Assembly: GCA_944388215.1 (NCBI GenBank)
Contig: CALXHT010000002.1
Location: 62,001 to 126,000 of the forward strand
Reading direction: 5' to 3'
Source: an uncultured Gemmiger sp.
Lineage (GTDB): Bacteria; Bacillota; Clostridia; Oscillospirales; Ruminococcaceae
Length of the DNA stretch: 64,000 bases
The notes beneath the pieces were generated by a model that made no database searches, was not told where the DNA came from, and saw only the letters and a list, made by a program, of their open reading frames with translations. Both the position numbers and the translations under genes were made by a program. Positions 1 through 64,000 of this stretch are shown piece after piece. How positions within the stretch are numbered: position 1 is the stretch's first letter; the number at the start of each line of letters is the position of its first letter.

Positions 1-1046
1 TGGTAGGTGATGGCGCAGCAATCCCCCGTCATCCACTGCTTTTTCATCCGGCCCACCGCCGGGTAGGGGAAGGTATCGCCGCTGTGCAGGTCGGTGACCA
101 TGCCGGTCTCGGGGTCCCGGCGGAGCATCAGCAGCGTGCCGGTGGGGGAGATCGTCCCCGCAAAGCCCAGCGTGGGGGCCAGCGCCAGCGGAAAGACCAC
201 CGCTGCCGTCACGGCCAGGGCGATCAGGGCGGGGACCTGCCGCAGCCGGGGCGTGCGGGGGTCGCCGTCGGTGCAGGCCTCCGGCACCCGCAGCCGCAGA
301 TGGTCCTGCAGGGCGTGGGCGGACTGGGTGCAGCTGTCGTCGGGCACCGTCACAGCCAGCGGGACAAGGCTTCGCTCCCACACCAGCACGGTGCAGCCCC
401 GGTAGCGCCGCACCAGCGCCAGGTCACCGTAGGGCAGCAGGACGCCGTCCTCCCGGCGCAGCTCCTCCGCATACAGGGTACAGGCGGGCATGCGGCACAG
501 CTCCCTGCCCAGCCGGGACCGAAGCCAGGGGGTCAGGGCCGCAAAGCCCAGCAGCACCAGCCCCGCCGCCAGGGCGGCCAGTGCCAGCGGGTCGGTGGGG
601 CTGCCGCCGAAAAAGTCCTGCACGCTCAATCCTATGCCCGCGGCAAGACCCGCCACCCCCAGCAGGGGCAGGCCCAGCCGCCGCCGGCGCACCTCGGGCA
701 GCTGACGGCAGGCCAGCACCGCGGCGTTGCGCTCGGCGCGGGTGGGACGACGGTGGGGTACCCGGGCCAGCGCCGGTTCCTCCGGCCGGGAGGCGGCGGG
801 CGGGACCGGTTCGGACGCCTCCCCGGCGGCGGGCCCGGGCGCTTCCCCGGCCAGCAGGGCGTCCACCGTGACCCCCAGGGCGGCGGCCAGGTCGGGCAGC
901 AGCACAATGTCCGGCAGGCCCTGGCCGGTCTCCCATTTGCTCACCGCGCGGTTGGTGATCCCCAGCTTTTCGGCCAGCTGCTGCTGGGTCAGGCCGCGGG
1001 CCCGCCGCGCCGCCGCAATGAAAGCACCGATCTTTTTGGCATCCAT
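1..1046 (-). CDS. XRE-family HTH regulator with C-terminal membrane domain (partial)
   Basis: The frame is open from an ATG at 1046 to the left edge, so the C-terminus is missing; about 348 codons are visible. Residues 1-65 form a classic XRE helix-turn-helix (LTQQQLAEKLGITNRAVSKW). A Pro/Ala-rich linker follows. Two hydrophobic helices at about residues 125-190 and a further one around residues 275-305 suggest the protein sits in the membrane. A clear AAAGGAGG-type ribosome site lies just before the ATG. Such HTH-plus-membrane proteins are common in Clostridia and are usually taken to sense envelope or metabolite signals. The ligand and target genes cannot be read here. Confidence 0.8.
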   Translation of the reverse strand, partial: MDAKKIGAFIAAARRARGLTQQQLAEKLGITNRAVSKWETGQGLPDIVLLPDLAAALGVTVDALLAGEAPGPAAGEASEPVPPAASRPEEPALARVPHRRPTRAERNAAVLACRQLPEVRRRRLGLPLLGVAGLAAGIGLSVQDFFGGSPTDPLALAALAAGLVLLGFAALTPWLRSRLGRELCRMPACTLYAEELRREDGVLLPYGDLALVRRYRGCTVLVWERSLVPLAVTVPDDSCTQSAHALQDHLRLRVPEACTDGDPRTPRLRQVPALIALAVTAAVVFPLALAPTLGFAGTISPTGTLLMLRRDPETGMVTDLHSGDTFPYPAVGRMKKQWMTGDCCAITY

Positions 1047-1072
1047 CGTCCGTTCCTCCTTTGCTGGTTTTC

Positions 1073-1101
1073 AGTCTACACCCCGCCGGTTGGATTTGCA
1101 A
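1073..1101 (-). promoter_or_regulatory. Sigma-A promoter of the XRE regulator gene
   Basis: On the minus strand TTGCAA (1101-1096) and TAGACT (1078-1073) are separated by exactly 17 bases. The -10 lies about 27 bases before the start codon at 1046. The rest of the spacer up to 1275 shows no gene. Confidence 0.6.
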
Positions 1102-1275
1102 GGAACGCCGTGTGGAAGCGCTCCACGCAGCGTGGACCCGCCGGGAAAAGGGCGGAAAAACGCGGAAAAGAGGCCCCTGCCCGGCGCGGCGGCCACCAGT
1201 CTTCGCCAAACTGCCCAAAGAACGCGGGGAAAATTGAGCACCCTGCTGAAAAAACGGCGGGAACGCCCCGGGTGG

Positions 1276-1305
1276 TTGACTTTCGGGGGGCGGGTATGGT
1301 ATTGT
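1276..1305 (+). promoter_or_regulatory. Promoter of the antiterminator gene
   Basis: TTGACT (1276-1281) and TATTGT (1300-1305) with an 18-base spacer lie just upstream of the RAT/terminator leader. Confidence 0.5.
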
Positions 1306-1341
1306 CTACACAGATAAAGCAAGCGGCCGAGGGGCCTTGTT

Positions 1342-1370
1342 GGATTGTTACCGGTAAAGCGGGCTAGACC
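1342..1370 (+). promoter_or_regulatory. RAT (ribonucleic antiterminator) before the PRD regulator gene
   Basis: The segment begins GGATTGTTACCGGTAAAGC and ends GGGCTAGACC. This matches the RAT bound by BglG/LicT/SacT/GlcT-type RNA-binding domains. It overlaps the 5' side of the following terminator-like hairpin, as expected when RAT folding prevents termination. Confidence 0.8.
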
Positions 1371-1434
1371 AACTCCGTTAGGATCTTTTTCTGGTGTCAG
1401 GAATGGGATTTTAGGGGGCTGGTTATTTTTTTTG
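1365..1434 (+). terminator. Leader terminator overlapping the first RAT
   Basis: The ACCAACTCC side around 1368-1376 can pair imperfectly with GGGGGCTGGT at 1414-1423, followed by a run of T. The stem is weaker than the second copy at 2383-2437, so the exact pairing is uncertain. Confidence 0.5.
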
Positions 1435-1465
1435 TCCGTCCCGGGCGGAGAAAGGGGGCGACGGA

Positions 1466-2332
1466 ATGCGCATCAAGAAGGTCATCAACAACAACATCCT
1501 CTGTGTGATCGACGAAAAAGGCAACGAGATGATCGTCACCGGCAAGGGGCTGGGGTTTGGCCGCAAGGTGGCGCAGTTCGTGGACCCCGCGGCGGTGGAA
1601 AAGGTCTACCGCATGGAGGACCGCACCGGGCAGCGGCGGCTGCGGGAGCTGGTGGAGCAGATCCCCATCGAGCATCTCGAACTGACCGAGGCGATGATCG
1701 CCGAGATCCGGGCGACCATCCATCAGCCCCTCAACGAAAGCCTGCTCATCACGCTGGCGGACCACATCAGCTTTGCCATCCAGCGCAAGGAACAGGGCAT
1801 CGAGTTCCAGAACCCGCTGGCGGGCAGCGTTCTCTGTTACTATCCCACCGAGTACCAGCTGGGCCAGCGGTGTCTGGCCATGGTGAAGGAGCGGTGCGGG
1901 GTGGAGCTGAACGGCGACGAGGCGTCCTTCATTGCGCTGCACATCGTCAACGCCGAGCTCAACACCGACATGAGCGAGATGTACGACATCACCCGCCTCA
2001 TCGAGGGGGTCATCCAGGTGGTGGAATACTACTACCGGGACCTGGGCGCCTTCGACCGGGAATCCCTGGCCTTCCACCGGTTTGTGGTGCATCTGCGCTA
2101 CTTTGCCCAGCGGCTCTTCCAGGGCAGGCTGATGACCGACTCCCCCGACGAGAGCGACACGGCCTTCCGGGCACTCATCGCCCGCAGCTGCAAGGAGCAT
2201 TATAAATGCGCCCGGTGCGTGGCCGACTATATCGAAAAGACCTGGCACCAGACCCTCTCCCAGGAGGAGCTGATCTACCTGACCATCCACCTCAAGCGGG
2301 TGGCGGGGGACCTGCAGGAAGTGGATTCCTGA
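1466..2332 (+). CDS. BglG/LicT/GlcT-family transcription antiterminator
   Basis: 288 aa, the usual length of the family. Residues 1-55 are the CAT RNA-binding domain (MRIKKVINNNILCVIDEKG). PRD1 follows with His100 and His159 at the phosphorylation positions, then PRD2 with His209 and His275. These proteins bind RAT hairpins in nascent mRNA and stop termination when their PTS permease is active. The downstream gene is a PTS EIICBA with its own RAT, which is the likely target. A RAT also precedes this gene, so it probably controls itself. LicT-like and GlcT-like assignments cannot be separated by eye, so no gene symbol is given. Confidence 0.92.
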   Translation: MRIKKVINNNILCVIDEKGNEMIVTGKGLGFGRKVAQFVDPAAVEKVYRMEDRTGQRRLRELVEQIPIEHLELTEAMIAEIRATIHQPLNESLLITLADHISFAIQRKEQGIEFQNPLAGSVLCYYPTEYQLGQRCLAMVKERCGVELNGDEASFIALHIVNAELNTDMSEMYDITRLIEGVIQVVEYYYRDLGAFDRESLAFHRFVVHLRYFAQRLFQGRLMTDSPDESDTAFRALIARSCKEHYKCARCVADYIEKTWHQTLSQEELIYLTIHLKRVAGDLQEVDS

Positions 2333-2351
2333 TCCACAACTGAATTTACGA

Positions 2352-2387
2352 GGATAGTGACTGCACCTTCGCTGTGTAGGCTAGACC
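2352..2387 (+). promoter_or_regulatory. Second RAT, before the PTS EIICBA gene
   Basis: It begins GGATAGTGACTG and ends TAGGCTAGACC. The first and last parts match the RAT before the antiterminator gene (GGAT.GT.AC.G and GGCTAGACC). Its 3' end AGACC is also the left arm of the terminator below, so the two structures exclude each other. Confidence 0.8.
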
Positions 2388-2437
2388 TGTATGGCTTTCC
2401 CGCCGTCCCGTGGGGGAGCTGTGCGGGTCTGTTTTTA
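2383..2437 (+). terminator. RAT-controlled terminator before the PTS gene
   Basis: AGACCTG (2383-2389) pairs with CGGGTCT (2424-2430). Inside it GCTTTCCC pairs with GGGGGAGC. A T-run follows at 2431-2436. Confidence 0.85.
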
Positions 2438-2485
2438 TAGAAAGGAAAAGTCCCATACTTTTCACAAGAAATAGGAGGAACCTGT

Positions 2486-4612
2486 ATGAAAGACAAAATC
2501 TTCGGCGTGCTGCAGCGTGTGGGCCGCTCCTTCATGTTGCCCATCGCCCTGCTGCCGGTGGCCGGTCTGCTGCTGGGCATCGGCAGCTCCTTCACCAACG
2601 AGACGATGCTCCAGGCCTACGGCCTCACCGGCATCATCCACCAGGGCACCGCCCTCTACACCGTGCTGGACATCATGAACCAGTGCGGCAGCGCGGTCTT
2701 CAACAACCTGGCCCTGCTCTTCGCCATGGGCGTGGCCATCGGCATGGCCAAAAAGGAGAAGGAAGTGGCCGCCCTTTCCGGTGCCATCGCCTACCTGGTC
2801 ATGAACACCGCCATCTCCGCCATGATCAACGCCGCCGGCGGCGTGGAGGCCATGGCCGCCAACACCACCACCTCCATGCTGGGCATCACCACCCTGCAGA
2901 TGGGCGTCTTCGGCGGCATCATCGTGGGTCTCGGCGTGGCGGCCCTCCACAACCGCTTCTATAAGACCCAGCTGCCCCAGGTGCTCTCCTTCTTCGGCGG
3001 CACCCGCTTCGTGCCCATCGTCTGTACCGCCGTCTATCTGGTGGTGGGCATCGCCATGTTCTACGTCTGGCCCATCGTCCAGGCCGGCATCTCCATGCTG
3101 GGCAACCTGGTGCTGGTTTCCGGCTACGCCGGCACCTGGCTCTACGGCCTCATCGAGCGCGCCCTCATTCCCTTCGGCCTGCACCACGTCTTCTACATCC
3201 CCTTCTGGCAGACCAGCGTGGGCGGCACCGCCGTCATCGACGGCGTCACCGTCCAGGGCGCCCAGAACATCTTCTTCGCCGAACTGGCCTCCAAGAACAC
3301 GGTGGAATTCTCGGTGTCCGCCACCCGGTTCATGTCCGGTAAGTTCCCCCTCATGATCTTCGGCCTGCCCGGCGCCGCCCTGGCCATGTACCGCGCCGCC
3401 CGCCCCGAAAAGCGCAAGGTGGTGGCCGGTCTGCTGCTCTCCGCCGCGCTGACCTCCATGCTCACCGGCATCACCGAACCCCTGGAGTTCACCTTCCTGT
3501 TTGTGGCCCCCGTCATGTACGCCGTCCACTGCGTCTACGCCGGTCTGGCCTATATGCTCATGCACATCTTCAATGTGGGCGTGGGCATGACCTTCTCGGG
3601 CGGCCTCATCGACCTGACCCTCTTCGGCATCCTCCAGGGCGAGGCCAAGACCCACTGGATCTGGGTGGTCATTGTGGGTGTGGTCTACTTCGTGCTCTAC
3701 TACTTCACCTTCTACTTCATGATCACCAAGATGAACCTCATGACCCCCGGCCGGGAGGCGGGCGACGGCGAGGCCAAGCTCTACACCCGTGCCGACTTCA
3801 AGGAGAAGACCGGCGTGGGCCCCGATGCCGCCGGTGCCGCCAGCCATGACCAGGTGTCGGCGCTGATCCTCCAGGGCCTGGGCGGCAAGGCAAACCTCTC
3901 CGACGTGGACTGCTGCGCCACCCGTCTGCGGGTCACCGTGGTGGATTCCGGCAAGGTGAACGACGCCCTGCTGCGCCAGAGCGGTGCCTCCGGCGTCATC
4001 CACAAGGGCAACGGCATCCAGGTCATCTACGGACCCCAGGTGGCAGTGATCAAGTCCAACCTGGAAGACTATATGGACAGCCCCGCCTCCGACGCCCCCG
4101 TGGCGCCCGCGGCTCCGGCGGCCCGGGCCCCCAAGGCGGAAACCCCCAAGGAAACCGTCCCCGCCGAGACCTTCGGCGCCCACCTCACCGGCACGGTGGT
4201 GGCCATGGCCGACGTGCAGGATGAGGCCTTCGCCTCCGGCGTGCTGGGGGACGGCGTGGCCATCGAACCCGCCGAGGGCAAACTGCTGGCCCCGGCGGAC
4301 GCCACGGTGGACAACCTCTTTGACACCCACCATGCCATCGGCCTGGTGACCGAGGGCGGCGCCGAACTGCTGCTTCACATCGGCATCGACACCGTCAAGC
4401 TGAACGGCGAGCACTTCACCGCCCACGTGAAAAACGGCCAGAAGGTGAAGAAGGGCGACCTGCTCATCAGCTTCGACATCGACGCCATCAAGTCGGCGGG
4501 CTATATGGTCACCACCCCCATGATCGTCTGCAACACCGACCGCTATGCCGCCGTGAAGACGCTGGCTTCCGGCCAGGTCACGGCGGGCCAGGACCTGCTG
4601 CGGGTGGAATAA
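2486..4612 (+). CDS. PTS sugar transporter EIICBA (glucose / alpha-glucoside family)
   Basis: 708 aa three-domain permease. EIIC spans about residues 1-430 (multi-pass membrane domain, with GLHHVFYIPFWQ and the conserved GITEPLEF loop). EIIB spans about 450-535 with phosphorylation motif CCATRLRV; Cys477 is the likely acceptor. EIIA spans about 570-708 with HIGIDTVKL and His631. It imports a hexose or hexoside while phosphorylating it, taking phosphate from HPr. The GGTRFVPIV and CATRLRV spellings look more like the alpha-glucoside subgroup than classic PtsG, but the substrate is an inference. An AGGAGG ribosome site precedes the ATG. Expression is most likely switched by the upstream PRD antiterminator. 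Confidence 0.93.
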   Translation: MKDKIFGVLQRVGRSFMLPIALLPVAGLLLGIGSSFTNETMLQAYGLTGIIHQGTALYTVLDIMNQCGSAVFNNLALLFAMGVAIGMAKKEKEVAALSGAIAYLVMNTAISAMINAAGGVEAMAANTTTSMLGITTLQMGVFGGIIVGLGVAALHNRFYKTQLPQVLSFFGGTRFVPIVCTAVYLVVGIAMFYVWPIVQAGISMLGNLVLVSGYAGTWLYGLIERALIPFGLHHVFYIPFWQTSVGGTAVIDGVTVQGAQNIFFAELASKNTVEFSVSATRFMSGKFPLMIFGLPGAALAMYRAARPEKRKVVAGLLLSAALTSMLTGITEPLEFTFLFVAPVMYAVHCVYAGLAYMLMHIFNVGVGMTFSGGLIDLTLFGILQGEAKTHWIWVVIVGVVYFVLYYFTFYFMITKMNLMTPGREAGDGEAKLYTRADFKEKTGVGPDAAGAASHDQVSALILQGLGGKANLSDVDCCATRLRVTVVDSGKVNDALLRQSGASGVIHKGNGIQVIYGPQVAVIKSNLEDYMDSPASDAPVAPAAPAARAPKAETPKETVPAETFGAHLTGTVVAMADVQDEAFASGVLGDGVAIEPAEGKLLAPADATVDNLFDTHHAIGLVTEGGAELLLHIGIDTVKLNGEHFTAHVKNGQKVKKGDLLISFDIDAIKSAGYMVTTPMIVCNTDRYAAVKTLASGQVTAGQDLLRVE

Positions 4613-4625
4613 CCTTCTATAATAA

Positions 4626-4658
4626 ACGGGAGCGCCCCGCCGGGGCGCTCCCGTTTTT
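4626..4658 (+). terminator. Terminator between convergent genes
   Basis: A GC-rich perfect stem (ACGGGAGCGCCCC against its complement, short GC loop) is followed by TTTTT. An A-rich left flank lets it also serve the minus-strand gene ending at 4670. Confidence 0.9.
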
Positions 4659-4669
4659 GGTATGCGGCG

Positions 4670-5413
4670 TTACAGGAACAGCTCGTTTTCCTTCCGCCCG
4701 GCGCAGAGGGGCTCCAGGTGGGCGGAGAGGGCCGCCAGAGCCTGGGGGTCGGGGCTGCGGGCCTCGGCGGGGCAGAGGCGCACACACCGCATGCAGCCGA
4801 CGCAGCGGGCCGGATCGGTCTGGCGCGGGTCGGCGGCGTCGATGGCGCCCGTGGGGCAGGCGGCGGCACAGCGGCCGCAGCCGATGCACCGCTTGGAGGT
4901 GCGGGGCACCATGGCCTTGGCCATCCCCGGCTTGTAGGGGCGGTTACCGGGCAGGGCGGGGACGGTGTCGTTACCGGCGTCCAGCTTGGCCTGAATTTTG
5001 CCCCAGAAGCCCTGAAGGACGGCTTTGTCGGCCTCGTCGGGGCGCCCGGCGGCGAACTGCCGGGCGATGGAGTGCTCCGCCACCGCGGCCACACCGGCCG
5101 CCACCCGGAACCCGGCGGCCTCCGCCAGGTCGGCCAGCTCTGCCAGGGTATCCTCATAGGCCCGGTTGCCGTAGACGCAGACCAGCACCGCACGGGCGCC
5201 GCCGCCCTGCACCCGTGCCAGCCGCCGGGCGGCAGGCACAGGCACCCGTCCGCCGTAGGAGGGCACGGCGATGATCGCCACATCGTCGGCGGTGAGCGTT
5301 ACGGAGGCAAAATCCCTGTCCCGGTCACACAGGTCGATGACCTGCCCCGGGCAGAGGGCGTCCGCCACCGCCCGGGTGCCGCCGGTGGGGCTGAAAAGCA
5401 GTTGGTAAATCAT
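4670..5413 (-). CDS. EFR1-like flavodoxin-ferredoxin protein
   Basis: 247 aa counted from the ATG at 5413; the frame stays open further upstream, but MIYQLLFSPTGGTR is the natural flavodoxin start. The N-terminal half is flavodoxin-like with an SPTGGT phosphate-binding loop. The C-terminus holds two 4Fe-4S motifs, CIGCGRCAAACP and CVGCMRCVRLCP. Proteins of this design (EFRO1 family, common in Clostridia) pass electrons between FMN and ferredoxin-type clusters in the cytoplasm. The partner enzyme is not visible; the neighbours, a PTS gene and Hsp20, are unrelated. Confidence 0.85.
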   Translation of the reverse strand: MIYQLLFSPTGGTRAVADALCPGQVIDLCDRDRDFASVTLTADDVAIIAVPSYGGRVPVPAARRLARVQGGGARAVLVCVYGNRAYEDTLAELADLAEAAGFRVAAGVAAVAEHSIARQFAAGRPDEADKAVLQGFWGKIQAKLDAGNDTVPALPGNRPYKPGMAKAMVPRTSKRCIGCGRCAAACPTGAIDAADPRQTDPARCVGCMRCVRLCPAEARSPDPQALAALSAHLEPLCAGRKENELFL

Positions 5414-5534
5414 GGTGAAAACCTTCTTTCTTGGGGGAATTCCTGCCCCTATCATACGAAAAAACCGGCCCTTTGTACAGGGGCCGGGGAGAAATCGCAT
5501 ATTTTGTGAACAAACATTGCATGAAATGTAAACA

Positions 5535-5561
5535 TTAGCACTCAATGCTTGACAGTGCTAA
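5535..5561 (+). promoter_or_regulatory. CIRCE operator (HrcA site)
   Basis: TTAGCACTC, nine bases, then CAGTGCTAA: the CIRCE inverted repeat with one mismatch (C for G at the first base of the right arm). It overlaps the -35 box of the Hsp20 promoter, so bound HrcA would block RNA polymerase. Confidence 0.9.
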
Positions 5562-5577
5562 TTCACAGTGCTATACT
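5549..5577 (+). promoter_or_regulatory. Consensus sigma-A promoter of hsp20
   Basis: TTGACA (5549-5554), 17-base spacer, TATACT (5572-5577). The -35 sits inside the CIRCE element. The untranslated leader before the ATG is about 105 bases. Confidence 0.9.
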
Positions 5578-5690
5578 GAAGGCGTTCCAAGAGAACAAAG
5601 GGTGATGCGAAAGCAGAACCCCGAAAGGCCAGATCAAAAGTCCGACGCCGGAAAATGACCGGCAGCCGATGAGAATTGGAGGAATGACTT

Positions 5691-6161
5691 ATGATGATGG
5701 TGCCTTATATGTTTCATGATGCTCTGCTGGACGATTGGTTCCAGAATGATTGGGATCGCGACTTTGACCGCATGATGGAAGCGGCTGATCCCCGCCGCGC
5801 TTTTGGCAAACGCAGCGCCAATGTGATGAAGACCGATGTGCGGGAGACCGAGAACGGCTATGATGTCTTTGTGGATCTGCCCGGCTTCAAGAAGGAAGAC
5901 GTGAAGCTGGATCTGCAGAACGGCTATCTGACCATCACGGCCAACCGCACCGCCGACCATGACGAGAAGGATGGCCAGGGCCATTACATCCGTCAGGAGC
6001 GGTACACCGGTTCCTGCGCCCGCAGCTTCTATGTGGGCGACGAGCTGAAGCCCGAGGACGTGAAGGCCAGCTTTGAGGACGGTATCCTGAAGCTGAACCT
6101 GCCCAAGGCGGAAGCCAAGAAACTGCCTGAGAAGCAGCCCACCCAGATCGAGATTCTGTAA
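5691..6161 (+). CDS. Small heat-shock protein, Hsp20 / alpha-crystallin family
   Basis: 156 aa, normal for the family. The N-terminus is rich in aromatic residues and Asp. The alpha-crystallin domain runs from about residue 42 to 145 (DVRETENGYDVFVDLPGFKK, then DGILKLNLPKA). A C-terminal tail follows. It is an ATP-independent cytoplasmic holdase that keeps unfolding proteins soluble. The ATG at 5691 follows a TTGGAGG ribosome site; a second ATG codon directly after it is possible. Transcription starts from a consensus promoter covered by CIRCE, so heat induction through HrcA is expected. It is a single-gene unit ended by a strong terminator. Confidence 0.95.
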   Translation: MMMVPYMFHDALLDDWFQNDWDRDFDRMMEAADPRRAFGKRSANVMKTDVRETENGYDVFVDLPGFKKEDVKLDLQNGYLTITANRTADHDEKDGQGHYIRQERYTGSCARSFYVGDELKPEDVKASFEDGILKLNLPKAEAKKLPEKQPTQIEIL

Positions 6162-6175
6162 TGGTACCTCCAAGA

Positions 6176-6209
6176 GGGGGGCCATCCCGCAGGGGATGGC
6201 CCCCTTTTT
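6176..6209 (+). terminator. Terminator of hsp20
   Basis: A 12-bp perfect stem (GGGGGCCATCCC against GGGATGGCCCCC) with a GCAG-type loop, then TTTTT. Confidence 0.95.
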
Positions 6210-6240
6210 GCTGTTTCAGGGGACTTTACAAAAATTTTCA

Positions 6241-6269
6241 TTGACATTTTTTTCGCAATATGATACGAT
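6241..6269 (+). promoter_or_regulatory. Strong promoter of the polyamine leader
   Basis: TTGACA (6241-6246), 17 bases, TACGAT (6264-6269), in an AT-rich patch unlike the surrounding DNA. The predicted start is near 6276, about 400 bases before the decarboxylase ATG. Confidence 0.8.
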
Positions 6270-6275
6270 ACCTTC

Positions 6276-6647
6276 GATTTTGAAAGACGAATCGTGCAGG
6301 AGTTTTTCAAAGCAATTTACCCAGGACCGCCCACCAGGGGCTAAGGCCATACGGACAGCCGGGTCCACTGCCGATCGGCAACTTGGGTTGCCTTATTGAT
6401 GGAGTTAAAAGCTCAAATTTTATAAGTTGGTTCCTTTGATAACCAGAAATTGCGTGTTCCGCACGCAGACTTGTGAAACGGTCAATAAGAGTAGTAAAAG
6501 TAGAATTGCTATATAGACTCTGGACACGATACGCCCGAAACATGCCGCTGCCCTTGCCCCCCGCTCTGCCCGGGGACGGGGCGCTTTGCGGCGAAAACGG
6601 TCGAAGACAGCGCAAGTCTGCACGAAAGTGCGGTCTTGCGTTTTTTT
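6276..6647 (+). ncRNA. Structured leader RNA of the polyamine operon, unrecognised class
   Basis: This 520-base stretch between genes holds no credible ORF but much potential RNA structure. GGACC/GGTCC closes a possible three-way junction that contains two small hairpins. A GGCAAC/GTTGCC hairpin and a GCGTG/CACGC hairpin follow. The 3' end is an intrinsic terminator at 6611-6647. GCAGACTTG at 6465-6473 is perfectly complementary to CAAGTCTGC at 6613-6621, the 5' arm of that terminator, so it could act as an antiterminator. I do not recognise a T-box, lysine, guanidine or other known riboswitch signature. A free-standing stable RNA such as 6S is an alternative. Confidence 0.55.
6611..6647 (+). 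terminator. Terminator/attenuator before the polyamine operon
   Basis: CGCAAG at 6611-6616 pairs with CTTGCG at 6635-6640, closing an inner GCAC/GTGC stem with a GAAA tetraloop, then seven T. It lies between the promoter at 6241 and the decarboxylase start. Confidence 0.93.
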
Positions 6648-6682
6648 GTTTTGCCAAAGGAGCCACGGGACGGAGGAAAACT

Positions 6683-8149
6683 ATGAACGGGAATCCCAAC
6701 CGCACCCGTCTGGACCAGCGCCGCGCGCCGATCCACGAGGCGCTGGAAAATTTCCGCCGTATGCGGGTGGTGCCCTTTGATGTGCCGGGCCACAAGCGCG
6801 GCCGGGGCAACCCCGAACTGACGGCCTTTCTGGGCCAGCAGTGCGTGGGGGTGGACGTGAACAGCATGAAACCGCTGGACAACCTCTGCCATCCGGTGTC
6901 GGTGATCCGGGAGGCCGAGGAGCTGGCCGCCGATGCCTTCGGCGCCGCCCACGCCTTTCTGATGGTGGGGGGCACCACCAGCTCGGTGCAGAGCATGGTG
7001 CTCACCGCCTGCAAGCGGGGGGACGAGATCATTCTGCCCCGCAACGTCCACCGCAGCGTGCTCAACGCCCTGGTGCTCTGCGGCGCCGTGCCGGTCTATG
7101 TGAACCCCGAGGTGGACCAGCGGCTGGGCATTTCCTTAGGCATGCGCCGGGAACAGGTGGCCAAGGCCATCGCCGAGCATCCCAACGCCGTGGCGGTGCT
7201 GGTGAATAACCCCACCTACTACGGAATATGCAGCGATCTGCGGGCCATCGTGCGGATGGCCCACGACGCCGGCATGCTCTGCCTGGCCGACGAAGCCCAC
7301 GGCACCCACTTCTATTTCGGCGGCGGACTGCCGGTCTCCGCCATGGCCGCCGGGGCCGATATGGCCGCCGTGTCGATGCACAAGAGCGGCGGCAGCCTGA
7401 CCCAGTCCAGCCTGCTGCTCTGTGGTCCCAAGGTCCACGCGGGCTATGTGCGGCAGATCATCAACCTGACCCAGACCACCTCGGGCAGCTACCTGCTCAT
7501 GTCCAGCCTGGATATTTCCCGGAGAAACCTGGCCCTGCGGGGGCGGCAGGTCTTCCACCAGGTGGCCGACATGGCGGAGTACGCCCGGGAGGAGATCAAC
7601 GCCATCGGCGGGTACTACGCCTTCGGCAAGGAGCTCTGCAACGGGGATTCGGTCTTTGACTTCGACACCACCAAGCTGAGCATCCATACCCGGGACATCG
7701 GTCTGGCGGGCATCGAGGTATACGACATCCTGCGGGACGAGTACGATATTCAGATCGAGTTCGGCGATATCGGCAACATCCTGGCCTATCTCTCCATGGG
7801 CGACCGGCCCCAGGAGCTGGAGCGGCTGGTGAGCGCCCTGGCGGAGATACGCCGCCGCTACCACACCGACGGCACGGGGCTGCTCAACCAGGAATACATC
7901 GACCCCGAGGTGGTGGCCAGCCCCCAGCAGGCCTTCTACGCCGACAAGATCAGCCTGCCTTTGCGGGAGACCGAGGGCAGGGTGTGCAGCGAGTTTGTCA
8001 TGTGTTATCCCCCGGGCATTCCCATTCTGGCGCCGGGGGAGCGCATCACCGGGGAGATCCTCGACTATATCGAATACGCCAAGGCCAAGGGCTGCAGCAT
8101 GACGGGGCCGGAAGACCCCGATATCCTGCGCCTCAACGTGCTGGCGTAA
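6683..8149 (+). CDS. speA: Orn/Lys/Arg decarboxylase, probably arginine decarboxylase
   Basis: 488 aa from the ATG at 6683, which follows a CGGAGG ribosome site; the frame is open further upstream, but that part lies in the leader RNA. It belongs to the fold-type I PLP enzymes: VPGHKRG near the N-terminus, DEAHGTH at about residue 205, and SMHKSGGSLTQ with Lys234 as the PLP lysine. The C-terminal decarboxylase domain ends in PPGIPILAPGE. The family acts on arginine, lysine or ornithine. The agmatinase two genes downstream argues for arginine to agmatine plus CO2. First gene of a tightly spaced polyamine operon; a leader attenuator precedes it. Confidence 0.93.
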   Translation: MNGNPNRTRLDQRRAPIHEALENFRRMRVVPFDVPGHKRGRGNPELTAFLGQQCVGVDVNSMKPLDNLCHPVSVIREAEELAADAFGAAHAFLMVGGTTSSVQSMVLTACKRGDEIILPRNVHRSVLNALVLCGAVPVYVNPEVDQRLGISLGMRREQVAKAIAEHPNAVAVLVNNPTYYGICSDLRAIVRMAHDAGMLCLADEAHGTHFYFGGGLPVSAMAAGADMAAVSMHKSGGSLTQSSLLLCGPKVHAGYVRQIINLTQTTSGSYLLMSSLDISRRNLALRGRQVFHQVADMAEYAREEINAIGGYYAFGKELCNGDSVFDFDTTKLSIHTRDIGLAGIEVYDILRDEYDIQIEFGDIGNILAYLSMGDRPQELERLVSALAEIRRRYHTDGTGLLNQEYIDPEVVASPQQAFYADKISLPLRETEGRVCSEFVMCYPPGIPILAPGERITGEILDYIEYAKAKGCSMTGPEDPDILRLNVLA

Positions 8150-8165
8150 AGGGAGGGACCTTTGT

Positions 8166-9023
8166 ATGGAAATGTGGTTTTCGGAATTTCACACCCCCGA
8201 TGTGAAGCACAGCATCCGGGTGAACCGGCAGCTCTACTCCAAGCAGAGCGACTACCAGCGCATCGACATTTTCGAGACGCCGGAGTTCGGCCGGGTGCTG
8301 ACGCTGGACGGCAACGTCATGCTCACCGAGCGGGACGAGTTCATCTACGACGAGATGATCACCCATGTGCCCATGTCGGTGCACCGGCAGGCCAAGGACA
8401 TTCTGGTCATCGGCGCCGGGGACGGCGGCGTGGTGCGGGAGCTGACCCGGTACGACCGGGTGGAGCGCATCGACCTCGTAGAGATGGACCCCATGGTGGT
8501 GGAGGCCTGCCGGGCGTACCTGCCGGGCAACGCCTGCCGGATGGATGACCGCCGGGTGCACATCTACTTTGAGAACGCCCTCAAGTTCATCCGCCGCTGC
8601 GAGGAGGAGTACGACCTCATCATCGTGGATTCCTCCGACCCCTTCGGCCCGTCGGAGGGACTGTTCACCCGGGAATTCTACGGCAACTGCTTCAACGCCC
8701 TGAAATCCGACGGCATCATGGTGAACCAGCAGGGCAGTCCCTTCTACGCCGAGGACGCCAGCGCCATGCAGCGCAGCCATAAGCGGATCGCCAGCACCTT
8801 CCCCATCAGCAAGGTGTACCAGGCCCACATCCCCACCTTTGCGGCGGGGTACTGGCTGTTCGGCTTTGCCAGCAAAAAGTATCATCCCATCGATGACCTG
8901 GACGCTGCCGCCTGGAACGCGCTGAACATGCGCACCCGCTATTACACCACCCGGCTGCATGTCGGGGCATTCTATCTGCCGGCATTTCTCGAGGAGATGC
9001 TGCTGGAAGTGGAGGACCGCTGA
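8166..9023 (+). CDS. speE: Spermidine synthase family protein
   Basis: 285 aa, typical. The SAM-type binding motif GAGDGGVVREL lies at about residues 79-89. The catalytic loop DSSDPFGPSEGLF lies near residue 156. The N-terminal beta-barrel (LYSKQSDYQRIDIFET) is present. SpeE moves aminopropyl from decarboxylated SAM to putrescine. No SAM decarboxylase (speD) is present in the window, while the operon also encodes the carboxyspermidine route, so the true substrate needs care. It starts 16 bases after speA. Its stop codon overlaps the speB start (TGATG), which suggests coupled translation. Confidence 0.93.
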   Translation: MEMWFSEFHTPDVKHSIRVNRQLYSKQSDYQRIDIFETPEFGRVLTLDGNVMLTERDEFIYDEMITHVPMSVHRQAKDILVIGAGDGGVVRELTRYDRVERIDLVEMDPMVVEACRAYLPGNACRMDDRRVHIYFENALKFIRRCEEEYDLIIVDSSDPFGPSEGLFTREFYGNCFNALKSDGIMVNQQGSPFYAEDASAMQRSHKRIASTFPISKVYQAHIPTFAAGYWLFGFASKKYHPIDDLDAAAWNALNMRTRYYTTRLHVGAFYLPAFLEEMLLEVEDR

Positions 9024-9895
9024 TGCTGCCACGCAATGTTGAAACCTTTATCGGGTGCGACAGCGCCTACCGCAGCGCCGAGATCGTGCTGTACGGCGCC
9101 CCCTACGATTCCACCACCAGCTACCGGCCGGGGGCCCGGTTCGGCCCGGCGGCCATCCGGCATGAGAGCTACGGCATCGAGACCTACAGTCCCTACCAGA
9201 ACACCGACCTGACCGACTGCGAGATCTTTGACAGCGGCGACCTGGAACTCTGCTTCGGCAGCAGCGAGAGCGCCCTCATCGACATTGAATCCCGGGCGGC
9301 GGAGATCCTGCGGGACGGCAAGCTGCCGCTGCTGCTGGGCGGCGAGCACCTGGTCACGCTGGGGGCGGTGCGGGCGGTGGCGGCGCGGTATCCCGAGCTG
9401 CACATCGTCCACTTTGACGCCCACGCCGATTTGCGGGACGATTATCTCGGAGCCAAGCTCAGCCACGCCTGCGTGCTGCGCCGCTGCCACGACCTGCTGG
9501 GGGATGGCCGCATCCACCAGTTCTGCATCCGCAGCGGCGACCGGGAGGAGTTCGAGTTTGCCGCCCGCCACACCGATCTGCGCCGGTTCGATTTCACCGG
9601 GCTGGGGGAACTGACCCAGTGGCTCTGCGACACCAGAGTGCCGGTCTACCTGACCATTGATCTGGACTGCCTGGACCCGTCGGCTTTCCCCGGCACCGGC
9701 ACGCCGGAGGCGGGGGGCGTCAGCTTTTTGCAGCTGCTGGACGCCATCCGCACCGTGACCCGGGCCAACATCGTGGGGGCGGACCTCAACGAACTGGCCC
9801 CCACGCTGGACACCAGCGGTATCTCCACCGCCACCGCCTGCAAGACATTGCGGGAGCTGCTGCTGGCGCTGGTGCATAACCGGGCTAAGGTATAA
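9023..9895 (+). CDS. speB: Agmatinase (ureohydrolase family)
   Basis: 290 aa. The binuclear manganese ligand motifs are all present: GGEHLVTLG at about residue 109, HFDAHADLRDD at about 133, SHA, and DLDCLDPSAFPG at about 211. The enzyme splits agmatine to putrescine and urea in the cytoplasm. It follows speA and speE and overlaps the latter by one base. Guanidinobutyrase or another ureohydrolase is possible in principle, but the arginine decarboxylase context supports agmatinase. Confidence 0.93.
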   Translation: MLPRNVETFIGCDSAYRSAEIVLYGAPYDSTTSYRPGARFGPAAIRHESYGIETYSPYQNTDLTDCEIFDSGDLELCFGSSESALIDIESRAAEILRDGKLPLLLGGEHLVTLGAVRAVAARYPELHIVHFDAHADLRDDYLGAKLSHACVLRRCHDLLGDGRIHQFCIRSGDREEFEFAARHTDLRRFDFTGLGELTQWLCDTRVPVYLTIDLDCLDPSAFPGTGTPEAGGVSFLQLLDAIRTVTRANIVGADLNELAPTLDTSGISTATACKTLRELLLALVHNRAKV

Positions 9896-9917
9896 CGGTC
9901 AGCGGAAGGACCCGGCT

Positions 9918-9985
9918 GGGATGAATCCCCGCCCTACAACCGCCTTCTGCCGGATCCTCGTAGGGCGGGGTCTTGACCCCGCCGT
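9918..9985 (+). repeat. GC-rich palindromic repeat, copy 1
   Basis: It starts GGGATGAATCCCCGCCCTAC and ends with GTAGGGCGGGG, TCTTGACCCC, GCCGT. The CCCCGCCCTAC and GTAGGGCGGGG arms are complementary over 11 bases, and each end also folds on itself. A second copy lies at 13153-13219 in the same orientation. It resembles REP/MITE-type dispersed elements and holds no ORF. Confidence 0.85.
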
Positions 9986-10032
9986 CTTCCCATAACCACC
10001 CTGTCCCGGAATATTTGTTTGGAGTTTCTTTG

Positions 10033-10058
10033 CCTACTTTCTTTGCAAAGAAAGTAGG
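10033..10058 (+). repeat. Perfect 26-bp palindrome around TTTGCAAA
   Basis: CCTACTTTCTTTG is followed by its exact reverse complement. It lies 36 bases before the carboxyspermidine dehydrogenase gene. A related 24-bp palindrome built around TTGCAA occurs at 56313-56336. It could be a repeat family, an operator or a hairpin; there is no T-run, so it is not a standard terminator. Confidence 0.8.
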
Positions 10059-10094
10059 TCCTCAAACATTCTCGTACACAAAGGAGTCATCACC

Positions 10095-11354
10095 ATGAGC
10101 AAAGTTCTTGTCATCGGCTGCGGCGGCGTTGCCAGCGTTGCCATCCAGAAATGCTGCCAGGTCAGCGACGTTTTCACCGAGCTGTGCATCGCCAGCCGCA
10201 CCAAGTCCAAGTGCGACGCCCTGGCCGAAAAACTGGCCCCCATCACCAAAACCAAGATCACCACCGCCCGGGTGGACGCCGACGATGTCAACCAGCTGAT
10301 CGCCCTCATCAAGAGCTATGGCCCGGACCTCGTCATGAACATCGCCCTGCCCTACCAGGACCTGACCATCATGGACGCCTGCCTTGCCTGCGGCGTCAAC
10401 TATATGGATACCGCCAACTATGAGCCGGAAAACACCGACGACCCCGAATGGCGCGCCATCTACGAGAAGCGCTGCAAGGAAGCGGGCTTCTCGGCCTACT
10501 TCGACTACTCCTGGCAGTGGGCCTACAAGAAAAAGTTCGAGGACGCCGGCCTCACCGCCCTGCTGGGCTGCGGCTTTGACCCGGGCGTGACCCAGGCTTA
10601 CTGCGCCTACGCCGCCAAGCACGAGTTCGACACCATCGACACCATCGATATCCTGGACTGCAACGGCGGCGACCACGGCTATGCCTTCGCCACCAACTTC
10701 AACCCCGAGATCAACCTGCGGGAGGTCAGCGCCCCCGGCAGCTACTGGGAGGACGGCCACTGGGTGGAAGTGCCTGCCATGAGCATCAAGCGGGAATACA
10801 ACTTCGACCAGGTGGGCGATAAGGACATGTACCTGCTCCACCACGAGGAGATCGAATCCCTGGGCAAGAACTTCCCGGGCGTCAAGCGCATCCGGTTCTT
10901 CATGACCTTCGGCCAGAGCTACCTGGACCACATGCGCTGCCTGGAGGACGTGGGCATGCTCTCCACCACGCCGATCAACTACAACGGCCAGGAGATCGTC
11001 CCCATCCAGTTCCTCAAAGCCCTGCTGCCCGACCCGGCCAGCCTGGGCCCCCGCACCAAGGGCAAGACCAACATCGGCTGCATCTTCACCGGCACCAAGG
11101 ACGGCAAACCCAAGACCTACTACATCTATAACGTCTGCGACCACCAGGAATGCTACAAGGAAGTGGGCAGCCAGGCCATCAGCTACACCACCGGTGTACC
11201 GGCCATGTGCGGCGCCCTGATGATGCTCACCGGCCAGTGGACCAAGCCCGGCGTTTACACCGTGGAGGAGTTCAACCCCGACCCGTTCCTGGACGCTCTG
11301 GACAAATACGGCCTGCCCCGCAGCGAAAACCGCGCCCCGGCGCTGGTGGACTGA
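10095..11354 (+). CDS. Saccharopine dehydrogenase-like carboxy(nor)spermidine synthase
   Basis: 419 aa. The N-terminal Rossmann fold begins VLVIGCGGVASVAIQKC. The body has the saccharopine-dehydrogenase layout (YMDTANYEP, then LLGCGFDPGVTQAYCAY). In gut bacteria this family joins putrescine with L-aspartate semialdehyde to give carboxyspermidine using NADPH. The next gene is the matching decarboxylase and overlaps by one base (TGATG), so this role is well supported over lysine metabolism. An AAGGAG ribosome site precedes the ATG. The 200-base gap to speB holds one repeat copy and a palindrome but no obvious terminator, so co-transcription is possible. Confidence 0.9.
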   Translation: MSKVLVIGCGGVASVAIQKCCQVSDVFTELCIASRTKSKCDALAEKLAPITKTKITTARVDADDVNQLIALIKSYGPDLVMNIALPYQDLTIMDACLACGVNYMDTANYEPENTDDPEWRAIYEKRCKEAGFSAYFDYSWQWAYKKKFEDAGLTALLGCGFDPGVTQAYCAYAAKHEFDTIDTIDILDCNGGDHGYAFATNFNPEINLREVSAPGSYWEDGHWVEVPAMSIKREYNFDQVGDKDMYLLHHEEIESLGKNFPGVKRIRFFMTFGQSYLDHMRCLEDVGMLSTTPINYNGQEIVPIQFLKALLPDPASLGPRTKGKTNIGCIFTGTKDGKPKTYYIYNVCDHQECYKEVGSQAISYTTGVPAMCGALMMLTGQWTKPGVYTVEEFNPDPFLDALDKYGLPRSENRAPALVD

Positions 11355-12562
11355 TGCCCGCCGCCGATACCCGCGCCCCTTTTGCAGCCCTGGGCGGGGT
11401 GGTGCCCGCGGAATTCGCCGCGCTGCCCACCCCCTGCTACCTGCTGGACGAGGGGGCGCTGGCCCGCAACGGCAAGATCCTGGGCGAGCTGGCCGCCCGC
11501 ACCGGCTGCAAGGTGCTGCTGGCCCAAAAGGCCTTCAGCAACTACGACCTCTACCCGGTGCTGGCGCCCTGTCTCGCGGGCACCGAGGCCAGCGGCCTGT
11601 TTGAAGCGCGTCTCGGCGCCGAGGAGATGCCCGGGAAGGAGGTCCACGTCTTCTGCGCGGCCTACCGGGAGGACGAGATGGCGGAACTGCTGCGGTGGGC
11701 CGACCACATCGTCTTCAACTCCCCGGCCCAGCTGGCAAAATTCGGCCCCATGGCAAAAGCCGCGGGCAAAAGCGTGGGGCTGCGGGTGAACCCGGAATGC
11801 TCCACCCAGGAGGGCCACGCCATCTATGACCCCTGCGCCCCCGGCAGCCGTCTGGGCACCACCCGGGCCCAGTGGGACGCCGCGGTGGCCCAAAATCCCA
11901 CCCTGCCGGACCTGCTGGACGGGCTGCACTTCCATACCCTCTGCGAGCAGGATTCCGACGCCCTGGCGGTGACGCTGGACGCGGTGGCCGACAAATTCGG
12001 CGATTTGCTGCCCCGCATGAAATGGCTCAACATGGGCGGCGGGCACCACATCACCCGGCCGGGGTATGACCTGGCCACGCTGGAAGCCTGCATCGCCCGG
12101 GCCCAGGGCGACTGGGGCGTGACGGTCTATCTCGAACCGGGGGAGGCCTGCGCCCTCAACGCCGGGTATTTCCTCACCCGGGTGCTGGACGTGGTGCAGA
12201 ACGGCGATACCACGGTGGCGATTCTCGACGCCAGCGCCGCCTGCCATACGCCGGATGTCATCGAGATGCCCTACCGCCCGCCGCTGCTCTTTGCCGCCGA
12301 CCCGGGGGAAAAGCCCTGCACCGTGCGGCTGGCCGGCCCCACCTGCCTGGCGGGGGATGTCTTCGGGGACTACAGCTTCGACGCAGTGCCCCAGCCTGGC
12401 GACCTGCTGGTCTTCGGGGATATGGCCATCTACACCACCTGCAAGAACAACACCTTCAACGGCATGCCGCTGCCCGCCATATGGGTGCGCGGCGCCGACG
12501 GCGCCTGCCGGGCGCTGGTGCAGTTCGGCTACCGGGACTTCAAAGTCCGCCTGGGCCGGTGA
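11354..12562 (+). CDS. nspC: Carboxy(nor)spermidine decarboxylase
   Basis: 402 aa from the ATG at 11354, which overlaps the stop of the preceding gene; the same frame is open earlier but inside that gene. It is a fold-type III (alanine-racemase-like) PLP enzyme. LPTPCYLLDEGAL opens the barrel, and VLLAQKAFSNYDLYP carries the PLP lysine (Lys57). LEPGEACALNAGY and GPTCLAGDVFGDY are typical of CANSDC. It removes CO2 from carboxyspermidine to give spermidine. Together with its neighbour it completes a spermidine route that needs no SAM decarboxylase. Confidence 0.93.
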   Translation: MPAADTRAPFAALGGVVPAEFAALPTPCYLLDEGALARNGKILGELAARTGCKVLLAQKAFSNYDLYPVLAPCLAGTEASGLFEARLGAEEMPGKEVHVFCAAYREDEMAELLRWADHIVFNSPAQLAKFGPMAKAAGKSVGLRVNPECSTQEGHAIYDPCAPGSRLGTTRAQWDAAVAQNPTLPDLLDGLHFHTLCEQDSDALAVTLDAVADKFGDLLPRMKWLNMGGGHHITRPGYDLATLEACIARAQGDWGVTVYLEPGEACALNAGYFLTRVLDVVQNGDTTVAILDASAACHTPDVIEMPYRPPLLFAADPGEKPCTVRLAGPTCLAGDVFGDYSFDAVPQPGDLLVFGDMAIYTTCKNNTFNGMPLPAIWVRGADGACRALVQFGYRDFKVRLGR

Positions 12563-12616
12563 ATAACGCCGCCTCTTCCGGGGCATCCTAGCCAAAACGG
12601 AAGGGGAGAGATACCG

Positions 12617-13051
12617 ATGATTCAGGAGGATACCATCCAGCTGCTGCGGGAGTGTGACGCCGGGGTGGCCATGGGCATTTCGGCCATTGATCAGGTGATG
12701 GACGCGGCCAAAAGCCAGTCCCTGCGGGACGCGCTGGCCCGCTGCCGCACCGAACACGAGCAGCTGCAAAGCGAGGTCGTGGAGGCGCTCCACCGCTTCC
12801 ACGAGGAGGGCAAGGAGCCCAACCCCATCGCCCAGGGCATGTCCTGGATGAAGACGGGGGCCATGCTGACGATGAACGAGAGCGACGCCACCATCGCCGA
12901 CCTCATCACCGACGGCTGCAACATGGGGGTCAAGTCGCTGAACCGCTACCTAAACCAGTACGAGGCCGCCAGCGAGGACGCCAAGGACATCACCAAGCGG
13001 CTCATCGCCCTGGAGGAAAAACTGGCCGAGGATATCCGCCGGTTCCTGTAA
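12617..13051 (+). CDS. Ferritin-like helical protein (DUF2383-type)
   Basis: 144 aa and almost entirely helical by composition. It has recurring acidic and Glu/His positions (RTEHEQLQSEV, ALHRFHEEG), which fits a four-helix ferritin-like bundle such as the DUF2383/PA2169-type proteins of Clostridia. No signal peptide or membrane span. It begins 54 bases after the decarboxylase gene behind a GGGGAGAG ribosome site and ends before a strong terminator, so it is probably the last gene of the polyamine transcript. Metal binding is inferred from the fold only, and its link to polyamines is unknown. Confidence 0.7.
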   Translation: MIQEDTIQLLRECDAGVAMGISAIDQVMDAAKSQSLRDALARCRTEHEQLQSEVVEALHRFHEEGKEPNPIAQGMSWMKTGAMLTMNESDATIADLITDGCNMGVKSLNRYLNQYEAASEDAKDITKRLIALEEKLAEDIRRFL

Positions 13052-13057
13052 AAGGCA

Positions 13058-13096
13058 AACCGCCCGCCCGGGACTTCCCGGACGGGCGGTTTTTTG
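13058..13096 (+). terminator. Terminator of the polyamine operon
   Basis: CCGCCCGCCCGGGA pairs with its near-perfect complement TTCCCGGACGGGCGG, then TTTTTT. Confidence 0.93.
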
Positions 13097-13152
13097 CGCA
13101 TGATTCAAAATGGTCTGCACCGGCGGACATGCGCCGACCGGCGCCCGCGGCG

Positions 13153-13219
13153 GGGATGAATCCCCGCCCTGCAGCCAATGGGACCGGGAGCCCGTAGGGC
13201 GGGGTCTTGACCCCGCCGT
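13153..13219 (+). repeat. GC-rich palindromic repeat, copy 2
   Basis: Near-identical ends to copy 1 at 9918-9985 (GGGATGAATCCCCGCCCT and GTAGGGCGGGGTCTTGAC, followed by CCCGCCGT) with a different middle of about 23 bases. Same orientation as copy 1. The two copies flank the dehydrogenase, nspC and ferritin-like genes. Confidence 0.85.
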
Positions 13220-13230
13220 TTGCCCAACAA

Positions 13231-13260
13231 GAAATCCCGACGCCTGCCAGGGCGCCGGGG
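13231..13260 (-). terminator. Terminator of the binding-protein gene
   Basis: On the minus strand CCCGGCGCC pairs with GGCGTCGGG around a short loop, then ATTTCTTGTT. Confidence 0.7.
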
Positions 13261-13281
13261 TTTTGCTGTATCAGAGAAAGG

Positions 13282-14274
13282 TCAGCCCGCCGGATAGAGG
13301 ATATCCGCCACCTTCTGGTAGGCTTCGCCCCAGCGGGCGTTGGGCTTCAGGTGGTAGAGCTCCTTCTCCATGATGTAGAACCGGCCGTTCTGCACGGCGG
13401 AAAGGGTCTCCCACGCCGGGTTGGAGGTCAGCGCCGCGTCCAGCGTCTTCTGGGCGGCGGCCTGGTCGCTGCCCTGGAACACCACGAAGATGTAGTCGGG
13501 GTCATCGGCGATGATCCGCTCCAGGCTCAGGTCCTCCAGCAGGCCGGTGTCGCTGTCGGCGATGTTCACCGCTCCCAGGTCAGCCAGGATCTCGCCCAGC
13601 ACGGTGTCCTTGCTGTTCTTCACCTTGCAGCTGGTGCTGGCCGACCGCAGCAGCAGCACCGTGGGGGCGCTGCCGTCGTTCTGCTCCTTGGCCTTGTCCA
13701 CCTGGGCCTGCACGTCCAGGCCGTAGGTCTGGTAGTTCTCGGTATGGCCGGTGATCCGGGTGCAGACATCCAGCATCTCGAGATAATCATTGAAGCTGTT
13801 CACCCCGAAGTAGGCCACCGGCACCCCCAGCTGTTCCAGGCTGGGCAGCAGTTCCACGTTGGAGGTGGTGTTGCTGCTGGCGATGACCAGGTCGGGTTGG
13901 GCGGCGATGAGTTCCTCCAGGTTGGGCTCCATCAGGCTGCCCAGGTTGGCCACGTCTTCGCCCAGGTCGAGGTCAAAATCCGTCCAGGCGTCCGAGGCGG
14001 CGGCCACCAGGGAATCCTGGCCGCCCGCCAGGCACCACACGTCGGCGTAGCTGCCCAGCAGCACGGCCACCCGCTCAGGGTTTGCCGGCACCGTGACCTC
14101 CCGGTCCAGATCGTCGGTGAAGGTCAGGGTGGTGACCGCCGTCTCGGGGCTGGCCGGGGCGGATTCCGCCGTTTCGCTGCCGGGGGCCGGGGCGGAACTC
14201 TCCGCCACCGTGGAGGCTCCGCAGCCCGTCAGCAGCAGCGCCGCGCACAGGACAGGAAAAATACGATTCATCAT
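13282..14274 (-). CDS. ABC transporter substrate-binding lipoprotein, BtuF/FepB-like
   Basis: 330 aa. Lipoprotein signal with lipobox LLTGCGAS, then a Ser/Ala/Pro-rich linker to about residue 45. The cluster A-2 (helical-backbone) binding-protein fold follows: NPERVAVLLGSYADVW, EPNLEELIAAQPDLVIAS, and a C-terminal LSAVQNGRFYIM. This family binds cobalamin, haem or ferric siderophores and feeds them to a BtuCD/FecCD permease. No permease or ATPase gene is adjacent, so it is an orphan here and the ligand is unknown. Two ATG codons are possible; the first follows AAAGGAAA at good spacing. It has its own consensus promoter and terminator. Confidence 0.88.
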   Translation of the reverse strand: MMNRIFPVLCAALLLTGCGASTVAESSAPAPGSETAESAPASPETAVTTLTFTDDLDREVTVPANPERVAVLLGSYADVWCLAGGQDSLVAAASDAWTDFDLDLGEDVANLGSLMEPNLEELIAAQPDLVIASSNTTSNVELLPSLEQLGVPVAYFGVNSFNDYLEMLDVCTRITGHTENYQTYGLDVQAQVDKAKEQNDGSAPTVLLLRSASTSCKVKNSKDTVLGEILADLGAVNIADSDTGLLEDLSLERIIADDPDYIFVVFQGSDQAAAQKTLDAALTSNPAWETLSAVQNGRFYIMEKELYHLKPNARWGEAYQKVADILYPAG

Positions 14275-14306
14275 GGTTTTGTTTCCTTTCGGTTATTTGT
14301 TTGCCC

Positions 14307-14335
14307 AGTATACCCTGCCCGGCGGGCGGTGTCAA
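14307..14335 (-). promoter_or_regulatory. Consensus promoter of the binding-protein gene
   Basis: On the minus strand TTGACA (14335-14330), 17-base spacer, TATACT (14312-14307): a perfect -35 and near-perfect -10. Confidence 0.9.
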
Positions 14336-14340
14336 GTCAA

Positions 14341-14390
14341 CCAAAAGCCCCGCAGGGCAAAAGGCGCTTGCCTTTTACACCGCGGGGCTT
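14341..14390 (-). terminator. Terminator of the sulfite/nitrite reductase gene
   Basis: AAGCCCCGC and GCGGGGCTT form the base of a long hairpin with an inner AAAGGC/GCCTTT arm. On the minus strand TTTTGGTT follows. Confidence 0.85.
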
Positions 14391-14403
14391 GCTGTTTACT
14401 AAG

Positions 14404-15942
14404 TTACAGGTACTTGGCCAGGATCTCCTTCATCTCGTCGGCGTGGGCGGTGTGCCAGGTCTCCCAGTTCTCACCGGCCGCAGCCGCCGCGCGGCCCAGC
14501 TCCACCAGCAGGTCGGGCAGGTCGCTCTCATAGACCACACCCTGCGCGTCGCCGAACTTCTCGGCGCCCAGGGCGTCGCTGCCGCCCAGGAACATCCGGA
14601 AGGCAGGGGCGGGGGTGCTGCCCGGCACCGGCTTGACGCAGCCCTGGAAGCCGATGGCCGCGGCCTGATGGCCGGAGCAGCTGGAGGGGCAGCCCGAGAT
14701 GCAGATCCTGGGCAGGGCACCGTCGGGGATGCCGGCCTCCCGCACGGCCTCCACGCAGGCATGCAGCGCACCCTGGCTGTCCCGCACGCCCTGCTGGCAG
14801 ATGGAAGCGCCGATGCAGGCCACGCTGGTCTCAAAGACCGTCTTGGCGCCGTCGGCGGTGGCCGCCAGCACGCGGCGGGCCTCGTCGGCGGTCAGGTTGA
14901 TGACGTAGAGCGTCTCATTGGGGGCCACGCGGCACTCGGCGGCGGGCATATCGCCCAGCAGCGCCGCCAGTTCGGCCGGCTTGTCGGTGGGCAGGATGCC
15001 GCCGATGGGATGGTACACCACGGCGTAGAGGCCGGCCTGCTTCTGGGGGATGGCCCGGGCGTCGGTGAGGCTGCCCTCGCCGGTCTTGGTGACGGCGGCG
15101 GGGGTCAGGTTGAGGTCCAGGCCGCCCTCGGCCTTGCGGGCCGCCAGAGCCTCGTTGAACAGACGGCAGAGTTCCTCGGCGCCCAGCGTCTCCTGCAGGT
15201 AGCGGGTACGGGACTTGGCGCGGTTCTCGTAGTTGCCGTGGGCGCAGAAAACGTCGATCATCCCCCGGATGGCGTAGAGCACATCGGAGGCGGGCAGGCT
15301 CTCCACGGCCAGCACGCCCATGCGGTGGTTGTTGCCCAGGCCGCCGGCGATATACAGCCGGAAGGTGCCGTCCGGCTGGGCGATGAAGCCCATATCCCGG
15401 AAGGTGGCATGGACGCAGTCATCCACGCCGTTGCAGAAGGCCACCTTCAGCTTGCGGGGCATGTGGATGTCCCGGCAGATGGACAGCAGATAGTTGCTGG
15501 CCGCCTCGGCCCAGGGCAGCACGTCGAAGGCCTCGCCGGGCTGCACGCCGGTCAGCGGGCTGGCCATGACGTTGCGGGGGTTGTCGCCGCCGCCGCCGCG
15601 GGTGATGATGTCGCAGTCGATGGCGCCCTCCATCAGGATGGGGATCAGCTCGGGGGCCAGGTTGTGCAGCTGGATGGTCTGGCAGGTGGCCAGCTTCAGG
15701 GGGGCGATGCGGTACTGGCTGGCGATGCGGGCCAGGAACTGCAGCCGGGGGCCGGTCAGGCGGCCGCCGGGCATGCGCAGGCGCAGCATGTGTTTGGTGC
15801 CGTCCCGCTGGGCGTAGGTGCCGAAGCCGCCCGAAGCGCCCTTGTAGTCCTTGCGGGACATTTCGCCCGCGGCGAAAGCCCGGGTTTTCTGGGTAAATTC
15901 CTGAATCTCGTTGCGGAAGAGATCAAGCCACTGCTCGTTCAT
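14404..15942 (-). CDS. Siroheme-dependent sulfite/nitrite reductase
   Basis: 512 aa from the ATG at 15942, chosen because AAAGGAG lies just upstream; 26 further open codons extend into the promoter. Two ferredoxin-like half domains alternate with two siroheme/4Fe-4S domains. The cluster ligands are visible as CIGASIC (C-x5-C) and CISGCPSSC (C-x3-C), the latter also holding the siroheme bridging Cys. HNLAPELIPILM and RGGGGDNPRNVMASPLTG are the substrate and siroheme loops. It performs a six-electron reduction of sulfite to sulfide or nitrite to ammonia with ferredoxin-like donors. Which substrate it uses is not decided by the sequence. Monocistronic. Confidence 0.9.
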   Translation of the reverse strand: MNEQWLDLFRNEIQEFTQKTRAFAAGEMSRKDYKGASGGFGTYAQRDGTKHMLRLRMPGGRLTGPRLQFLARIASQYRIAPLKLATCQTIQLHNLAPELIPILMEGAIDCDIITRGGGGDNPRNVMASPLTGVQPGEAFDVLPWAEAASNYLLSICRDIHMPRKLKVAFCNGVDDCVHATFRDMGFIAQPDGTFRLYIAGGLGNNHRMGVLAVESLPASDVLYAIRGMIDVFCAHGNYENRAKSRTRYLQETLGAEELCRLFNEALAARKAEGGLDLNLTPAAVTKTGEGSLTDARAIPQKQAGLYAVVYHPIGGILPTDKPAELAALLGDMPAAECRVAPNETLYVINLTADEARRVLAATADGAKTVFETSVACIGASICQQGVRDSQGALHACVEAVREAGIPDGALPRICISGCPSSCSGHQAAAIGFQGCVKPVPGSTPAPAFRMFLGGSDALGAEKFGDAQGVVYESDLPDLLVELGRAAAAAGENWETWHTAHADEMKEILAKYL

Positions 15943-15991
15943 GAAAGATTGCTCCTTTGGTCGTACCTGTTTTGACAATTGTACACAGGGT

Positions 15992-16020
15992 AGTATACCA
16001 CGCTGATCCACACAAAACAA
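15992..16020 (-). promoter_or_regulatory. Promoter of the sulfite/nitrite reductase gene
   Basis: On the minus strand TTGTTT (16020-16015), 17 bases, TATACT (15997-15992). Confidence 0.65.
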
Positions 16021-16046
16021 CGGAGGAACTTTACAAAGTTCCTCCG
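16021..16046 (-). terminator. Terminator of the nptA-phoB-phoR operon
   Basis: CGGAGGAACTTT and AAAGTTCCTCCG form a perfect 12-bp stem six bases beyond the phoR stop. TTGTTTTGTG follows on the minus strand, and that tract also serves as the -35 of the next gene. Confidence 0.8.
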
Positions 16047-16051
16047 TCGGC

Positions 16052-17446
16052 TCAAATTTTTTGGGGGAATGTGACCCGGATGGTGGTGCCGGTGCCCACC
16101 TGGCTCTGCAGATCGATGCGCGCCTCGTGGAGCAGGGCGATATGCTTGACGATGGCTAGGCCCAGTCCGGTGCCGCCGGTGGCCTTGGACCGGCTCCTGT
16201 CCACCCGGTAGAACCGCTCGAACACCCGGGACTGGCTGTCCTGGGGGATGCCGATGCCGTTGTCCTCCACTTCCAGGTAGGGGCAGCCGTCCGGCCCCAC
16301 GCCGCACCGCAGGTCCACATGGCCCCCCGGGCGGTTGTAGCGGATGGCGTTGTCGCACAGGTTGGTGGTCAGCTCCACCAGCTGGTCCCGGCAGCCCTCC
16401 ACCGTGGCGGGGCGGGCGTCGTACTGCAGCGTCACATAGGCCTTGCGGGCGTTCACCGTCATGGTCTGGGCGATCTCCTTCACCAGCGCCGCCAGGTCCA
16501 CCGGCCCCATGTCGGGCGGGGTGCCCCGGGCCGCCTGGGTGCTGTCCAGCTCGCTGAGCTGCAATATATCGCTCACCAGGGCGATCATCCGCTTGGCTTC
16601 CTTGTGGATGCGGGCCGCAAAGGCCGGCACATCCTCGCTCTTGGCCATGCCGGTCTCGATGAGCTCGGCGTAGCCCGAAATGCTGGTCAGCGGCGTCTTC
16701 AGCTCGTGGCTCACGTTGGCGGTGAATTCCCGCCGCATGGTCTCGTTATTTTCCCGCAGCTTGCGGTCGGTCTGCACCGTGCGGGCCAGGGGAATCAGTT
16801 CCTCGTAGGGCACGTCCGCCTCGATGGTGTCCAGGTTCTCGGCCAGCCGGTTGATGGGCTGGACCAGCAGCCTTGTCAGCCAGGCGGAGAGCAGCCCCGC
16901 GCCCAGCAGGATCACCACCAGCGCCCCGATGAGCAGCGGCAGCGTGTCGGCGCTCAGCCCCCACAGGTTATCCACCTCTTCGCCCACCCGCAGGATCTGC
17001 GTCCCGGCAGGGGTGTCCAGCCGCAGGGCGTAGTAGTGGGTCTCCCGGCCCATCGTCTGGCTCTGGCGGGTGGAGCTGCCGGCGCCGCTCTCCAGCGCCT
17101 GGCGCACCTCCGGCCGGTCGGCGTGGTTGGTCAGGGGGGCGGTGCTCTCACTGTCGTAAAGCACCGTGCCGTCCCCGTCGATGAGGGTGCACCGCACGCC
17201 GGTATCGCCGGCCAGATCGGCCAGGGCGTCGGCATCCCCGGAACCCGCCAGGCGGTAGGCGTCCGACAGGGTGGTGCACAGCGCCTGCAGGTAGCGGTCC
17301 ACGTGCCCGGTGTAGCTGCGCTGGAACAGCAAAGTGGCCGCCGTCAGGGTGGCCACCACGCAGAGAACGCCCACCAGGATCAGCCCCCGCCGGTAGCGCC
17401 GGGTCATGCTGCGGGGCCGGATCTGCCGGCGTTCCTCGTCACTCAT
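16052..17446 (-). CDS. phoR: Phosphate sensor histidine kinase
   Basis: 464 aa. Membrane helix at about residues 20-41, an extracytoplasmic sensor region to about 165, and a second helix at about 167-191. HAMP-like segment, then the HisKA box FTANVSHELKTPLTSISG with His247. The ATPase domain has N box NLCDNAIRYN, DNGIGIP, and FERFYRVDRSRS followed by GGTGLGLAIVKH. It phosphorylates the partner regulator when phosphate is scarce. The start overlaps the end of phoB by eight bases. The Pho assignment rests on neighbouring nptA, pst and phoU genes. Confidence 0.92.
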   Translation of the reverse strand: MSDEERRQIRPRSMTRRYRRGLILVGVLCVVATLTAATLLFQRSYTGHVDRYLQALCTTLSDAYRLAGSGDADALADLAGDTGVRCTLIDGDGTVLYDSESTAPLTNHADRPEVRQALESGAGSSTRQSQTMGRETHYYALRLDTPAGTQILRVGEEVDNLWGLSADTLPLLIGALVVILLGAGLLSAWLTRLLVQPINRLAENLDTIEADVPYEELIPLARTVQTDRKLRENNETMRREFTANVSHELKTPLTSISGYAELIETGMAKSEDVPAFAARIHKEAKRMIALVSDILQLSELDSTQAARGTPPDMGPVDLAALVKEIAQTMTVNARKAYVTLQYDARPATVEGCRDQLVELTTNLCDNAIRYNRPGGHVDLRCGVGPDGCPYLEVEDNGIGIPQDSQSRVFERFYRVDRSRSKATGGTGLGLAIVKHIALLHEARIDLQSQVGTGTTIRVTFPQKI

Positions 17447-18131
17447 CGGCGCCCTCCGTGCTCAGCTTGTAGCCCACCTTGCGCACCGTGCGGATGGATT
17501 CCCCCGCGGCGCCCAGTTTCTGGCGCAGGGTACGCACATGCATGTCGATGGTGCGGGATTCCAAAAGGTCGTCGGTGTCCCACACCTCCTTCATGATGCG
17601 ATCCCGGGCCAGCACCTGCTCGGGGTGTTCCAGAAACAGATGGAGCAGGGCGTATTCTTTAAAGGTGAGCTCCACCGGGGCGCCGTCCACCCGGACGGTG
17701 CGGGCCACGTCGTCCATGACGATGGGCCCGAAGTGCAGCGTCTTGGGGGGCGGGGCGGGGGCGGCCGCCTGGGCCCGGCGCAGCACCGCCTTCACCCGGG
17801 AAATGAACTCCATGATGCCGAAGGGCTTGCACAGATAGTCGTCGGCCCCGTGGTCCAGCCCCTTCACCACATCGATCTCGCTGGTCTTGGCCGTCACCAT
17901 GATGACCGGGATGGTCCGGGTGGCGGGGTCGGCCCGCAGCTTGTTGAGGATCTGGTAGCCGTCCTCGTCGGGCAGCATCACGTCCAGGATCACCAGGTCG
18001 GGGGCGGAATCCCGCAGCGCGGCCCAGAAGCTGGCGCCGTCCTCGCAGCCGGCGGCCTCGTAGCCGTTGGTCTGCAGGGCGTACTGTTCCAGCTCGCGGA
18101 TGCTGGCGTCATCTTCGACGATATAGATCAT
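17439..18131 (-). CDS. phoB: OmpR-family response regulator of the Pho system
   Basis: 230 aa. Receiver domain with the acidic pair VEDD at residues 5-8, phosphoacceptor Asp50 in VILDVMLPDEDG, Thr in MVTAKTSE and the conserved Lys in YLCKPFG. The winged-helix DNA-binding domain (about 130-228) ends in RTVRKVGYKLS. When phosphorylated it should bind the TTTACA-type boxes in 20080-20218. It starts 18 bases after the nptA stop behind AAAGGAG, so it is co-transcribed with nptA and would control its own operon. Confidence 0.93.
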   Translation of the reverse strand: MIYIVEDDASIRELEQYALQTNGYEAAGCEDGASFWAALRDSAPDLVILDVMLPDEDGYQILNKLRADPATRTIPVIMVTAKTSEIDVVKGLDHGADDYLCKPFGIMEFISRVKAVLRRAQAAAPAPPPKTLHFGPIVMDDVARTVRVDGAPVELTFKEYALLHLFLEHPEQVLARDRIMKEVWDTDDLLESRTIDMHVRTLRQKLGAAGESIRTVRKVGYKLSTEGADE

Positions 18132-18149
18132 GAAAATTCCAAACTCCTT

Positions 18150-19979
18150 TTACGCCTGTCCGGCCTCGGCAGCGGCGGGAACAGGCTCAGATTCGGCGGA
18201 CCCCTCCGGGGGGAAGGTGTAGCGGCCGCGGTACTTCTCGTACCGCTGCTCGAACTTCACGCTGCCGCCGTTTTTGATGCTGTTGAGGTATTCGTGGGTG
18301 TCGAACTTGTCGTCCGCCACCTCGATCATGGCCACCGCAATGTTGGAGCAGTGGTCGGCAATGCGCTCGTAGTCGGTGAGCAGGTCATCCAGCACGAAGC
18401 CGTACTCGATGGTGCAGGTGCCCGCCTGCAGACGGGCGATATGCCGGGTCTTGACCTCCCGCACCAGGCCGTCCACCACTTCCTCCAGCGGTTCGATCTT
18501 GCCTGCCGCGTAGCAGTCGTGCTTCTGGAAGGCGTCCACCGTGCGGTTGACGATGTCCTGCAGCGCCGCTTCCAGCACGCTCAGATCGTCCAGGGCCTCG
18601 TCGCTGAAGCGGATGTTCTTGTCCCGGATCTCCTCGGCGGTCTCCAGCAGGTTCACCGAGTGGTCGGAGATGCGCTCGAAGTCGCCGATGGTGTGCAGCA
18701 GCGTGTTGGTGGCGCGGGTGTCCTCCTTGCTTAAGGCGCGGCTGGACAGCTGTACCAGGTAGGTGCCCAGGGCGTCCTCGTAGTGGTCCACGGCGTCCTC
18801 CTTGCGGCGGACCTCGTCGGCCAGGGCGTCATCCCACTTGCGGGTGGTGGACATGGCCTGCAACAGGGAAGTGCGGCAGATCTCGGCCATGTCGCCGCCC
18901 ACCAGGATGGCCCGGTTGACCGCCACCGAGGGGGTGGTCAGCAGGCGCTGGTCCAGCAGGGCGTGCTCTTCGGGGCCGCGGTCGGCGGCGGTGTCGGGCA
19001 CCGTCATGACGGCCAGACGCTCCAGCAGCCGGTTGAAGGGCAGCAGGATGGCGGTGGTCACCACGTTGAAGACGGTGTGGACGATGGCGATGCCGAAGGT
19101 GTTGGCGTTTTCGTTAAAGAAGCTGAAGCCGATGAGGGCGTTCAGGCCGTAGAAACCGCACAGGAAGACGATGGCGCCGATGACGTTGAAATACAGATGC
19201 ACAAAGGCGGTGCGCTTGGCGTTCTTGTTGGCGCCCGCCGAGGAGATCAGCGCCGTGACGGTGGTGCCGATGTTCTGGCCCATGATGATGGGCACGGCGG
19301 CGGAGTAGGTGACGGCACCGGTGCTGCTCAGCGCCTGCAGGATACCCACCGAGGCGGAGGAGGACTGCAGGATGGCGGTGAGCACCGCGCCGGCCACCAC
19401 GCCCAGGATCGGGTTGGAGAAGCTGAGGAAGAGGTCCATGAACCACTGCTCGTCGGCCAGGGGAGCCATGGCGGTGGACATGGTGTTCATGCCGGCCATG
19501 AGGATGGCGAAGCCCAGCATGATCTGGCCGATGCCCCGTTTGCGGTCCTTGCCGATCATGAACATCCAGATGCCGATGAAGCCCAGGATGGGACTCCAGG
19601 CGTTGGGGTTGAGCATGTTGATGAAGAAGCTCTCACCTTCCAGGCCGGACAGGGAGAGCAGCCACCCGGTGACGGTGGTGCCGATGTTGGCGCCCATGAT
19701 GACGCCGATGGCCTGGTGCAGTTCCATCAGGCCGGAGTTGACGAAGCCCACGGCCATGACGGTGGTGGCGCCGCTGGACTGAATGACGGCGGTGACCGCC
19801 ATGCCCAGCAGCAGGCCCCGGATGGGGCTGGAGGTCATCGAGGACAGGATCCCCTGCAGCTTGCTGCCGGCGGTCTGTTCCAGAGCTTTCCCCATCAGGT
19901 CCATGCCATACAGGAACATGGCAATGCCGCCCATGAGGGTGAACACGTTGAAAATGCTCATCTCGTAGTACACATCCAT
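18150..19979 (-). CDS. nptA: Na/Pi cotransporter with C-terminal PhoU-like domain
   Basis: 609 aa. Residues 1-320 hold two inverted Na/Pi cotransporter repeats with the hallmark QSSGATTVMAVGFV and QSSSASVGILQAL stretches and GxNIGTT motifs (GANIGTTVT, GQNIGTTVT). Residues about 350-570 are a PhoU-like helical domain (IGDFERISDHSVNL, DYERIADHCSNIA). It imports phosphate with sodium at low affinity and may be gated by the PhoU part. The start at 19979 has a weak ribosome site; a second ATG at 19961 (MSIFNVF) is equally possible. Three Pho-box repeats precede it on this strand. Confidence 0.92.
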   Translation of the reverse strand: MDVYYEMSIFNVFTLMGGIAMFLYGMDLMGKALEQTAGSKLQGILSSMTSSPIRGLLLGMAVTAVIQSSGATTVMAVGFVNSGLMELHQAIGVIMGANIGTTVTGWLLSLSGLEGESFFINMLNPNAWSPILGFIGIWMFMIGKDRKRGIGQIMLGFAILMAGMNTMSTAMAPLADEQWFMDLFLSFSNPILGVVAGAVLTAILQSSSASVGILQALSSTGAVTYSAAVPIIMGQNIGTTVTALISSAGANKNAKRTAFVHLYFNVIGAIVFLCGFYGLNALIGFSFFNENANTFGIAIVHTVFNVVTTAILLPFNRLLERLAVMTVPDTAADRGPEEHALLDQRLLTTPSVAVNRAILVGGDMAEICRTSLLQAMSTTRKWDDALADEVRRKEDAVDHYEDALGTYLVQLSSRALSKEDTRATNTLLHTIGDFERISDHSVNLLETAEEIRDKNIRFSDEALDDLSVLEAALQDIVNRTVDAFQKHDCYAAGKIEPLEEVVDGLVREVKTRHIARLQAGTCTIEYGFVLDDLLTDYERIADHCSNIAVAMIEVADDKFDTHEYLNSIKNGGSVKFEQRYEKYRGRYTFPPEGSAESEPVPAAAEAGQA

Positions 19980-20040
19980 TTCTCTTATTCAGGTTTTTGT
20001 AAAACCGCGCGGACCCAACCCGCGCCCTATACCGTTCTCT

Positions 20041-20107
20041 ATTATAATGGATGGATTCGCCGCTGCACCAGCAGGGAATGGTAAAGGTTTTGTAAAATCC
20101 ATGTAAA
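20041..20107 (-). promoter_or_regulatory. Leftward Pho boxes and promoter of nptA-phoB-phoR
   Basis: On the minus strand TTTACA, TTTACA and TTTACC occur at 20107-20102, 20096-20091 and 20085-20080, spaced exactly 11 bases apart. A TATAAT box follows at 20046-20041. The -35 position is poor (GGTGCA), as expected of an activated promoter. This matches the PhoP-box layout known in Bacillus. Confidence 0.8.
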
Positions 20108-20150
20108 ATGTGCCGGTTATCGTCGTTTTTGCGCTTCCCACGGGCCCGAC

Positions 20151-20267
20151 TTTGCAAAAATTTTACCTATTTTACAATTTCTTTGCATAGAAACTGTGCA
20201 CTTTGCGCATTCTTTACGCCGATTGTACCTCACTATGGTCGATTCAAGAAAATCTTCGCGGTACAAT
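20151..20267 (+). promoter_or_regulatory. Rightward Pho-like boxes and promoter of the pst operon
   Basis: TTTGCA 20151 and TTTACC 20162, TTTACA 20171 and TTTGCA 20182, TTTGCG 20202 and TTTACG 20213: three pairs, each with an 11-base period. TACAAT at 20262-20267 is a good -10; its -35 position is weak. Together with the leftward boxes this fills the 370-base gap, which has no gene. Confidence 0.65.
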
Positions 20268-20349
20268 AAACCTGCTCCCGGACGAAAGGGAGCAGCAAAA
20301 CCACCAAAGATACATTGAGAGATTTGGTAAAAAGGGAGAAGAAACAGTT

Positions 20350-21327
20350 ATGAAACGTACTTCTGTAGTTGCCTCCGTGCTGGCCGCCAGCATGGCACTG
20401 AGCCTGGCTGCCTGCGGCAGCACCGCCTCCGAGAGCACCGCTGCCTCCTCGGAAAGCACCGCCGCCTCCTCGGAGAGCACCGTCGCCTCCACCAGCGAGG
20501 CCGCTTCCGAATCCGCCGAGGCCACCGAGGCTTCCGACTTCGACACCGACCAGGACATCACGGTCATCACCCGTGAGGATGGTTCCGGCACCCGCGGCGC
20601 CTTCATTGAGCTGACCGGCGTGGAGGAAAAGAACGACGCCGGCGAGAAGGAGGACATGACCACCCAGGCCGCTGCCACCCAGAACTCCACCAACGGCGTC
20701 ATGACCGCCGTGGCCAACGATGAGACCGCCATCGGCTACATCAGCCTGGGTTCCCTGAACGATACCGTCAAGGCCGTCACGGTGGGCGGCGTGGAAGCCA
20801 CCGCCGAGAACGTCTCCAACGGCACCTACACCCTGGCCCGTCCCTTCAACATCGTCACCAACGGTGAGCCCACCGACCCCGTGGCCGTGGACTTCATCGC
20901 CTACTGCATGAGCCCCGACGGCCAGGCCCTGGCCACCGAGGATGGCTACATCGGCGGTGAGGGCACCGAGTACACCTCCACCCAGCCCAGCGGCAGCATC
21001 ACGGTGGGCGGTTCCACCTCGGTCTCTCCGCTGATGGAGAAGCTCATCGAGGCCTACAAGACCGTCAACCCCAACGCCACCGTGGAACTGCTCACCACCG
21101 ACTCCACCACCGGTGTCACCGGTGCGCTGGACGGCACCTACACCGTGGGCATGGCCAGCCGTGAGCTGAAGGACACCGAGACCGCCGAGGGCGCCCAGGC
21201 CACCGTGCTGGCCATGGACGGCATCGCGGTGGTGGTCAACCCCGCCAACTCCGTCTCCGATCTGAGCGTTGACCAGATCAAGAGCATCTACACCGGGGAA
21301 GCCACCGTCTGGTCTGATCTGCAGTAA
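20350..21327 (+). CDS. pstS: Phosphate-binding lipoprotein PstS with circularly permuted halves
   Basis: 325 aa from the ATG at 20350, just after GGGAGAAG; the frame is open upstream but without a signal. Lipobox LSLAAC gives Cys22, and a Ser/Thr/Ala/Glu-rich linker runs to about residue 63. The order of the PstS blocks is then unusual. Residues 70-201 carry what is normally the second half (REDGSGTRGAF, then AIGYISLGSLNDTV, then RPFNIVTNGEP). Residues 215-325 carry what is normally the first half (ITVGGSTSVSPLMEKLIEAY, VGMASRELKD, IYTGEATVWSDLQ). All ligand loops appear to be kept. It captures phosphate outside the cell for PstCAB. Confidence 0.9.
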   Translation: MKRTSVVASVLAASMALSLAACGSTASESTAASSESTAASSESTVASTSEAASESAEATEASDFDTDQDITVITREDGSGTRGAFIELTGVEEKNDAGEKEDMTTQAAATQNSTNGVMTAVANDETAIGYISLGSLNDTVKAVTVGGVEATAENVSNGTYTLARPFNIVTNGEPTDPVAVDFIAYCMSPDGQALATEDGYIGGEGTEYTSTQPSGSITVGGSTSVSPLMEKLIEAYKTVNPNATVELLTTDSTTGVTGALDGTYTVGMASRELKDTETAEGAQATVLAMDGIAVVVNPANSVSDLSVDQIKSIYTGEATVWSDLQ

Positions 21328-21407
21328 ACCCCGCATCCAACGGCTGTTGCAGCTCCGGCAGCGACAGCCGCTTTTTCTGGTAGAACCCAAGGAGCGTGTA
21401 TAGGAAA

Positions 21408-22310
21408 ATGAAAACGAAAACCGCCAAGACCCGGGAATGGGTCATGCAGGGCGTCTTTACGGGATGCGCCTGCATCTCGATTCTGGCCGTCGCGCTGATC
21501 TGTATCTTCCTGTTCGCCAACGGCCTGCCCACCATCTTTGAGATCGGCCCCCTGAAGTTCCTGCTGGGCACCACCTGGAAGCCCGGCAACGATATCTACG
21601 GCATTCTGCCCATGATCCTGGGGTCCATCTACGTCACGGCGGGCGCCATCATCGTGGGCGTGCCCATCGGCCTGCTCACCGCCATCTATATGTCCAAGTT
21701 CGCCTCCCCGGCCGTCAACAGGGTCATGCTGCCCGCCGTCCAGCTGCTGGCCGGCATCCCGTCGGTGGTCTACGGCTTCTTCGGCATGATCGTGCTGGTG
21801 CCTGCCGTCCAGGCCATGGTCAAGAGCGACTTCTTCAAGGAGGTGCTCCACGTCAAGAGCGGCAAGGGCATGAGCCTCTTCACCGCCGCGGTGCTGCTGG
21901 GCATCATGATCCTGCCCACCATCATCACGGTGAGCAAGACGAGCCTCGACGCCGTGCCCTCCAGCTACTATGAAGGCAGCCTGGCGCTGGGCGCCACCCA
22001 TGAGCGCAGCGTCTTCTTCGCCGTGCTGCCCGCCGCCAAGAGCGGTGTGCTCTCCGCCGTGATCCTGGGCATCGGCCGCGCCATCGGCGAGACGATGGCC
22101 GTCGTCATGGTGGCCGGCAACCAGACCTGGATGCCCAAGGGACTGTTCCAGGGCCTGCGCACCATGACCTCCAACATCGTCATCGAGATGGGCTATGCCG
22201 CCGACCTCCACCGGGAGGCCCTCATCGCCACCGGCGTGGTGCTCTTCGTTTTCATTCTCCTCATCAACCTCTGCTTCAGCATCGTGAAAGGGGGCAGCAA
22301 GAATGCCTGA
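21408..22310 (+). CDS. pstC: Phosphate ABC transporter permease PstC
   Basis: 300 aa from the ATG at 21408; a GTG at 21396 would add four residues but sits too close to the GGAG at 21391. Six predicted membrane helices with the BPD-type inner-membrane signature GSLALGATHERSVFFAVLPA and the family motif GIPSVVYGFFGM. It forms half of the membrane channel with PstA. The last eight bases overlap the start of pstA, which suggests coupled translation. Confidence 0.95.
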   Translation: MKTKTAKTREWVMQGVFTGCACISILAVALICIFLFANGLPTIFEIGPLKFLLGTTWKPGNDIYGILPMILGSIYVTAGAIIVGVPIGLLTAIYMSKFASPAVNRVMLPAVQLLAGIPSVVYGFFGMIVLVPAVQAMVKSDFFKEVLHVKSGKGMSLFTAAVLLGIMILPTIITVSKTSLDAVPSSYYEGSLALGATHERSVFFAVLPAAKSGVLSAVILGIGRAIGETMAVVMVAGNQTWMPKGLFQGLRTMTSNIVIEMGYAADLHREALIATGVVLFVFILLINLCFSIVKGGSKNA

Positions 22311-23214
22311 GATCACCGTGGGCGGCGCAAAATCCGCCGGTATGGCCCGGGCCAACGCCTGCATGGTCTTCCCCCAGGGCAACCGCAACCGCCGTGCGGC
22401 CCGCGTTCAGGCCGGCATCCTGCGGTGGCTGGTGCGGCTGGCCGCCCTGCTCACCGCCGCCGTGCTGCTCTTCCTCATCGGCTACATCCTGGTCATGGGC
22501 ATTCCCAACCTCAAACCCTCCCTGTTTGAGTGGGAATACAACTCCGAAAACGTCTCCCTCATGCCTGCTCTCATCAATACCATGCTCATGACCGCCTTCT
22601 CCCTGGTCATCGCCACGCCGCTGGGCATCTTCGCCGCCATCTGGCTGGTGGAATACGCCAAACGGGGCAACAAACTGGTCCGGGTGGTGCGCGTTACCAC
22701 CGAGACCCTCCAGGGCATCCCCTCCATCGTCTACGGCCTGTTCGGCATGCTGTTCTTCGTCACCCAGCTCCACTGGGGCTACAGTCTCATCGCCGGCGCC
22801 TTCACGCTGGCCATCATGGTGCTGCCCGTCATCATGCGCACCACCGAGGAAGCCCTCATCGCCGTGCCCGATTCCTACCGGGAAGGCTCCTTCGGCCTGG
22901 GCGCCGGCAAGCTGCGCACGGTGTTCACCATCGTGCTGCCCAGCGCCATGCCCGGCATTCTGTCCGGCGTCATCCTGGCCACGGGACGCATCGTGGGCGA
23001 GACCGCGGCCCTGATCTACACCGCCAGCTCGGTGGCCAAGATCCCCGAAAGCGTCTTCAGCTCCACCCGCACCCTGGCCGTGCACATGTACCTGCTCTCC
23101 AACGAGGGCCTGCACGTGGACGCCACTTACGGCACCGCCGTGGTGCTGCTGGTGCTGGTGCTGGCCATCAACTGCCTGTCCAGCTTCATCGCGCGCAAAC
23201 TGGCCAAACATTGA
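22303..23214 (+). CDS. pstA: Phosphate ABC transporter permease PstA
   Basis: 303 aa. A basic, soluble N-terminus of about 35 residues precedes the first helix. The permease domain has [13 protein letters not shown] and the EAA-type loop [33 protein letters not shown] is typical of PstA. It pairs with PstC in the membrane and docks the ATPase PstB. The ATG is chosen because it follows AAAGGGGG inside the end of pstC. Confidence 0.95.
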
Positions 23215-23231
23215 AACGAGAGGGACCTACC

Positions 23232-23984
23232 GTGAATAAATTTGAAGTGAAAAACATGGATCTGTACTACGGCAGCTTCCATGCCCTGAAAAATATCAAC
23301 ATCTCCATCCCCGAGAAGGAGATCACCGCCTTCATCGGACCTTCGGGCTGCGGCAAATCCACCTTCCTGAAGAGCCTGAACCGGATGAACGACCTGGTGG
23401 AGGGCTGCCGCATCTCGGGCGACATCCTGCTGGACGGCGTGGACATCTATAAAGACAAGATGGATGTCAACGTGCTGCGCAAGCGCGTCGGCATGGTGTT
23501 CCAGAAGCCCAACCCCTTCCCCATGTCCATCTACGACAACATCGCCTACGGTCCGCGCACCCACGGCATCCACAACAAGGCCCAGCTGGACGAGATCGTG
23601 GAGCGGAGCCTGCGGGGCGCCGCCATCTGGGACGAGGTGAAGGACCGGCTGAACAAGAGCGCCCTGGGCATGTCGGGCGGCCAGCAGCAGCGCCTTTGCA
23701 TCGCCCGCGCCCTGGCCGTGGAGCCCGAAGTGCTGCTCATGGACGAGCCCACCTCGGCACTGGACCCCATCTCCACCTCCAAAGTGGAGGAGCTGGCGAT
23801 GGAACTGAAGGAAAACTACACCATCATCATGGTCACCCACAACATGCAGCAGGCCGCCCGTATCTCGGACAAGACCGCCTTCTTCCTGCTGGGCGAACTG
23901 GTGGAGATGGGCCCCACCGAGAGCGTCTTTGCCACCCCGGTGGACAAACGCACCGAAGATTACATCTCCGGCCGTTTCGGTTGA
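23232..23984 (+). CDS. pstB: Phosphate ABC transporter ATPase PstB
   Basis: 250 aa from a GTG at 23232 preceded by GAGAGGGA; the same frame is open in the pstA region, but that part is not PstB-like. Walker [10 protein letters not shown] near residue 36, Q-loop [10 protein letters not shown], signature [11 protein letters not shown], Walker [14 protein letters not shown], switch His in MVTHNMQQA. It powers phosphate import in the cytoplasm. Use of GTG may set lower expression than PstS. Confidence 0.95.
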
Positions 23985-23999
23985 TGGAAGGAGAAGATT

Positions 24000-24686
24000 A
24001 TGGCTTTTACTATGCCCTACAGCAGCCGCAAGGTTTACGACGCCGAGCTCATGCAGCTTGACACGATGCTGGCCCGGATGGGCCACGCGGCGGGCGGCGC
24101 CATCGAGAGCGCCATGACCGCCCTGCGCAACGGGGACACCGAACTGGCCCGGGGGGTCATCGACCGGGACAGCGAGATCGACGCCGCCGAACACGAGATC
24201 GAACACCGCTGCCTGACGCTGTTTTTGCGCCAGCAGCCGGTGGCGGGGGACCTGCGCAAGGTTTCCACGGCGCTGAAGATGGTCACCGACATTGAGCGCA
24301 TCGCCGACCAGGCCAGCGATATCGCTGAGATCACGCTGCACCTGCACCCCGAGGGGGCCCGCAGCGTGGGCGTGCTGGAAGACCTGGACAAGATGGGCGC
24401 GGTGGCGCTGCATATGGTCAAGGACGCCATCGCCGCCTATGTGCAGGTGGACCTGTCCATGGCGGCCCAGGTCATCGCGAAGGACGACGAATGCGACGCC
24501 ATGTTCAGCAAGATCAGCACCGAGATCGCCAACTACATCGCGGCCCATCCCGGCGACGCCGAGACGGCGCTGGACCTTTTTATGATCAGCAAGTATCTGG
24601 AACGCCTGGGCGACCACGCCGTCAACGTGGCCGAGTGGGTGGAGTTCCTCAAGACCGGCGTGCACAAATCCCGCAAGATCGTGTAA
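24000..24686 (+). CDS. phoU: Phosphate signalling protein PhoU
   Basis: 228 aa, two three-helix repeats. The metal-binding signatures are visible as DIERIADQASDIAE (about 99-112) and LERLGDHAVNVAEW (about 200-213). PhoU links the PstSCAB transporter to PhoR and holds the kinase in the off state when phosphate is ample. It starts 15 bases after pstB behind a GAAGGAG site and is the last gene of the operon, before a terminator. Confidence 0.95.
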   Translation: MAFTMPYSSRKVYDAELMQLDTMLARMGHAAGGAIESAMTALRNGDTELARGVIDRDSEIDAAEHEIEHRCLTLFLRQQPVAGDLRKVSTALKMVTDIERIADQASDIAEITLHLHPEGARSVGVLEDLDKMGAVALHMVKDAIAAYVQVDLSMAAQVIAKDDECDAMFSKISTEIANYIAAHPGDAETALDLFMISKYLERLGDHAVNVAEWVEFLKTGVHKSRKIV

Positions 24687-24733
24687 AGCGCGCCCTTTCC
24701 CGAACCATTCCCTTATTTTCCTATACCAACCAG

Positions 24734-24772
24734 AGCGGGGTCTGCCTTTTGGCGGACCCCGCTTTGGGTTTC
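24734..24772 (+). terminator. Terminator of the pst-phoU operon
   Basis: AGCGGGGTC pairs with GACCCCGCT around a short inner stem, followed by TTTGGGTTT. The tail is interrupted by G, so it may be leaky. Confidence 0.75.
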
Positions 24773-24829
24773 TGTTTCTCAAAGGGGGGAACAGCCCTGC
24801 ACGGCGGGGCAATTGTATGCAGAATTTGG

Positions 24830-24858
24830 TTGATTCCTGCCCGCCGCTGCGGTACAAT
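24830..24858 (+). promoter_or_regulatory. Promoter of the NUDIX operon
   Basis: TTGATT (24830-24835), 17 bases, TACAAT (24853-24858), 34 bases before the ATG. Confidence 0.8.
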
Positions 24859-24891
24859 AGGGGCAAATCAACCGCAAAGGAGCACTGCATC

Positions 24892-25437
24892 ATGGCGCAT
24901 ACCGAAACCATGCTGGAAAGCAAGGAAATCTTCAAGGGCCGGGTCATCCGGGTCACGCTGGACACCGTCCGGCTGGAAAACGGCAACACCAGCACCCGGG
25001 AGGTGGTCCACCACCACGGCGGGGCCTGCATCCTGCCGGTGGACGGCGAGGGCAACGTCTACATGGTCCGCCAGTTCCGCTACGCCATGGGCGAGGAGAT
25101 CTGGGAGCTGCCCGCCGGCAAGCTGGAAGCGGGGGAGGACCCCTTTGAAGCCGCCAAGCGGGAACTGGGGGAGGAGTGCGGCCTCACCGCCGACCACTTC
25201 ACCGACCTGGGGGTGGTCTACGCCACGGTGGGCTATGACAGCGAGAAGATCTATCTCTGGGCCGCCGACGGGCTGCACCCCGTGCACCAGCACCTCGACC
25301 CCGACGAATTCCTGGACGTGGTGAAGATGCCCTTCGAGAAAGCGCTGGCTATGGTGCTGGACGGCACCATCCGGGACTCCAAGACCCAGGTGGGCCTGAT
25401 GAAATACGCCCTGCTGCAAAAGAAAAATGCCGACTGA
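24892..25437 (+). CDS. NUDIX hydrolase, ADP-ribose pyrophosphatase type
   Basis: 181 aa from the ATG at 24892 after AAAGGAG; earlier codons lie in the promoter. The NUDIX box begins GKLEAGEDPFEAAKRE and continues LGEECGL, with the ADP-ribose pyrophosphatase context WELPAGKLE and a conserved downstream VGYDSEKIYLW. It would split ADP-ribose or similar nucleotide sugars into AMP and a sugar phosphate as a housekeeping step. Its last 11 bases overlap the next gene. Confidence 0.9.
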   Translation: MAHTETMLESKEIFKGRVIRVTLDTVRLENGNTSTREVVHHHGGACILPVDGEGNVYMVRQFRYAMGEEIWELPAGKLEAGEDPFEAAKRELGEECGLTADHFTDLGVVYATVGYDSEKIYLWAADGLHPVHQHLDPDEFLDVVKMPFEKALAMVLDGTIRDSKTQVGLMKYALLQKKNAD

Positions 25438-26110
25438 TCCTGAGATCCTCGACCACGGCACCAGGGTCTTGACGGCGCCGGGGGCCACTTTTGGGTCGGA
25501 CGCGTTGCTGCTGGCCCGGTTCGCCCTGCCCAAACCCCGGCAGCGGGCGCTGGATCTTTGCAGCGGGTGCGGCATTGTGGCGCTGGTCTGGCATGACGAG
25601 GGCCACCGCGGCCCCTGCACGGCGGTGGAACTGGACCCCGATGCCAGCGCCCTCTGCGCCGCGGCGGTGCGGGAAAACGGCGCCGACCATATCACCCCCT
25701 TATGCGCCGACCTGCGGGATTTCTGCCGGGCGGGCCCCGAGCAGGGGTGGTACGATTTTGCCGCCTGCAACCCGCCCTACTTTGCCGCCGGCCCCCGCAG
25801 CCCCGACCCGGTGCGGGCCGCCGCCCGCCACACCGACAGCTGCACCCTGGCCGACGCCGTGAACGCCGCCGCCCGGGCCCTGCGGGAAGGGGGAAGGTTC
25901 ACCCTCTGCCACCGGCCCGACCAGCTGGCCGAGGTGTTCTGCGCCATGCGGGCCGCCCGGCTGGAACCCAAACGGCTGGCCTTTGCCCGCCAGCGGCCGG
26001 GCAGCACCCCCTGGCTTTTTGTCACCGAGGCCCAGAAGGGCCGCCGTCCCGGGCTGCGGCTGGAACCCGACCTGCTGGTGGAGACCGGCGCCGCCCGCTA
26101 CGGAATATAA
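25427..26110 (+). CDS. tRNA1(Val) adenine-N6 methyltransferase-like (TrmN6/YfiC) enzyme
   Basis: 227 aa. SAM-binding motif I DLCSGCGIVAL at about residue 43, the acidic VELDPDASA, and the catalytic NPPYF motif near residue 115 that marks N6-adenine and N5-glutamine methyltransferases. The FGSDALLLARFA start is typical of the YfiC/TrmN6 group that methylates A37 of tRNA-Val. The family has other members, so the target base is inferred. It overlaps the NUDIX gene by 11 bases, so both are translated from one message. Confidence 0.8.
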   Translation: MPTDPEILDHGTRVLTAPGATFGSDALLLARFALPKPRQRALDLCSGCGIVALVWHDEGHRGPCTAVELDPDASALCAAAVRENGADHITPLCADLRDFCRAGPEQGWYDFAACNPPYFAAGPRSPDPVRAAARHTDSCTLADAVNAAARALREGGRFTLCHRPDQLAEVFCAMRAARLEPKRLAFARQRPGSTPWLFVTEAQKGRRPGLRLEPDLLVETGAARYGI

Positions 26111-26126
26111 AATAAGGAGAAACACC

Positions 26127-26903
26127 ATGCCACTGTTCAATATGCATTACGACCGTCCGGGGCCCGGCGTGGACCCCGACACCCCCCGCAAGAAGGGCAC
26201 CGCCCGCCTGGTGGAGGTGCTGGGCCGGGATATGACTTCCTTCTGGCTGGCGGGCATGCTCACCATGCTCAGCTCGGTGCCCTTTGTGTTCGGCATCTGG
26301 TTTTCCATCGTCACCGGTGCGGTGTTTCCGGCGCTGCTGGCCGGTGTGGTGGGGGGCATCATCGCGGCGCCCCAGCTCTGCGGCATGCAGGACACCATGC
26401 TGCGCAGCCTGCGGGACGAGCCGGGCTACTGGTGGACCACCTACCGCCGGGCGTGGAAGCGCAACGCCAAGGCGGCGGTGCTGCCCGGCGCCCTGGGCGG
26501 GCTGATCCTCGCCATGCAGATCTTCACGGTCTACCACATGGCCGGCCAGGGAGCCGGCATGCTGGTGGCTCTGCTGGTGGGCATCGTCTTCCTCACCGGG
26601 CTGGCCCAGTACATCTTCGCCCAGGTGGCCCTGCTGGAACTGCCCTTCGGCGGCATGCTCAAAAACGCCGTGCTGCTCTTCCTGGGCTATCTGCCCCGCA
26701 CGGCGCTGGGCATTGTCTGGCAGCTGGCCTACTGCCTCATCGTGGCGCTGTTCTGGCCCTTCAGCTCGGTGCTGCTGGTCATCACCGGCTGCTGGCTGCC
26801 CACGTTGCTCAGCCTTATGGCCATCTATCCCGTGCTGGACAAGAGCTTCCACGTGGAGGAAACCGTCAAAAAAATGCGGGACGAACAGTACAAGGATCAG
26901 TGA
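26127..26903 (+). CDS. DUF624 (YesL-like) membrane protein
   Basis: 258 aa from the ATG at 26127 after AAGGAG; upstream codons overlap the methyltransferase gene. About five to six hydrophobic helices (near 38-60, 62-85, 125-150, 155-180, 190-235) and a charged C-terminal tail. The layout fits YesL/DUF624 proteins, which often accompany carbohydrate transporters but have no settled function. It is the third gene of this small operon. No close partner is visible. Confidence 0.65.
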   Translation: MPLFNMHYDRPGPGVDPDTPRKKGTARLVEVLGRDMTSFWLAGMLTMLSSVPFVFGIWFSIVTGAVFPALLAGVVGGIIAAPQLCGMQDTMLRSLRDEPGYWWTTYRRAWKRNAKAAVLPGALGGLILAMQIFTVYHMAGQGAGMLVALLVGIVFLTGLAQYIFAQVALLELPFGGMLKNAVLLFLGYLPRTALGIVWQLAYCLIVALFWPFSSVLLVITGCWLPTLLSLMAIYPVLDKSFHVEETVKKMRDEQYKDQ

Positions 26904-26956
26904 ATTTTCGCCGGGACTCCGCCTGCCGCGGGGCTCCGGCTTTTTGCTGCCCGTCC

Positions 26957-26985
26957 TTGCGCAGACCGTCTAAAAAGGGTATAAT
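26957..26985 (+). promoter_or_regulatory. Promoter of the surface-glycan operon
   Basis: TTGCGC (26957-26962), 17 bases, TATAAT (26980-26985), about 40 bases before the first glycosyltransferase ATG. Confidence 0.75.
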
Positions 26986-27026
26986 AGCAAAATAGGAGAA
27001 CTGTTGCAACAAGGGGGAAAACCACC

Positions 27027-28190
27027 GTGAAGATCCTGCTCATCCACTGCCATTACCGCCTGCCGGGCGGCGAGGATGCCGTCTTCGCGGCGGAGCGCGC
27101 CCTGCTGGAGCGCCGCGGCCACACCGTGGTGGTGTATGAGCGCAGCAACGAGGAGGCAGCCCACGGACTGGCCAAGCTGCTGCTGCCGCTGCACGCCGTC
27201 TGGAACCGCCGCGCCGCCCGGGAGGTGCGGGACCTCATTGCCCGGGAAAAACCCGACGCCGTCCACATCCACAATACCCTCCTGCTGCTCAGCCCTGCCG
27301 TGGTGCGGGCCGCCAAAAAGAGCGGCGTGCCGGTGGTGCAGACGCTGCACAACTTCCGGCTGTTCTGCCCCAACGGCATCCTGCTGCGGCAGGGCAGGGT
27401 CTGCGAGGACTGCCCCCATCACGGCCTTTCCTGCGCGGTGCGCCACCGGTGCTACCGGGGGAGCCTTCTGCAGACGCTGGTGGTGGCGGCGGCCTACGCC
27501 CTGCACCGGCGCCTCGGCACCTGGCGGGGTGTCACCATGGTGGCCCTCACCGGCTTTGACCGGGACAAGCTGCTGGAATTCAACCGCCTGCGCCCTCTGT
27601 TTGACGCTGACCGTCTCGTGGTCAAACCCAACCCCGTCTGTGTGGAGGAGGGGCCGGTACAGCCCTGGGACGCCCGCAGGCGGCAGTTCCTCTTTGCCGG
27701 ACGGCTGGAGGAACTGAAAGGGCTGCCCACCGTGCTGGAGGCCTGGGAGCTGCTGGGGGAAAACGCTCCCGACCTGCTCATCGCAGGGGAGGGCCCCCTG
27801 GGGGACTGGGCCAGAGCCCACGCCGGGCCGAAGGTGACCTTCCTGGGCCAGCTGACCCCGGCGGAACTCCACCGCCATATGGCCGAAAGCAAGGGCGTGC
27901 TGGCGGCCAGCCTCTGCTACGAGAGTTTTGCCCTGGTCCCGGCGGAGGCCCACTGCCTCGGCACGCCGGTGCTGGCCAGTAACTTGGGCAACGTGGGGGC
28001 ATCGGTGCGCCCCGGCATCGACGGGCTGCGCTTTGCCCCCGGGGACGCCAAGGCCCTGGCGGGGGCGGTGGGGGCGCTGCTGGCCAGCTCCTTTGACTGC
28101 GAAGCCATCGCCGCCGCGGCCCGCCGCACCTACAACGAGGAAGAAAACTACCGCGCCCTGCTGCGCTTATATACAAAGGAAGAACGATGA
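27027..28190 (+). CDS. GT4-family glycosyltransferase
   Basis: 387 aa GT-B fold. The acceptor half starts KILLIHCHYRLPGGEDAVF, and the C-terminal half has LFAGRLEELKGLPTVLEAW followed by the donor motif ESFALVPAEAHCLGTPVLAS. A Cys-rich patch (CEDCPHHGLSC and CYRGS) lies near residues 131-151, a feature known in a subgroup of capsule GT4 enzymes. It would add a sugar from an NDP donor with retention to the growing glycan. First gene of the locus; the next gene overlaps by four bases (ATGA). Confidence 0.9.
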   Translation: MKILLIHCHYRLPGGEDAVFAAERALLERRGHTVVVYERSNEEAAHGLAKLLLPLHAVWNRRAAREVRDLIAREKPDAVHIHNTLLLLSPAVVRAAKKSGVPVVQTLHNFRLFCPNGILLRQGRVCEDCPHHGLSCAVRHRCYRGSLLQTLVVAAAYALHRRLGTWRGVTMVALTGFDRDKLLEFNRLRPLFDADRLVVKPNPVCVEEGPVQPWDARRRQFLFAGRLEELKGLPTVLEAWELLGENAPDLLIAGEGPLGDWARAHAGPKVTFLGQLTPAELHRHMAESKGVLAASLCYESFALVPAEAHCLGTPVLASNLGNVGASVRPGIDGLRFAPGDAKALAGAVGALLASSFDCEAIAAAARRTYNEEENYRALLRLYTKEER

Positions 28191-29164
28191 ATCAACTCTA
28201 CCGCGCCCTGCACATGCCGCCCGGACGGCTGCTGCGCAAACTCACGGGCGAAAAGGAAATCTATACCATCGCCGTGCGGCCGGTGCCCACGGCGGAGGGG
28301 GCCGACCCGCTGCCCGCCCTGGGCGGCGCGCCCTACACCCAACTGCCCGGGCGGGAGGGCTTCTGGTACGCCGACCCGCTGCTCTACCGCCGCAACGGCG
28401 CCCGCTATCTTTTTGCCGAGGCCATGGACCTGGCCGCCGGCAAGGGCCGCATCGAGGTGTGCCATCTTCTGGACAACGGCACCACCGAGGGTTGGCAGGT
28501 GGCGCTGGAGGAGGACTTCCATCTTTCCTTCCCCACCGTCTTTGATTGGAACGGGGAGACCTGGATGATCCCCGAATCGGGCAATGACCACAGCCTGCGG
28601 CTCTACCGCTGCAAGAACTTCCCCACCGAGTGGGAACTGGTGCAGCGGTTCGGGGACCAGGGGGAACTGTGCGATGCCATCCTCGTGGACCGCACCCCCG
28701 ACGCCCTGACGCTGCTCTGCAGCGAGACCAACCCCGAAAACCAGCTCTATGTGCGGTGGCGGCGGTTCACCCTGCGCAAAACCGCCCCCGCCCCCGAACC
28801 CCTGCCCGGCACCGAGCCGCCGGAACCTTCCGGCGAGCCTTTCGAGCTGCTGCCCGACGAGGCCTTCAACCTGCAGCACCGGGAATTTGATCTTACCAGC
28901 CGCAACGCCGGGCCGCTCTTTGTGCTGGGGGAGCAGGTCATCCATCCCACCCAGGTCAGCACCACGGTGGACTACGGCGTCTACCTGCAGTTTTCTGCCC
29001 GGCGGGGCAGCTCCGAGGTGCCCATGTGCGCCGCGCTGCCCGCCGCCGTGCGCATCCAGGGGCTGGACCCCAAGGATATGATCGGCATTCACACCTACTG
29101 CCGCGACGATCACCTGGAAATCATCGACGCGCGGTATCTCGCAAAGGTGAAGACAAATTCATGA
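28187..29164 (+). CDS. Beta-propeller protein resembling GINT1-N / GH43-like domains
   Basis: 325 aa. EGFWYADPLLYRRNGARYLFAE, split over its blades with repeated W/Y-D-P and E-x-G-N signatures (TVFDWNGETWMIPESGN), looks like the five-bladed propeller found at the N-terminus of glucosamine inositolphosphorylceramide transferases and in formyltransferase-linked sugar enzymes. No formyltransferase domain is attached here. It sits between two glycosyltransferases with ATGA overlaps on both sides, so it is part of the pathway. It may be a glycosyltransferase or a binding or modifying protein. The fold call is from memory of the motif. Confidence 0.5.
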   Translation: MNQLYRALHMPPGRLLRKLTGEKEIYTIAVRPVPTAEGADPLPALGGAPYTQLPGREGFWYADPLLYRRNGARYLFAEAMDLAAGKGRIEVCHLLDNGTTEGWQVALEEDFHLSFPTVFDWNGETWMIPESGNDHSLRLYRCKNFPTEWELVQRFGDQGELCDAILVDRTPDALTLLCSETNPENQLYVRWRRFTLRKTAPAPEPLPGTEPPEPSGEPFELLPDEAFNLQHREFDLTSRNAGPLFVLGEQVIHPTQVSTTVDYGVYLQFSARRGSSEVPMCAALPAAVRIQGLDPKDMIGIHTYCRDDHLEIIDARYLAKVKTNS

Positions 29165-30282
29165 AAACCATTGCCATCCCGCAGTTCTACTGCGGGCCTT
29201 CGGGCCGCAAGGGCCTGTACAACCGGCAGGAAGTGGGGCTGGCCCGGGCCTTTGCCGCCCTGGGCGCCCGGGGCATCGTGCTCTACCCCGATCCCGATGC
29301 CGCCGCTCCCACGGTGGAGGAACCGGAACCCAACGTGAAGGTCTACTATCTGCCGGTGCGCGCCCTGGGCTCCCAGGCGTTCTATAAAAGCTGGCAGATT
29401 TTGCTGGACGAGCATGTGGACGCCGTCCACGTGATGGGTGACAATTCCCCCGGGGTGCCCTCCCTTTACCGTTTCTGCAAGCGGCACGGCATTCTTTTTT
29501 ACAGCCAGCTGGGGGCGCTGAAAAGCACCTCCTCCCACAAGGCGGTGAGGCTCGTCATGGACCTGCTGCTCCGCCGCAATCTGGCTATCTACAAAAAAAC
29601 GCCCACCTACGCCAAAACCCCCGCCGTGGCCGCCGAGCTGGAAAGCCTGGGCGTGCCCTGCGCGGGGCTCATGCCGGTGGGACTGGACACCGCCATCATC
29701 CCCGATGTGCCCGCCGAGCGCACCAAGCTGCGGGGAGCCGTGGGGCTGGACCCGGATGCAAAGATCCTCGTCTTTGTGGGGCGGCTGGACCCCTACAAGC
29801 GGCCGCTGGACCTGGTGCCGCTGCTCAAAGCCGCCCCCCACTGGCAGGCGGTGATCATCGGCCAGGGCAGCCAGGCGGGGGCGCTGTCCGCCGCTCTGGC
29901 CCAGGCGGACCTGACGGGCCGCTGCCGGCTCATCCCCAAACTGCCCAACACGGCGGTGCATGTCTTTTACCACGCCTGCAACGCCTTTGTGAACCTCAAC
30001 GACCAGGAGATCTTCGGCATGAGCCTGCTGGAGGCCATGTACGCGGGCTGCCCGCCGGTGGCCCGCCATGCCCCGGGCCCCGACCTCATCATCGAGGACG
30101 GGGTCAGCGGCCTGCTCTGCGACACGGTGGAGGAGATGGCCGCGGCGCTGGACAAGGTGGACGACGCCATGGGTGCCGCCGCCCAGAAGCGGATCAACGA
30201 ACATTTTCTGTGGCAGAACAGCGCCGAGCTGGCGCTGACGCTGCTGCCCCACAAGCGGGAGGCTGCCCATGGACAACGATAA
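29161..30282 (+). CDS. GT4-like glycosyltransferase
   Basis: 373 aa from the ATG at 29161, which overlaps the previous stop by four bases. GT-B fold: the N-terminus has GPSGRKGLYNRQEVGLARAF, the C-terminal half has LVFVGRLDPYKRPLDLVPLL and the donor-binding NDQEIFGMSLLEAMYAGCPP, followed by GVSGLLC. The E-x7-E pattern of retaining GT4 enzymes is present (EIFGMSLLE). Sugar specificity cannot be read. It overlaps the next gene by 14 bases. Confidence 0.88.
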   Translation: MKTIAIPQFYCGPSGRKGLYNRQEVGLARAFAALGARGIVLYPDPDAAAPTVEEPEPNVKVYYLPVRALGSQAFYKSWQILLDEHVDAVHVMGDNSPGVPSLYRFCKRHGILFYSQLGALKSTSSHKAVRLVMDLLLRRNLAIYKKTPTYAKTPAVAAELESLGVPCAGLMPVGLDTAIIPDVPAERTKLRGAVGLDPDAKILVFVGRLDPYKRPLDLVPLLKAAPHWQAVIIGQGSQAGALSAALAQADLTGRCRLIPKLPNTAVHVFYHACNAFVNLNDQEIFGMSLLEAMYAGCPPVARHAPGPDLIIEDGVSGLLCDTVEEMAAALDKVDDAMGAAAQKRINEHFLWQNSAELALTLLPHKREAAHGQR

Positions 30283-31174
30283 CGCCCTGCTGGAAGCGGC
30301 GCGCAACCTCTACAAAGGCTGGCGCTTCGGGTGGAAATACCGGGGCGTCCGGGTGCTGGATGCCGAGGCGGGCAACGACCTGGCCCGGGCGGCCATCCAA
30401 AAGGGCGGGCCGTACCTCTTCGCCCGATGCGGCGCCACCGAGATGCGCACCGTGGCCGATAAATTGGCCCACGGCGGGCATTTCACCGACCGCACCCGGC
30501 AGGATATCCGCAACCTGTCCGGCGTGTTCCCCACTGATGACGAGACGCTGAATCGGTTCTGCGAACTGTACGTATCCTGTGCCCAGAGCGCCGACCTTTT
30601 GGCCCTCTGGGACGTGGGGGCGGAGCGGGAGGTCATCCGGGGCTGCCGGAACACGGCCTTCTGCAAGCTGCGGGCGCTGGAACCCTACTACCACCCCCAC
30701 CCCTGGAGCAGCGCTCTGGCGGGCAAAAAGGTGCTGGTGGTGCATCCCTTCCAAAACACCATCCTGCGCCAGTACGAAAAGCGGGCCCGGCTTTTCCCCG
30801 GCACCGACGTGCTGCCGGAATTTTCCGGCCTGACGGTCATCCGGGCGGTGCAGGGGCTGGCGGGGCAGGACACCGGCTACGCCAGCTGGTTTGACGCCCT
30901 GGCGGCCATGGAAGAAAAGATGGACGCTGCCGACTACGAGGTGGCCATCGTGGGGGCGGGAGCCTACGGGCTGCCGCTGGCGGCCCACGCCCGGGATACC
31001 GGCCACACGGCCATCCAGATGAGCGGCGCCACCCAGCTGCTCTTCGGCATCAAAGGCAAGCGGTGGGACACCCACCCGGTGATCTCCAAACTCTACAACG
31101 ACGCCTGGGTGCGCCCGGCGGAGGACGAGGGCATCGACCACCGGGAAGCGGTGGAGGGCGGCAGTTACTGGTAA
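30269..31174 (+). CDS. GT-D-fold-like protein of the glycan locus
   Basis: 301 aa, no membrane helix. Conserved-looking blocks are LFARCGATEMRTV (about 49-61), KKVLVVHPFQNTI, EVAIVGAGAYGLPLAAHA and TQLLFGIKGKRWD. The R-x-G-x-x-E pattern and the final FGIKGKRW block recall GT-D-type (DUF1792-related) putative glycosyltransferases found in polysaccharide clusters. The ATG at 30269 lies inside the end of the previous gene. It is tightly embedded between glycosyltransferases, which supports a role in glycan assembly, but the activity is unproven. Confidence 0.5.
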   Translation: MDNDNALLEAARNLYKGWRFGWKYRGVRVLDAEAGNDLARAAIQKGGPYLFARCGATEMRTVADKLAHGGHFTDRTRQDIRNLSGVFPTDDETLNRFCELYVSCAQSADLLALWDVGAEREVIRGCRNTAFCKLRALEPYYHPHPWSSALAGKKVLVVHPFQNTILRQYEKRARLFPGTDVLPEFSGLTVIRAVQGLAGQDTGYASWFDALAAMEEKMDAADYEVAIVGAGAYGLPLAAHARDTGHTAIQMSGATQLLFGIKGKRWDTHPVISKLYNDAWVRPAEDEGIDHREAVEGGSYW

Positions 31175-31191
31175 AGGAAAGAGGAAACAGC

Positions 31192-32298
31192 ATGCGCATT
31201 CTGATGATCAGCAACCACCTGGGCGTGCAGAGCGGCGTGCAGCGGTATGTGCAGAATCTGCTGCTCCACCTGGACACCGCCCGGTATCAGGTGGACCTCT
31301 TTGTGGGGCAGTGCCCGCCCGACCAGGCCAGCACCGCCCCGGCGCTGGAAGCCCACGGCGTGCGCATTCTGGCGGTGCCCGACCACAAAAAGGACCGCAT
31401 CCAGGCGCTGTGGCGGCATCTGCGCAGACACAAGGACTATGACATCATCCACTACCACACGGCCAGCAAGATCGGAGCGCCGGTCTGTGCCATGATGCGG
31501 CTGCTCTGCCCCCGGGCGAAGATCATCGTCCACAGCCATATCGTCTACCCGCCCCTGACGCTGACCTGGCGGGTGGCCCACGGGGTCTACCAGCTCTTTG
31601 CCGACTATTTCCTCGGCTGCGGCGTGGCGGCGGGACGGTTCGTCTTCGGTGACCACATCGACCGCAAACCCAACTTTGCGGTGGCCTGCAACGCCGTGGA
31701 CCAGGGGCGGTTTCATCCCGACGCCGCGGCCCGGGCCGCCACCCGCGCCCGGTACGGCATCGCCGATACCGACCAGCTGGCGGGCTTTGTGGGGCGGCTC
31801 AACCACCAGAAGAACCCGCTGTTCCTGATGGAGGTCTTTGCCGCCCTGGCCGGGGGAGACCCTGCCTGGAAGCTGCTGCTGGTGGGCACCGGCGAGATGG
31901 AGGAAAAGATGCGCGCCGCCGCGGCCCGCCACGGTCTCACCGACCGGGTGATCTTTGCGGGGGTGCAGAGCGATGTGCCCGCCTACATGAACGCCTTTGA
32001 CCTGTTCCTGCTGCCCAGCAACTTTGAGGGCAGCCCCGTCACCCTGGTGGAGGCCCAGGGGTGCGGCGTGCCCTGCCTGGCCTCCACCAACGTGCCGGAC
32101 GACGGCGCCGTCACCGACCTTGTGCACTTCCTGCCGCTGGAGGCACCTCTCGACGAGTGGGCGGCCACGGCGGAGGGCATCGCGGGGCACGGCCCCCATG
32201 CCGACCACTGGGCGGAACTGTCGGCAGCCGGGTACGAGCTGCACACCGCCGCCGCCCGGATGGAACAACTCTACGACCAGCTGGGAGGCAAGGGATGA
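31192..32298 (+). CDS. GT4-family glycosyltransferase (EpsF-like)
   Basis: 368 aa from the ATG at 31192 after GAAAGAGG. The N-terminal domain has NHLGVQSGVQRYVQNLL and DIIHYHTASKIGAPV. The C-terminal domain has AGFVGRLNHQKNPLFLMEVF and LLPSNFEGSPVTLVEAQGCG, the E-x7-E donor site of retaining GT4 enzymes. The best general match is the EpsF/capsule GT4 group. The next gene starts in its stop codon (ATGA). Confidence 0.9.
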   Translation: MRILMISNHLGVQSGVQRYVQNLLLHLDTARYQVDLFVGQCPPDQASTAPALEAHGVRILAVPDHKKDRIQALWRHLRRHKDYDIIHYHTASKIGAPVCAMMRLLCPRAKIIVHSHIVYPPLTLTWRVAHGVYQLFADYFLGCGVAAGRFVFGDHIDRKPNFAVACNAVDQGRFHPDAAARAATRARYGIADTDQLAGFVGRLNHQKNPLFLMEVFAALAGGDPAWKLLLVGTGEMEEKMRAAAARHGLTDRVIFAGVQSDVPAYMNAFDLFLLPSNFEGSPVTLVEAQGCGVPCLASTNVPDDGAVTDLVHFLPLEAPLDEWAATAEGIAGHGPHADHWAELSAAGYELHTAAARMEQLYDQLGGKG

Positions 32299-33212
32299 TC
32301 TACGCGGAACTGGCCGGCGGCCTGGGCAACCAGATGTTCATCTACGCCTTTGCCCGGGCGCTGGGGCTGCGGTGCGGCGAATCTGTCACCCTGCTGGACC
32401 GGCAGGACTGGCGGGACGGCGCCCCCGCCCACACGGTGTGCGCCCTGGAGGCGCTGAACATCGCCCCGGAAGTGAAGATCCTGGCCCAGCCGGGCTTTGC
32501 CAAGACCCATCTGCCCCGGCAGAACGCCGCCAAGGCGCTGATGATCAAGTATGAACAGCGCAAAGGCCTGCTGGCCCGGGACTGGAACCGATGGGAGCGC
32601 CGCTGCGCCCCGCTGCTCAATCTGCTGGGGCTGCACTTTGCCACCGACGGTTATCTGCCGGTGCACCGGGGCCCGTCCAGGGACTTTCTGGCCTGGGGGT
32701 ATTTCCAGGGAGAGGCCTATTTTGCGGACTATGCCGACACCATCCGGGCGGAGCTGCGGGCAAAAGTTGCCCCCGCCGGACCGCTGGCGGAAGAGATCCG
32801 CACCGCGGCCTTCCCGGTGGCCGTGCATCTGCGCCGGGGGGACTACTGCAAACCGGAAAACGCCATTCTCCAGGTCTGCACCCCGGCCTACTACGCCCGG
32901 GCCACCGCCGCCGCGGCGGCTGCCCATCCCGAAGCAACGCTCTTTGTCTTTTCGGATGATCCGGACTGGGCAAAGGAAAATCTCGACACCGCCGGCCTGC
33001 CCGCCGTCTGGATGCCCCGGGGCGAGGCGGTGGCGGATATGAACCTCATGGCTCTCTGCCGGGGGTTCATCCTCAGTAATTCTACCTACAGCTGGTGGGC
33101 CCAGTATCTGGCGGGTGCGGGGCGCACCGTCTGGGCCCCCGACCGCTGGTATGCCCACACCAAAGAGACGGCCCTCTACCAGCCCCACTGGCATCTCATC
33201 GAAACCCGATAA
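32295..33212 (+). CDS. Alpha-1,2-fucosyltransferase (GT11)
   Basis: 305 aa from the ATG at 32295. GT11 hallmarks are clear: GGLGNQMFIYAFARALG at the N-terminus, the GDP-fucose-binding HLRRGDY motif at about residues 178-184, FSDDPDWAKENL and SNSTYSWWAQYL near the end. It would move L-fucose from GDP-fucose to the 2-OH of a terminal galactose, making an H-antigen-like unit. Together with the GT6 gene at 35770 this points to a blood-group-like epitope. No GDP-fucose synthesis genes (gmd, fcl, fkp) are in the window, so the donor must come from elsewhere. Confidence 0.92.
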   Translation: MIYAELAGGLGNQMFIYAFARALGLRCGESVTLLDRQDWRDGAPAHTVCALEALNIAPEVKILAQPGFAKTHLPRQNAAKALMIKYEQRKGLLARDWNRWERRCAPLLNLLGLHFATDGYLPVHRGPSRDFLAWGYFQGEAYFADYADTIRAELRAKVAPAGPLAEEIRTAAFPVAVHLRRGDYCKPENAILQVCTPAYYARATAAAAAAHPEATLFVFSDDPDWAKENLDTAGLPAVWMPRGEAVADMNLMALCRGFILSNSTYSWWAQYLAGAGRTVWAPDRWYAHTKETALYQPHWHLIETR

Positions 33213-33232
33213 CCCGCGAAAGGAGGCAAACC

Positions 33233-34231
33233 GTGCCGCTCTTCTCCATCATTGTGCCGGTGTACAATGTGCAGAATTATCTCTCGGCCTGCATCAAGAG
33301 CGTGGCCGAGCAGGATGGCCCCCGGGACTGGGAGTGCATCCTGGTGGACGACGGTTCCACCGACATGGGCCCCCAGCTCTGCGACACCTTTGCCGCCGAG
33401 ATCCCCGGCGTGCGGGTCATCCACCGGGAAAACGGCGGTCTGGCCGCCGCCCGCAACACCGGGCTGGGAGCGGCCCGGGGGGAGTGGATCCTCTTTCTGG
33501 ACAGCGACGACGCCATGGCCCCGGGGCTGCTGGCGGCGCTGCGCCGGGCGCTCACGGAACACCCGGGCTACGACTGGTATGTGGGCAAGCACCTGGAATG
33601 GCAGCCCGACGGCAAGCTCACCGAGCACGCCGGGCTGCGGCTGCTGCCCGGCCCCTTTGACAGTTCGGACTACGGCGAGCGGCTGCGGGCGCTCTACACC
33701 GCGGGACACTGGTCGGTGTGGAAGTACTGCCTGCGCCGGGCCTGGCTGGCCGAGAATAATCTCCACTTCTGGCCCGACGTGCGCTGGGCCGAGGACTGGC
33801 CCTTTGATCTCTGGCTGCTGACGAAATGCCAGGGTATCTATTTTCTCGATATCGTCTTCACCCACTATCGGGTGGGGCGGCAGGGGAGCCTGCTCACCGA
33901 CGCCAAAAATCTGCCCAAGCGGTTCAAGGCGCTGGCCGCCGCCCAGCGGCATCTGGCGGCGCTGGCCGCCGCCGGCCACATCGACAGCGCCACCTACGCC
34001 GTCATGCGGGATGCCGCGGCGGATGTCTTCTGGCCCCAGGCCCGCACCGCCGCCGTGCCCGATGCCGCCATCCGCAAAAAATGCCTCAAGTATCTGCGGC
34101 AGCTGCGGCCCCTCTACGCCCATGGCACCGAGGTGAACACCCGCCGGGACTGGCGGATGTTCCGCACCATGATGCGGCTGTGCGGCCCCCGCTTCACCCT
34201 CTGGGCTGCGGCCCGCCGCAAGAAAGGATAA
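33233..34231 (+). CDS. GT2-family glycosyltransferase
   Basis: 332 aa from a GTG at 33233 that follows AAAGGAGG at ideal spacing; no ATG lies nearby. GT-A fold with LFSIIVPVYNVQNYLSACI, then ILVDDGSTDMGPQLCD, and the metal-binding DSDD at about residues 90-93 (ILFLDSDDAM). The AEDWPFDLWL block is the usual ED catalytic region. An inverting transferase of the WaaG/EpsJ type. It is the sixth enzyme of the run and lies just before the flippase. Confidence 0.9.
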   Translation: MPLFSIIVPVYNVQNYLSACIKSVAEQDGPRDWECILVDDGSTDMGPQLCDTFAAEIPGVRVIHRENGGLAAARNTGLGAARGEWILFLDSDDAMAPGLLAALRRALTEHPGYDWYVGKHLEWQPDGKLTEHAGLRLLPGPFDSSDYGERLRALYTAGHWSVWKYCLRRAWLAENNLHFWPDVRWAEDWPFDLWLLTKCQGIYFLDIVFTHYRVGRQGSLLTDAKNLPKRFKALAAAQRHLAALAAAGHIDSATYAVMRDAAADVFWPQARTAAVPDAAIRKKCLKYLRQLRPLYAHGTEVNTRRDWRMFRTMMRLCGPRFTLWAAARRKKG

Positions 34232-34237
34232 CCCGTT

Positions 34238-35770
34238 TTGCGAACCAGACGTACCCTCATCAATATGGCCTACGCGGTGGGGTCCAGCCTGCTGCTGCTT
34301 TTGCTGGGGCTGGTCACCCGGCGGCTGCTGGTCTACAACTTCGGCACCCAGATCAGCACCGCCTCCCAGGTGGTCACCCAGCTGTTCAACTTCTTCTCCA
34401 TCGCCGAGTTCGGCGTGGGCAGCGTCATCAGCTACCGCCTGTATGAACAGATCGCCGCCAAAAACGCCGACAAGATCAGCAAGTACATGTCGATGTACAA
34501 GTGGGCCTACCGCGCCGTGGGCCTGGCCATCGCCCTGCTGGCGCTGCTGGGCGCCGCCGCTCTGCCCTGGATCATGCCCGATGTGCCCCTTGTCACCGGG
34601 TACACGGTGTACGGCCTCAACGTGGTGTCCACCCTGTGCAGCTACTTCCTCGTCACCCGGCGGCTCATGTACACCTGCACCCAGCAGGGGTATCTCTGCA
34701 CCCGCATCGACTTCTGCTTCAACGTGCTGACCTCCCTGGCCAAGATCGCCGTCTCGTTGTGGTTTCCCAACTACGTGCTCTACTTCAGCGTGGCCATCGT
34801 CTGCAACGTCTGCGCCAATCTGGTCATCGCCCGCCGCTTCCGCAAGGACTTCCCCTATGTGCGGGATGTAAAAGTGAGCCTGCAGGACTTCAAGGACCTG
34901 GGCATCTTCCACGATCTGCGGTATTATCTGGTCCACCGGCTGTCCAACACCATCTACGGCTCGTCGGATACCATCGTCACCTCCCGCATGGGCGGCTCCA
35001 CCCAGACCACCCTGCTGGGCAACTACACCAATATTTCCACCAGCGCCACCGATCTTGGCAACAAGATCATGGACAGTTTTGCCGCCGCCATCGGCAACAT
35101 CGTCTACGACAAATCCGCCGCCGCCAACGACCACGACAAACAGGTCTTCTGGGGGATGGACCTCTTCAGCTACCTCTTTGCCAGCTTTGTGGCCACCGCC
35201 TACTTCTGCCTGTTCCAGTCCTTCATGGCGGCCTGGATGGGCGCCGACTGGCTGCTGCCCCTGGGCTTCGTGCTGGTCTTCTGCCTCAACGAGTATGTGG
35301 GCTGGAACCACCGCATGCTGGGTTCCTACCGGGCGGTGCTGGGCCACTTTGAGCAGGACCAGTGGTTCATGGTGGCTTCCGCCGCCGTCAACCTGCTGCT
35401 CAGCTTCGCCCTCTTCCCGCTGTTTGATATCACCGGCGCCCTCATTGCCACCGTGGTGGCCCACTGCATCATGTGGGCGGGGCGCATCGTGGTGGTCTTC
35501 CGCCGGTATATGCAGGGCAGCCTCGGGCACTATCTGCGGGCCCAGGCGCTGCATCTTATTACGCTGGCCGTCTGCATGGGCGGCACCTGGACCCTCTGTG
35601 AGGCGGTGCCCGTCGGCGGCTGGCTGGGCCTTGTGCCCCGGGCGGTCATCGTCTGCGTGGTGCCCAACCTCTTCAACCTCATCGTCTACGGCTGGGGCCG
35701 GGACGCCGTCTATCTGCGGCAGTACGGCGCCGCCCTGCTGCAAAAACTCAGACATAAAAGGAGCGCGTGA
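34238..35770 (+). CDS. Wzx-like polysaccharide flippase
   Basis: 510 aa from a TTG at 34238 with AAAGGA upstream; an ATG at 34265 would shorten it by nine residues. Twelve or more hydrophobic segments and the MVF/MOP-fold layout of lipid-linked oligosaccharide flippases (LINMAYAVGSSLLLLLLGLV at the start, NYTNISTSATDLGNKIM in the middle). It would turn the finished undecaprenyl-linked oligosaccharide across the membrane. The stop codon shares a base with the next start. Confidence 0.85.
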   Translation: MRTRRTLINMAYAVGSSLLLLLLGLVTRRLLVYNFGTQISTASQVVTQLFNFFSIAEFGVGSVISYRLYEQIAAKNADKISKYMSMYKWAYRAVGLAIALLALLGAAALPWIMPDVPLVTGYTVYGLNVVSTLCSYFLVTRRLMYTCTQQGYLCTRIDFCFNVLTSLAKIAVSLWFPNYVLYFSVAIVCNVCANLVIARRFRKDFPYVRDVKVSLQDFKDLGIFHDLRYYLVHRLSNTIYGSSDTIVTSRMGGSTQTTLLGNYTNISTSATDLGNKIMDSFAAAIGNIVYDKSAAANDHDKQVFWGMDLFSYLFASFVATAYFCLFQSFMAAWMGADWLLPLGFVLVFCLNEYVGWNHRMLGSYRAVLGHFEQDQWFMVASAAVNLLLSFALFPLFDITGALIATVVAHCIMWAGRIVVVFRRYMQGSLGHYLRAQALHLITLAVCMGGTWTLCEAVPVGGWLGLVPRAVIVCVVPNLFNLIVYGWGRDAVYLRQYGAALLQKLRHKRSA

Positions 35771-36612
35771 TGCCGAAAATCGGGATGCTCTACCTTTGCA
35801 CCGGGAAATACACCGTCTTCTGGCCGGAATTCTACCACAGCTTTGAGGCCAACTTCCTGCCCGGGTGCCAGAAGGAATATTTTGTCTTCACCGACGCCGA
35901 CCACATCGAGGGGGAGGACAATCCCCGGGTCCACCGGCTCTGCCAGGAGGCCTACGACTGGCCCTACAGCACGCTGCGGCGGTTTTCCATCTTTCTGCGG
36001 CGGGAGGAACTGCTGGCCCGGTGCGATTTCCTCTTCTTCTTCAACGCCAACCTGGCCTGCAAAAAGACCGTCACGGCGGAGGAATTTTTGCCCCGGCCCC
36101 AGATGGGGGAAAACCTGCTGCTTGTGCAGCAGCCGGGATTCTGGAACAAAAAACCCATCTTTTACACCTACGACCGCAACCCCAAAAGCACCGCCTACAT
36201 CCCCTACAACTGCGGCAAAGACTATGTGTCGGGCGGGCTCAACGGCGGCACGGCGGCGGCGTTTCTCGCCCTCTGCCATGAGCTGGCCCGCCGCACCGAG
36301 GACGACCTGGCCCGGGGTGTCATCGCCCGGTGGCACGACGAAAGCCAGCTCAACCGCTATGCGGCGGAGCGCAGCGACTACCGGCTGCTGACCCCCGCCT
36401 ACTGGTACCCCGAGGGGTGGGACCTGCCCTTTGAGGCGAAGATCGTGGTGCGGGACAAGGCCCGCTATTTCGATGTGGCCGCCGTGAAGCACCAGGCGGC
36501 GCGGCCCCGGCCCTGGCTGGTCCGCAAGGGGGAGGCCTTCCGGGAAAACTGGCTGCCCTACCTGTGGTACGCCCGGGACGCGCTGCTCCACAAGCAGCTG
36601 AAGGGAGACTGA
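35770..36612 (+). CDS. GT6-family (ABO-type) alpha-1,3-Gal/GalNAc transferase
   Basis: 280 aa from the ATG at 35770. GT6 blocks appear in the right order: YFVFTDADH, the NAN motif at residues 92-94 (FFFNANL, the bacterial replacement of the animal DVD), TYDRNPKSTAYIP, then SGGLNGGT at 154-161, and RWHDESQLNRY at about 187-197. Animal members make the blood-group A and B antigens; known bacterial members do the same on fucosylated galactose. The SGG spelling at the donor-selecting site resembles the GalNAc (A-type) enzyme rather than the B type, a weak inference. Unlike animal forms it has no membrane anchor. Confidence 0.88.
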   Translation: MPKIGMLYLCTGKYTVFWPEFYHSFEANFLPGCQKEYFVFTDADHIEGEDNPRVHRLCQEAYDWPYSTLRRFSIFLRREELLARCDFLFFFNANLACKKTVTAEEFLPRPQMGENLLLVQQPGFWNKKPIFYTYDRNPKSTAYIPYNCGKDYVSGGLNGGTAAAFLALCHELARRTEDDLARGVIARWHDESQLNRYAAERSDYRLLTPAYWYPEGWDLPFEAKIVVRDKARYFDVAAVKHQAARPRPWLVRKGEAFRENWLPYLWYARDALLHKQLKGD

Positions 36613-36614
36613 CC

Positions 36615-38321
36615 ATGTCCAAACGGATGGTGCGCGCTGGCTGGGCGGCGCTGGCGGCGGTCTGCGCTCTTATCATGGTGCGCCAGATCTTTGTGGGGCT
36701 GGAGATCGACGAGCCCTACGCCCTGGCCCTGGGCTTCCGGCTGGTGCAGGGGGACCGCCTCTTTGCCGAGATGTGGGAACCCCACCAGCTCTGTTCGCTG
36801 CCGCCGGCCCTGCTGGTGGCCGCCTATCTGGGCCTCACCGGCACCACCACCGGGCTGCTCGTCTTTGTGCGGGCGGTGCTGCTGGTCTGCAAGGCCGCCT
36901 TGAGCTGGGCCTTTTACCGGGAATTCGTCCGGGACCTGGGCAAAAGCGGCGCGGGGCTGGCGGCGCTGGTCCTCTTTCTTTACACCCCCAAGTGGTTCCT
37001 CGGCCCCGACTACATCGGCCAGCAGTTCCTCTTTACGGTGGCGGCCTTTCTCTGCTTCCACCACTATGTCACCCGGGGCTTCCGTCGCCCCTGGCTGGTG
37101 GCGGTGGGCGGCGTGTTCGCCTGCTTGAGTTTTCTTGCCTACCCCCAGAGCGCCGCGGCCTTCCCGGTGCTCTGGCTGGGGCTGTTCCTGCTGGGACGCC
37201 GGGGCGGCGAACCCCGGTTCCTTGGCATTCCCCGGGGCGCCTGGGTGCTGCTGGGGACCTGCGCTGTCTGCGGCGGGGTCTTTCTTGCCTGGGCGCTGGC
37301 GGGCATGGGCTTTGATGCAGCAGCCTTTCTCCAGCGTGTGGGGCTGATCCTCAACGACCCCCAGTACGGCTTTACCGCCGCCGAAAAGCTGGCCCAGCTG
37401 GCCCGGCAGTCGCTGTCGGTGCTGCGGGGCTGGATGTGGCCGCTGGCCGCGGCGCTGGTGGTCGGCGCCTGGCTTTTCCGCCGCAGGACCTTCGCCCGGG
37501 GGCGGGTGGCCCTGCTGCTGGGGCTGTGGGCCCTTCTGGCCACCATGCAGTGCATTCTGCGGGCCGTGCGGGACGGCAGCCTGGACGAACGGCAGTTTCT
37601 GCCGGTGCTGGTGCTGGCCGGGGCCTGGGCCTTCCGGCGCGCCTGGCGGATGGACGGCGTGCCGGCGCTCTTCTGGCTGGGCTGCCTGCCGGGACTGGCC
37701 GCCTACCTGTTTATCCTGCGCTCCACCGTGCTGGGCCTGCCCGCCACTTTTCTCTATCTGACCTGGCCGGCGTTCTGCGGGCTGCTGGTTCTGCTGCGCC
37801 GCCAGCCCCGGATGGGCCGCGCCCTGCTGGCGGGCATGCTGGTCTTTTTTGCGGTCTGCCGGGTTTGGTGCGTCCAGACCACCGGCTGGAAATCCGCCAC
37901 GGTGGCCGACACGCCGCTGGTGGCCATTGAAAACGGCCCCGCCAAGGGCATCCTGGCCGATCAGAAGGCCGCCGACATGCAGGAGTGCCTCTACGAAGCG
38001 CTGGCGCCCTACCAAGGGCAGGCGGTGCTTCAGGCCATCGGCGAACAGAACGGCCTTGGCTTCCTCATGGCGGACGGCACCCTGACGGTGGCCCAGGCGT
38101 CGGTGATCTCCGGCACCGACAGCGACCCCCGCTTTGAGGACTACTACAGGATGGTGCCCGGCCAGCTGCCCGATGTCATCCTCTACGACGACGCCGAGGT
38201 GCGGGATATGGCCCAGTTCCACGCCTGGATCGAGGAACATTTTGCCATCACCGACCGGTACACCGTCACCCACGGCACGGCCAGCCTGCAGGTGCTGGTG
38301 GTGGACGGCTGGGCAAAATAG
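36615..38321 (+). CDS. GT-C-like multi-pass membrane protein
   Basis: 568 aa from the ATG at 36615, just after the GT6 stop. About ten hydrophobic helices over residues 8-430, then a soluble tail of roughly 130 residues. The first extracytoplasmic loop holds an acidic pair (LEIDEPYALALGFRLV) in the position of the catalytic Asp-Glu of ArnT/PMT-type GT-C glycosyltransferases that use polyprenyl-phosphate sugars. The DPM-like gene next door could supply such a donor. A Wzy-type polymerase is the main alternative. No sequence-specific family is recognised. Confidence 0.55.
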   Translation: MSKRMVRAGWAALAAVCALIMVRQIFVGLEIDEPYALALGFRLVQGDRLFAEMWEPHQLCSLPPALLVAAYLGLTGTTTGLLVFVRAVLLVCKAALSWAFYREFVRDLGKSGAGLAALVLFLYTPKWFLGPDYIGQQFLFTVAAFLCFHHYVTRGFRRPWLVAVGGVFACLSFLAYPQSAAAFPVLWLGLFLLGRRGGEPRFLGIPRGAWVLLGTCAVCGGVFLAWALAGMGFDAAAFLQRVGLILNDPQYGFTAAEKLAQLARQSLSVLRGWMWPLAAALVVGAWLFRRRTFARGRVALLLGLWALLATMQCILRAVRDGSLDERQFLPVLVLAGAWAFRRAWRMDGVPALFWLGCLPGLAAYLFILRSTVLGLPATFLYLTWPAFCGLLVLLRRQPRMGRALLAGMLVFFAVCRVWCVQTTGWKSATVADTPLVAIENGPAKGILADQKAADMQECLYEALAPYQGQAVLQAIGEQNGLGFLMADGTLTVAQASVISGTDSDPRFEDYYRMVPGQLPDVILYDDAEVRDMAQFHAWIEEHFAITDRYTVTHGTASLQVLVVDGWAK

Positions 38322-38333
38322 GCCGCCGGCCCG

Positions 38334-38362
38334 TTGCGGGGCGGGGCATTTTGTGCTATGCT
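38334..38362 (+). promoter_or_regulatory. Internal promoter in the glycan locus
   Basis: TTGCGG (38334-38339), 17 bases, TATGCT (38357-38362), inside the only spacer of notable size between 27027 and 44595. Confidence 0.6.
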
Positions 38363-38393
38363 GAACTTGAATTGTCATAAAGGAGCCTGAGCC

Positions 38394-39188
38394 ATGGAAA
38401 AACTGCTCGTCTTTATTCCGGCCTACAACTGTGAAAAGCAGGTGCCGCGGGTGCTGTCCCAGCTGCTGGACGCCCGCATCGCCCCCTGGGTGGGGGAGTG
38501 CATCGTGGTGAACAACCGCTCCACCGACGGCACCGAGAATGCCGTCCAGGACTGGTGCCGCCGCCACCCCGAAGCGCCGGTGCATCTTCTGCGCAACGAC
38601 CGCAACTACGGCCTGGGGGGCAGCCACAAGGTGGCCTTCGGCTACGCCGCCGCCCACGGGTACGACCATCTGGTGGTGCTCCACGGCGACGACCAGGGCG
38701 CCATCGCGGACCTGTTGCCCATTCTGGAGGACGGTACCTATAAAAAATACGACTGCTGCCTCGGCTCCCGCTTCATGAAGGGCAGCCGCATCCAGGGCTA
38801 CAGCGCGCTGCGGGTGGTGGGCAACTACGGCTTCAACGCCCTCTTCACGCTGGTGGCACGCCACCGCATCACCGACCTGGGCAGCGGGCTGAACCTCTAC
38901 GCCGTGGCGCCCCTGAAAAACGGATACTACAAAAAATTCCCCGATACCCTCTATTTCAACGACTGCATGATCCTTGCCCTCTGCCAGCTGAAGCAGAAGG
39001 TGCTCTTTTTCCCCATCAGCTGGCGGGAGGAGGACCAGGTCAGCAACAACAAGCTCACCAGCTTCGGCATCAGCCTGCTGAAACTCTGCGGGCGGTATCT
39101 GCGCAGTCCCAGGGACTTTGTGGCCCGGGAATGGCGGGACAATGTCATTGACGATTACACCTACACCGAAATTCCGGTGCAGCAATAA
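38394..39188 (+). CDS. GT2 family, polyprenyl-phosphate sugar synthase (DPM1-like)
   Basis: 264 aa, GT-A fold without membrane helices. LLVFIPAYNCEKQVPRVL, then VVNNRSTDGTENAV, then LHGDDQGAIADLLP with the metal-binding Asp residues, and GSRFMKGSRIQGY typical of the dolichol/undecaprenyl-phosphate mannosyl- or glucosyltransferase group. It would load a sugar on the carrier lipid for a GT-C enzyme; candidates are the membrane proteins at 36615 and 41027. It has its own promoter. Confidence 0.85.
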   Translation: MEKLLVFIPAYNCEKQVPRVLSQLLDARIAPWVGECIVVNNRSTDGTENAVQDWCRRHPEAPVHLLRNDRNYGLGGSHKVAFGYAAAHGYDHLVVLHGDDQGAIADLLPILEDGTYKKYDCCLGSRFMKGSRIQGYSALRVVGNYGFNALFTLVARHRITDLGSGLNLYAVAPLKNGYYKKFPDTLYFNDCMILALCQLKQKVLFFPISWREEDQVSNNKLTSFGISLLKLCGRYLRSPRDFVAREWRDNVIDDYTYTEIPVQQ

Positions 39189-39200
39189 GGAGGTTTTCTT

Positions 39201-40235
39201 ATGAAGGTTCTGGTAACGGGTGCCGCCGGGTTTATCGGCGGTCAGCTGTGGCATGCGCTGTGGAAGCGCGGCGATGAGGTCGTGGGCATCGACAACTTCT
39301 CCTACGGCAACCTGGACAACCTGAAATTCGACGACCACGATTTCGGCCCCGAAGTGCGCCGGATGGACATCCGCGACCGGGAAGCCATTCCGGCCCTGTT
39401 TGAGACAGAAAAGTTCGATGTGGTGTACAACATTGCGGGTATCGCCCCGCTGCCCGACTGCCAGAGCGACCCCGTGCAGGCGGTGGAGGTGAACACGCTG
39501 GGTCTGGTGCACCTGCTGGAATGTGCCCGCCGTACCGGCGTGAAGCAGCTGGTGCAGGCCTCCACCAACGCCATGTATGAGAATGAGACGGAGTTCCCCA
39601 CGGTGGAGACCTCCTTCCACACCCCCACGCTGATCTACCCCAACACCAAGTACTGCGGCGAGCGGTTCTGCCAGAGCTTCGCCGATACCTACGGCATGAC
39701 GGTGACCTGCCTGCGGTTTGCCAACGTCTACGGCCCCCACATCGACTGCCTGCGCAAGCAGCCGCCTTTTGTGGGGTATATGATCCGGGAGCTCTACTAC
39801 GGCCGCACGCCGGAGTTCCACTCGGACGGCAACCAGCGCCGGGACTACATCTATGTGGAGGACCTCATCGACCTGGCCCTGCGGGTGGTGGAGCACCCGC
39901 AGAAGGGCTTTGACGCGGTGAATGTCTCCAGCAACCAGAGCTACTCGGTGCGGGAACTCTACGCCATCGCCTGCAAGGTGATGGGCAAGGACATCGAGGC
40001 CAAGTACTGCCCCTCCAGCCACTACTGGGCCAAGTACCCCGAGCTGTACGGCGGGGCCTACGGCATCAAGCCGGAGATCCTCGACCACGAGGTGAACAAG
40101 TTCAGCCTCTGCGACAACACCCACGCCAAGGAAGCCTACGGCTGGGTGCCCCAGGTGGATATCGAGACCGGCCTTGCCCGTGTGGTGGAGACCGAGTGCC
40201 GGATGCTGGCCGAGCACGACAAAGCCCAGCAGTGA
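39201..40235 (+). CDS. NAD-dependent sugar epimerase/dehydratase (SDR)
   Basis: 344 aa extended SDR. NAD motif GAAGFIGG near residue 7, IDNFSYGNLDNL, catalytic Tyr and Lys in YPNTKYCGE (about residues 148-156), and the substrate region RFANVYGPHID. It resembles UDP-glucose 4-epimerase and UDP-glucuronate decarboxylase-type enzymes. The exact reaction cannot be assigned. It starts 12 bases after the preceding gene behind AAGGAGG. Confidence 0.85.
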   Translation: MKVLVTGAAGFIGGQLWHALWKRGDEVVGIDNFSYGNLDNLKFDDHDFGPEVRRMDIRDREAIPALFETEKFDVVYNIAGIAPLPDCQSDPVQAVEVNTLGLVHLLECARRTGVKQLVQASTNAMYENETEFPTVETSFHTPTLIYPNTKYCGERFCQSFADTYGMTVTCLRFANVYGPHIDCLRKQPPFVGYMIRELYYGRTPEFHSDGNQRRDYIYVEDLIDLALRVVEHPQKGFDAVNVSSNQSYSVRELYAIACKVMGKDIEAKYCPSSHYWAKYPELYGGAYGIKPEILDHEVNKFSLCDNTHAKEAYGWVPQVDIETGLARVVETECRMLAEHDKAQQ

Positions 40236-40247
40236 AGGAGCGGCCCT

Positions 40248-41000
40248 ATGAGCAAACTGCATCTGATCCTGCCCATGGCGGGCCGGGGCAGCCGCTTTTT
40301 TGAGAACGGCTTTGTCTGCCCCAAACCCCTGATCGAAATTCACGGCAAGCCCTTTTTCTACTGGGCGGCCCGCAGCGTGGAAAAGTTCGTGGACTGCGCC
40401 GACCTGACCTTTGTGGTGTTGGAGGAGCATATCAGGGACTTTGCCATCGACGAAAAGATCCGCGCCTTCTGGCCCGATGCCCGGGTCATCGCCCTGCCGG
40501 AGGTCACGGCAGGGGCGGCCATCACGGCGCTGAAGGGGGCCGAGGGCCTGCCGGAGGGCGAGCCGCTGCTCTTCAACGACTGCGACCATCTGTTCCTCTG
40601 CAAATCCTTCTATGATTTCTGCGCCGAAGGGCAATTTGCCCAGGGCCCGGCGGGGGCGCTGCTGACTTTTGAGAGCGATTCCCCGGCCTACAGCTACCTG
40701 CAGTACGGCGCCGACGGCAACGTCTGCCACACGGTGGAAAAGCAGGTGGTCAGCCATGACGCCATCTGCGGGGCCTACTATTTCAAGGACAAAAAGACCT
40801 ACGCCGACGCCTGCGAAGCCTACCTGCACGCCTGCCAGTACAAGGAATTCTTTGTGTCAGGCATCTACAACGTGCTGGCCGACCGGGGCGCCGCCGTGAA
40901 GGGCTTTGCCACCGACCTGCATCTGCCCTTCGGCACGCCGGACGAGTACCGCGCCGCCGAAGCCCCCGAAAACGCCGCTGGGTTTGAGGCGCTTTTGTAA
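40248..41000 (+). CDS. Nucleotidyltransferase (NTP-transferase family)
   Basis: 250 aa. The N-terminal nucleotide-binding signature LPMAGRGSRFFENGFVCPKP, then LIEIHGKPFFYW, is that of sugar-phosphate or small-alcohol-phosphate nucleotidyltransferases; metal-binding Asp residues lie in LLFNDCDHLF near residue 105. It has no C-terminal beta-helix, so it is shorter than RmlA or GlmU and closer to LicC- or capsule-type enzymes. It would make an NDP- or CDP-activated precursor. A kinase-like domain at 42655 and a HAD phosphatase at 44596 share the locus and may use the same intermediate. Confidence 0.8.
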   Translation: MSKLHLILPMAGRGSRFFENGFVCPKPLIEIHGKPFFYWAARSVEKFVDCADLTFVVLEEHIRDFAIDEKIRAFWPDARVIALPEVTAGAAITALKGAEGLPEGEPLLFNDCDHLFLCKSFYDFCAEGQFAQGPAGALLTFESDSPAYSYLQYGADGNVCHTVEKQVVSHDAICGAYYFKDKKTYADACEAYLHACQYKEFFVSGIYNVLADRGAAVKGFATDLHLPFGTPDEYRAAEAPENAAGFEALL

Positions 41001-41026
41001 GCGACGGCCCGGTGAAGGAGAAAACT

Positions 41027-42658
41027 ATGCAACATTCCCGCAAACGGTGGGGCCTGGAGGTGCTGGCCGCCCTGGCTTGGTGCCTCGTGACGCTGGCCAC
41101 CGACCGGCTGTTCTTCCGCTATGACTGGCGGACCCCCGCCTTCTTTGTGTACAAGGCGCTGTTCGTGCTGGCGGCCCTGGCCGTCATCCACGGTGCCGTC
41201 ACGCTGGTGGAAAAACTGCGCCGCCGGGACGATTTCGCGGTGCGGTGGCTCCAGTGGGCGCTGCCCTACCTGGCGGTGACGCTGGTGGTGCTGGTGATCG
41301 TCTGGCCGGGCTGCTGGGGCAGCGACGACCTGGACGTGCTCCAGCTGGCCCGCACGCTGGAACCCTCCGCCTGGCAGCATTTCCTCACCAGCGCGGCCTT
41401 CATCCTGTCGCTGATGTTCCTGCCGCTGCCCGGCGGCATCGTGCTCATCCAGACGCTGCTCATCGCCGGGGCGGTGGGGTGCTTCCTGGCCGCCGCCGAG
41501 ACCCTGGCCCGGGAAAAAATGCCCAAGGCACCCGCCCGGGGCTGGTTCGCCCTTCTGTACATCCCCTTCCTGCTGCCGCCGGTGCTGCTCCACGATATGC
41601 AGCCCTTCCGCGCCACCTGGTCCACCTGGTGTGAACTGTTCGCGGTGTTTTTGCTGGTGTGGTGGTATCTGGGCGGCAGGCCGGTGGGCAAAAAACAGCT
41701 GGCCGCCTTCACGGTGCTGGGCATCCTCACCGCCGCCTGGCGCAGCGAGAACATCTACTATGTGGCGGCCTTCCCGGTGCTGCTGGCCTTCCTGGTCCAC
41801 AAAAAGCTGCTGCGGGCCGCCGCGGCGGTGCTCTGCGCGGTGGTCATCGCCGGGGGCACCCTGGCCGCCAACGCCTACACCAACCGCCTGATGGGCGGCG
41901 GCTGGGCGTACCAGCAGGTGGCGCTGTGCTATCAGGCGGCCGCCCTGGTCCAGGACGCCGACCCCCAGGCGGACGCCGAGGCCCTGGCCAGCATCGACAA
42001 ATTCTTCGACGTGGATACCTGCCGGGCCCAGTCCACCCTCCACGGTCCCGCCCTGCGCGCGGCGGTGTGCCGCATCGGGGGAGACGTGACCCAGGAGGAC
42101 TGGAGCGCCTGCACCAAGGCCATCGTCCGGCTGGCCCTCAAGTACCCGGGTTCGCTGCTGCGGGAACGGCTGGGGGTCTTTCTGAACACCGTGCACCAGA
42201 ACCAGACCGACTCCAACCAGAAGATCGTCTTTGCCGCCACGGTGCTGGTCTATACCGACGACCCCGCCGCCATGCGGGACAACCAGAAGGATTTCCTCTA
42301 TAACAGCATCGGCGCCTGGCCGGTGAACCAGACCCTGCGGCAGGATTTCATCATGTCGCTGAGCTACCGCACCGAATTCCTGGGCGGGCTGCCGGCGGCG
42401 ACCTGGTGGATGCTGCCCTCCTTCGGGCTGCTGGCGGCGGCCATCCTGGTGCTGCTGGTGCGCCGCCGGTGGATGCTCTTTTTCGCGGCCGGGGCGCTGG
42501 CCGCCCGCATTCCGCTGGTCTTCCTCACCGCGCCGGACACCTACTTCATGTATTATCTGTCCCCCTACATGGCCGGTTATATCCTGACCGCCGTGGCCAT
42601 CGTCTATGCGGTGCTGCGCCGCCAGAAAAACAAACAGGAAAGAGGAATCGTGTCATGA
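41027..42658 (+). CDS. Multi-pass membrane protein, GT-C-like, unknown function
   Basis: 543 aa from the ATG at 41027, six bases after AAGGAG; a GTG at 41012 is the only earlier start. About eleven hydrophobic helices. The first large loop carries GCWGSDDLDVLQLARTL, an Asp-rich site reminiscent of GT-C transferases. A loop of about 140 residues (near 300-440) precedes the last helices. I cannot name a family with confidence. The next gene overlaps its stop by four bases. Confidence 0.6.
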   Translation: MQHSRKRWGLEVLAALAWCLVTLATDRLFFRYDWRTPAFFVYKALFVLAALAVIHGAVTLVEKLRRRDDFAVRWLQWALPYLAVTLVVLVIVWPGCWGSDDLDVLQLARTLEPSAWQHFLTSAAFILSLMFLPLPGGIVLIQTLLIAGAVGCFLAAAETLAREKMPKAPARGWFALLYIPFLLPPVLLHDMQPFRATWSTWCELFAVFLLVWWYLGGRPVGKKQLAAFTVLGILTAAWRSENIYYVAAFPVLLAFLVHKKLLRAAAAVLCAVVIAGGTLAANAYTNRLMGGGWAYQQVALCYQAAALVQDADPQADAEALASIDKFFDVDTCRAQSTLHGPALRAAVCRIGGDVTQEDWSACTKAIVRLALKYPGSLLRERLGVFLNTVHQNQTDSNQKIVFAATVLVYTDDPAAMRDNQKDFLYNSIGAWPVNQTLRQDFIMSLSYRTEFLGGLPAATWWMLPSFGLLAAAILVLLVRRRWMLFFAAGALAARIPLVFLTAPDTYFMYYLSPYMAGYILTAVAIVYAVLRRQKNKQERGIVS

Positions 42659-44580
42659 TGCTGGCGTTCTTCCTGCTGGCCATCGCCCTGGTGCTGGCCG
42701 GACATGCCTTCCGCCTGCTGCGGTGGGAGCAGTTCGTGCGCATTTATGAGCGGCCCCAGCGCGGCACCATGCTGCGGGGCATGGCCGGCGGCTATGTGAT
42801 CAATACGCTGCTGCCCCTCCACCTGGGGGATATCTTCCGGGCGGTCTTTGTGGGCCGCCGGATGAAATCCGGCGTGGGCTTTGCCCTGGCCACCGTCATC
42901 ATGGACCGCTTCCTGGATGTCTGGTTCGTGGCGCTGGGCTTCGCGGCCTTCGCCCTGGCCGGGCAGGGGGGCGCTTCGGCGCTGCTGGCGGCCCGGGTGT
43001 ATCTGGCTTTCGCCGTGGTGCTGGCCGTGGCCCTCGTGGTGGTGGTCGTGCTGCGGGACGCCATCAAGCGGGGGTGCCTGGCCGTCTGCGGCATCTTCAA
43101 CGATACCCTCAAGCTGGACGGCATGGTCTTCTGCTGGAGCCTCATCAACACCTTCAAGGACCTGCGCCGGGTGAATCTGCTGCGGCTGGCGGTGAACACC
43201 GTCATCATGTGGGCGGCCTATCTCGGCTCCTACGCCGCGCTGGCCGCCGCGCTCACCGCCGCCGGACAGCCCATGGCCCTGGTGGATGTCTTTGACCTGC
43301 TCTTCGGCCGGTCGGCGGGGGACCTGCGGGCGGTGCTGCCCGGCGGCACCCTGGCCGGGGCGCCGGGCATGGTGCAGGGACTGCTGCTGGCCTGGTTTTT
43401 GCTGCCGCTGGCCGTCATGTGGCTGGCCACCCTGCTGCCCGAGGGGGTGCGGGGGGCCGTCAACCAGGCCACCGCCGCGGCCCCGGCGGAGGGAAGTTAC
43501 CTGAACCTTTTGCCCCAGGCCGACCCCCAGGACCGGGCGGCCTTCCTGAGCCAGTATTTCGGGCTGCAGAACAAGGCCTGGGTGGACCGCTTCCTCCAGA
43601 TGAATCAGGATATCACGATCCTGCAGGACTATTCGGCGGGTTCCAACGCCACCACCATGCTCTGCATGGACAAGACCCGTACCTTCTACCGCAAGTATGC
43701 CTTCGGCGCCGACGGCCAGAAGCTGGCCGAGCAGCTCCACTGGCTGCGGGCCCAGCAGGACCGGCTGCCGCTGTGCGAGATCCTGCGCACCGGCGAGGAT
43801 GCCGACTGCTGCTGGTACGATATGACCTACGATCCCCAGGCGGTGGGGATGTTCCGGTATCTCCACTCCAACCCGGTGGAGAAGAGCGCCGCCGTGCTCC
43901 ACGCAGTGCTGGACACGCTGGAGGAAAAACTCTACCGCCCCACGGCGAAGGCCGCCGACCCCGAGACCATCCGCCAGTACATCCACACCAAGGTGGACGG
44001 CAACCTGCGCAAGCTGCGGGAGGCCCGCAGCCTCCATGAGCTGATGGAGTATCCCACCCTGTGGATCAACGGCAAGGAGTACCGCAACCTGCCCCAGCTG
44101 GCCTGGCTGTTCGACCACGACCGGCTGGAAAAGCTCTTTGCCCGGGACCCGGTGGCCACCATCCACGGTGACCTGACCATCGAGAACATCATCTGCCGCA
44201 CCGACGACAAGGGCTGGTATCTCATCGACCCCAACACCGGCAACCTGCACGAGAGTCCCTTCCTGGACTACGGCAAGCTGCTGCAAAGCCTCCACGGCGG
44301 GTACGAGTTCATGATGATGACCCCCCGGGTCAGCGTGCAGGGCAGCCACATCGACTTCGCCCTCACCCGGTCCGCGGCCTACGACGCCCTCTTCGCCAAC
44401 CTGATGGCTGACCTGGGCCGCCGCTACCCCGACCAGCTGGACAGCATCCTCATGCACGAGGTCGTCCACTGGCTGCGGCTCATGCCCTACAAGCTGTCCC
44501 GGGACCGCAAACGGGCGGCCATGTTCTACGCGGGGCTGGTGATGGTGGCCAATGACGCCGCCGACCATGCCCAACGCTGA
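42655..44580 (+). CDS. Fusion: LPG-synthase-type membrane domain plus APH/choline-kinase-like domain
   Basis: 641 aa from the ATG at 42655 (ATGA overlap). Residues 1 to about 268 are a seven- to eight-helix domain like the AglD/MprF flippase-synthase family (UPF0104), with LPLHLGDIFRAVFVGRRMKS and GGTLAGAPGMVQG. Residues about 300-641 are a soluble kinase-like domain: ATP-site FYRKYAFGADG, Brenner motif HGDLTIENII with Asp506, and metal-binding IDPNTGN at about residue 524, as in aminoglycoside and choline/ethanolamine kinases. It may phosphorylate a small substrate or glycan at the membrane. The domain pairing is unusual. Confidence 0.7.
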   Translation: MMLAFFLLAIALVLAGHAFRLLRWEQFVRIYERPQRGTMLRGMAGGYVINTLLPLHLGDIFRAVFVGRRMKSGVGFALATVIMDRFLDVWFVALGFAAFALAGQGGASALLAARVYLAFAVVLAVALVVVVVLRDAIKRGCLAVCGIFNDTLKLDGMVFCWSLINTFKDLRRVNLLRLAVNTVIMWAAYLGSYAALAAALTAAGQPMALVDVFDLLFGRSAGDLRAVLPGGTLAGAPGMVQGLLLAWFLLPLAVMWLATLLPEGVRGAVNQATAAAPAEGSYLNLLPQADPQDRAAFLSQYFGLQNKAWVDRFLQMNQDITILQDYSAGSNATTMLCMDKTRTFYRKYAFGADGQKLAEQLHWLRAQQDRLPLCEILRTGEDADCCWYDMTYDPQAVGMFRYLHSNPVEKSAAVLHAVLDTLEEKLYRPTAKAADPETIRQYIHTKVDGNLRKLREARSLHELMEYPTLWINGKEYRNLPQLAWLFDHDRLEKLFARDPVATIHGDLTIENIICRTDDKGWYLIDPNTGNLHESPFLDYGKLLQSLHGGYEFMMMTPRVSVQGSHIDFALTRSAAYDALFANLMADLGRRYPDQLDSILMHEVVHWLRLMPYKLSRDRKRAAMFYAGLVMVANDAADHAQR

Positions 44581-44595
44581 AAGGAGTTTATCCCC

Positions 44596-45153
44596 ATGCT
44601 GATCTGCGTCGATCTGGACGGTACCCTGCTGGACACGGTGCCCGCCAACGCGGCCTCCTACCGGGCTGCGCTGGAGGAGCTGGGCTTCACCGTCAGTGAC
44701 GAATACTACGCCGCCCGCTGCAACGGCGGCTATTACAAGGAATTTCTCCGCCCGCTCATGGGCGGCGACCCCGACCCCGCCGACGTGGAGCGGGTGCACG
44801 ACCGCAAAAAGGAACTGTACGGCGATTTTCTACACACCGTGCGGCCCAACCGGGCGCTCTTTGAACTGCTCCAGGGCATGCGGGCGGCAGGGCACCGGCT
44901 GGCCTGCGTCACCACCGGCAGCCGCCGCAACGCCACCGAGGTGCTGAGCCATTTCGGGTGTGTGTGCTGGTTTGACCTGATCCTCACCAGCGAGGATGTG
45001 GAAAAAAGCAAGCCCGACCCGGAAGGGTACCGCAAGGCCATGGAAAAGCTGGGATTTTCCCCGGCGGAGACGATGATCTTCGAGGATTCCGCCCCGGGCC
45101 TCGAGGCGGCAAGAGCCAGCGGCGCGGCGGTGTTCAAAGTGGAAGCCTTCTGA
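44596..45153 (+). CDS. HAD-superfamily phosphatase
   Basis: 185 aa. Motif I DLDGTLLDT with nucleophile Asp6 and acid/base Asp8, motif II Thr in CVTTGSRRN, motif III Lys in KSKPDPEGY, motif IV FEDSAPGLEAA. A helical cap of about 70 residues lies between motifs I and II, as in phosphoglycolate phosphatase-like enzymes. It starts 15 bases after the membrane-kinase fusion behind AAAGGAG and is probably the last gene of the glycan operon. The substrate is likely a sugar- or alcohol-phosphate of that pathway (inference). Confidence 0.85.
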   Translation: MLICVDLDGTLLDTVPANAASYRAALEELGFTVSDEYYAARCNGGYYKEFLRPLMGGDPDPADVERVHDRKKELYGDFLHTVRPNRALFELLQGMRAAGHRLACVTTGSRRNATEVLSHFGCVCWFDLILTSEDVEKSKPDPEGYRKAMEKLGFSPAETMIFEDSAPGLEAARASGAAVFKVEAF

Positions 45154-45156
45154 CGC

Positions 45157-45185
45157 TTGACGAAGACCGCCCGGCGCGGTACAAT
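45157..45185 (+). promoter_or_regulatory. Promoter before the amidohydrolase gene
   Basis: TTGACG (45157-45162), 17 bases, TACAAT (45180-45185). Confidence 0.8.
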
Positions 45186-45198
45186 AACCTGGAGACAC

Positions 45199-45234
45199 GG
45201 CGAAGGAGCCCTATAGGGTTTCTTCGCCTTTTTT
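45199..45234 (+). terminator. Terminator directly after a promoter
   Basis: GGCGAAG (45199-45205) pairs with CTTCGCC (45222-45228) over an inner CCC/GGG stem, then six T. It begins only 13 bases after the -10 box of the upstream promoter. It may end the glycan operon or attenuate the next gene. Confidence 0.85.
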
Positions 45235-45254
45235 GATAGGAGAGGAGAACGGGA

Positions 45255-45965
45255 ATGGAAGAGAACAAGCGCCCGCTCATCGGGCTTGTGCCGCTGATGG
45301 ACTACCAGCGGGCCAGTTACTGGATGCTGCCCGGCTACATGCAGGGCATCGAGGAAGCGGGGGGCGTGCCGGTGATGCTGCCCCTCACCGCCGACAAGGC
45401 CGCCCTGACCCGGCTGGCGGATACCTGCGACGGGTTTCTCTTCACCGGCGGGCAGGATGTGACGCCGTCGGTGTACGGGGCGGCCCAGACGGCGCTCTGC
45501 GGCGAGACCAGCCCCGAGCGGGACGCCATGGAAACCGAGCTGCTGGCGCTGGCCCGGGCCCAGGACAAGCCGGTGCTGGGCATCTGCCGGGGCATCCAGT
45601 TCCTGAACGCGGCCCTGGGCGGCACCCTCTGGCAGGACCTGCCGGTGGAATATCCCTCGGAGGTCAACCACCACCAGACCGGCGCCTACGACCAGCCCAT
45701 CCACACGGTGCGGCTGCTGCCCGGCACGCCGCTGGCCGACCTGCTGGGGGTGGACACCCTGCCGGTGAACAGCTACCATCACCAGGCCATCCACAAACTG
45801 GCGCCGGGGCTCGCCGCCATGGCCACCGCGCCGGACGGTATCGTGGAGGCGGTGTACGAGCCGGGCAAGCGGTTTGTCTGGGCGGTGCAGTGGCACCCCG
45901 AATTTTCCTGGAAGGTCAGCGCCGAGAGCCGCAAAATCTTCGCGGCCTTCGTGTCGGCCTGTTGA
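45255..45965 (+). CDS. Gamma-glutamyl-hydrolase family (peptidase C26, PuuD-like)
   Basis: 236 aa class I glutamine-amidotransferase fold. Nucleophile Cys in LGICRGIQFLNA near residue 115, catalytic His and Glu in VQWHPEFSW near residue 216, and the FLFTGGQDVTPSVYG block typical of PuuD and related gamma-glutamyl-GABA hydrolases. It would cut a gamma-glutamyl amide in the cytoplasm. No puuABC partners are present, so a link to polyamine breakdown is only suggested by family. It has its own promoter and a terminator in its leader. Confidence 0.87.
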   Translation: MEENKRPLIGLVPLMDYQRASYWMLPGYMQGIEEAGGVPVMLPLTADKAALTRLADTCDGFLFTGGQDVTPSVYGAAQTALCGETSPERDAMETELLALARAQDKPVLGICRGIQFLNAALGGTLWQDLPVEYPSEVNHHQTGAYDQPIHTVRLLPGTPLADLLGVDTLPVNSYHHQAIHKLAPGLAAMATAPDGIVEAVYEPGKRFVWAVQWHPEFSWKVSAESRKIFAAFVSAC

Positions 45966-46062
45966 CCGAATCTTTACGCAAATATGACCGGAATGCGATA
46001 GATTTCGCGCTATACCCGCGGTATACTGGAATCAACGACCATGAACCGGGAGGGATTCGCCC

Positions 46063-46266
46063 ATGCTGCCCTGTCAGACCAATTGCCCCCGCTACTGTGC
46101 GGGATGCCACAAGACCTGTACTGCCTGGCGCGCCTTGCAGCAGCGCCAGCAGGAGGACCGGGAGCGCCGCAAGGCGTACCTGCGCCGCGCCAACGAGGCG
46201 TGCCGTCAGGTGCTGCACAGTTTCCGGCGCGCGGGCGGATACATAGGCCCCCAGCCGGGCCACTGA
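46063..46266 (+). CDS. Small Cys-rich protein
   Basis: 67 aa. Five Cys in the first 19 residues (positions 4, 8, 12, 15, 19) in CQTNCPRYCAGCHKTC, enough for a zinc or iron-sulfur site, followed by a very basic and Gln/Arg-rich helix (residues 21-50). The ATG follows GGGAGG at good spacing, a TATACT box lies at 46022-46027 and a strong terminator follows, so it looks like a real single-gene unit. Short proteins with this head are, from memory, common in Clostridia but without known function. Metal or nucleic-acid binding is a guess. Confidence 0.7.
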   Translation: MLPCQTNCPRYCAGCHKTCTAWRALQQRQQEDRERRKAYLRRANEACRQVLHSFRRAGGYIGPQPGH

Positions 46267-46280
46267 TTTCATAAGGCCGT

Positions 46281-46326
46281 AAAGGCGGACTGCACGGGGA
46301 GACAGAGGTGCAGCCCGCCTTTTTTC
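46281..46326 (+). terminator. Terminator of the small Cys-rich gene
   Basis: AAGGCGG and CTGCAC arms pair with GTGCAG and CCGCCTT, then TTTTTTCT. Confidence 0.9.
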
Positions 46327-46398
46327 TGTCTGAAATATTGTGCACCGGCCCGCCGGTTGTGGTATAATGGCAGAAAAACGAAACAGGAGACTACTGTT

Positions 46399-47232
46399 AT
46401 GAAGATACCCGCAAACGGCTTTACCCACGGCGGCAAGTTCCATGCCGACGATGTGTTTTCCACGGCGCTTTTGCAGATCGTGCGCCCCGACATCAAGGTG
46501 ACCCGGGGCTTCACGGTGCCGGACGGCTTCCAGGGCATCGTCTACGATGTGGGGGGCGGCATGTTCGACCACCACGCGGAACCCCGGGAGACCCGTCCCA
46601 ACGGGGTGCCCTACGCGGCCTTCGGCCTTTTGTGGCGGGTGCTGGGCGCCCAGCTGGTGGGGGAGCACCAGGCCCGGCTGCTGGACGAAAACTTCATCCA
46701 GCCCCTGGACCTCAACGACAACACCGGCGAGCAGAACTCCCTGGCCGACGCCATCGGCAGCTTCAACCCGCTGTGGGATTCCAAGGATGACCCCGACGAG
46801 TGCTTCTGGCGGGCGGTGCCGGTGGCGAAGCAGATCCTGGAAAACGAGATTGCCGCGGCCAACGCGGTGAACCGCGCCGACGACACGGTGCGCCGGGCCT
46901 ACGCCCACATGCGGGACGGCATTGTGGTGCTGCCCGCCTATATGCCCTGGAAGAACGGCCTCTACAAGACCGACGCCCTCTTTGTGGTGTATCCCAGCCA
47001 GCGGGGCGGCTACAGCGCCCAGTGCGTCACCGACCACCGCACCAAGCGCAGCAAGCTGCCCTTCCCGCCGGCCTGGGCCGGCAAGCCGGAAGCCCAGCTG
47101 CGGGAAATCAGCGGCCTGGGGCTGCGGTTCTGCCATCCCAGCCGGTTCCTCATCACCGCCGACGACAAGGCCACCGCCATCGAGGCCTGCCGCCGCACGC
47201 TGCGGGCCGCCGGACGCCCGGTGAGCGAATGA
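46399..47232 (+). CDS. MYG1 family protein (UPF0160), DHH-like phosphoesterase
   Basis: 277 aa from the ATG at 46399 after ACAGGAGA. Family marks are HGGKFHADDVFSTALL at about residues 10-25 and DVGGGMFDHHAEPRETR with the metal-binding D-x-x-H-H pattern. Eukaryotic MYG1 is a 3'-5' RNA exonuclease; bacterial members are assumed to be metal-dependent phosphoesterases. A TATAAT box lies about 31 bases upstream of the start. The stop overlaps the next gene by four bases. Confidence 0.88.
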   Translation: MKIPANGFTHGGKFHADDVFSTALLQIVRPDIKVTRGFTVPDGFQGIVYDVGGGMFDHHAEPRETRPNGVPYAAFGLLWRVLGAQLVGEHQARLLDENFIQPLDLNDNTGEQNSLADAIGSFNPLWDSKDDPDECFWRAVPVAKQILENEIAAANAVNRADDTVRRAYAHMRDGIVVLPAYMPWKNGLYKTDALFVVYPSQRGGYSAQCVTDHRTKRSKLPFPPAWAGKPEAQLREISGLGLRFCHPSRFLITADDKATAIEACRRTLRAAGRPVSE

Positions 47233-48128
47233 GCGCCGATAATTTTGGCCCGGCGGCCAGTCTGGCGTCCGACCGCCTGCCCGACACCCCGGCCTGGGTC
47301 TATCTGCTGCGCTGCACCGACGGCAGCCTCTATGCGGGCTGGACCAACGACCTGGCCCGGCGGTTCCACGCCCACCGCACGGGGGCAGGCGGCGCCAAAT
47401 ACACCAAAAGCCACGGCAGGTCCGCCGTGCAGCTGGCCTACGCCCAGCGCTGCGCCGACAAGAGCGCGGCCCTCAAGCGGGAGGCGGCCCTGAAAAAACT
47501 GTCCAAGGCCGACAAGGAGGCCCTGGCCGCCGATTGGGCAGCACGCAGCCGCCTCACCGTGCGGATGGCCACCCCCGACGACGCAGCCGACGTGGTGACC
47601 CTGTATAACTGGTACGTCACCCACGGCACCCAGACCTTCCAGTACCAGCTCTCCACCGTGGAGGAGTACCGGCAGAACATCGCCGGGGTGCTGGAGAAAG
47701 CCCCCTTCCTGGTGGCTTACACCGCCGACGGGCGGCTGGCGGGCTACGCCTGCGCCCACCCCTGGCACACCCGGCGGGCCTTCGCCTGGGACGTGGAGAC
47801 CACCGTCTACTGTGCCCCCGATGTGCTGGGCCAGGGCACCGGCCGCAAGCTCTACACGGCGCTGCTGGAACTGCTGCGGCGGCAGGGCTACCACAACGCC
47901 TTCGCCCTCATCACCCGGCCCAACCCCCAGAGTGACGCCTTCCACAAGGCGCTGGGCTTCACCCGCTACGGGGTGGAAAAGAACAGCGGCTACAAGTTCG
48001 GCCGCTGGCTGGACCTGGGCTACTGGGCCTGCCCGCTGAACCCGCCCGCCGACCCGCCCGCCCCGGTGCGGCTGCATCTGGAGGCGGCGGAAATTGAATC
48101 GGTCCTGCAAAATTGCACGGCTGTATAA
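47229..48128 (+). CDS. Fusion of GIY-YIG nuclease-like domain and GNAT acetyltransferase
   Basis: 299 aa from the ATG at 47229, which overlaps the previous stop. Residues about 20-100 are a UPF0213-type GIY-YIG domain (WVYLLRCTDGSLYAGWTNDL, then KYTKSHGR and ALKREAALKKLS). Residues about 110-275 are a GNAT domain of the phosphinothricin-acetyltransferase type (VRMATPDDAADVVTLYNWYV, then VLGQGTGRKLYTALL for acetyl-CoA binding). Both halves look intact with a short linker. UPF0213 proteins are usually free-standing. The link of a DNA-nuclease-like and an acyltransferase unit is unexplained. Confidence 0.85.
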   Translation: MSADNFGPAASLASDRLPDTPAWVYLLRCTDGSLYAGWTNDLARRFHAHRTGAGGAKYTKSHGRSAVQLAYAQRCADKSAALKREAALKKLSKADKEALAADWAARSRLTVRMATPDDAADVVTLYNWYVTHGTQTFQYQLSTVEEYRQNIAGVLEKAPFLVAYTADGRLAGYACAHPWHTRRAFAWDVETTVYCAPDVLGQGTGRKLYTALLELLRRQGYHNAFALITRPNPQSDAFHKALGFTRYGVEKNSGYKFGRWLDLGYWACPLNPPADPPAPVRLHLEAAEIESVLQNCTAV

Positions 48129-48247
48129 ATACTAAGACGGAAAAAGGACGGTGACCAGCGGGAATTCTGCAAGTAAAAATGAATATTCATGCAGAAAATC
48201 ACATACAGGACATGCGCTCCTGTACAGAATGCCCAAAAACAGCGGGA

Positions 48248-48288
48248 AAGTGGAAACTCCTTTGTGGGATTTTCCACTTGTCTTTTGC
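48248..48288 (+). terminator. Terminator before argG
   Basis: AAGTGGAAA and TCC pair with GGGA and TTTCCACTT around a small loop, then GTCTTTTG. Its tail overlaps the argG -35 box. Confidence 0.65.
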
Positions 48289-48305
48289 CGTAAAAGTTGT
48301 ATAAT
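48278..48305 (+). promoter_or_regulatory. Promoter of the arginine operon
   Basis: TTGTCT (48278-48283), 16 bases, TATAAT (48300-48305), 79 bases before the argG ATG. Confidence 0.7.
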
Positions 48306-48316
48306 ATACATCGTTG

Positions 48317-48334
48317 AATGAATAAATATTCAGC
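48317..48334 (+). promoter_or_regulatory. ARG box (ArgR operator)
   Basis: TGAAT, AAAT, ATTCA at 48319-48332 matches the ArgR/AhrC consensus (TGAAT, four A/T, ATTCA) exactly. It lies just after the expected transcription start, a repression position. A shorter ATGAATATTCAT palindrome lies upstream at 48180-48191. Confidence 0.8.
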
Positions 48335-48384
48335 GGCGGCAAGCAACCGATCCCCGGCGCTGGCAGAACAGGAGAGGGAAGAAT

Positions 48385-49623
48385 ATGAAAAAGAACAAAG
48401 CGGACATCAAGAAAGTCGTACTGGCCTACTCCGGCGGCCTGGATACCTCCATCATCATCCCCTGGCTGAAGGAAAACTACAACAACTGCGAAGTCATTGC
48501 GGTTTCCGGTGACGTGGGCCAGGGCACCGAGCTGGACGGCCTGGAGGAGAAAGCCATCAAGACCGGCGCCTCCAAGCTCTACGTGCTGGACCTGAAGAAG
48601 GACTACATCGAAAACTACATCTGGCCCTGCCTGAAGGCGGACGCCAAGTATGAGGATTATCTGCTGGGCACCTCCCATGCCCGTCCCTGCATCGCCAAGG
48701 CGCTGGCCGACATCGCCAAGAAGGAAGGCGCCGACGCCATCTGCCACGGCTGCACCGGCAAGGGCAACGACCAGGTCCGTTTTGAGCTGACCCTCAAGGC
48801 CATGGCCCCCGATATGACCATCATCGCCCCCTGGCGGGAGTGGAGCATCAAGAGCCGTGACGAGGAGATCGACTACGCCGAAGCCCACAACATCCCCCTG
48901 AAGATCAACCGGGAGACCAACTACTCCAAGGACAAGAACCTGTGGCATCTGAGCCATGAGGGCCTGGACCTGGAGAAGCCCTCTCTGGAACCCCAGTACA
49001 ACAAGCCCGGCTTCCTGGAGCTGGGCGTCAGCCCCGAGCAGGCCCCCGACACCCCGACCTATGTGAAGATCCACTTTGAGAAGGGCATCCCCACCGCCGT
49101 GGACGGCAAGGAGATGGGCAGCGTCGAGCTGGTGGAATACCTGAACAAGCTGGGCGGCGAAAACGGCATCGGCCTGCTGGATATTGTGGAGAACCGGCTG
49201 GTCGGCATGAAGAGCCGCGGCGTCTATGAGACCCCCGGCGGTGCCATCCTCTACAAGGCCCATAACGTCCTGGAGACCATCACGCTCGACAAGGAGAGCT
49301 TCCACTTCAAGGAGATCATCGCCCAGAAGATGGGCGAGCTGGTCTACAACGGCCAGTGGTTCACCCCGCTGCGGGAGGCCATCTGCGCCTTCACCGACGA
49401 TCTGCAGAAGACCGTCACCGGCGATGTGACCCTCAAGCTCTACAAGGGCAACATGATCAACGCCGGCGTCACCAGCCCCTACACCCTCTACGACGAGCAG
49501 ACCGCTTCCTTCGGCGAGGATGACGACTACAACCAGGCCGACGCCAGCGGCTTCATCAACCTGTTTGGCCTGCCCATCGCCGAGCGCGCCAAGCTGGCCA
49601 AGAGCTGGCCTGCCCAGGAGTAA
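48385..49623 (+). CDS. argG: Argininosuccinate synthase
   Basis: 412 aa, full length. ATP P-loop AYSGGLDTS near residue 14, [15 protein letters not shown] around residue 112, and [10 protein letters not shown]. It joins citrulline and aspartate with ATP. First gene of a seven-gene arginine operon. The ATG follows AGGAGAGGGA. The operon order argG-argH-argC-argJ-argB-argD-argF puts the last two pathway steps first. Regulated by the ARG box just upstream. Confidence 0.97.
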
Positions 49624-49650
49624 TTTCCTCTTTATCGCAACCATTCCGTA

Positions 49651-49688
49651 CCGCCGTGGGCGGGCTGTAAGCCCACGGCGGATTTTGT
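49651..49688 (+). terminator. Intra-operon terminator-like hairpin between argG and argH
   Basis: CCGCCGTGGGC and GCCCACGGCGG form a perfect 11-bp stem, followed by ATTTTGTTG. The T-run is interrupted, so it may only reduce read-through into argH and the genes beyond. Confidence 0.7.
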
Positions 49689-49713
49689 TGTTACCACCCT
49701 AAGGAGGGTTCTT

Positions 49714-51096
<1,383 letters not shown>

Positions 51097-51114
51097 ACAG
51101 AAACAGGTGTTTTT

Positions 51115-52056
51115 GTGGCAAAGTACAAGATTTTCGTGGACGGTTCCTCCGGCACCACGGGGCTGCGCATCGCCGATCGACTGGCGGCGCGGCCGGAATT
51201 TACAATTCTGACCATTTCCGAGGCAGACCGCAAGGACGTGCAAGCCCGGGCGGCGGTGATCAACGAGAGTGATCTCTCCTTCCTCTGCCTGCCGGACGAC
51301 GCCGCCCGGGAGGTGGTGCCGCTGCTGCGGCCCGACGTGCGGGTGCTGGACACCTCCACCGCCCACCGCACCAGCCCCGACTGGCTCTACGGCCTGCCGG
51401 AACTGGGCGATACCAAGGCAAAGCTGCCCGCCGCCACCCGTGTGGCGGTGCCGGGCTGCCATGCCACCGGTTTTATCGCCCCGGTGGCTCCCCTGGTGGA
51501 AAAGGGCCTGCTCCCCAGGACGGCGCAGCTTTGCTGCTACAGCCTGACGGGGTATTCCGGCGGCGGCAAGAAGATGATCGCCCAGTATGAGGCCCCCCGG
51601 GAGGATGCGGCCCTCAACGCGCCCCGGCCCTACGGCCTGGCGCTGCACCACAAGCACCTGCCCGAGATGAAGGCGATCGCCGGGCTGGACACCGCCCCCA
51701 ACTTCGTGCCCATCGTGGCGGACTACTACGCCGGCATGGAGACGATGATCCCCCTGGACCTGGCGGCCCTGGGGCTGACCGCCCAGCAGGTGGCCGACAC
51801 CCTGGCGGACTATTACGCCGGGGGCAAGATCATCTCGGTGCATCCCCTCAACGAGGGCACCGACGGCGGCTTTTTGGCCGCCAACAAGCTGGCCGGTTCC
51901 GACCGGCTGGAAATCTTCTGCCTGGCCAACCCCGACGGCACCCAGATGCAGCTCATCAGCCTGTTTGATAACCTGGGAAAAGGCTCGTCCGGCGCGGCGG
52001 TGCAGTGCATGAACCTGATGCTGGGACTGGACGAATGTGCGGGTCTGGCCCTGTAA
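51115..52056 (+). CDS. argC: N-acetyl-gamma-glutamyl-phosphate reductase, short (type 2) form
   Basis: 313 aa from a GTG at 51115. NADP motif VDGSSGTTGLRIADRL at the start, catalytic Cys in VPGCHATGFIAP near residue 118, and GYSGGGKKMI. The length of about 310 and the DGSSGTTG start are typical of the type 2 ArgC rather than the 340-residue type 1. It reduces N-acetylglutamyl phosphate to the semialdehyde. The ribosome site (AGGTG) is weak, which with GTG suggests modest translation. Confidence 0.94.
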   Translation: MAKYKIFVDGSSGTTGLRIADRLAARPEFTILTISEADRKDVQARAAVINESDLSFLCLPDDAAREVVPLLRPDVRVLDTSTAHRTSPDWLYGLPELGDTKAKLPAATRVAVPGCHATGFIAPVAPLVEKGLLPRTAQLCCYSLTGYSGGGKKMIAQYEAPREDAALNAPRPYGLALHHKHLPEMKAIAGLDTAPNFVPIVADYYAGMETMIPLDLAALGLTAQQVADTLADYYAGGKIISVHPLNEGTDGGFLAANKLAGSDRLEIFCLANPDGTQMQLISLFDNLGKGSSGAAVQCMNLMLGLDECAGLAL

Positions 52057-52095
52057 ACTATTCTTGAGATCGTGGAATGGGAGAGGAAAACGAAG

Positions 52096-53322
52096 ATGGA
52101 AACATTTCAGCCTGTTGCAGGCGGCATCTGTGCCGCCAAAGGGTTTTGGGCGGCCGGTGTGCATTGCGGCATCCGGCACAATCACAGCAAACTGGACCTG
52201 GCGCTGATCAAGGCGGACGTGCGCTGTGCGGGCGCCGGCTGCTACACCACCAACAAGGTGTACGGCGCGCCCATCACGGTGGACCGGGAGCACCTGAAGG
52301 ACGGCTACGCCCAAGCCATTGTGGTGAACAGCGGCAACGCCAACACCTGTGCACCCAACGGCATCCAGCTGGCCAAGGATACCTGTGATCTGGTGGCGAA
52401 AGCCCTGGGCATCGATGCCGGCGACGTGCTGCCCGCCTCCACCGGCGTCATCGGCCAGGCCATGGAGCTGACCCCCTTCGAGAAGGGCGTCCCCGCCGCG
52501 GCCGCCAAGCTGGCCGCCACCCCGGAGGGCAGCCACGACGCCGCCACCGCCATCATGACCACCGATACCCACACCAAGGAGTTTGCGGTGGAATTCACTG
52601 TGGGCGGCAAGACCTGCCACATCGGCGCCATCGCCAAGGGTTCCGGCATGATCCACCCCAACATGGCCACCATGCTGCTCTTCATGACCACCGACGCCCA
52701 GGTGGAGCCCGCCGTGCTGCAGAAGGCGCTCTCCACCGTGGTGCCGGCCACGTTTAACCAGATCTCGGTGGACGGCGACACCTCCACCAACGACACCGTG
52801 CTGCTGCTGGCCTCCGGCCTGTCCGGCGCTGCGGTGGCGGAGGGCACCGCCGACTACGATACCTTCGTGGCCGCTCTGACCACCGTGGCCGAGCATCTCT
52901 GCCGGGAGCTGGCCGCCGACGGCGAGGGTGCCACCAAGCTGCTGGAGTGCATCGTCACCGGCGCCCCCGACCTGGCAACGGCCCGGGCGGTGTCCAAGAG
53001 CGTCATCCACTCCACCCTGTTCAAGGCCGCCATGTTCGGCGCCGACGCCAACTGGGGCCGGGTGCTCTGCGCCATCGGCTACACCCCGGGAGACTTCGAC
53101 ATCTCCAAGACCGCCGTCCGCCTCAAGAGCCGGGCGGGGGAGGTCTTTGTCTGCGAGAACGCCGCCTACCACCCCTACAGCGAGGAGGAGGCCGCCAAGG
53201 TCCTGCATGAGGACGAGATCCAGATCCTGGTGGACCTGGGCTCCGGCGATGCCACGGCCAAGGCCTGGGGCTGCGATCTGACCTACGACTACGTCAAGAT
53301 CAACGGCGACTACCGCACCTGA
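52096..53322 (+). CDS. argJ: Bifunctional ornithine acetyltransferase / N-acetylglutamate synthase
   Basis: 408 aa from the ATG at 52096 after GGGAGAGG; an ATG at 52072 is possible but poorly spaced. The autocleavage site is in GMIHPNMATMLLFMTTDA, with Thr as the new N-terminal nucleophile. NSGNANTC and SVDGDTSTNDTV are family blocks. It recycles the acetyl group from acetylornithine to glutamate, so a cyclic arginine route without ArgE is expected. The C-terminal YDYVKINGDYRT is complete. Confidence 0.96.
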   Translation: METFQPVAGGICAAKGFWAAGVHCGIRHNHSKLDLALIKADVRCAGAGCYTTNKVYGAPITVDREHLKDGYAQAIVVNSGNANTCAPNGIQLAKDTCDLVAKALGIDAGDVLPASTGVIGQAMELTPFEKGVPAAAAKLAATPEGSHDAATAIMTTDTHTKEFAVEFTVGGKTCHIGAIAKGSGMIHPNMATMLLFMTTDAQVEPAVLQKALSTVVPATFNQISVDGDTSTNDTVLLLASGLSGAAVAEGTADYDTFVAALTTVAEHLCRELAADGEGATKLLECIVTGAPDLATARAVSKSVIHSTLFKAAMFGADANWGRVLCAIGYTPGDFDISKTAVRLKSRAGEVFVCENAAYHPYSEEEAAKVLHEDEIQILVDLGSGDATAKAWGCDLTYDYVKINGDYRT

Positions 53323-53341
53323 GAAGCGAGGGGACAGGTTG

Positions 53342-54196
53342 ATGAAAAACGAACAGATGGCGCTGCTTTTCAGCGAAGCAACGCCCTATATCCAGAAATA
53401 TCACGGCAAGACGCTGGTCATCAAGTACGGCGGCAACGCCATGGTCAACGATGAACTGAAGCTGGCCGTCATGAACGACCTGGTCACCCTGACGCTGCTG
53501 GGCGTGCGGGTGGTGCTGGTCCACGGCGGCGGCCCGGCCATCAACCAGATGCTCAAGCGGGTGGGCAAGGAGTCCAAGTTTGTGGGCGGCCTGCGCTACA
53601 CCGATAAGGAAACCATGGGCATCGTCCAGCAGGTGCTGGCGGGCCAGGTGAACAAGGACCTGGTGGCGCTGCTCAAGGGCCGCGGCGTGGGTCTTTGCGG
53701 CATGGACGGCCACATGATCACCTGCTCCCGCAAGGCGGACATGGACCTCGGCTACGTGGGCGAGATCGAGCGGGTGGACACCACCCTGATCGACCATCTG
53801 CTGGCGGACAGCTTCATCCCGGTCATCGCCACGGTGGGCATGGACAGCAACGGCATCCCCTACAACATCAACGCCGATACCGCCGCCGCCGAAATCGCCA
53901 TCGCCCTCCACGCCGAAAAGCTGGTGAGCATGACCGACATTGTGGGTCTGCTCTATGATAAGGACGACGAATCCACCCTGATCCCCGAGGTGGAAGTCTC
54001 GGAAATCGAGGGCTACAAGCAGGCGGGGGTCATTGCCGGGGGCATGCTGCCCAAGATCGAGGGCATGGCCGAAGCCATCTACAAGGGCGTCCACGAGGCG
54101 GTCATCATCGACGGCCGGGTGCCCCATTCCATTCTGCTGGAGATGTTCTCCGACCGCGGCGCCGGTACCATGTTCTACCGCCGCGGCAACCGCTAA
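53342..54196 (+). CDS. argB: Acetylglutamate kinase
   Basis: 284 aa from the ATG at 53342. Amino-acid-kinase fold with VIKYGGNAM at about residue 27, LVHGGGPAINQML at about residue 61, and NADTAAAEIAIAL for nucleotide binding. The N-terminal helix of about 20 residues (MALLFSEATPYIQKYHGKT) is characteristic of the hexameric, arginine-inhibited form, so feedback control is likely. It follows argJ by 19 bases. Confidence 0.96.
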   Translation: MKNEQMALLFSEATPYIQKYHGKTLVIKYGGNAMVNDELKLAVMNDLVTLTLLGVRVVLVHGGGPAINQMLKRVGKESKFVGGLRYTDKETMGIVQQVLAGQVNKDLVALLKGRGVGLCGMDGHMITCSRKADMDLGYVGEIERVDTTLIDHLLADSFIPVIATVGMDSNGIPYNINADTAAAEIAIALHAEKLVSMTDIVGLLYDKDDESTLIPEVEVSEIEGYKQAGVIAGGMLPKIEGMAEAIYKGVHEAVIIDGRVPHSILLEMFSDRGAGTMFYRRGNR

Positions 54197-54211
54197 AGGG
54201 AGGTAGAGCCA

Positions 54212-55390
54212 ATGAATACCCAGTCCATCATGAAGCGGGACGACACCTATGTCCTGCACACCTACGGCCGCAGCCCGGTGGCGCTGGTGGGCGGCCAGGG
54301 CATGGTCGCCACCGACGCCGAGGGCAAGCAGTATCTGGACTTCACCTCGGGCATCGGCGTCAATTCCCTGGGCTACTGCCACCCGGCCTGGGTGGCGGCG
54401 GTGACGGCCCAGGCGGGCAAGCTGCAGCACACCTCCAACCTCTACTACACCGAGCCCTGCGGCGCCCTGGCGGAAAAACTCTGCCGCCGCACCGGGCTGG
54501 ACGCGGTGTTTTTCGGCAATTCCGGCGCCGAGGCCAACGAGGGCGCCATCAAGGCGGCCCGCAAGTACAGCGTGGACACCTACGGCCCCGACCGCAACAA
54601 GGTGCTGACGCTGGTCAACTCCTTCCACGGCCGCACGCTGGCCACCCTGACCGCCACCGGCCAGGATGTGTTCCACCACGATTTCGGGCCCTTCCCCGAG
54701 CGGTTCGGCTACATTCCGGCGGGGGATTTCGCCGCCCTGGAAGCCGCCGCTGACGAAGAGACCTGCGCCGTGCTGCTGGAACTGGTGCAGGGCGAGGGCG
54801 GCGTCGTCGCTCTCGACAAAGAGTATGTGGCAAAGGTGGCCGCCTTCTGCAAGGAGCACGACATCCTGCTGCTGGTGGACGAGGTGCAGACCGGCGTGGG
54901 CCGCACCGGCACCTTCCTGGCCTGCGAGCGGTTTGACCTGCACCCCGACATCGTCACCCTGGCCAAGGGCCTGGGCGGTGGTCTGCCCATCGGCGCCGTG
55001 GTCATGACCAAAAAGGTGGCCGACCACATGGGACCCGGTTCCCACGGTTCCACCTTCGGCGGCAACCCGGTGGTGTGTGCCGGCGCGCTGGTGGTCATGG
55101 ACGAACTCACCGACGAACTGCTGGCCAGGGACAATGCCTTGGCGGACTATCTGCGGGCGGAACTCAAAAAGCTGCCCCATGTCACCGAGGTGAGCGGTCT
55201 GGGCCTGATGGTGGGCATCGCCTTCGAGGAGGGCATCGGTGCCGCCGCCGTGCGCACCGCCTGCGAGCAGCAGGGCCTGCTGGTGCTCACCGCCAAGACC
55301 CGGCTGCGGCTGCTGCCGCCGCTCATCCTCACGCAGGAGGATGTGGACAAAGCCCTCGCCATCCTGCGTACCGTGTTGGAGAAACTGTGA
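54212..55390 (+). CDS. argD: Acetylornithine aminotransferase
   Basis: 392 aa class III PLP aminotransferase. FGNSGAEANEGAIKAARKY binds phosphate, LLVDEVQTGVGRTG holds the PLP-contacting Asp, and TLAKGLGGGLPIGA carries the Schiff-base Lys near residue 252. FSFHG-type block reads NSFHGRTLATL. It converts acetylglutamate semialdehyde to acetylornithine. The stop shares a base with the argF start. Confidence 0.95.
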   Translation: MNTQSIMKRDDTYVLHTYGRSPVALVGGQGMVATDAEGKQYLDFTSGIGVNSLGYCHPAWVAAVTAQAGKLQHTSNLYYTEPCGALAEKLCRRTGLDAVFFGNSGAEANEGAIKAARKYSVDTYGPDRNKVLTLVNSFHGRTLATLTATGQDVFHHDFGPFPERFGYIPAGDFAALEAAADEETCAVLLELVQGEGGVVALDKEYVAKVAAFCKEHDILLLVDEVQTGVGRTGTFLACERFDLHPDIVTLAKGLGGGLPIGAVVMTKKVADHMGPGSHGSTFGGNPVVCAGALVVMDELTDELLARDNALADYLRAELKKLPHVTEVSGLGLMVGIAFEEGIGAAAVRTACEQQGLLVLTAKTRLRLLPPLILTQEDVDKALAILRTVLEKL

Positions 55391-56301
55391 TGAAACATCT
55401 GTTGAAACTGGGCGGACTGACCCGCGCCGAGATCCTGCACATCCTGGATGTGGCCGACGAGTACAAGCGGCTGCACAAGCAGGGGATCGACCCCAAGGAC
55501 CTGCAGGGCAAGGCGGTGGCGCTGATGTTCGCCAAACATTCCACCCGCACCCGTACCAGCCTGGAGGTGGGCATCTACCAGATGGGGGGCCTGGGCACTT
55601 ACTTAAGCGCCAACGATCTGCAGACCGCCCGGGGCGAGCCCATCCAGGACACCGCCCGGGTGCTGGGGCGGTATTATGATGCCATCGTCTGCCGCACCTA
55701 CAAGCAGACCGACCTGGACGCCCTGGCCCAGTACAGCGGTGTGCCGGTGGTGTCGGGCATGACCGACTACGCCCATCCCCTGCAGGTGCTCACCGACCTG
55801 ATGACGGTGCGGGAGTACAAGGGCAGGCTGGAAGGGCTGCGCATGGGTTTTGTGGGGGATGGCTACAACATGGCCAACAGCCTGATCGTGGGGTGTCTGG
55901 CCGTGGGCATGCAGGTCACCATGGCCTGTCCCAAGGGCTACCGCCCGTCGGCCGATGTGCTGATGCAGGCCAAGGCCTACGGCAATGCCTTTAAGCTGGT
56001 CCATGCCCCCGACGAGGCCGCCCGGGATGCCGATGTGCTCTTCACCGATGTGTGGGTGAGCATGGGCATGGAGCGGGAGCGGGACCGCCGGTACCGGGAT
56101 TTCACCGGGTTCACGCTGGATGATGCCCGGATGGCCCTGGCCAAGCCGGATTGCATGGTGCAGCATCCGCTGCCCGCCCGCCGTGGCGAGGAAATCGCCA
56201 CCGATGTGTTTGAGAAGCACGCCAATGAGATCTTCAATGAGGCGGAAAACCGCCTCCATGTGGAAAAGGCCGTCCTCGCCATCCTCCTGGCCGGCAAGTG
56301 A
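55390..56301 (+). CDS. argF: Ornithine carbamoyltransferase with HPLP in place of HCLP
   Basis: 303 aa from the ATG at 55390. Carbamoyl-phosphate site STRTR at residues 51-55, DYAHPLQ around residue 129, and the ornithine-binding DVWVSMG at 220-226 all support OTCase over aspartate carbamoyltransferase. However, the usual HCLP motif reads HPLP (residues 259-262), as in aspartate transcarbamoylases. The Cys of HCLP contacts ornithine in known OTCases. The position as last gene of an arginine operon with ArgJ supports ornithine as substrate. Confidence 0.9.
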   Translation: MKHLLKLGGLTRAEILHILDVADEYKRLHKQGIDPKDLQGKAVALMFAKHSTRTRTSLEVGIYQMGGLGTYLSANDLQTARGEPIQDTARVLGRYYDAIVCRTYKQTDLDALAQYSGVPVVSGMTDYAHPLQVLTDLMTVREYKGRLEGLRMGFVGDGYNMANSLIVGCLAVGMQVTMACPKGYRPSADVLMQAKAYGNAFKLVHAPDEAARDADVLFTDVWVSMGMERERDRRYRDFTGFTLDDARMALAKPDCMVQHPLPARRGEEIATDVFEKHANEIFNEAENRLHVEKAVLAILLAGK

Positions 56302-56312
56302 CTTGCCCGTGT

Positions 56313-56336
56313 GTTCTTTTCTTGCAAGAAAAGAAC
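56313..56336 (+). repeat. Perfect 24-bp palindrome around TTGCAA
   Basis: GTTCTTTTCTTG followed by its exact reverse complement, 12 bases after the argF stop. It resembles the 26-bp palindrome at 10033-10058 in its core (C-T rich, TTGCAA centre). It could end transcription or be a repeat family. Confidence 0.75.
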
Positions 56337-56418
56337 CAAAAGAACTCTAATTAAAAATGCGTGCAGGGGACTTTTTTCTATTATATAAGGTATAGAGAAG
56401 ATTGTACAAAGGTTTTAC

Positions 56419-56447
56419 TTGCGGTTTGGCTCCAGAGAGCTTATACT
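56419..56447 (+). promoter_or_regulatory. Promoter of corA
   Basis: TTGCGG (56419-56424), 17 bases, TATACT (56442-56447). Confidence 0.75.
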
Positions 56448-56482
56448 GGTAAGACAGTATATAGGTACAGGTGGACAGGCCC

Positions 56483-57424
56483 ATGTTGAAGATTTACCGC
56501 ACAAGAGACAAACTGCTGACCCGGGCAGACAATATGGAGGAAGGCAGCTGGGTATGCCTGACGGCCCCCAGCGAGGCCGAGGTGCGTCAGGTGGCCGCCA
56601 CGCTGGACATCGAGCCAGACGACCTGTTTGCCGCCACCGACCCCGAAGAATCGGCCCGCATCAGTCTGGAGGACGGATACACCGTCATCATCGTGGACAT
56701 TCCCTACCAGCTGCCCGGCGCCGATGAGGGCTCCTACTCCACCATCCCCATGGGCATCCTGCTGACCCAGGAGCTGGTGGTCACCGTCTGCTCAGTGGAG
56801 ACGCCGGTGATCGGGGACTTCACCTCCTGCCGGGTGAAGGGCTTTTCCACCCGGAAAAAGATGCGGTTCGTCTACCAGCTGCTCTACCGTGCCGCCACCA
56901 TGTACCAGCAGGAGCTGCGGCTCATCGACCGCCGGCGGCAGGCGCTGGAGAAAAACCTTTCGGGGGATCTGCGGGACAGCGACCTGGTGGAGCTCCACGG
57001 GCTGGAATCCACCCTGGTCTACTTTGCCACCAGTCTGCGTGCCAACGCCACGGTCCTGGACCGTCTGACCCGCTACAAGCGGCTGGAACAGTATCCCGAC
57101 GACCGGGAACTGCTGGACGATGTCATCGTGGAGATCCGCCAGGCCATCGAGATGACCAGCATCTACCGGGACGATATCAAAGGTACGCGGGAACTGTTCA
57201 GCTCCATCCTGGACAACCGCCTGAACAACGCCATGAAATACCTGACCAGCATCACCCTGCTGATGGCCGTGCCCACCGTGGTCAGCGGCCTGTACGGCAT
57301 GAACGTGTCGTCGGAGGGCATGCCCTTTGCCAGCAGCGCCGCCGGTTTCGGCATCGTGCTGGGGCTGACCCTCATCATCTGTGCGGTGACGGCCTGGTTC
57401 CTGCACAAAAAACACATGCTGTAA
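56483..57424 (+). CDS. corA: CorA-family divalent-cation transporter
   Basis: 313 aa from the ATG at 56483; a GTG at 56471 would add four residues but overlaps the ribosome site. A large cytoplasmic N-terminal domain with long helices (about 130-250) is followed by two membrane helices near residues 255-275 and 288-308. The first helix ends in YGMNV, the family's GMN selectivity motif. It is a pentameric magnesium or cobalt channel. Own promoter and terminator. Confidence 0.93.
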   Translation: MLKIYRTRDKLLTRADNMEEGSWVCLTAPSEAEVRQVAATLDIEPDDLFAATDPEESARISLEDGYTVIIVDIPYQLPGADEGSYSTIPMGILLTQELVVTVCSVETPVIGDFTSCRVKGFSTRKKMRFVYQLLYRAATMYQQELRLIDRRRQALEKNLSGDLRDSDLVELHGLESTLVYFATSLRANATVLDRLTRYKRLEQYPDDRELLDDVIVEIRQAIEMTSIYRDDIKGTRELFSSILDNRLNNAMKYLTSITLLMAVPTVVSGLYGMNVSSEGMPFASSAAGFGIVLGLTLIICAVTAWFLHKKHML

Positions 57425-57431
57425 CGCCGAA

Positions 57432-57468
57432 CCCCTGTCCGGAAAAATCCGGGCGGGGGTTTTCTTTT
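57432..57468 (+). terminator. Terminator of corA
   Basis: CCCC and CCGG arms pair with CCGG and GGGG around an AAAAAT loop, then TTTTCTTTT. Confidence 0.85.
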
Positions 57469-57561
57469 GGGGGGTGCTGTGGTACAATATACAGATATAT
57501 GGAGTTTTCTCCGTATGGTAACGTATAGAGGCAACCTGAGGGATGGAAAGGACAATCGACC

Positions 57562-59409
57562 ATGTGTGGATTTGTTGGTTTTACCGGGCTGCGCGAAGGG
57601 CGTGAAGCGATCCTGCACAAGATGGCGGACCGCATCATCCACCGCGGCCCCGATATGGAAGGGTATCACCTGAGCGGCGACACCCCCGCCACCGCCGTGG
57701 CGCTGGGCTTCCGCCGGCTGAGCATCATCGACCTGGCGGCAGGCCGCCAGCCCATGTACAATGAGGACGGCACCGTCGTCTGCGTCTTCAACGGCGAGAT
57801 CTACAACTTCATGGACCTGCGCACCGAGCTGCAGGCCAAGGGACACATCTTCAAGACCCACTGCGACACCGAGGTCATCCTCCACGGCTACGAGGAGTAC
57901 GGCAACAAGCTGGCCGCCATGCTGCGGGGCATGTTCGCTTTTGTGGTGTACGACACCAAGACCAACGTCATGTACGGCGCCCGGGATATCTTCGGCGTCA
58001 AGCCCTTCTACTATACCCAGACCGATGCGGGCGAGCTGCTCTTCGGCTCCGAGATCAAGAGCCTGCTGGAGCATCCCGGCTTCCGCCGGGAGGTCAACCC
58101 CGAGGCGCTGCGTCCCTACCTGACCTTCCAGTACAGTGCCATGAACGAGACCTTCTTCAAGGGCACCTACAAGATGCCCCCCGCCCACTGGTTCGAGTAC
58201 AAGGACGGCAAGATGCACATGGAGCGCTACTGGGACGTGGATTTCCGCCACAAGACCAGCATGAGCTTCGAGGACTGCGCCAGCCAGATCGACGCCCGGG
58301 TGCGGGAGTCGGTGGCGGCTCACCGCATCAGCGACGTGAAGGTGGGTTCCTTCCTGTCGGGCGGCGTGGATTCCAGCTATATCACCGCCTGCCTGATGCC
58401 GGACGACACCTTCTCGGTGGGCTTCGAGACCCCCGACGGCGGCCACAAGTTTGACGAGACCACCGAGGCTGCCGAGCTGTCCCAGAAGCTGGGCATCCAC
58501 AACTACCGGGAGATGCTCACCAAAGAGCAGTGCCTGGATGCCTTCGCGGACATCCAGTACCACATGGACGAGCCCCAGTCCAACCCGTCCTCGGTGCCGC
58601 TCTACTTCCTGTGCCAGCTGGCCCGCCGCCATGTGACGGTGGTGCTGTCCGGCGAGGGCGCCGACGAGATCTACGCCGGCTACGAGTGGTACGCCGACAC
58701 CCACCTGATGCAGGAGTACAAGCATCTGCCGCTGCCGCTGCGCCATCTGGCCAGCGACGTGAGCCAGCATCTGCCCTACTTCAAGGGGCATGACTTCATC
58801 ATCAAGGGCAGCGGCCGTCCCGAGGACTGGTTCATCGGGCAGGCGCTGGTCTTCACCGAGCAGGAAGCCTACGACATCCTGAAGCCGAAATACCGGGTGG
58901 GCCCCACCGCCCGGGAGGTGGCCGCGCCCATCTACGACCGGGTGAAGGATCTGCCGGAGCTGGAAAAGAAACAGTATCTGGACCTGAACCTCTGGCTGCC
59001 CGGCGACATTCTGCTGAAGGCCGACAAGATGAGCATGGCCCATTCCCTGGAGCTGCGTGTGCCTTATCTTGACCGGGAAGTGCTGCGGGAAGCCGCCACC
59101 TACCCTGTGAACTACAAGATCGCCGGCGACACCAAGGCCGTGCTGCGGGCCGCCGCCAACAAGACGCTGCCCGACGCCTGGGCCAACCGCACCAAGAAGG
59201 GCTTCCCGGTGCCCATCGCCAAGTGGCTGGAGGACCCGGCCTTCTCGGCCAAGGTGCGCGCCAAGTTCGAGAGCGACGTGGCTGCCGAGTACTTCGACCA
59301 GGACAAGCTGGTGGCCATGCTGGCCGACCCGCGCCACGACCGCCGCAAGATCTGGACGGCCTACACCTTCCTGACCTGGCACGAACAGTTCTTTGAGAAG
59401 TGGGCGTGA
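57562..59409 (+). CDS. asnB: Asparagine synthase (glutamine-hydrolysing) family
   Basis: 615 aa. N-terminal glutaminase with nucleophile Cys2 (MCGFVGFTG) and C-terminal synthetase with PPi loop FLSGGVDSSYITA at about residue 264. A TACAAT box lies at 57483-57488. It could make asparagine, but the family also amidates cell-wall residues: D-Asp in Lactococcus cross-bridges (AsnH), meso-DAP in Bacillus and lactobacilli. The next two genes, a D-Asp-ligase-like ATP-grasp and MurE, make a cell-wall role plausible. Which acceptor is used is not decided by sequence. Confidence 0.9.
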   Translation: MCGFVGFTGLREGREAILHKMADRIIHRGPDMEGYHLSGDTPATAVALGFRRLSIIDLAAGRQPMYNEDGTVVCVFNGEIYNFMDLRTELQAKGHIFKTHCDTEVILHGYEEYGNKLAAMLRGMFAFVVYDTKTNVMYGARDIFGVKPFYYTQTDAGELLFGSEIKSLLEHPGFRREVNPEALRPYLTFQYSAMNETFFKGTYKMPPAHWFEYKDGKMHMERYWDVDFRHKTSMSFEDCASQIDARVRESVAAHRISDVKVGSFLSGGVDSSYITACLMPDDTFSVGFETPDGGHKFDETTEAAELSQKLGIHNYREMLTKEQCLDAFADIQYHMDEPQSNPSSVPLYFLCQLARRHVTVVLSGEGADEIYAGYEWYADTHLMQEYKHLPLPLRHLASDVSQHLPYFKGHDFIIKGSGRPEDWFIGQALVFTEQEAYDILKPKYRVGPTAREVAAPIYDRVKDLPELEKKQYLDLNLWLPGDILLKADKMSMAHSLELRVPYLDREVLREAATYPVNYKIAGDTKAVLRAAANKTLPDAWANRTKKGFPVPIAKWLEDPAFSAKVRAKFESDVAAEYFDQDKLVAMLADPRHDRRKIWTAYTFLTWHEQFFEKWA

Positions 59410-59483
59410 TTTCTCCAAGAGGGCAACAGCCGCCCACGCTTCGCAAAACTCCTCACCGATAATTCCGGGGTAAATCCCCCTGC

Positions 59484-59527
59484 AGGTGTCGCTGTTGTCG
59501 GCGCATGTCCGCCAGCAGCGACCTTTT
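59484..59527 (+). terminator. Terminator between asnB and the ATP-grasp gene
   Basis: AGGT, CGCTG and CGGCG arms pair with CCGCC, CAGCG and ACCT, then TTTTT. It separates asnB from the next two genes unless read through. Confidence 0.8.
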
Positions 59528-59568
59528 TACAGCAGGTTCTTCTATATCAAGGAGATGCAATTTTTGCC

Positions 59569-60795
59569 ATGAACACCGATCTGATCCCTGTATTCCTGGG
59601 TGCCGACCTGAACTGCTACAACTTTGCCCGGGCCTTCCATGAGGCCTACGGGGTGGAGAGCTACGCCTTCGGCCGGTACGCCATGGCACCCACCAAGTAT
59701 TCCAAGATCATCCACTTCACCATCGTGCCGGACATCGACAACGAACCCACCATGCTGAAGGTCCTCCACGACTTCGCCAAGGAGCACGCCGGCAAGAAGC
59801 TCTACCTCTTCGGCTGCACCGACGACTACGCGGCGATGATCATCCGCCGCAAGGCCGAACTGCCCGAGTATATCGCCCCCGGCCCCGCCGCCGACCTCTA
59901 CGGTCTGATCCAGAAAAAGGCCGAGTTCTACGAAGTCTGCGACAAGTTCGGCATTCCCTACCCCACCACGAAAGTCCTCACCGCGCCGGCGGAGGCCGCC
60001 GAGATCACCGAGGACAAGCTGGGCTTTGCCTATCCGATTATTGTGAAGCCTTCTTCCAGTGTGGCTTACTGGAAATTCCCCTTTGACGGCATGAAGAAGG
60101 TCTACACCGCCGCCACCCCCGAGGAGGCAGCCTCCATCGTCAGACAGATCTACGCTTCGGGCTACCCTGACAAGATGATCCTTCAGAAGATGGTGCCGGG
60201 CGGCGACGACCACATGCGGGTGCTCACCGCCTTCTCGGACGAGAACGGCAAGGTGCGGGCCATGTGCCTGGGTCACACCATGGTGGAGGAGCACACCCCC
60301 CACGGGCTGGGCAACCACGCGGCCATCGTCACCGAGGACACCACCGCCCTGCCCCTGGTGGAGAACATCCGCCAGATGCTGGAAGCCTGCCACTACACCG
60401 GCTTTTCCAACTTCGACATCAAGTGGTCGGGCGAGCCGGGGGATTTCCGGGTGTTTGAGATCAACCTCCGCCAGGGCCGCAGCAACTACTATGTGACCGC
60501 CAGCGGCATGAACATCGCCAAGCTGGTTGTCGAGAAGTGGAACGACGGCGGCACCGACTGCGTGCTCAATCGCAACGAGGTGTTCTGGCACCACGTGCCC
60601 GCCCAGGTGGCCTTTACCTACACCGAGGACAAGCAGCTGGTGGCCAAAGCCCGGCAGCTGAAAGCCCAGGGCAAGGAGGCCTGCTCGCTGCTTTACAAGC
60701 CCGACCTGTGGATGAACCCCATCCGCTACGCCTGCGTGCTGGAGCAGCTGCGCCGCCAGTTCAAGAAGTTCAAAACCTACTACCCGAAAGGCTGA
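59569..60795 (+). CDS. ATP-grasp ligase resembling D-aspartate ligase
   Basis: 408 aa. The N-terminus (IPVFLGADLNCYNFARAF, then HEAYGVESYAFGR) and overall length match the D-Asp ligases (AslA/Aslfm) of Enterococcus and Lactococcus. Those enzymes add D-Asp to the L-Lys side chain of peptidoglycan precursors. ATP-grasp elements are visible: YPIIVKPSSSVAYW and the metal-binding FEINLRQGRSN near residue 299. The stop overlaps the murE start by one base (TGATG), which supports a cell-wall role. Another carboxylate-amine ligase specificity cannot be excluded. Confidence 0.75.
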   Translation: MNTDLIPVFLGADLNCYNFARAFHEAYGVESYAFGRYAMAPTKYSKIIHFTIVPDIDNEPTMLKVLHDFAKEHAGKKLYLFGCTDDYAAMIIRRKAELPEYIAPGPAADLYGLIQKKAEFYEVCDKFGIPYPTTKVLTAPAEAAEITEDKLGFAYPIIVKPSSSVAYWKFPFDGMKKVYTAATPEEAASIVRQIYASGYPDKMILQKMVPGGDDHMRVLTAFSDENGKVRAMCLGHTMVEEHTPHGLGNHAAIVTEDTTALPLVENIRQMLEACHYTGFSNFDIKWSGEPGDFRVFEINLRQGRSNYYVTASGMNIAKLVVEKWNDGGTDCVLNRNEVFWHHVPAQVAFTYTEDKQLVAKARQLKAQGKEACSLLYKPDLWMNPIRYACVLEQLRRQFKKFKTYYPKG

Positions 60796-62264
60796 TGCGC
60801 CCCATGAAACTGAACGAACTCGTTCGCCACATTGACCACACCGGCTCTTCCGACGCCGAGATCACCGCCATCACCTACGATTCCCGCAAGGCGGGGCCGG
60901 GGTCGCTCTTTGTCTGCCTGGTGGGCGCCTGGATGGACGGCCACACCTTCGCCCGCAGCGCCTACGACCAGGGCTGCCGGGCCTTTCTGGCGGAGCACCC
61001 CCTGGACCTGCCGGAGGATGCGGCCCAGATCATCACCCGGGACACCCGGGCGGCGCTGGCCGTCATCGGGGCGGACTTTTACGGCAACCCCGCCGACCAG
61101 CTGCACATCATCGGCATCACCGGCACCAAGGGCAAGACCACCACGGCGCTGCTCACCGCCGCCATCCTCACCGAGGCGGGGCTGCCCTGCGCCTACATCG
61201 GCTCCAACGGCGTGAACATCGCCGGCACCCACGAGGCCACCGCCAACACCACGCCGGAAAGTCTCGAACTGCACCGGCTGTTCCGCAAGATGCTGGACGC
61301 CGACGTGCACCACGTGGTGCTGGAGGTGAGCAGCCAGGCGCTGCGCCACCACCGGGTGGACGGTATTCCCTTTGAGGTGGTGGCCTTCACCAACCTGTCG
61401 GAGGACCACATCGGCCCCGGCGAGCACCCCGATTTTGAGGACTACAAGGCCGCCAAGCGCCGTCTGTTTGCCGAGTACCACGCCCGGCAGATGGTCTACA
61501 ACGCCGACGACGAGGCCAGCGACTACATGCGGGCGGGCTTCGGCGGCAAACAGGTCAGCTTCGGCATCGACCAGGACGCCGACTACCGGGCGGTGAATCT
61601 GGCCCAGTACCGCAGCGAGACGGCGCTGGGCATCGACTTCACCTGCCGCCACGGCGGGGAGGAGACCCCGGTGCGGGTCATGTCCCCCGGCGCCTTCAGC
61701 GCTTCGGACGCGCTGTGCGCCATCGCCCTCTGCGGGGCCTTCGGCGTGATGCCCGCCCAGGCCGCCAAAACCCTGGCCCACACCCCGGTGGAGGGCCGCT
61801 TCGAGGTGGTGGAGGGACTGCCCGGCCGCACCTTCATTGTGGACTACTCCCACAACGGGCTGGCCCTGACCAGTGCCCTGAAAACCCTGCGGGCCTACCA
61901 TCCCCGTCGGCTGATCTGCGTCTTCGGGTCGGTGGGCGGCCGCACCCAGGTGCGCCGCCGGGAACTGGCCGAGGCCGCCAGTGCCTGGGCGGATTACAGC
62001 ATCCTCACCAGCGACAACCCCGACTTTGAGGACCCGCTGCAGATCCTGCGGGAGATCGATTCCCACATGGCCCCCGATGCCCTGTACACCCTGATCCCCG
62101 ACCGGGCCGAGGCCATCCGCAAGGCGGTGGCCATGGCCGAGGAAGGCGACATTGTCCTCTTCGCGGGCAAGGGCCACGAGAATTATCAGCTCATCCGGGG
62201 CCGGAAGGTGCCCTTTGTGGAGCGGGAGCTGATCCGGGAAGCCTGCCGCGCCCTGCAGGGCTGA
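60795..62264 (+). CDS. murE: UDP-MurNAc-tripeptide synthetase (Mur ligase)
   Basis: 489 aa from the ATG at 60795; an ATG at 60804 is also possible. ATP site ITGTKGKTTTA at about residue 113, TTPESLELHRLF, and the carbamylated-Lys region DFEDYKAAKRRLF are MurE-like. The amino-acid selecting motif, DNPR in meso-DAP enzymes, reads DNPD (TSDNPDFEDP, about residues 409-418). The loss of the Arg that grips DAP suggests L-Lys or L-Orn as the third residue. This fits the adjoining D-Asp-ligase-like gene, which needs a Lys- or Orn-type side chain. Confidence 0.88.
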   Translation: MRPMKLNELVRHIDHTGSSDAEITAITYDSRKAGPGSLFVCLVGAWMDGHTFARSAYDQGCRAFLAEHPLDLPEDAAQIITRDTRAALAVIGADFYGNPADQLHIIGITGTKGKTTTALLTAAILTEAGLPCAYIGSNGVNIAGTHEATANTTPESLELHRLFRKMLDADVHHVVLEVSSQALRHHRVDGIPFEVVAFTNLSEDHIGPGEHPDFEDYKAAKRRLFAEYHARQMVYNADDEASDYMRAGFGGKQVSFGIDQDADYRAVNLAQYRSETALGIDFTCRHGGEETPVRVMSPGAFSASDALCAIALCGAFGVMPAQAAKTLAHTPVEGRFEVVEGLPGRTFIVDYSHNGLALTSALKTLRAYHPRRLICVFGSVGGRTQVRRRELAEAASAWADYSILTSDNPDFEDPLQILREIDSHMAPDALYTLIPDRAEAIRKAVAMAEEGDIVLFAGKGHENYQLIRGRKVPFVERELIREACRALQG

Positions 62265-62288
62265 CCGATATCTTCCATACAATAACAA

Positions 62289-62324
62289 AAATCCCCCTGC
62301 CGGGAATGCCCGGCAGGGGGATTT
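62289..62324 (+). terminator. Bidirectional terminator between murE and htrA
   Basis: AAATCCCCCTGCCGGG pairs with its exact complement around AATG. T-rich flanks on both strands serve the two convergent genes. Confidence 0.93.
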
Positions 62325-62336
62325 GCTGTTTACCGA

Positions 62337-63812
62337 TTACTGGGTGCTGGTGCTCAGGGTGACGGCCAGGGTCAGGACTTTGCCGTCCCGCTCTACCTGC
62401 AGGTTGACGGTGTCACCCACATTCTTCTTGGCCAGGTAGCTCTTCACATCGTTGGAAGTGCTCACCGCCGTGTCGTCCACGGCAATGATGCGGTCGCCCG
62501 CCTTGACGCCGGCGGATTCCGCACCGCTGCCCGCGGTGACCTGCACCACATAGACGCCGGTGGCGCTGACGCCCATCTGCTGGGCGGAGCTGGCATCGCT
62601 CACATCCACGATGGTGACGCCCAGGGCCGGACGGGCCACCGAGCCGCTCTCGATGAGCTGGTTGGCGATATCCATGGCGGAGTTGATGGGGATGGCGAAG
62701 CCGATGCCCTCGGCCTCGGAGTAGCTGCTCTTGGCGTTGACCACGCCGATGAGTTCACCGTTGGCATTGAAGAGGCCGCCGCCCGAGTTGCCCGGGCTGA
62801 TGGACGCATCGGTCTGGAGCAGCGTCATGTCATTGTCTTCCACCGTAACTTCCCGGTTCAGGGCGCTGATGATGCCGTCCGTCACACTGTTGGACAGGGT
62901 GCCCAGGGGGTTGCCCACGGCCACCACCGTCTCGCCCACGGCCAGGGCGTCGCTGTTGCCGATGACCGCCGGGGTCAGGCCGGTGGCATCGATCTTGATG
63001 ACCGCCACATCGGAGGTGGAGTCGGAACCCACCACGGTGGCGTCATAGCTGTCGCCGGTGCTCAGCTGCACCTTGATGCTGGTGGCGCCGCTGACCACGT
63101 GGGCGCAGGTCAGGATGTAGCCATCCTGGCTGATGATGACGCCGGAACCGGCGCCGCTCTGCACATAGTAGCCGCCGAACCAGGTCTGGGAGCCGCTCAT
63201 CTGCTCGGTGGTGATGGCCACCACGCTGGGCGAAACCAGCGACGCGATCTGCTGCACCGACATGGTGGTGCCATCGGTGCTGTTGGCGTTGGTGGCGTCG
63301 GAGGCTTCACGCTGGACCTGCTGCACCACCACCTGGCTGCCCACCAGGCCGGTGCGGCTGGCCAGGATGGCGCCGCCGAAGCCGCTGCCGAAGCCCAGCA
63401 CCACGACGCCTACGCCGGCCAGCACCCGCAGCAGCACCGGATGGTGCTTTTTCTGCTTCTTGGGGGGCTGCTGGGGCGCGCTGGCGTAGCTGTAGCCGTT
63501 GTAGCCGCCGCCATTGCCGCCGTTGCCGCCGCTGAAGCTGCTGGTGTAGCCGTTGCTGCTGCCGGCGGAACCGGTGGCGCCGGTGTAGCCGCTGTTCTGC
63601 TGCGGGGCGGGGTTGGGGGTGGAGTAGTCGGTCTGGGCGGTGTTGGCGGTGTTCATGCCGCTGCTGCCCACGTTGGGGTAACCGCTGCCTGCCGTGTTCT
63701 GGGCGGACTGGGTGTTCTGGGGTTCGGTATGTTCTGCCGGGGAGCTGCCCTGGGGGGCACCCTCGCCCGTTGTATGATTATAAAGGCCGGAGTAATCAAA
63801 CTCGTTGCTCAT
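62337..63812 (-). CDS. Membrane-anchored HtrA/DegP-like serine protease
   Basis: 491 aa. A long low-complexity cytoplasmic head (residues 1-125, rich in Ser, Gly, Asn, Gln, Tyr), then one membrane helix (about 127-150). The trypsin-like domain carries His238 (LTCAHVV), Asp268 (TSDVAVIKI) and Ser343 (SPGNSGGGLF). One PDZ domain follows (about 390-485; GVYVVQVTAG, GVKAGDRIIAVDD). It should degrade or refold damaged proteins at the outer face of the membrane. A TATACT box lies at 63869-63874 on this strand. Confidence 0.93.
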   Translation of the reverse strand: MSNEFDYSGLYNHTTGEGAPQGSSPAEHTEPQNTQSAQNTAGSGYPNVGSSGMNTANTAQTDYSTPNPAPQQNSGYTGATGSAGSSNGYTSSFSGGNGGNGGGYNGYSYASAPQQPPKKQKKHHPVLLRVLAGVGVVVLGFGSGFGGAILASRTGLVGSQVVVQQVQREASDATNANSTDGTTMSVQQIASLVSPSVVAITTEQMSGSQTWFGGYYVQSGAGSGVIISQDGYILTCAHVVSGATSIKVQLSTGDSYDATVVGSDSTSDVAVIKIDATGLTPAVIGNSDALAVGETVVAVGNPLGTLSNSVTDGIISALNREVTVEDNDMTLLQTDASISPGNSGGGLFNANGELIGVVNAKSSYSEAEGIGFAIPINSAMDIANQLIESGSVARPALGVTIVDVSDASSAQQMGVSATGVYVVQVTAGSGAESAGVKAGDRIIAVDDTAVSTSNDVKSYLAKKNVGDTVNLQVERDGKVLTLAVTLSTSTQ

Positions 63813-63868
63813 ACGGGTCCTTCCTTTCGCTTTCTTCTGAGAGGGGGTCTTTTCGCCTTCTCTGCTAA

Positions 63869-63874
63869 AGAGTA
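63869..63874 (-). promoter_or_regulatory. -10 box of the htrA promoter
   Basis: TATACT on the minus strand about 57 bases before the ATG. The -35 position is poor (AAACCT at 17-base spacing), so strength is uncertain. The remaining sequence to 64000 holds no gene. Confidence 0.5.
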
Positions 63875-64000
63875 TACCCGCGAATTGTGAAATAGGTTTC
63901 GCGTGGGAGTGAAAAGAATGTGAAAAGCCGGGCGTTTCGGGCCCCTTTTTCCCTCGTTTTCACACATTTTATCATTTTTGGCAGCACTTGACAATGCTGT

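Follow-up and report, generated by a model that had tools for sequence, protein, structure and literature searches.

A conserved two-domain leader RNA of polyamine operons in the Bacillota, a probable transcription-terminating polyamine riboswitch

The polyamine operon of an uncultured Gemmiger sp. is headed by a conserved leader RNA, which with a probability of roughly two in three represents a transcription-terminating riboswitch for a polyamine, most likely spermidine, repressing polyamine synthesis and elsewhere uptake. The RNA was analysed in a stretch of 64,000 nt (hereafter the window; GenBank assembly GCA_944388215.1, contig CALXHT010000002.1, positions 62,001-126,000, forward strand), in which it occupies positions 6277-6647, carries an intrinsic terminator at its 3' end and is followed by speA-speE-speB-CANSDH-nspC. 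It consists of two conserved domains with defined helices, is associated with polyamine genes, and contains, besides the terminator, a mutually exclusive pairing which covaries. A transcription-attenuating leader of a polyamine operon had been proposed in the original prediction, and conservation, gene association and the covariation of antiterminator and terminator lend this proposal strong support. Thus the leader very probably acts in cis as an attenuator of polyamine genes, and probably does so as a small-molecule riboswitch.

Polyamines bind RNA everywhere, and their specific sensing by RNA has long been an open question. No account of the leader as a cis-regulatory RNA was found in the openly licensed literature, a search in which a subscription paper could be missed, and a term search of Stav 2019 (PMC6429828) gave no match. 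For experimental work, both the construct and the switch strand are defined, and the ligands are ranked.

The leader and its operon

A sigma-70-type promoter (TTGACA-N17-TACGAT, plus strand, 6241-6269) with 10 of 12 consensus matches precedes the leader, and transcription is expected to start near position 6276. Between 6150 and 6750 two promoter-like sites were counted compared to a mean of 0.4 in shuffles, and such sites are situated upstream of 55 of the 84 full-length loci (shuffled rate 0.20). The fold of the leader (6277-6645) reaches -136 kcal/mol with a z-score of -4.71, a stability matched by none of 100 shuffles. The intrinsic terminator on the plus strand comprises a hairpin at 6610-6641 (-21.4 kcal/mol) and a U tract extending to 6647, and the start codon ATG of the decarboxylase gene follows 35 nt downstream at 6683. 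Promoter and terminator ahead of the decarboxylase gene are hence in place as originally described; the terminated product would have a length of approximately 365 nt.

The first regulated gene (6683-8149, plus strand like all genes of the operon) encodes an Orn/Lys/Arg decarboxylase of the speA/ldcC type, assigned by PF01276 with NCBIfam below cut-off. Next to it are located speE, encoding spermidine synthase (8166-9023), and speB, encoding agmatinase (9023-9895), both assigned by NCBIfam, followed by genes for carboxynorspermidine synthase/dehydrogenase (CANSDH, 10095-11354) and carboxynorspermidine decarboxylase (nspC, 11354-12562), with NCBIfam matches below and just under the curated cut-off, respectively. 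Judged from these assignments, the operon looks like a complete spermidine pathway.

Two further elements of the window may be mentioned. The sequence TTAGCACTC-N9-CAGTGCTAA at 5535-5561 is situated upstream of an Hsp20-family gene (5691-6161) and deviates in one base from the HrcA/CIRCE operator consensus. At 1466-4612, a gene resembling those of BglG-type antiterminators lies ahead of a presumed PTS transporter gene, a pair that would represent antitermination control of another kind.

Distribution, gene neighbourhood, and structure

Rfam family RF02440 (SpF59_sRNA, "ldcC RNA") matches positions 6324-6374 with 65.7 bits (gathering cut-off 37.2) over model positions 1-54, i.e., the whole 54-nt model. 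It is the sole Rfam family at gathering score anywhere in the window and covers only the RNA's 5' quarter. Scanning 6360-6660, which includes the 3' domain, against Rfam at E-values up to 10 gave nothing credible, nor did permissive scans of the leader for other families. The original prediction recognised no known RNA class in the leader. This holds for the remaining three quarters, which are without an Rfam family, and the reading of the leader as free of T-box, lysine, and guanidine elements stands as well, but the RF02440 match and the extent of conservation had been overlooked.

Conservation continues for approximately 150 nt beyond the RF02440 segment (6371-6522) and was observed across the Bacillota. 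A 23-base pattern from the 3' part occurs at at least 119 further loci of a named genome collection, each of which matches a full-length profile of the RNA, in some cases over part of its length only. Organism-naming titles among the matches listed (80) are presumably all those of Bacillota, some titles giving only "bacterium"; Faecalibacterium, Acidaminococcus, Phascolarctobacterium, Acetobacterium, Paenibacillus, Neobacillus, and Lachnotalea are among the matches listed. R1, a covariance model built on the 3' domain, scores 147.5 bits in the window's own genome and has matches in 25 of 398 phylum genomes, 52 of 197 order genomes, and 28 of 100 family genomes, with one match per genome in every matching genome listed. 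All 18 of the 398 phylum genomes with RF02440, the window's own among them, are included in the 25, an overlap that is not independent because some of these loci had contributed to R1. L. lactis was the only RF02440-positive genome among 14 controls; in the genomes covered here the full-length RNA was seen neither in Streptococcus nor in Lactococcus, and the ten genomes of a further order, examined as a route to streptococci, added nothing.

Gene neighbourhood was surveyed at 137 loci (L001-L137, L001 being the window itself). In 51 loci speA comes first, in 37 CANSDH, in 35 speD, and in 6 potA, i.e., a gene of polyamine synthesis or uptake in 129 of 137. Seven of the remaining eight have at most 278 bases downstream, and one, L130, is located before an M28 peptidase gene. 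In the phylum sample all 25 RNA-bearing genomes have a polyamine gene downstream, as do 50 of the 52 in the order sample. The exceptions are L204 and L209, and in the latter speD is found at +2084 as the fourth reading frame behind three others. Of the 26 loci that were new in the family sample (L211-L236, with L235 repeating L210), 25 have polyamine genes, and L234 is without downstream DNA. In case of L126, family models confirmed PotA and PotD, and the two permeases were recognised by eye. At L130 and at L204 the place of the polyamine gene behind the RNA is taken by a gene for a secreted M28-type peptidase; the two peptidases are 44% identical over 698 aa. Locus L040 contains two tandem Clostridiales-1 RNAs (RF01699) at 3206-3379 and 3385-3555 of the minus strand, approximately 3 kb downstream.

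The 5' domain corresponds to the RF02440 segment (6324-6374, plus strand) and contains P1 (6324-6328/6362-6366), P2 (6329-6332/6338-6341), and P3 (6345-6347/6358-6360). P1 is the GGACC/GGTCC pairing that had been suggested to close a three-way junction, and its core GACC/GGUC is present in all 76 aligned relatives. P3 carries the CAUACGGACA loop and is followed by GCCGA; a pseudoknot between CGG of this loop and CCG of GCCGA is possible, both sides being nearly invariant. The 3' domain (6371-6522, plus strand), which has no Rfam match and is supported by alignment A1, covariation, and R1, comprises P4 (6377-6382/6387-6392), P5 (6393-6399/6482-6488), P6 (6402-6406/6410-6414), P7 (6422-6427/6469-6474), P8 (6429-6432/6441-6444), P9 (6451-6456/6462-6467), P10 (6489-6492/6517-6520), and P11 (6493-6497/6506-6510). 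RNAalifold on a MAFFT alignment of 55 loci recovered only part of the helices; the others were assigned by hand from conserved complementary blocks and subsequently tested for covariation.

For alignment A1, 10 of the 137 loci were dropped since their 3' domain was not delimitable at one end; a length and redundancy filter reduced the remaining 127 to 65, of which 9 were removed by hand as truncated, mis-delimited, or oddly long, leaving 56 sequences. Alignment A2 of the 5' domain contains 76 of 77 sequences (mis-delimited L074 was removed). Across the 40 pairs of the 56 aligned 3' domains, 93.6% of the cells pair. Changes on both sides occur in 16 of the 40 pairs compared to 7.8 in shuffles and in 78 cells compared to 20.7, and neither value was reached in any of 500 shuffles; with partners slid by 1-3 columns, pairing drops to 34-44% and the both-side cells to 15-41. 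Most of the covariation resides in P4, P6, P8, and P9, the last of which pairs in just 69.9% of the A1 cells. P1, P5, P7, and P10 are nearly invariant with little or no covariation, so that P5, P7, and P10 are backed by conservation only. In the 5' domain (76 sequences) 96.2% of the cells pair and P1 is invariant throughout; 117 cells, all in P2, show changes on both sides compared to 31.7 in shuffles (0 of 500 as high), and the number of pairs concerned, 5 and all of them in P2, does not exceed that of shuffles (4.8; 412 of 500 as high).

The two ends of the conserved region form a long-range closing helix on the plus strand, in which 6291-6305 pairs with 6515-6530 (AGACUCU..CACGAU) in the minimum free energy fold; in the fold of the antiterminator state, 6291-6305 sits in a 5' hairpin. 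Using the variable bases after GACUCU only, the own ends of 46 loci with the 5' domain pair with -11.9 kcal/mol compared to -9.0 kcal/mol for swapped ends, and none of 20,000 permutations was as good. A wider set of 82 loci, which includes loci without the 5' domain and from which 13 of the 137 were left out for want of usable ends, gives a weaker signal (own -16.2, swapped -13.0 kcal/mol, median rank 0.17), with a rank of at most 0.05 in 23 of 82 and pairing better than shuffles at 0.05 in 39 of 82. Covariation supports P2, P4, P6, P8, and the closing helix, and with them a leader domain of conserved structure.

Two observations concern the region of P10. GAGU occurs in the 5' segment (6299-6305 in the window, and relatives) of 22 of the 46 loci, approximately 5 being expected at equal base frequencies; it is able to base-pair with GACUCU, which is conserved, at the expense of P10, and possibly represents a second switch. 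In L021, L030, L037, L055, L080, L095, and L124, the core is kept up to CAAUAAGAGU and the usual P10/P11 end is missing.

The 5' domain is not a constant part of the RNA. Among 173 loci with at least 150 nt upstream, a profile found it in 139, and 34 scored below 10 bits. Rechecking these 34 revealed the whole domain in 2 and a piece of it, CGGACAG, in 5; the other 27 showed no trace of it, and hence it is missing altogether in at least 27 of the 173 loci. At about a dozen loci without it, inspected by eye, a 5' hairpin and AUGCAAAUA join P4 directly. Rfam was also scanned against 15 loci, including 12 selected for a 5' domain that looked changed or missing; RF02440 was found in none of these 12, and no other Rfam family matched on the RNA. 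Since 15 of the 24 terminator-scanned loci among the 27 have a terminator, the 3' domain is probably sufficient for switching; the optional 5' domain may provide a second binding site or tune affinity.

Terminator and switch strand

The switch strand GCAGACUUG (6465-6473, plus strand) belongs either to P9/P7 of the aptamer fold or to the antiterminator. As DNA (GCAGACTTG) it is reverse-complementary without mismatch to 6613-6621 (CAAGTCTGC) in the 5' arm of the terminator, in agreement with the 9-nt complementarity pointed out originally. Such a match is unlikely by chance: of 2000 dinucleotide-shuffled leaders, 17 contained a stretch of at least 9 nt perfectly complementary to the arm region. 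In the predicted aptamer fold the strand, ending with CUUGUG, pairs with AUAAGU (P7) and partly in P9.

A terminator hairpin of -9 kcal/mol or better was observed in 118 of 137 spacers compared to 90 of 274 spacers shuffled with their U tracts left unchanged. The other 19 loci have no terminator by this criterion, some for too little DNA, and were excluded from the antiterminator test; in case of L018 a terminator missed by the automated criterion is visible by eye. Across the 118 loci the switch strand pairs with its own arm with a mean of -13.6 kcal/mol, with arms of other loci with -10.9, and with shuffled arms with -6.1 kcal/mol. The own antiterminator beats shuffled arms at 0.05 in 96 of the 118 loci and fails to do so in 22. 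For 53 non-redundant loci (own -12.2, swapped -9.3 kcal/mol) none of 20,000 permutations was as good, and the same was found for 20,000 permutations within gene classes; for eight other 18-nt segments of these RNAs the values were no better than -3.4 to -7.0 kcal/mol. The permutations take loci as independent, so that relatedness inflates the result somewhat, an effect limited by the redundancy filter and the within-class test. The partners change together: GCAGACUUG/CAAGUCUGC in the window corresponds to GGCUUG/CAAGCC in L040 and L106 and to AUCAUCUU with AAGAUGAU in L095. The pairing between 6465 and 6613, whose lack of conservation would have spoken against a switch, is thus conserved and covarying in relatives.

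With these predicted mutually exclusive structures an expression platform is present, which suggests the following mechanism. The RNA would fold into an aptamer of approximately 200 nt, closed by pairing of its two ends. Held by the ligand, this fold would keep (GCAG)ACUUG in P9/P7, leaving the 5' arm of the terminator free, whereupon the terminator would form and the operon would be off. Without ligand, the same strand would pair with the arm at 6613-6621, and the resulting antiterminator would permit readthrough by the polymerase. Direct binding of the ligand and, on grounds of logic, the OFF direction are what we infer.

The weakest point of this mechanism is its energetics. With the transcript ending at 6622, where the 5' arm emerges, the antiterminator fold is predicted to lie 2.8 kcal/mol above the best fold, and with the complete terminator 13-16 kcal/mol above it. 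P7 has a predicted probability of 0.99 even without ligand, so termination would be the equilibrium default; consequently the switch needs kinetic control through the order of folding during transcription, or a modest ligand effect, or else the program misjudges the junction. The stability of P7 would also suit an attenuator run by an RNA-binding protein or another factor instead of a directly bound metabolite, and its switch between antiterminator and terminator would look alike. However, the usual protein-binding attenuator is smaller and less intricate than this RNA with its many helices and, in the 3' domain alone, 32 invariant columns, of which several are unpaired, and inspection by eye of the operon's frames revealed no regulator gene. 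We regard control by a protein or another such factor as unlikely.

Ligand, the pneumococcal RNA, and known systems

Returning to the riboswitch, a polyamine is a fairly probable ligand, and for spermidine specifically we see an even chance. Spermidine is the shared product of the decarboxylase, SpeD, carboxyspermidine, and uptake routes; being common to all of them, it is ranked above norspermidine and the latter above putrescine. The most informative loci are those starting with CANSDH (37 of 137): in all 20 of them with at least 3000 nt downstream, speA, speD, speE, and speB are absent within 4500 nt. Together with the 6 loci headed by potA, these CANSDH/nspC loci suggest that the end product shared by all is spermidine. 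From the ligands named originally, i.e., arginine, agmatine, or a polyamine, the last is therefore retained, and arginine or agmatine is less likely than spermidine. The same loci bear on a riboswitch for decarboxylated SAM, methylthioadenosine, agmatine, a cation, or pH. SAM-derived compounds are tied to speD and speE, and decarboxylases also act in acid defence, but neither the CANSDH nor the potA route uses decarboxylated SAM or agmatine, which makes a ligand of this kind quite improbable.

Rfam types RF02440 as "Gene; sRNA" and describes it as the Streptococcus sRNA SpF59 (ldcC RNA); the "ldcC" of this description suggests that the gene had already been noted by someone. In the parts of the sources considered here, the pneumococcal RNA F59, also srn235, SN20, or Spd_sr49, is located between SP0915 and SP0916 on the strand of SP0916 with a length of 82 nt in the table of Mann 2012 (PMC3395615), and at 869478-869804 with a length of 327 nt in a list of 2025, which matched it in 385 genomes of 385 strains surveyed (PMC12323649). 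The latter study set known cis-regulators aside and kept 58 sRNA candidates; the row of srn235 meets the criteria stated there, and the section on seven notable sRNAs does not include it (PMC12323649). From a leader terminated just before SP0916, a product of this size, 327 nt, would be expected. The fitness value of 0.05 in lung given for srn235 and SN20 (PMC3395615, accessible part) could, if the RNA is the operon leader, reflect polarity within the polyamine operon.

A free-standing, trans-acting small RNA, the reading in line with the Rfam type and with both published lengths, is very improbable for the leader as such: the RNA is situated upstream of and on the same strand as the polyamine genes in 129 of 137 loci, its antiterminator covaries, and the 327-nt RNA fits a terminated leader. 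It is possible that the terminated RNA also acts in trans as a second role. An RNA carried on pneumococcal sRNA candidate lists thereby becomes a probable leader of an operon. Ribosome-mediated attenuation through a leader or arrest peptide, known from other polyamine genes (speFL), finds a GTG frame from 6473 that stays open into speA, but conservation tracks base pairs and the loops of P2, P6, and P9 differ in length among relatives by non-multiples of three (by eye), so that no conserved peptide is indicated, the original statement that the leader lacks a credible ORF holds as far as seen, and this explanation is hardly tenable.

The cis-acting leader preferred here appears to be, as a kind, a transcription-terminating riboswitch-type leader whose structure is new apart from the RF02440 segment. 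With RF02440 it shares the fully matched 54-nt model at 6324-6374, whereas the model leaves out the 3' domain of approximately 150 nt, in which the switch strand is located, as well as the terminator and the polyamine regulon. T-box, lysine, guanidine, and SAM riboswitches have the same leader architecture of terminator and antiterminator. None of them reached the cut-off in the window or appeared in the permissive scans of the leader, RF00162 (SAM-I) having no match at E-values up to 5 in 6150-6750 either; as RF02440 is the only family at gathering score, T-box, lysine, guanidine, and SAM-I were rejected. The odc1 motif, compared by its description in the accessible part of Brewer et al. 2021 (PMC8632094), likewise is a conserved RNA before a polyamine decarboxylase gene. 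It is, however, an alpha-proteobacterial single hairpin with a pseudoknot, proposed to act at the level of translation by start-codon choice with a uORF, and no terminator switch is described in that part (PMC8632094).

Closest in function is the published spermidine riboswitch, the one accepted class of polyamine-sensing RNA encountered in the openly licensed literature and a rare one, a four-stem SAM-I variant with 13 representatives in the alignment of Salvail et al. 2023, which acts upstream of ldcC, speE, and speB and turns expression OFF by transcription termination (PMC10853860, accessible part). The present leader differs from the four-stem SAM-I fold in fold and sequence, and the authors of that study expect further classes of polyamine riboswitches (PMC10853860, same part). 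On balance we favour the view that the leader represents such a second class, unrelated in fold to the published one and far wider in its spread, in which a switch-bearing core of approximately 150 nt is combined with an optional 5' domain (SpF59) and closed by pairing of the ends, and which heads polyamine operons in many Bacillota, probably including the pneumococcal RNA.
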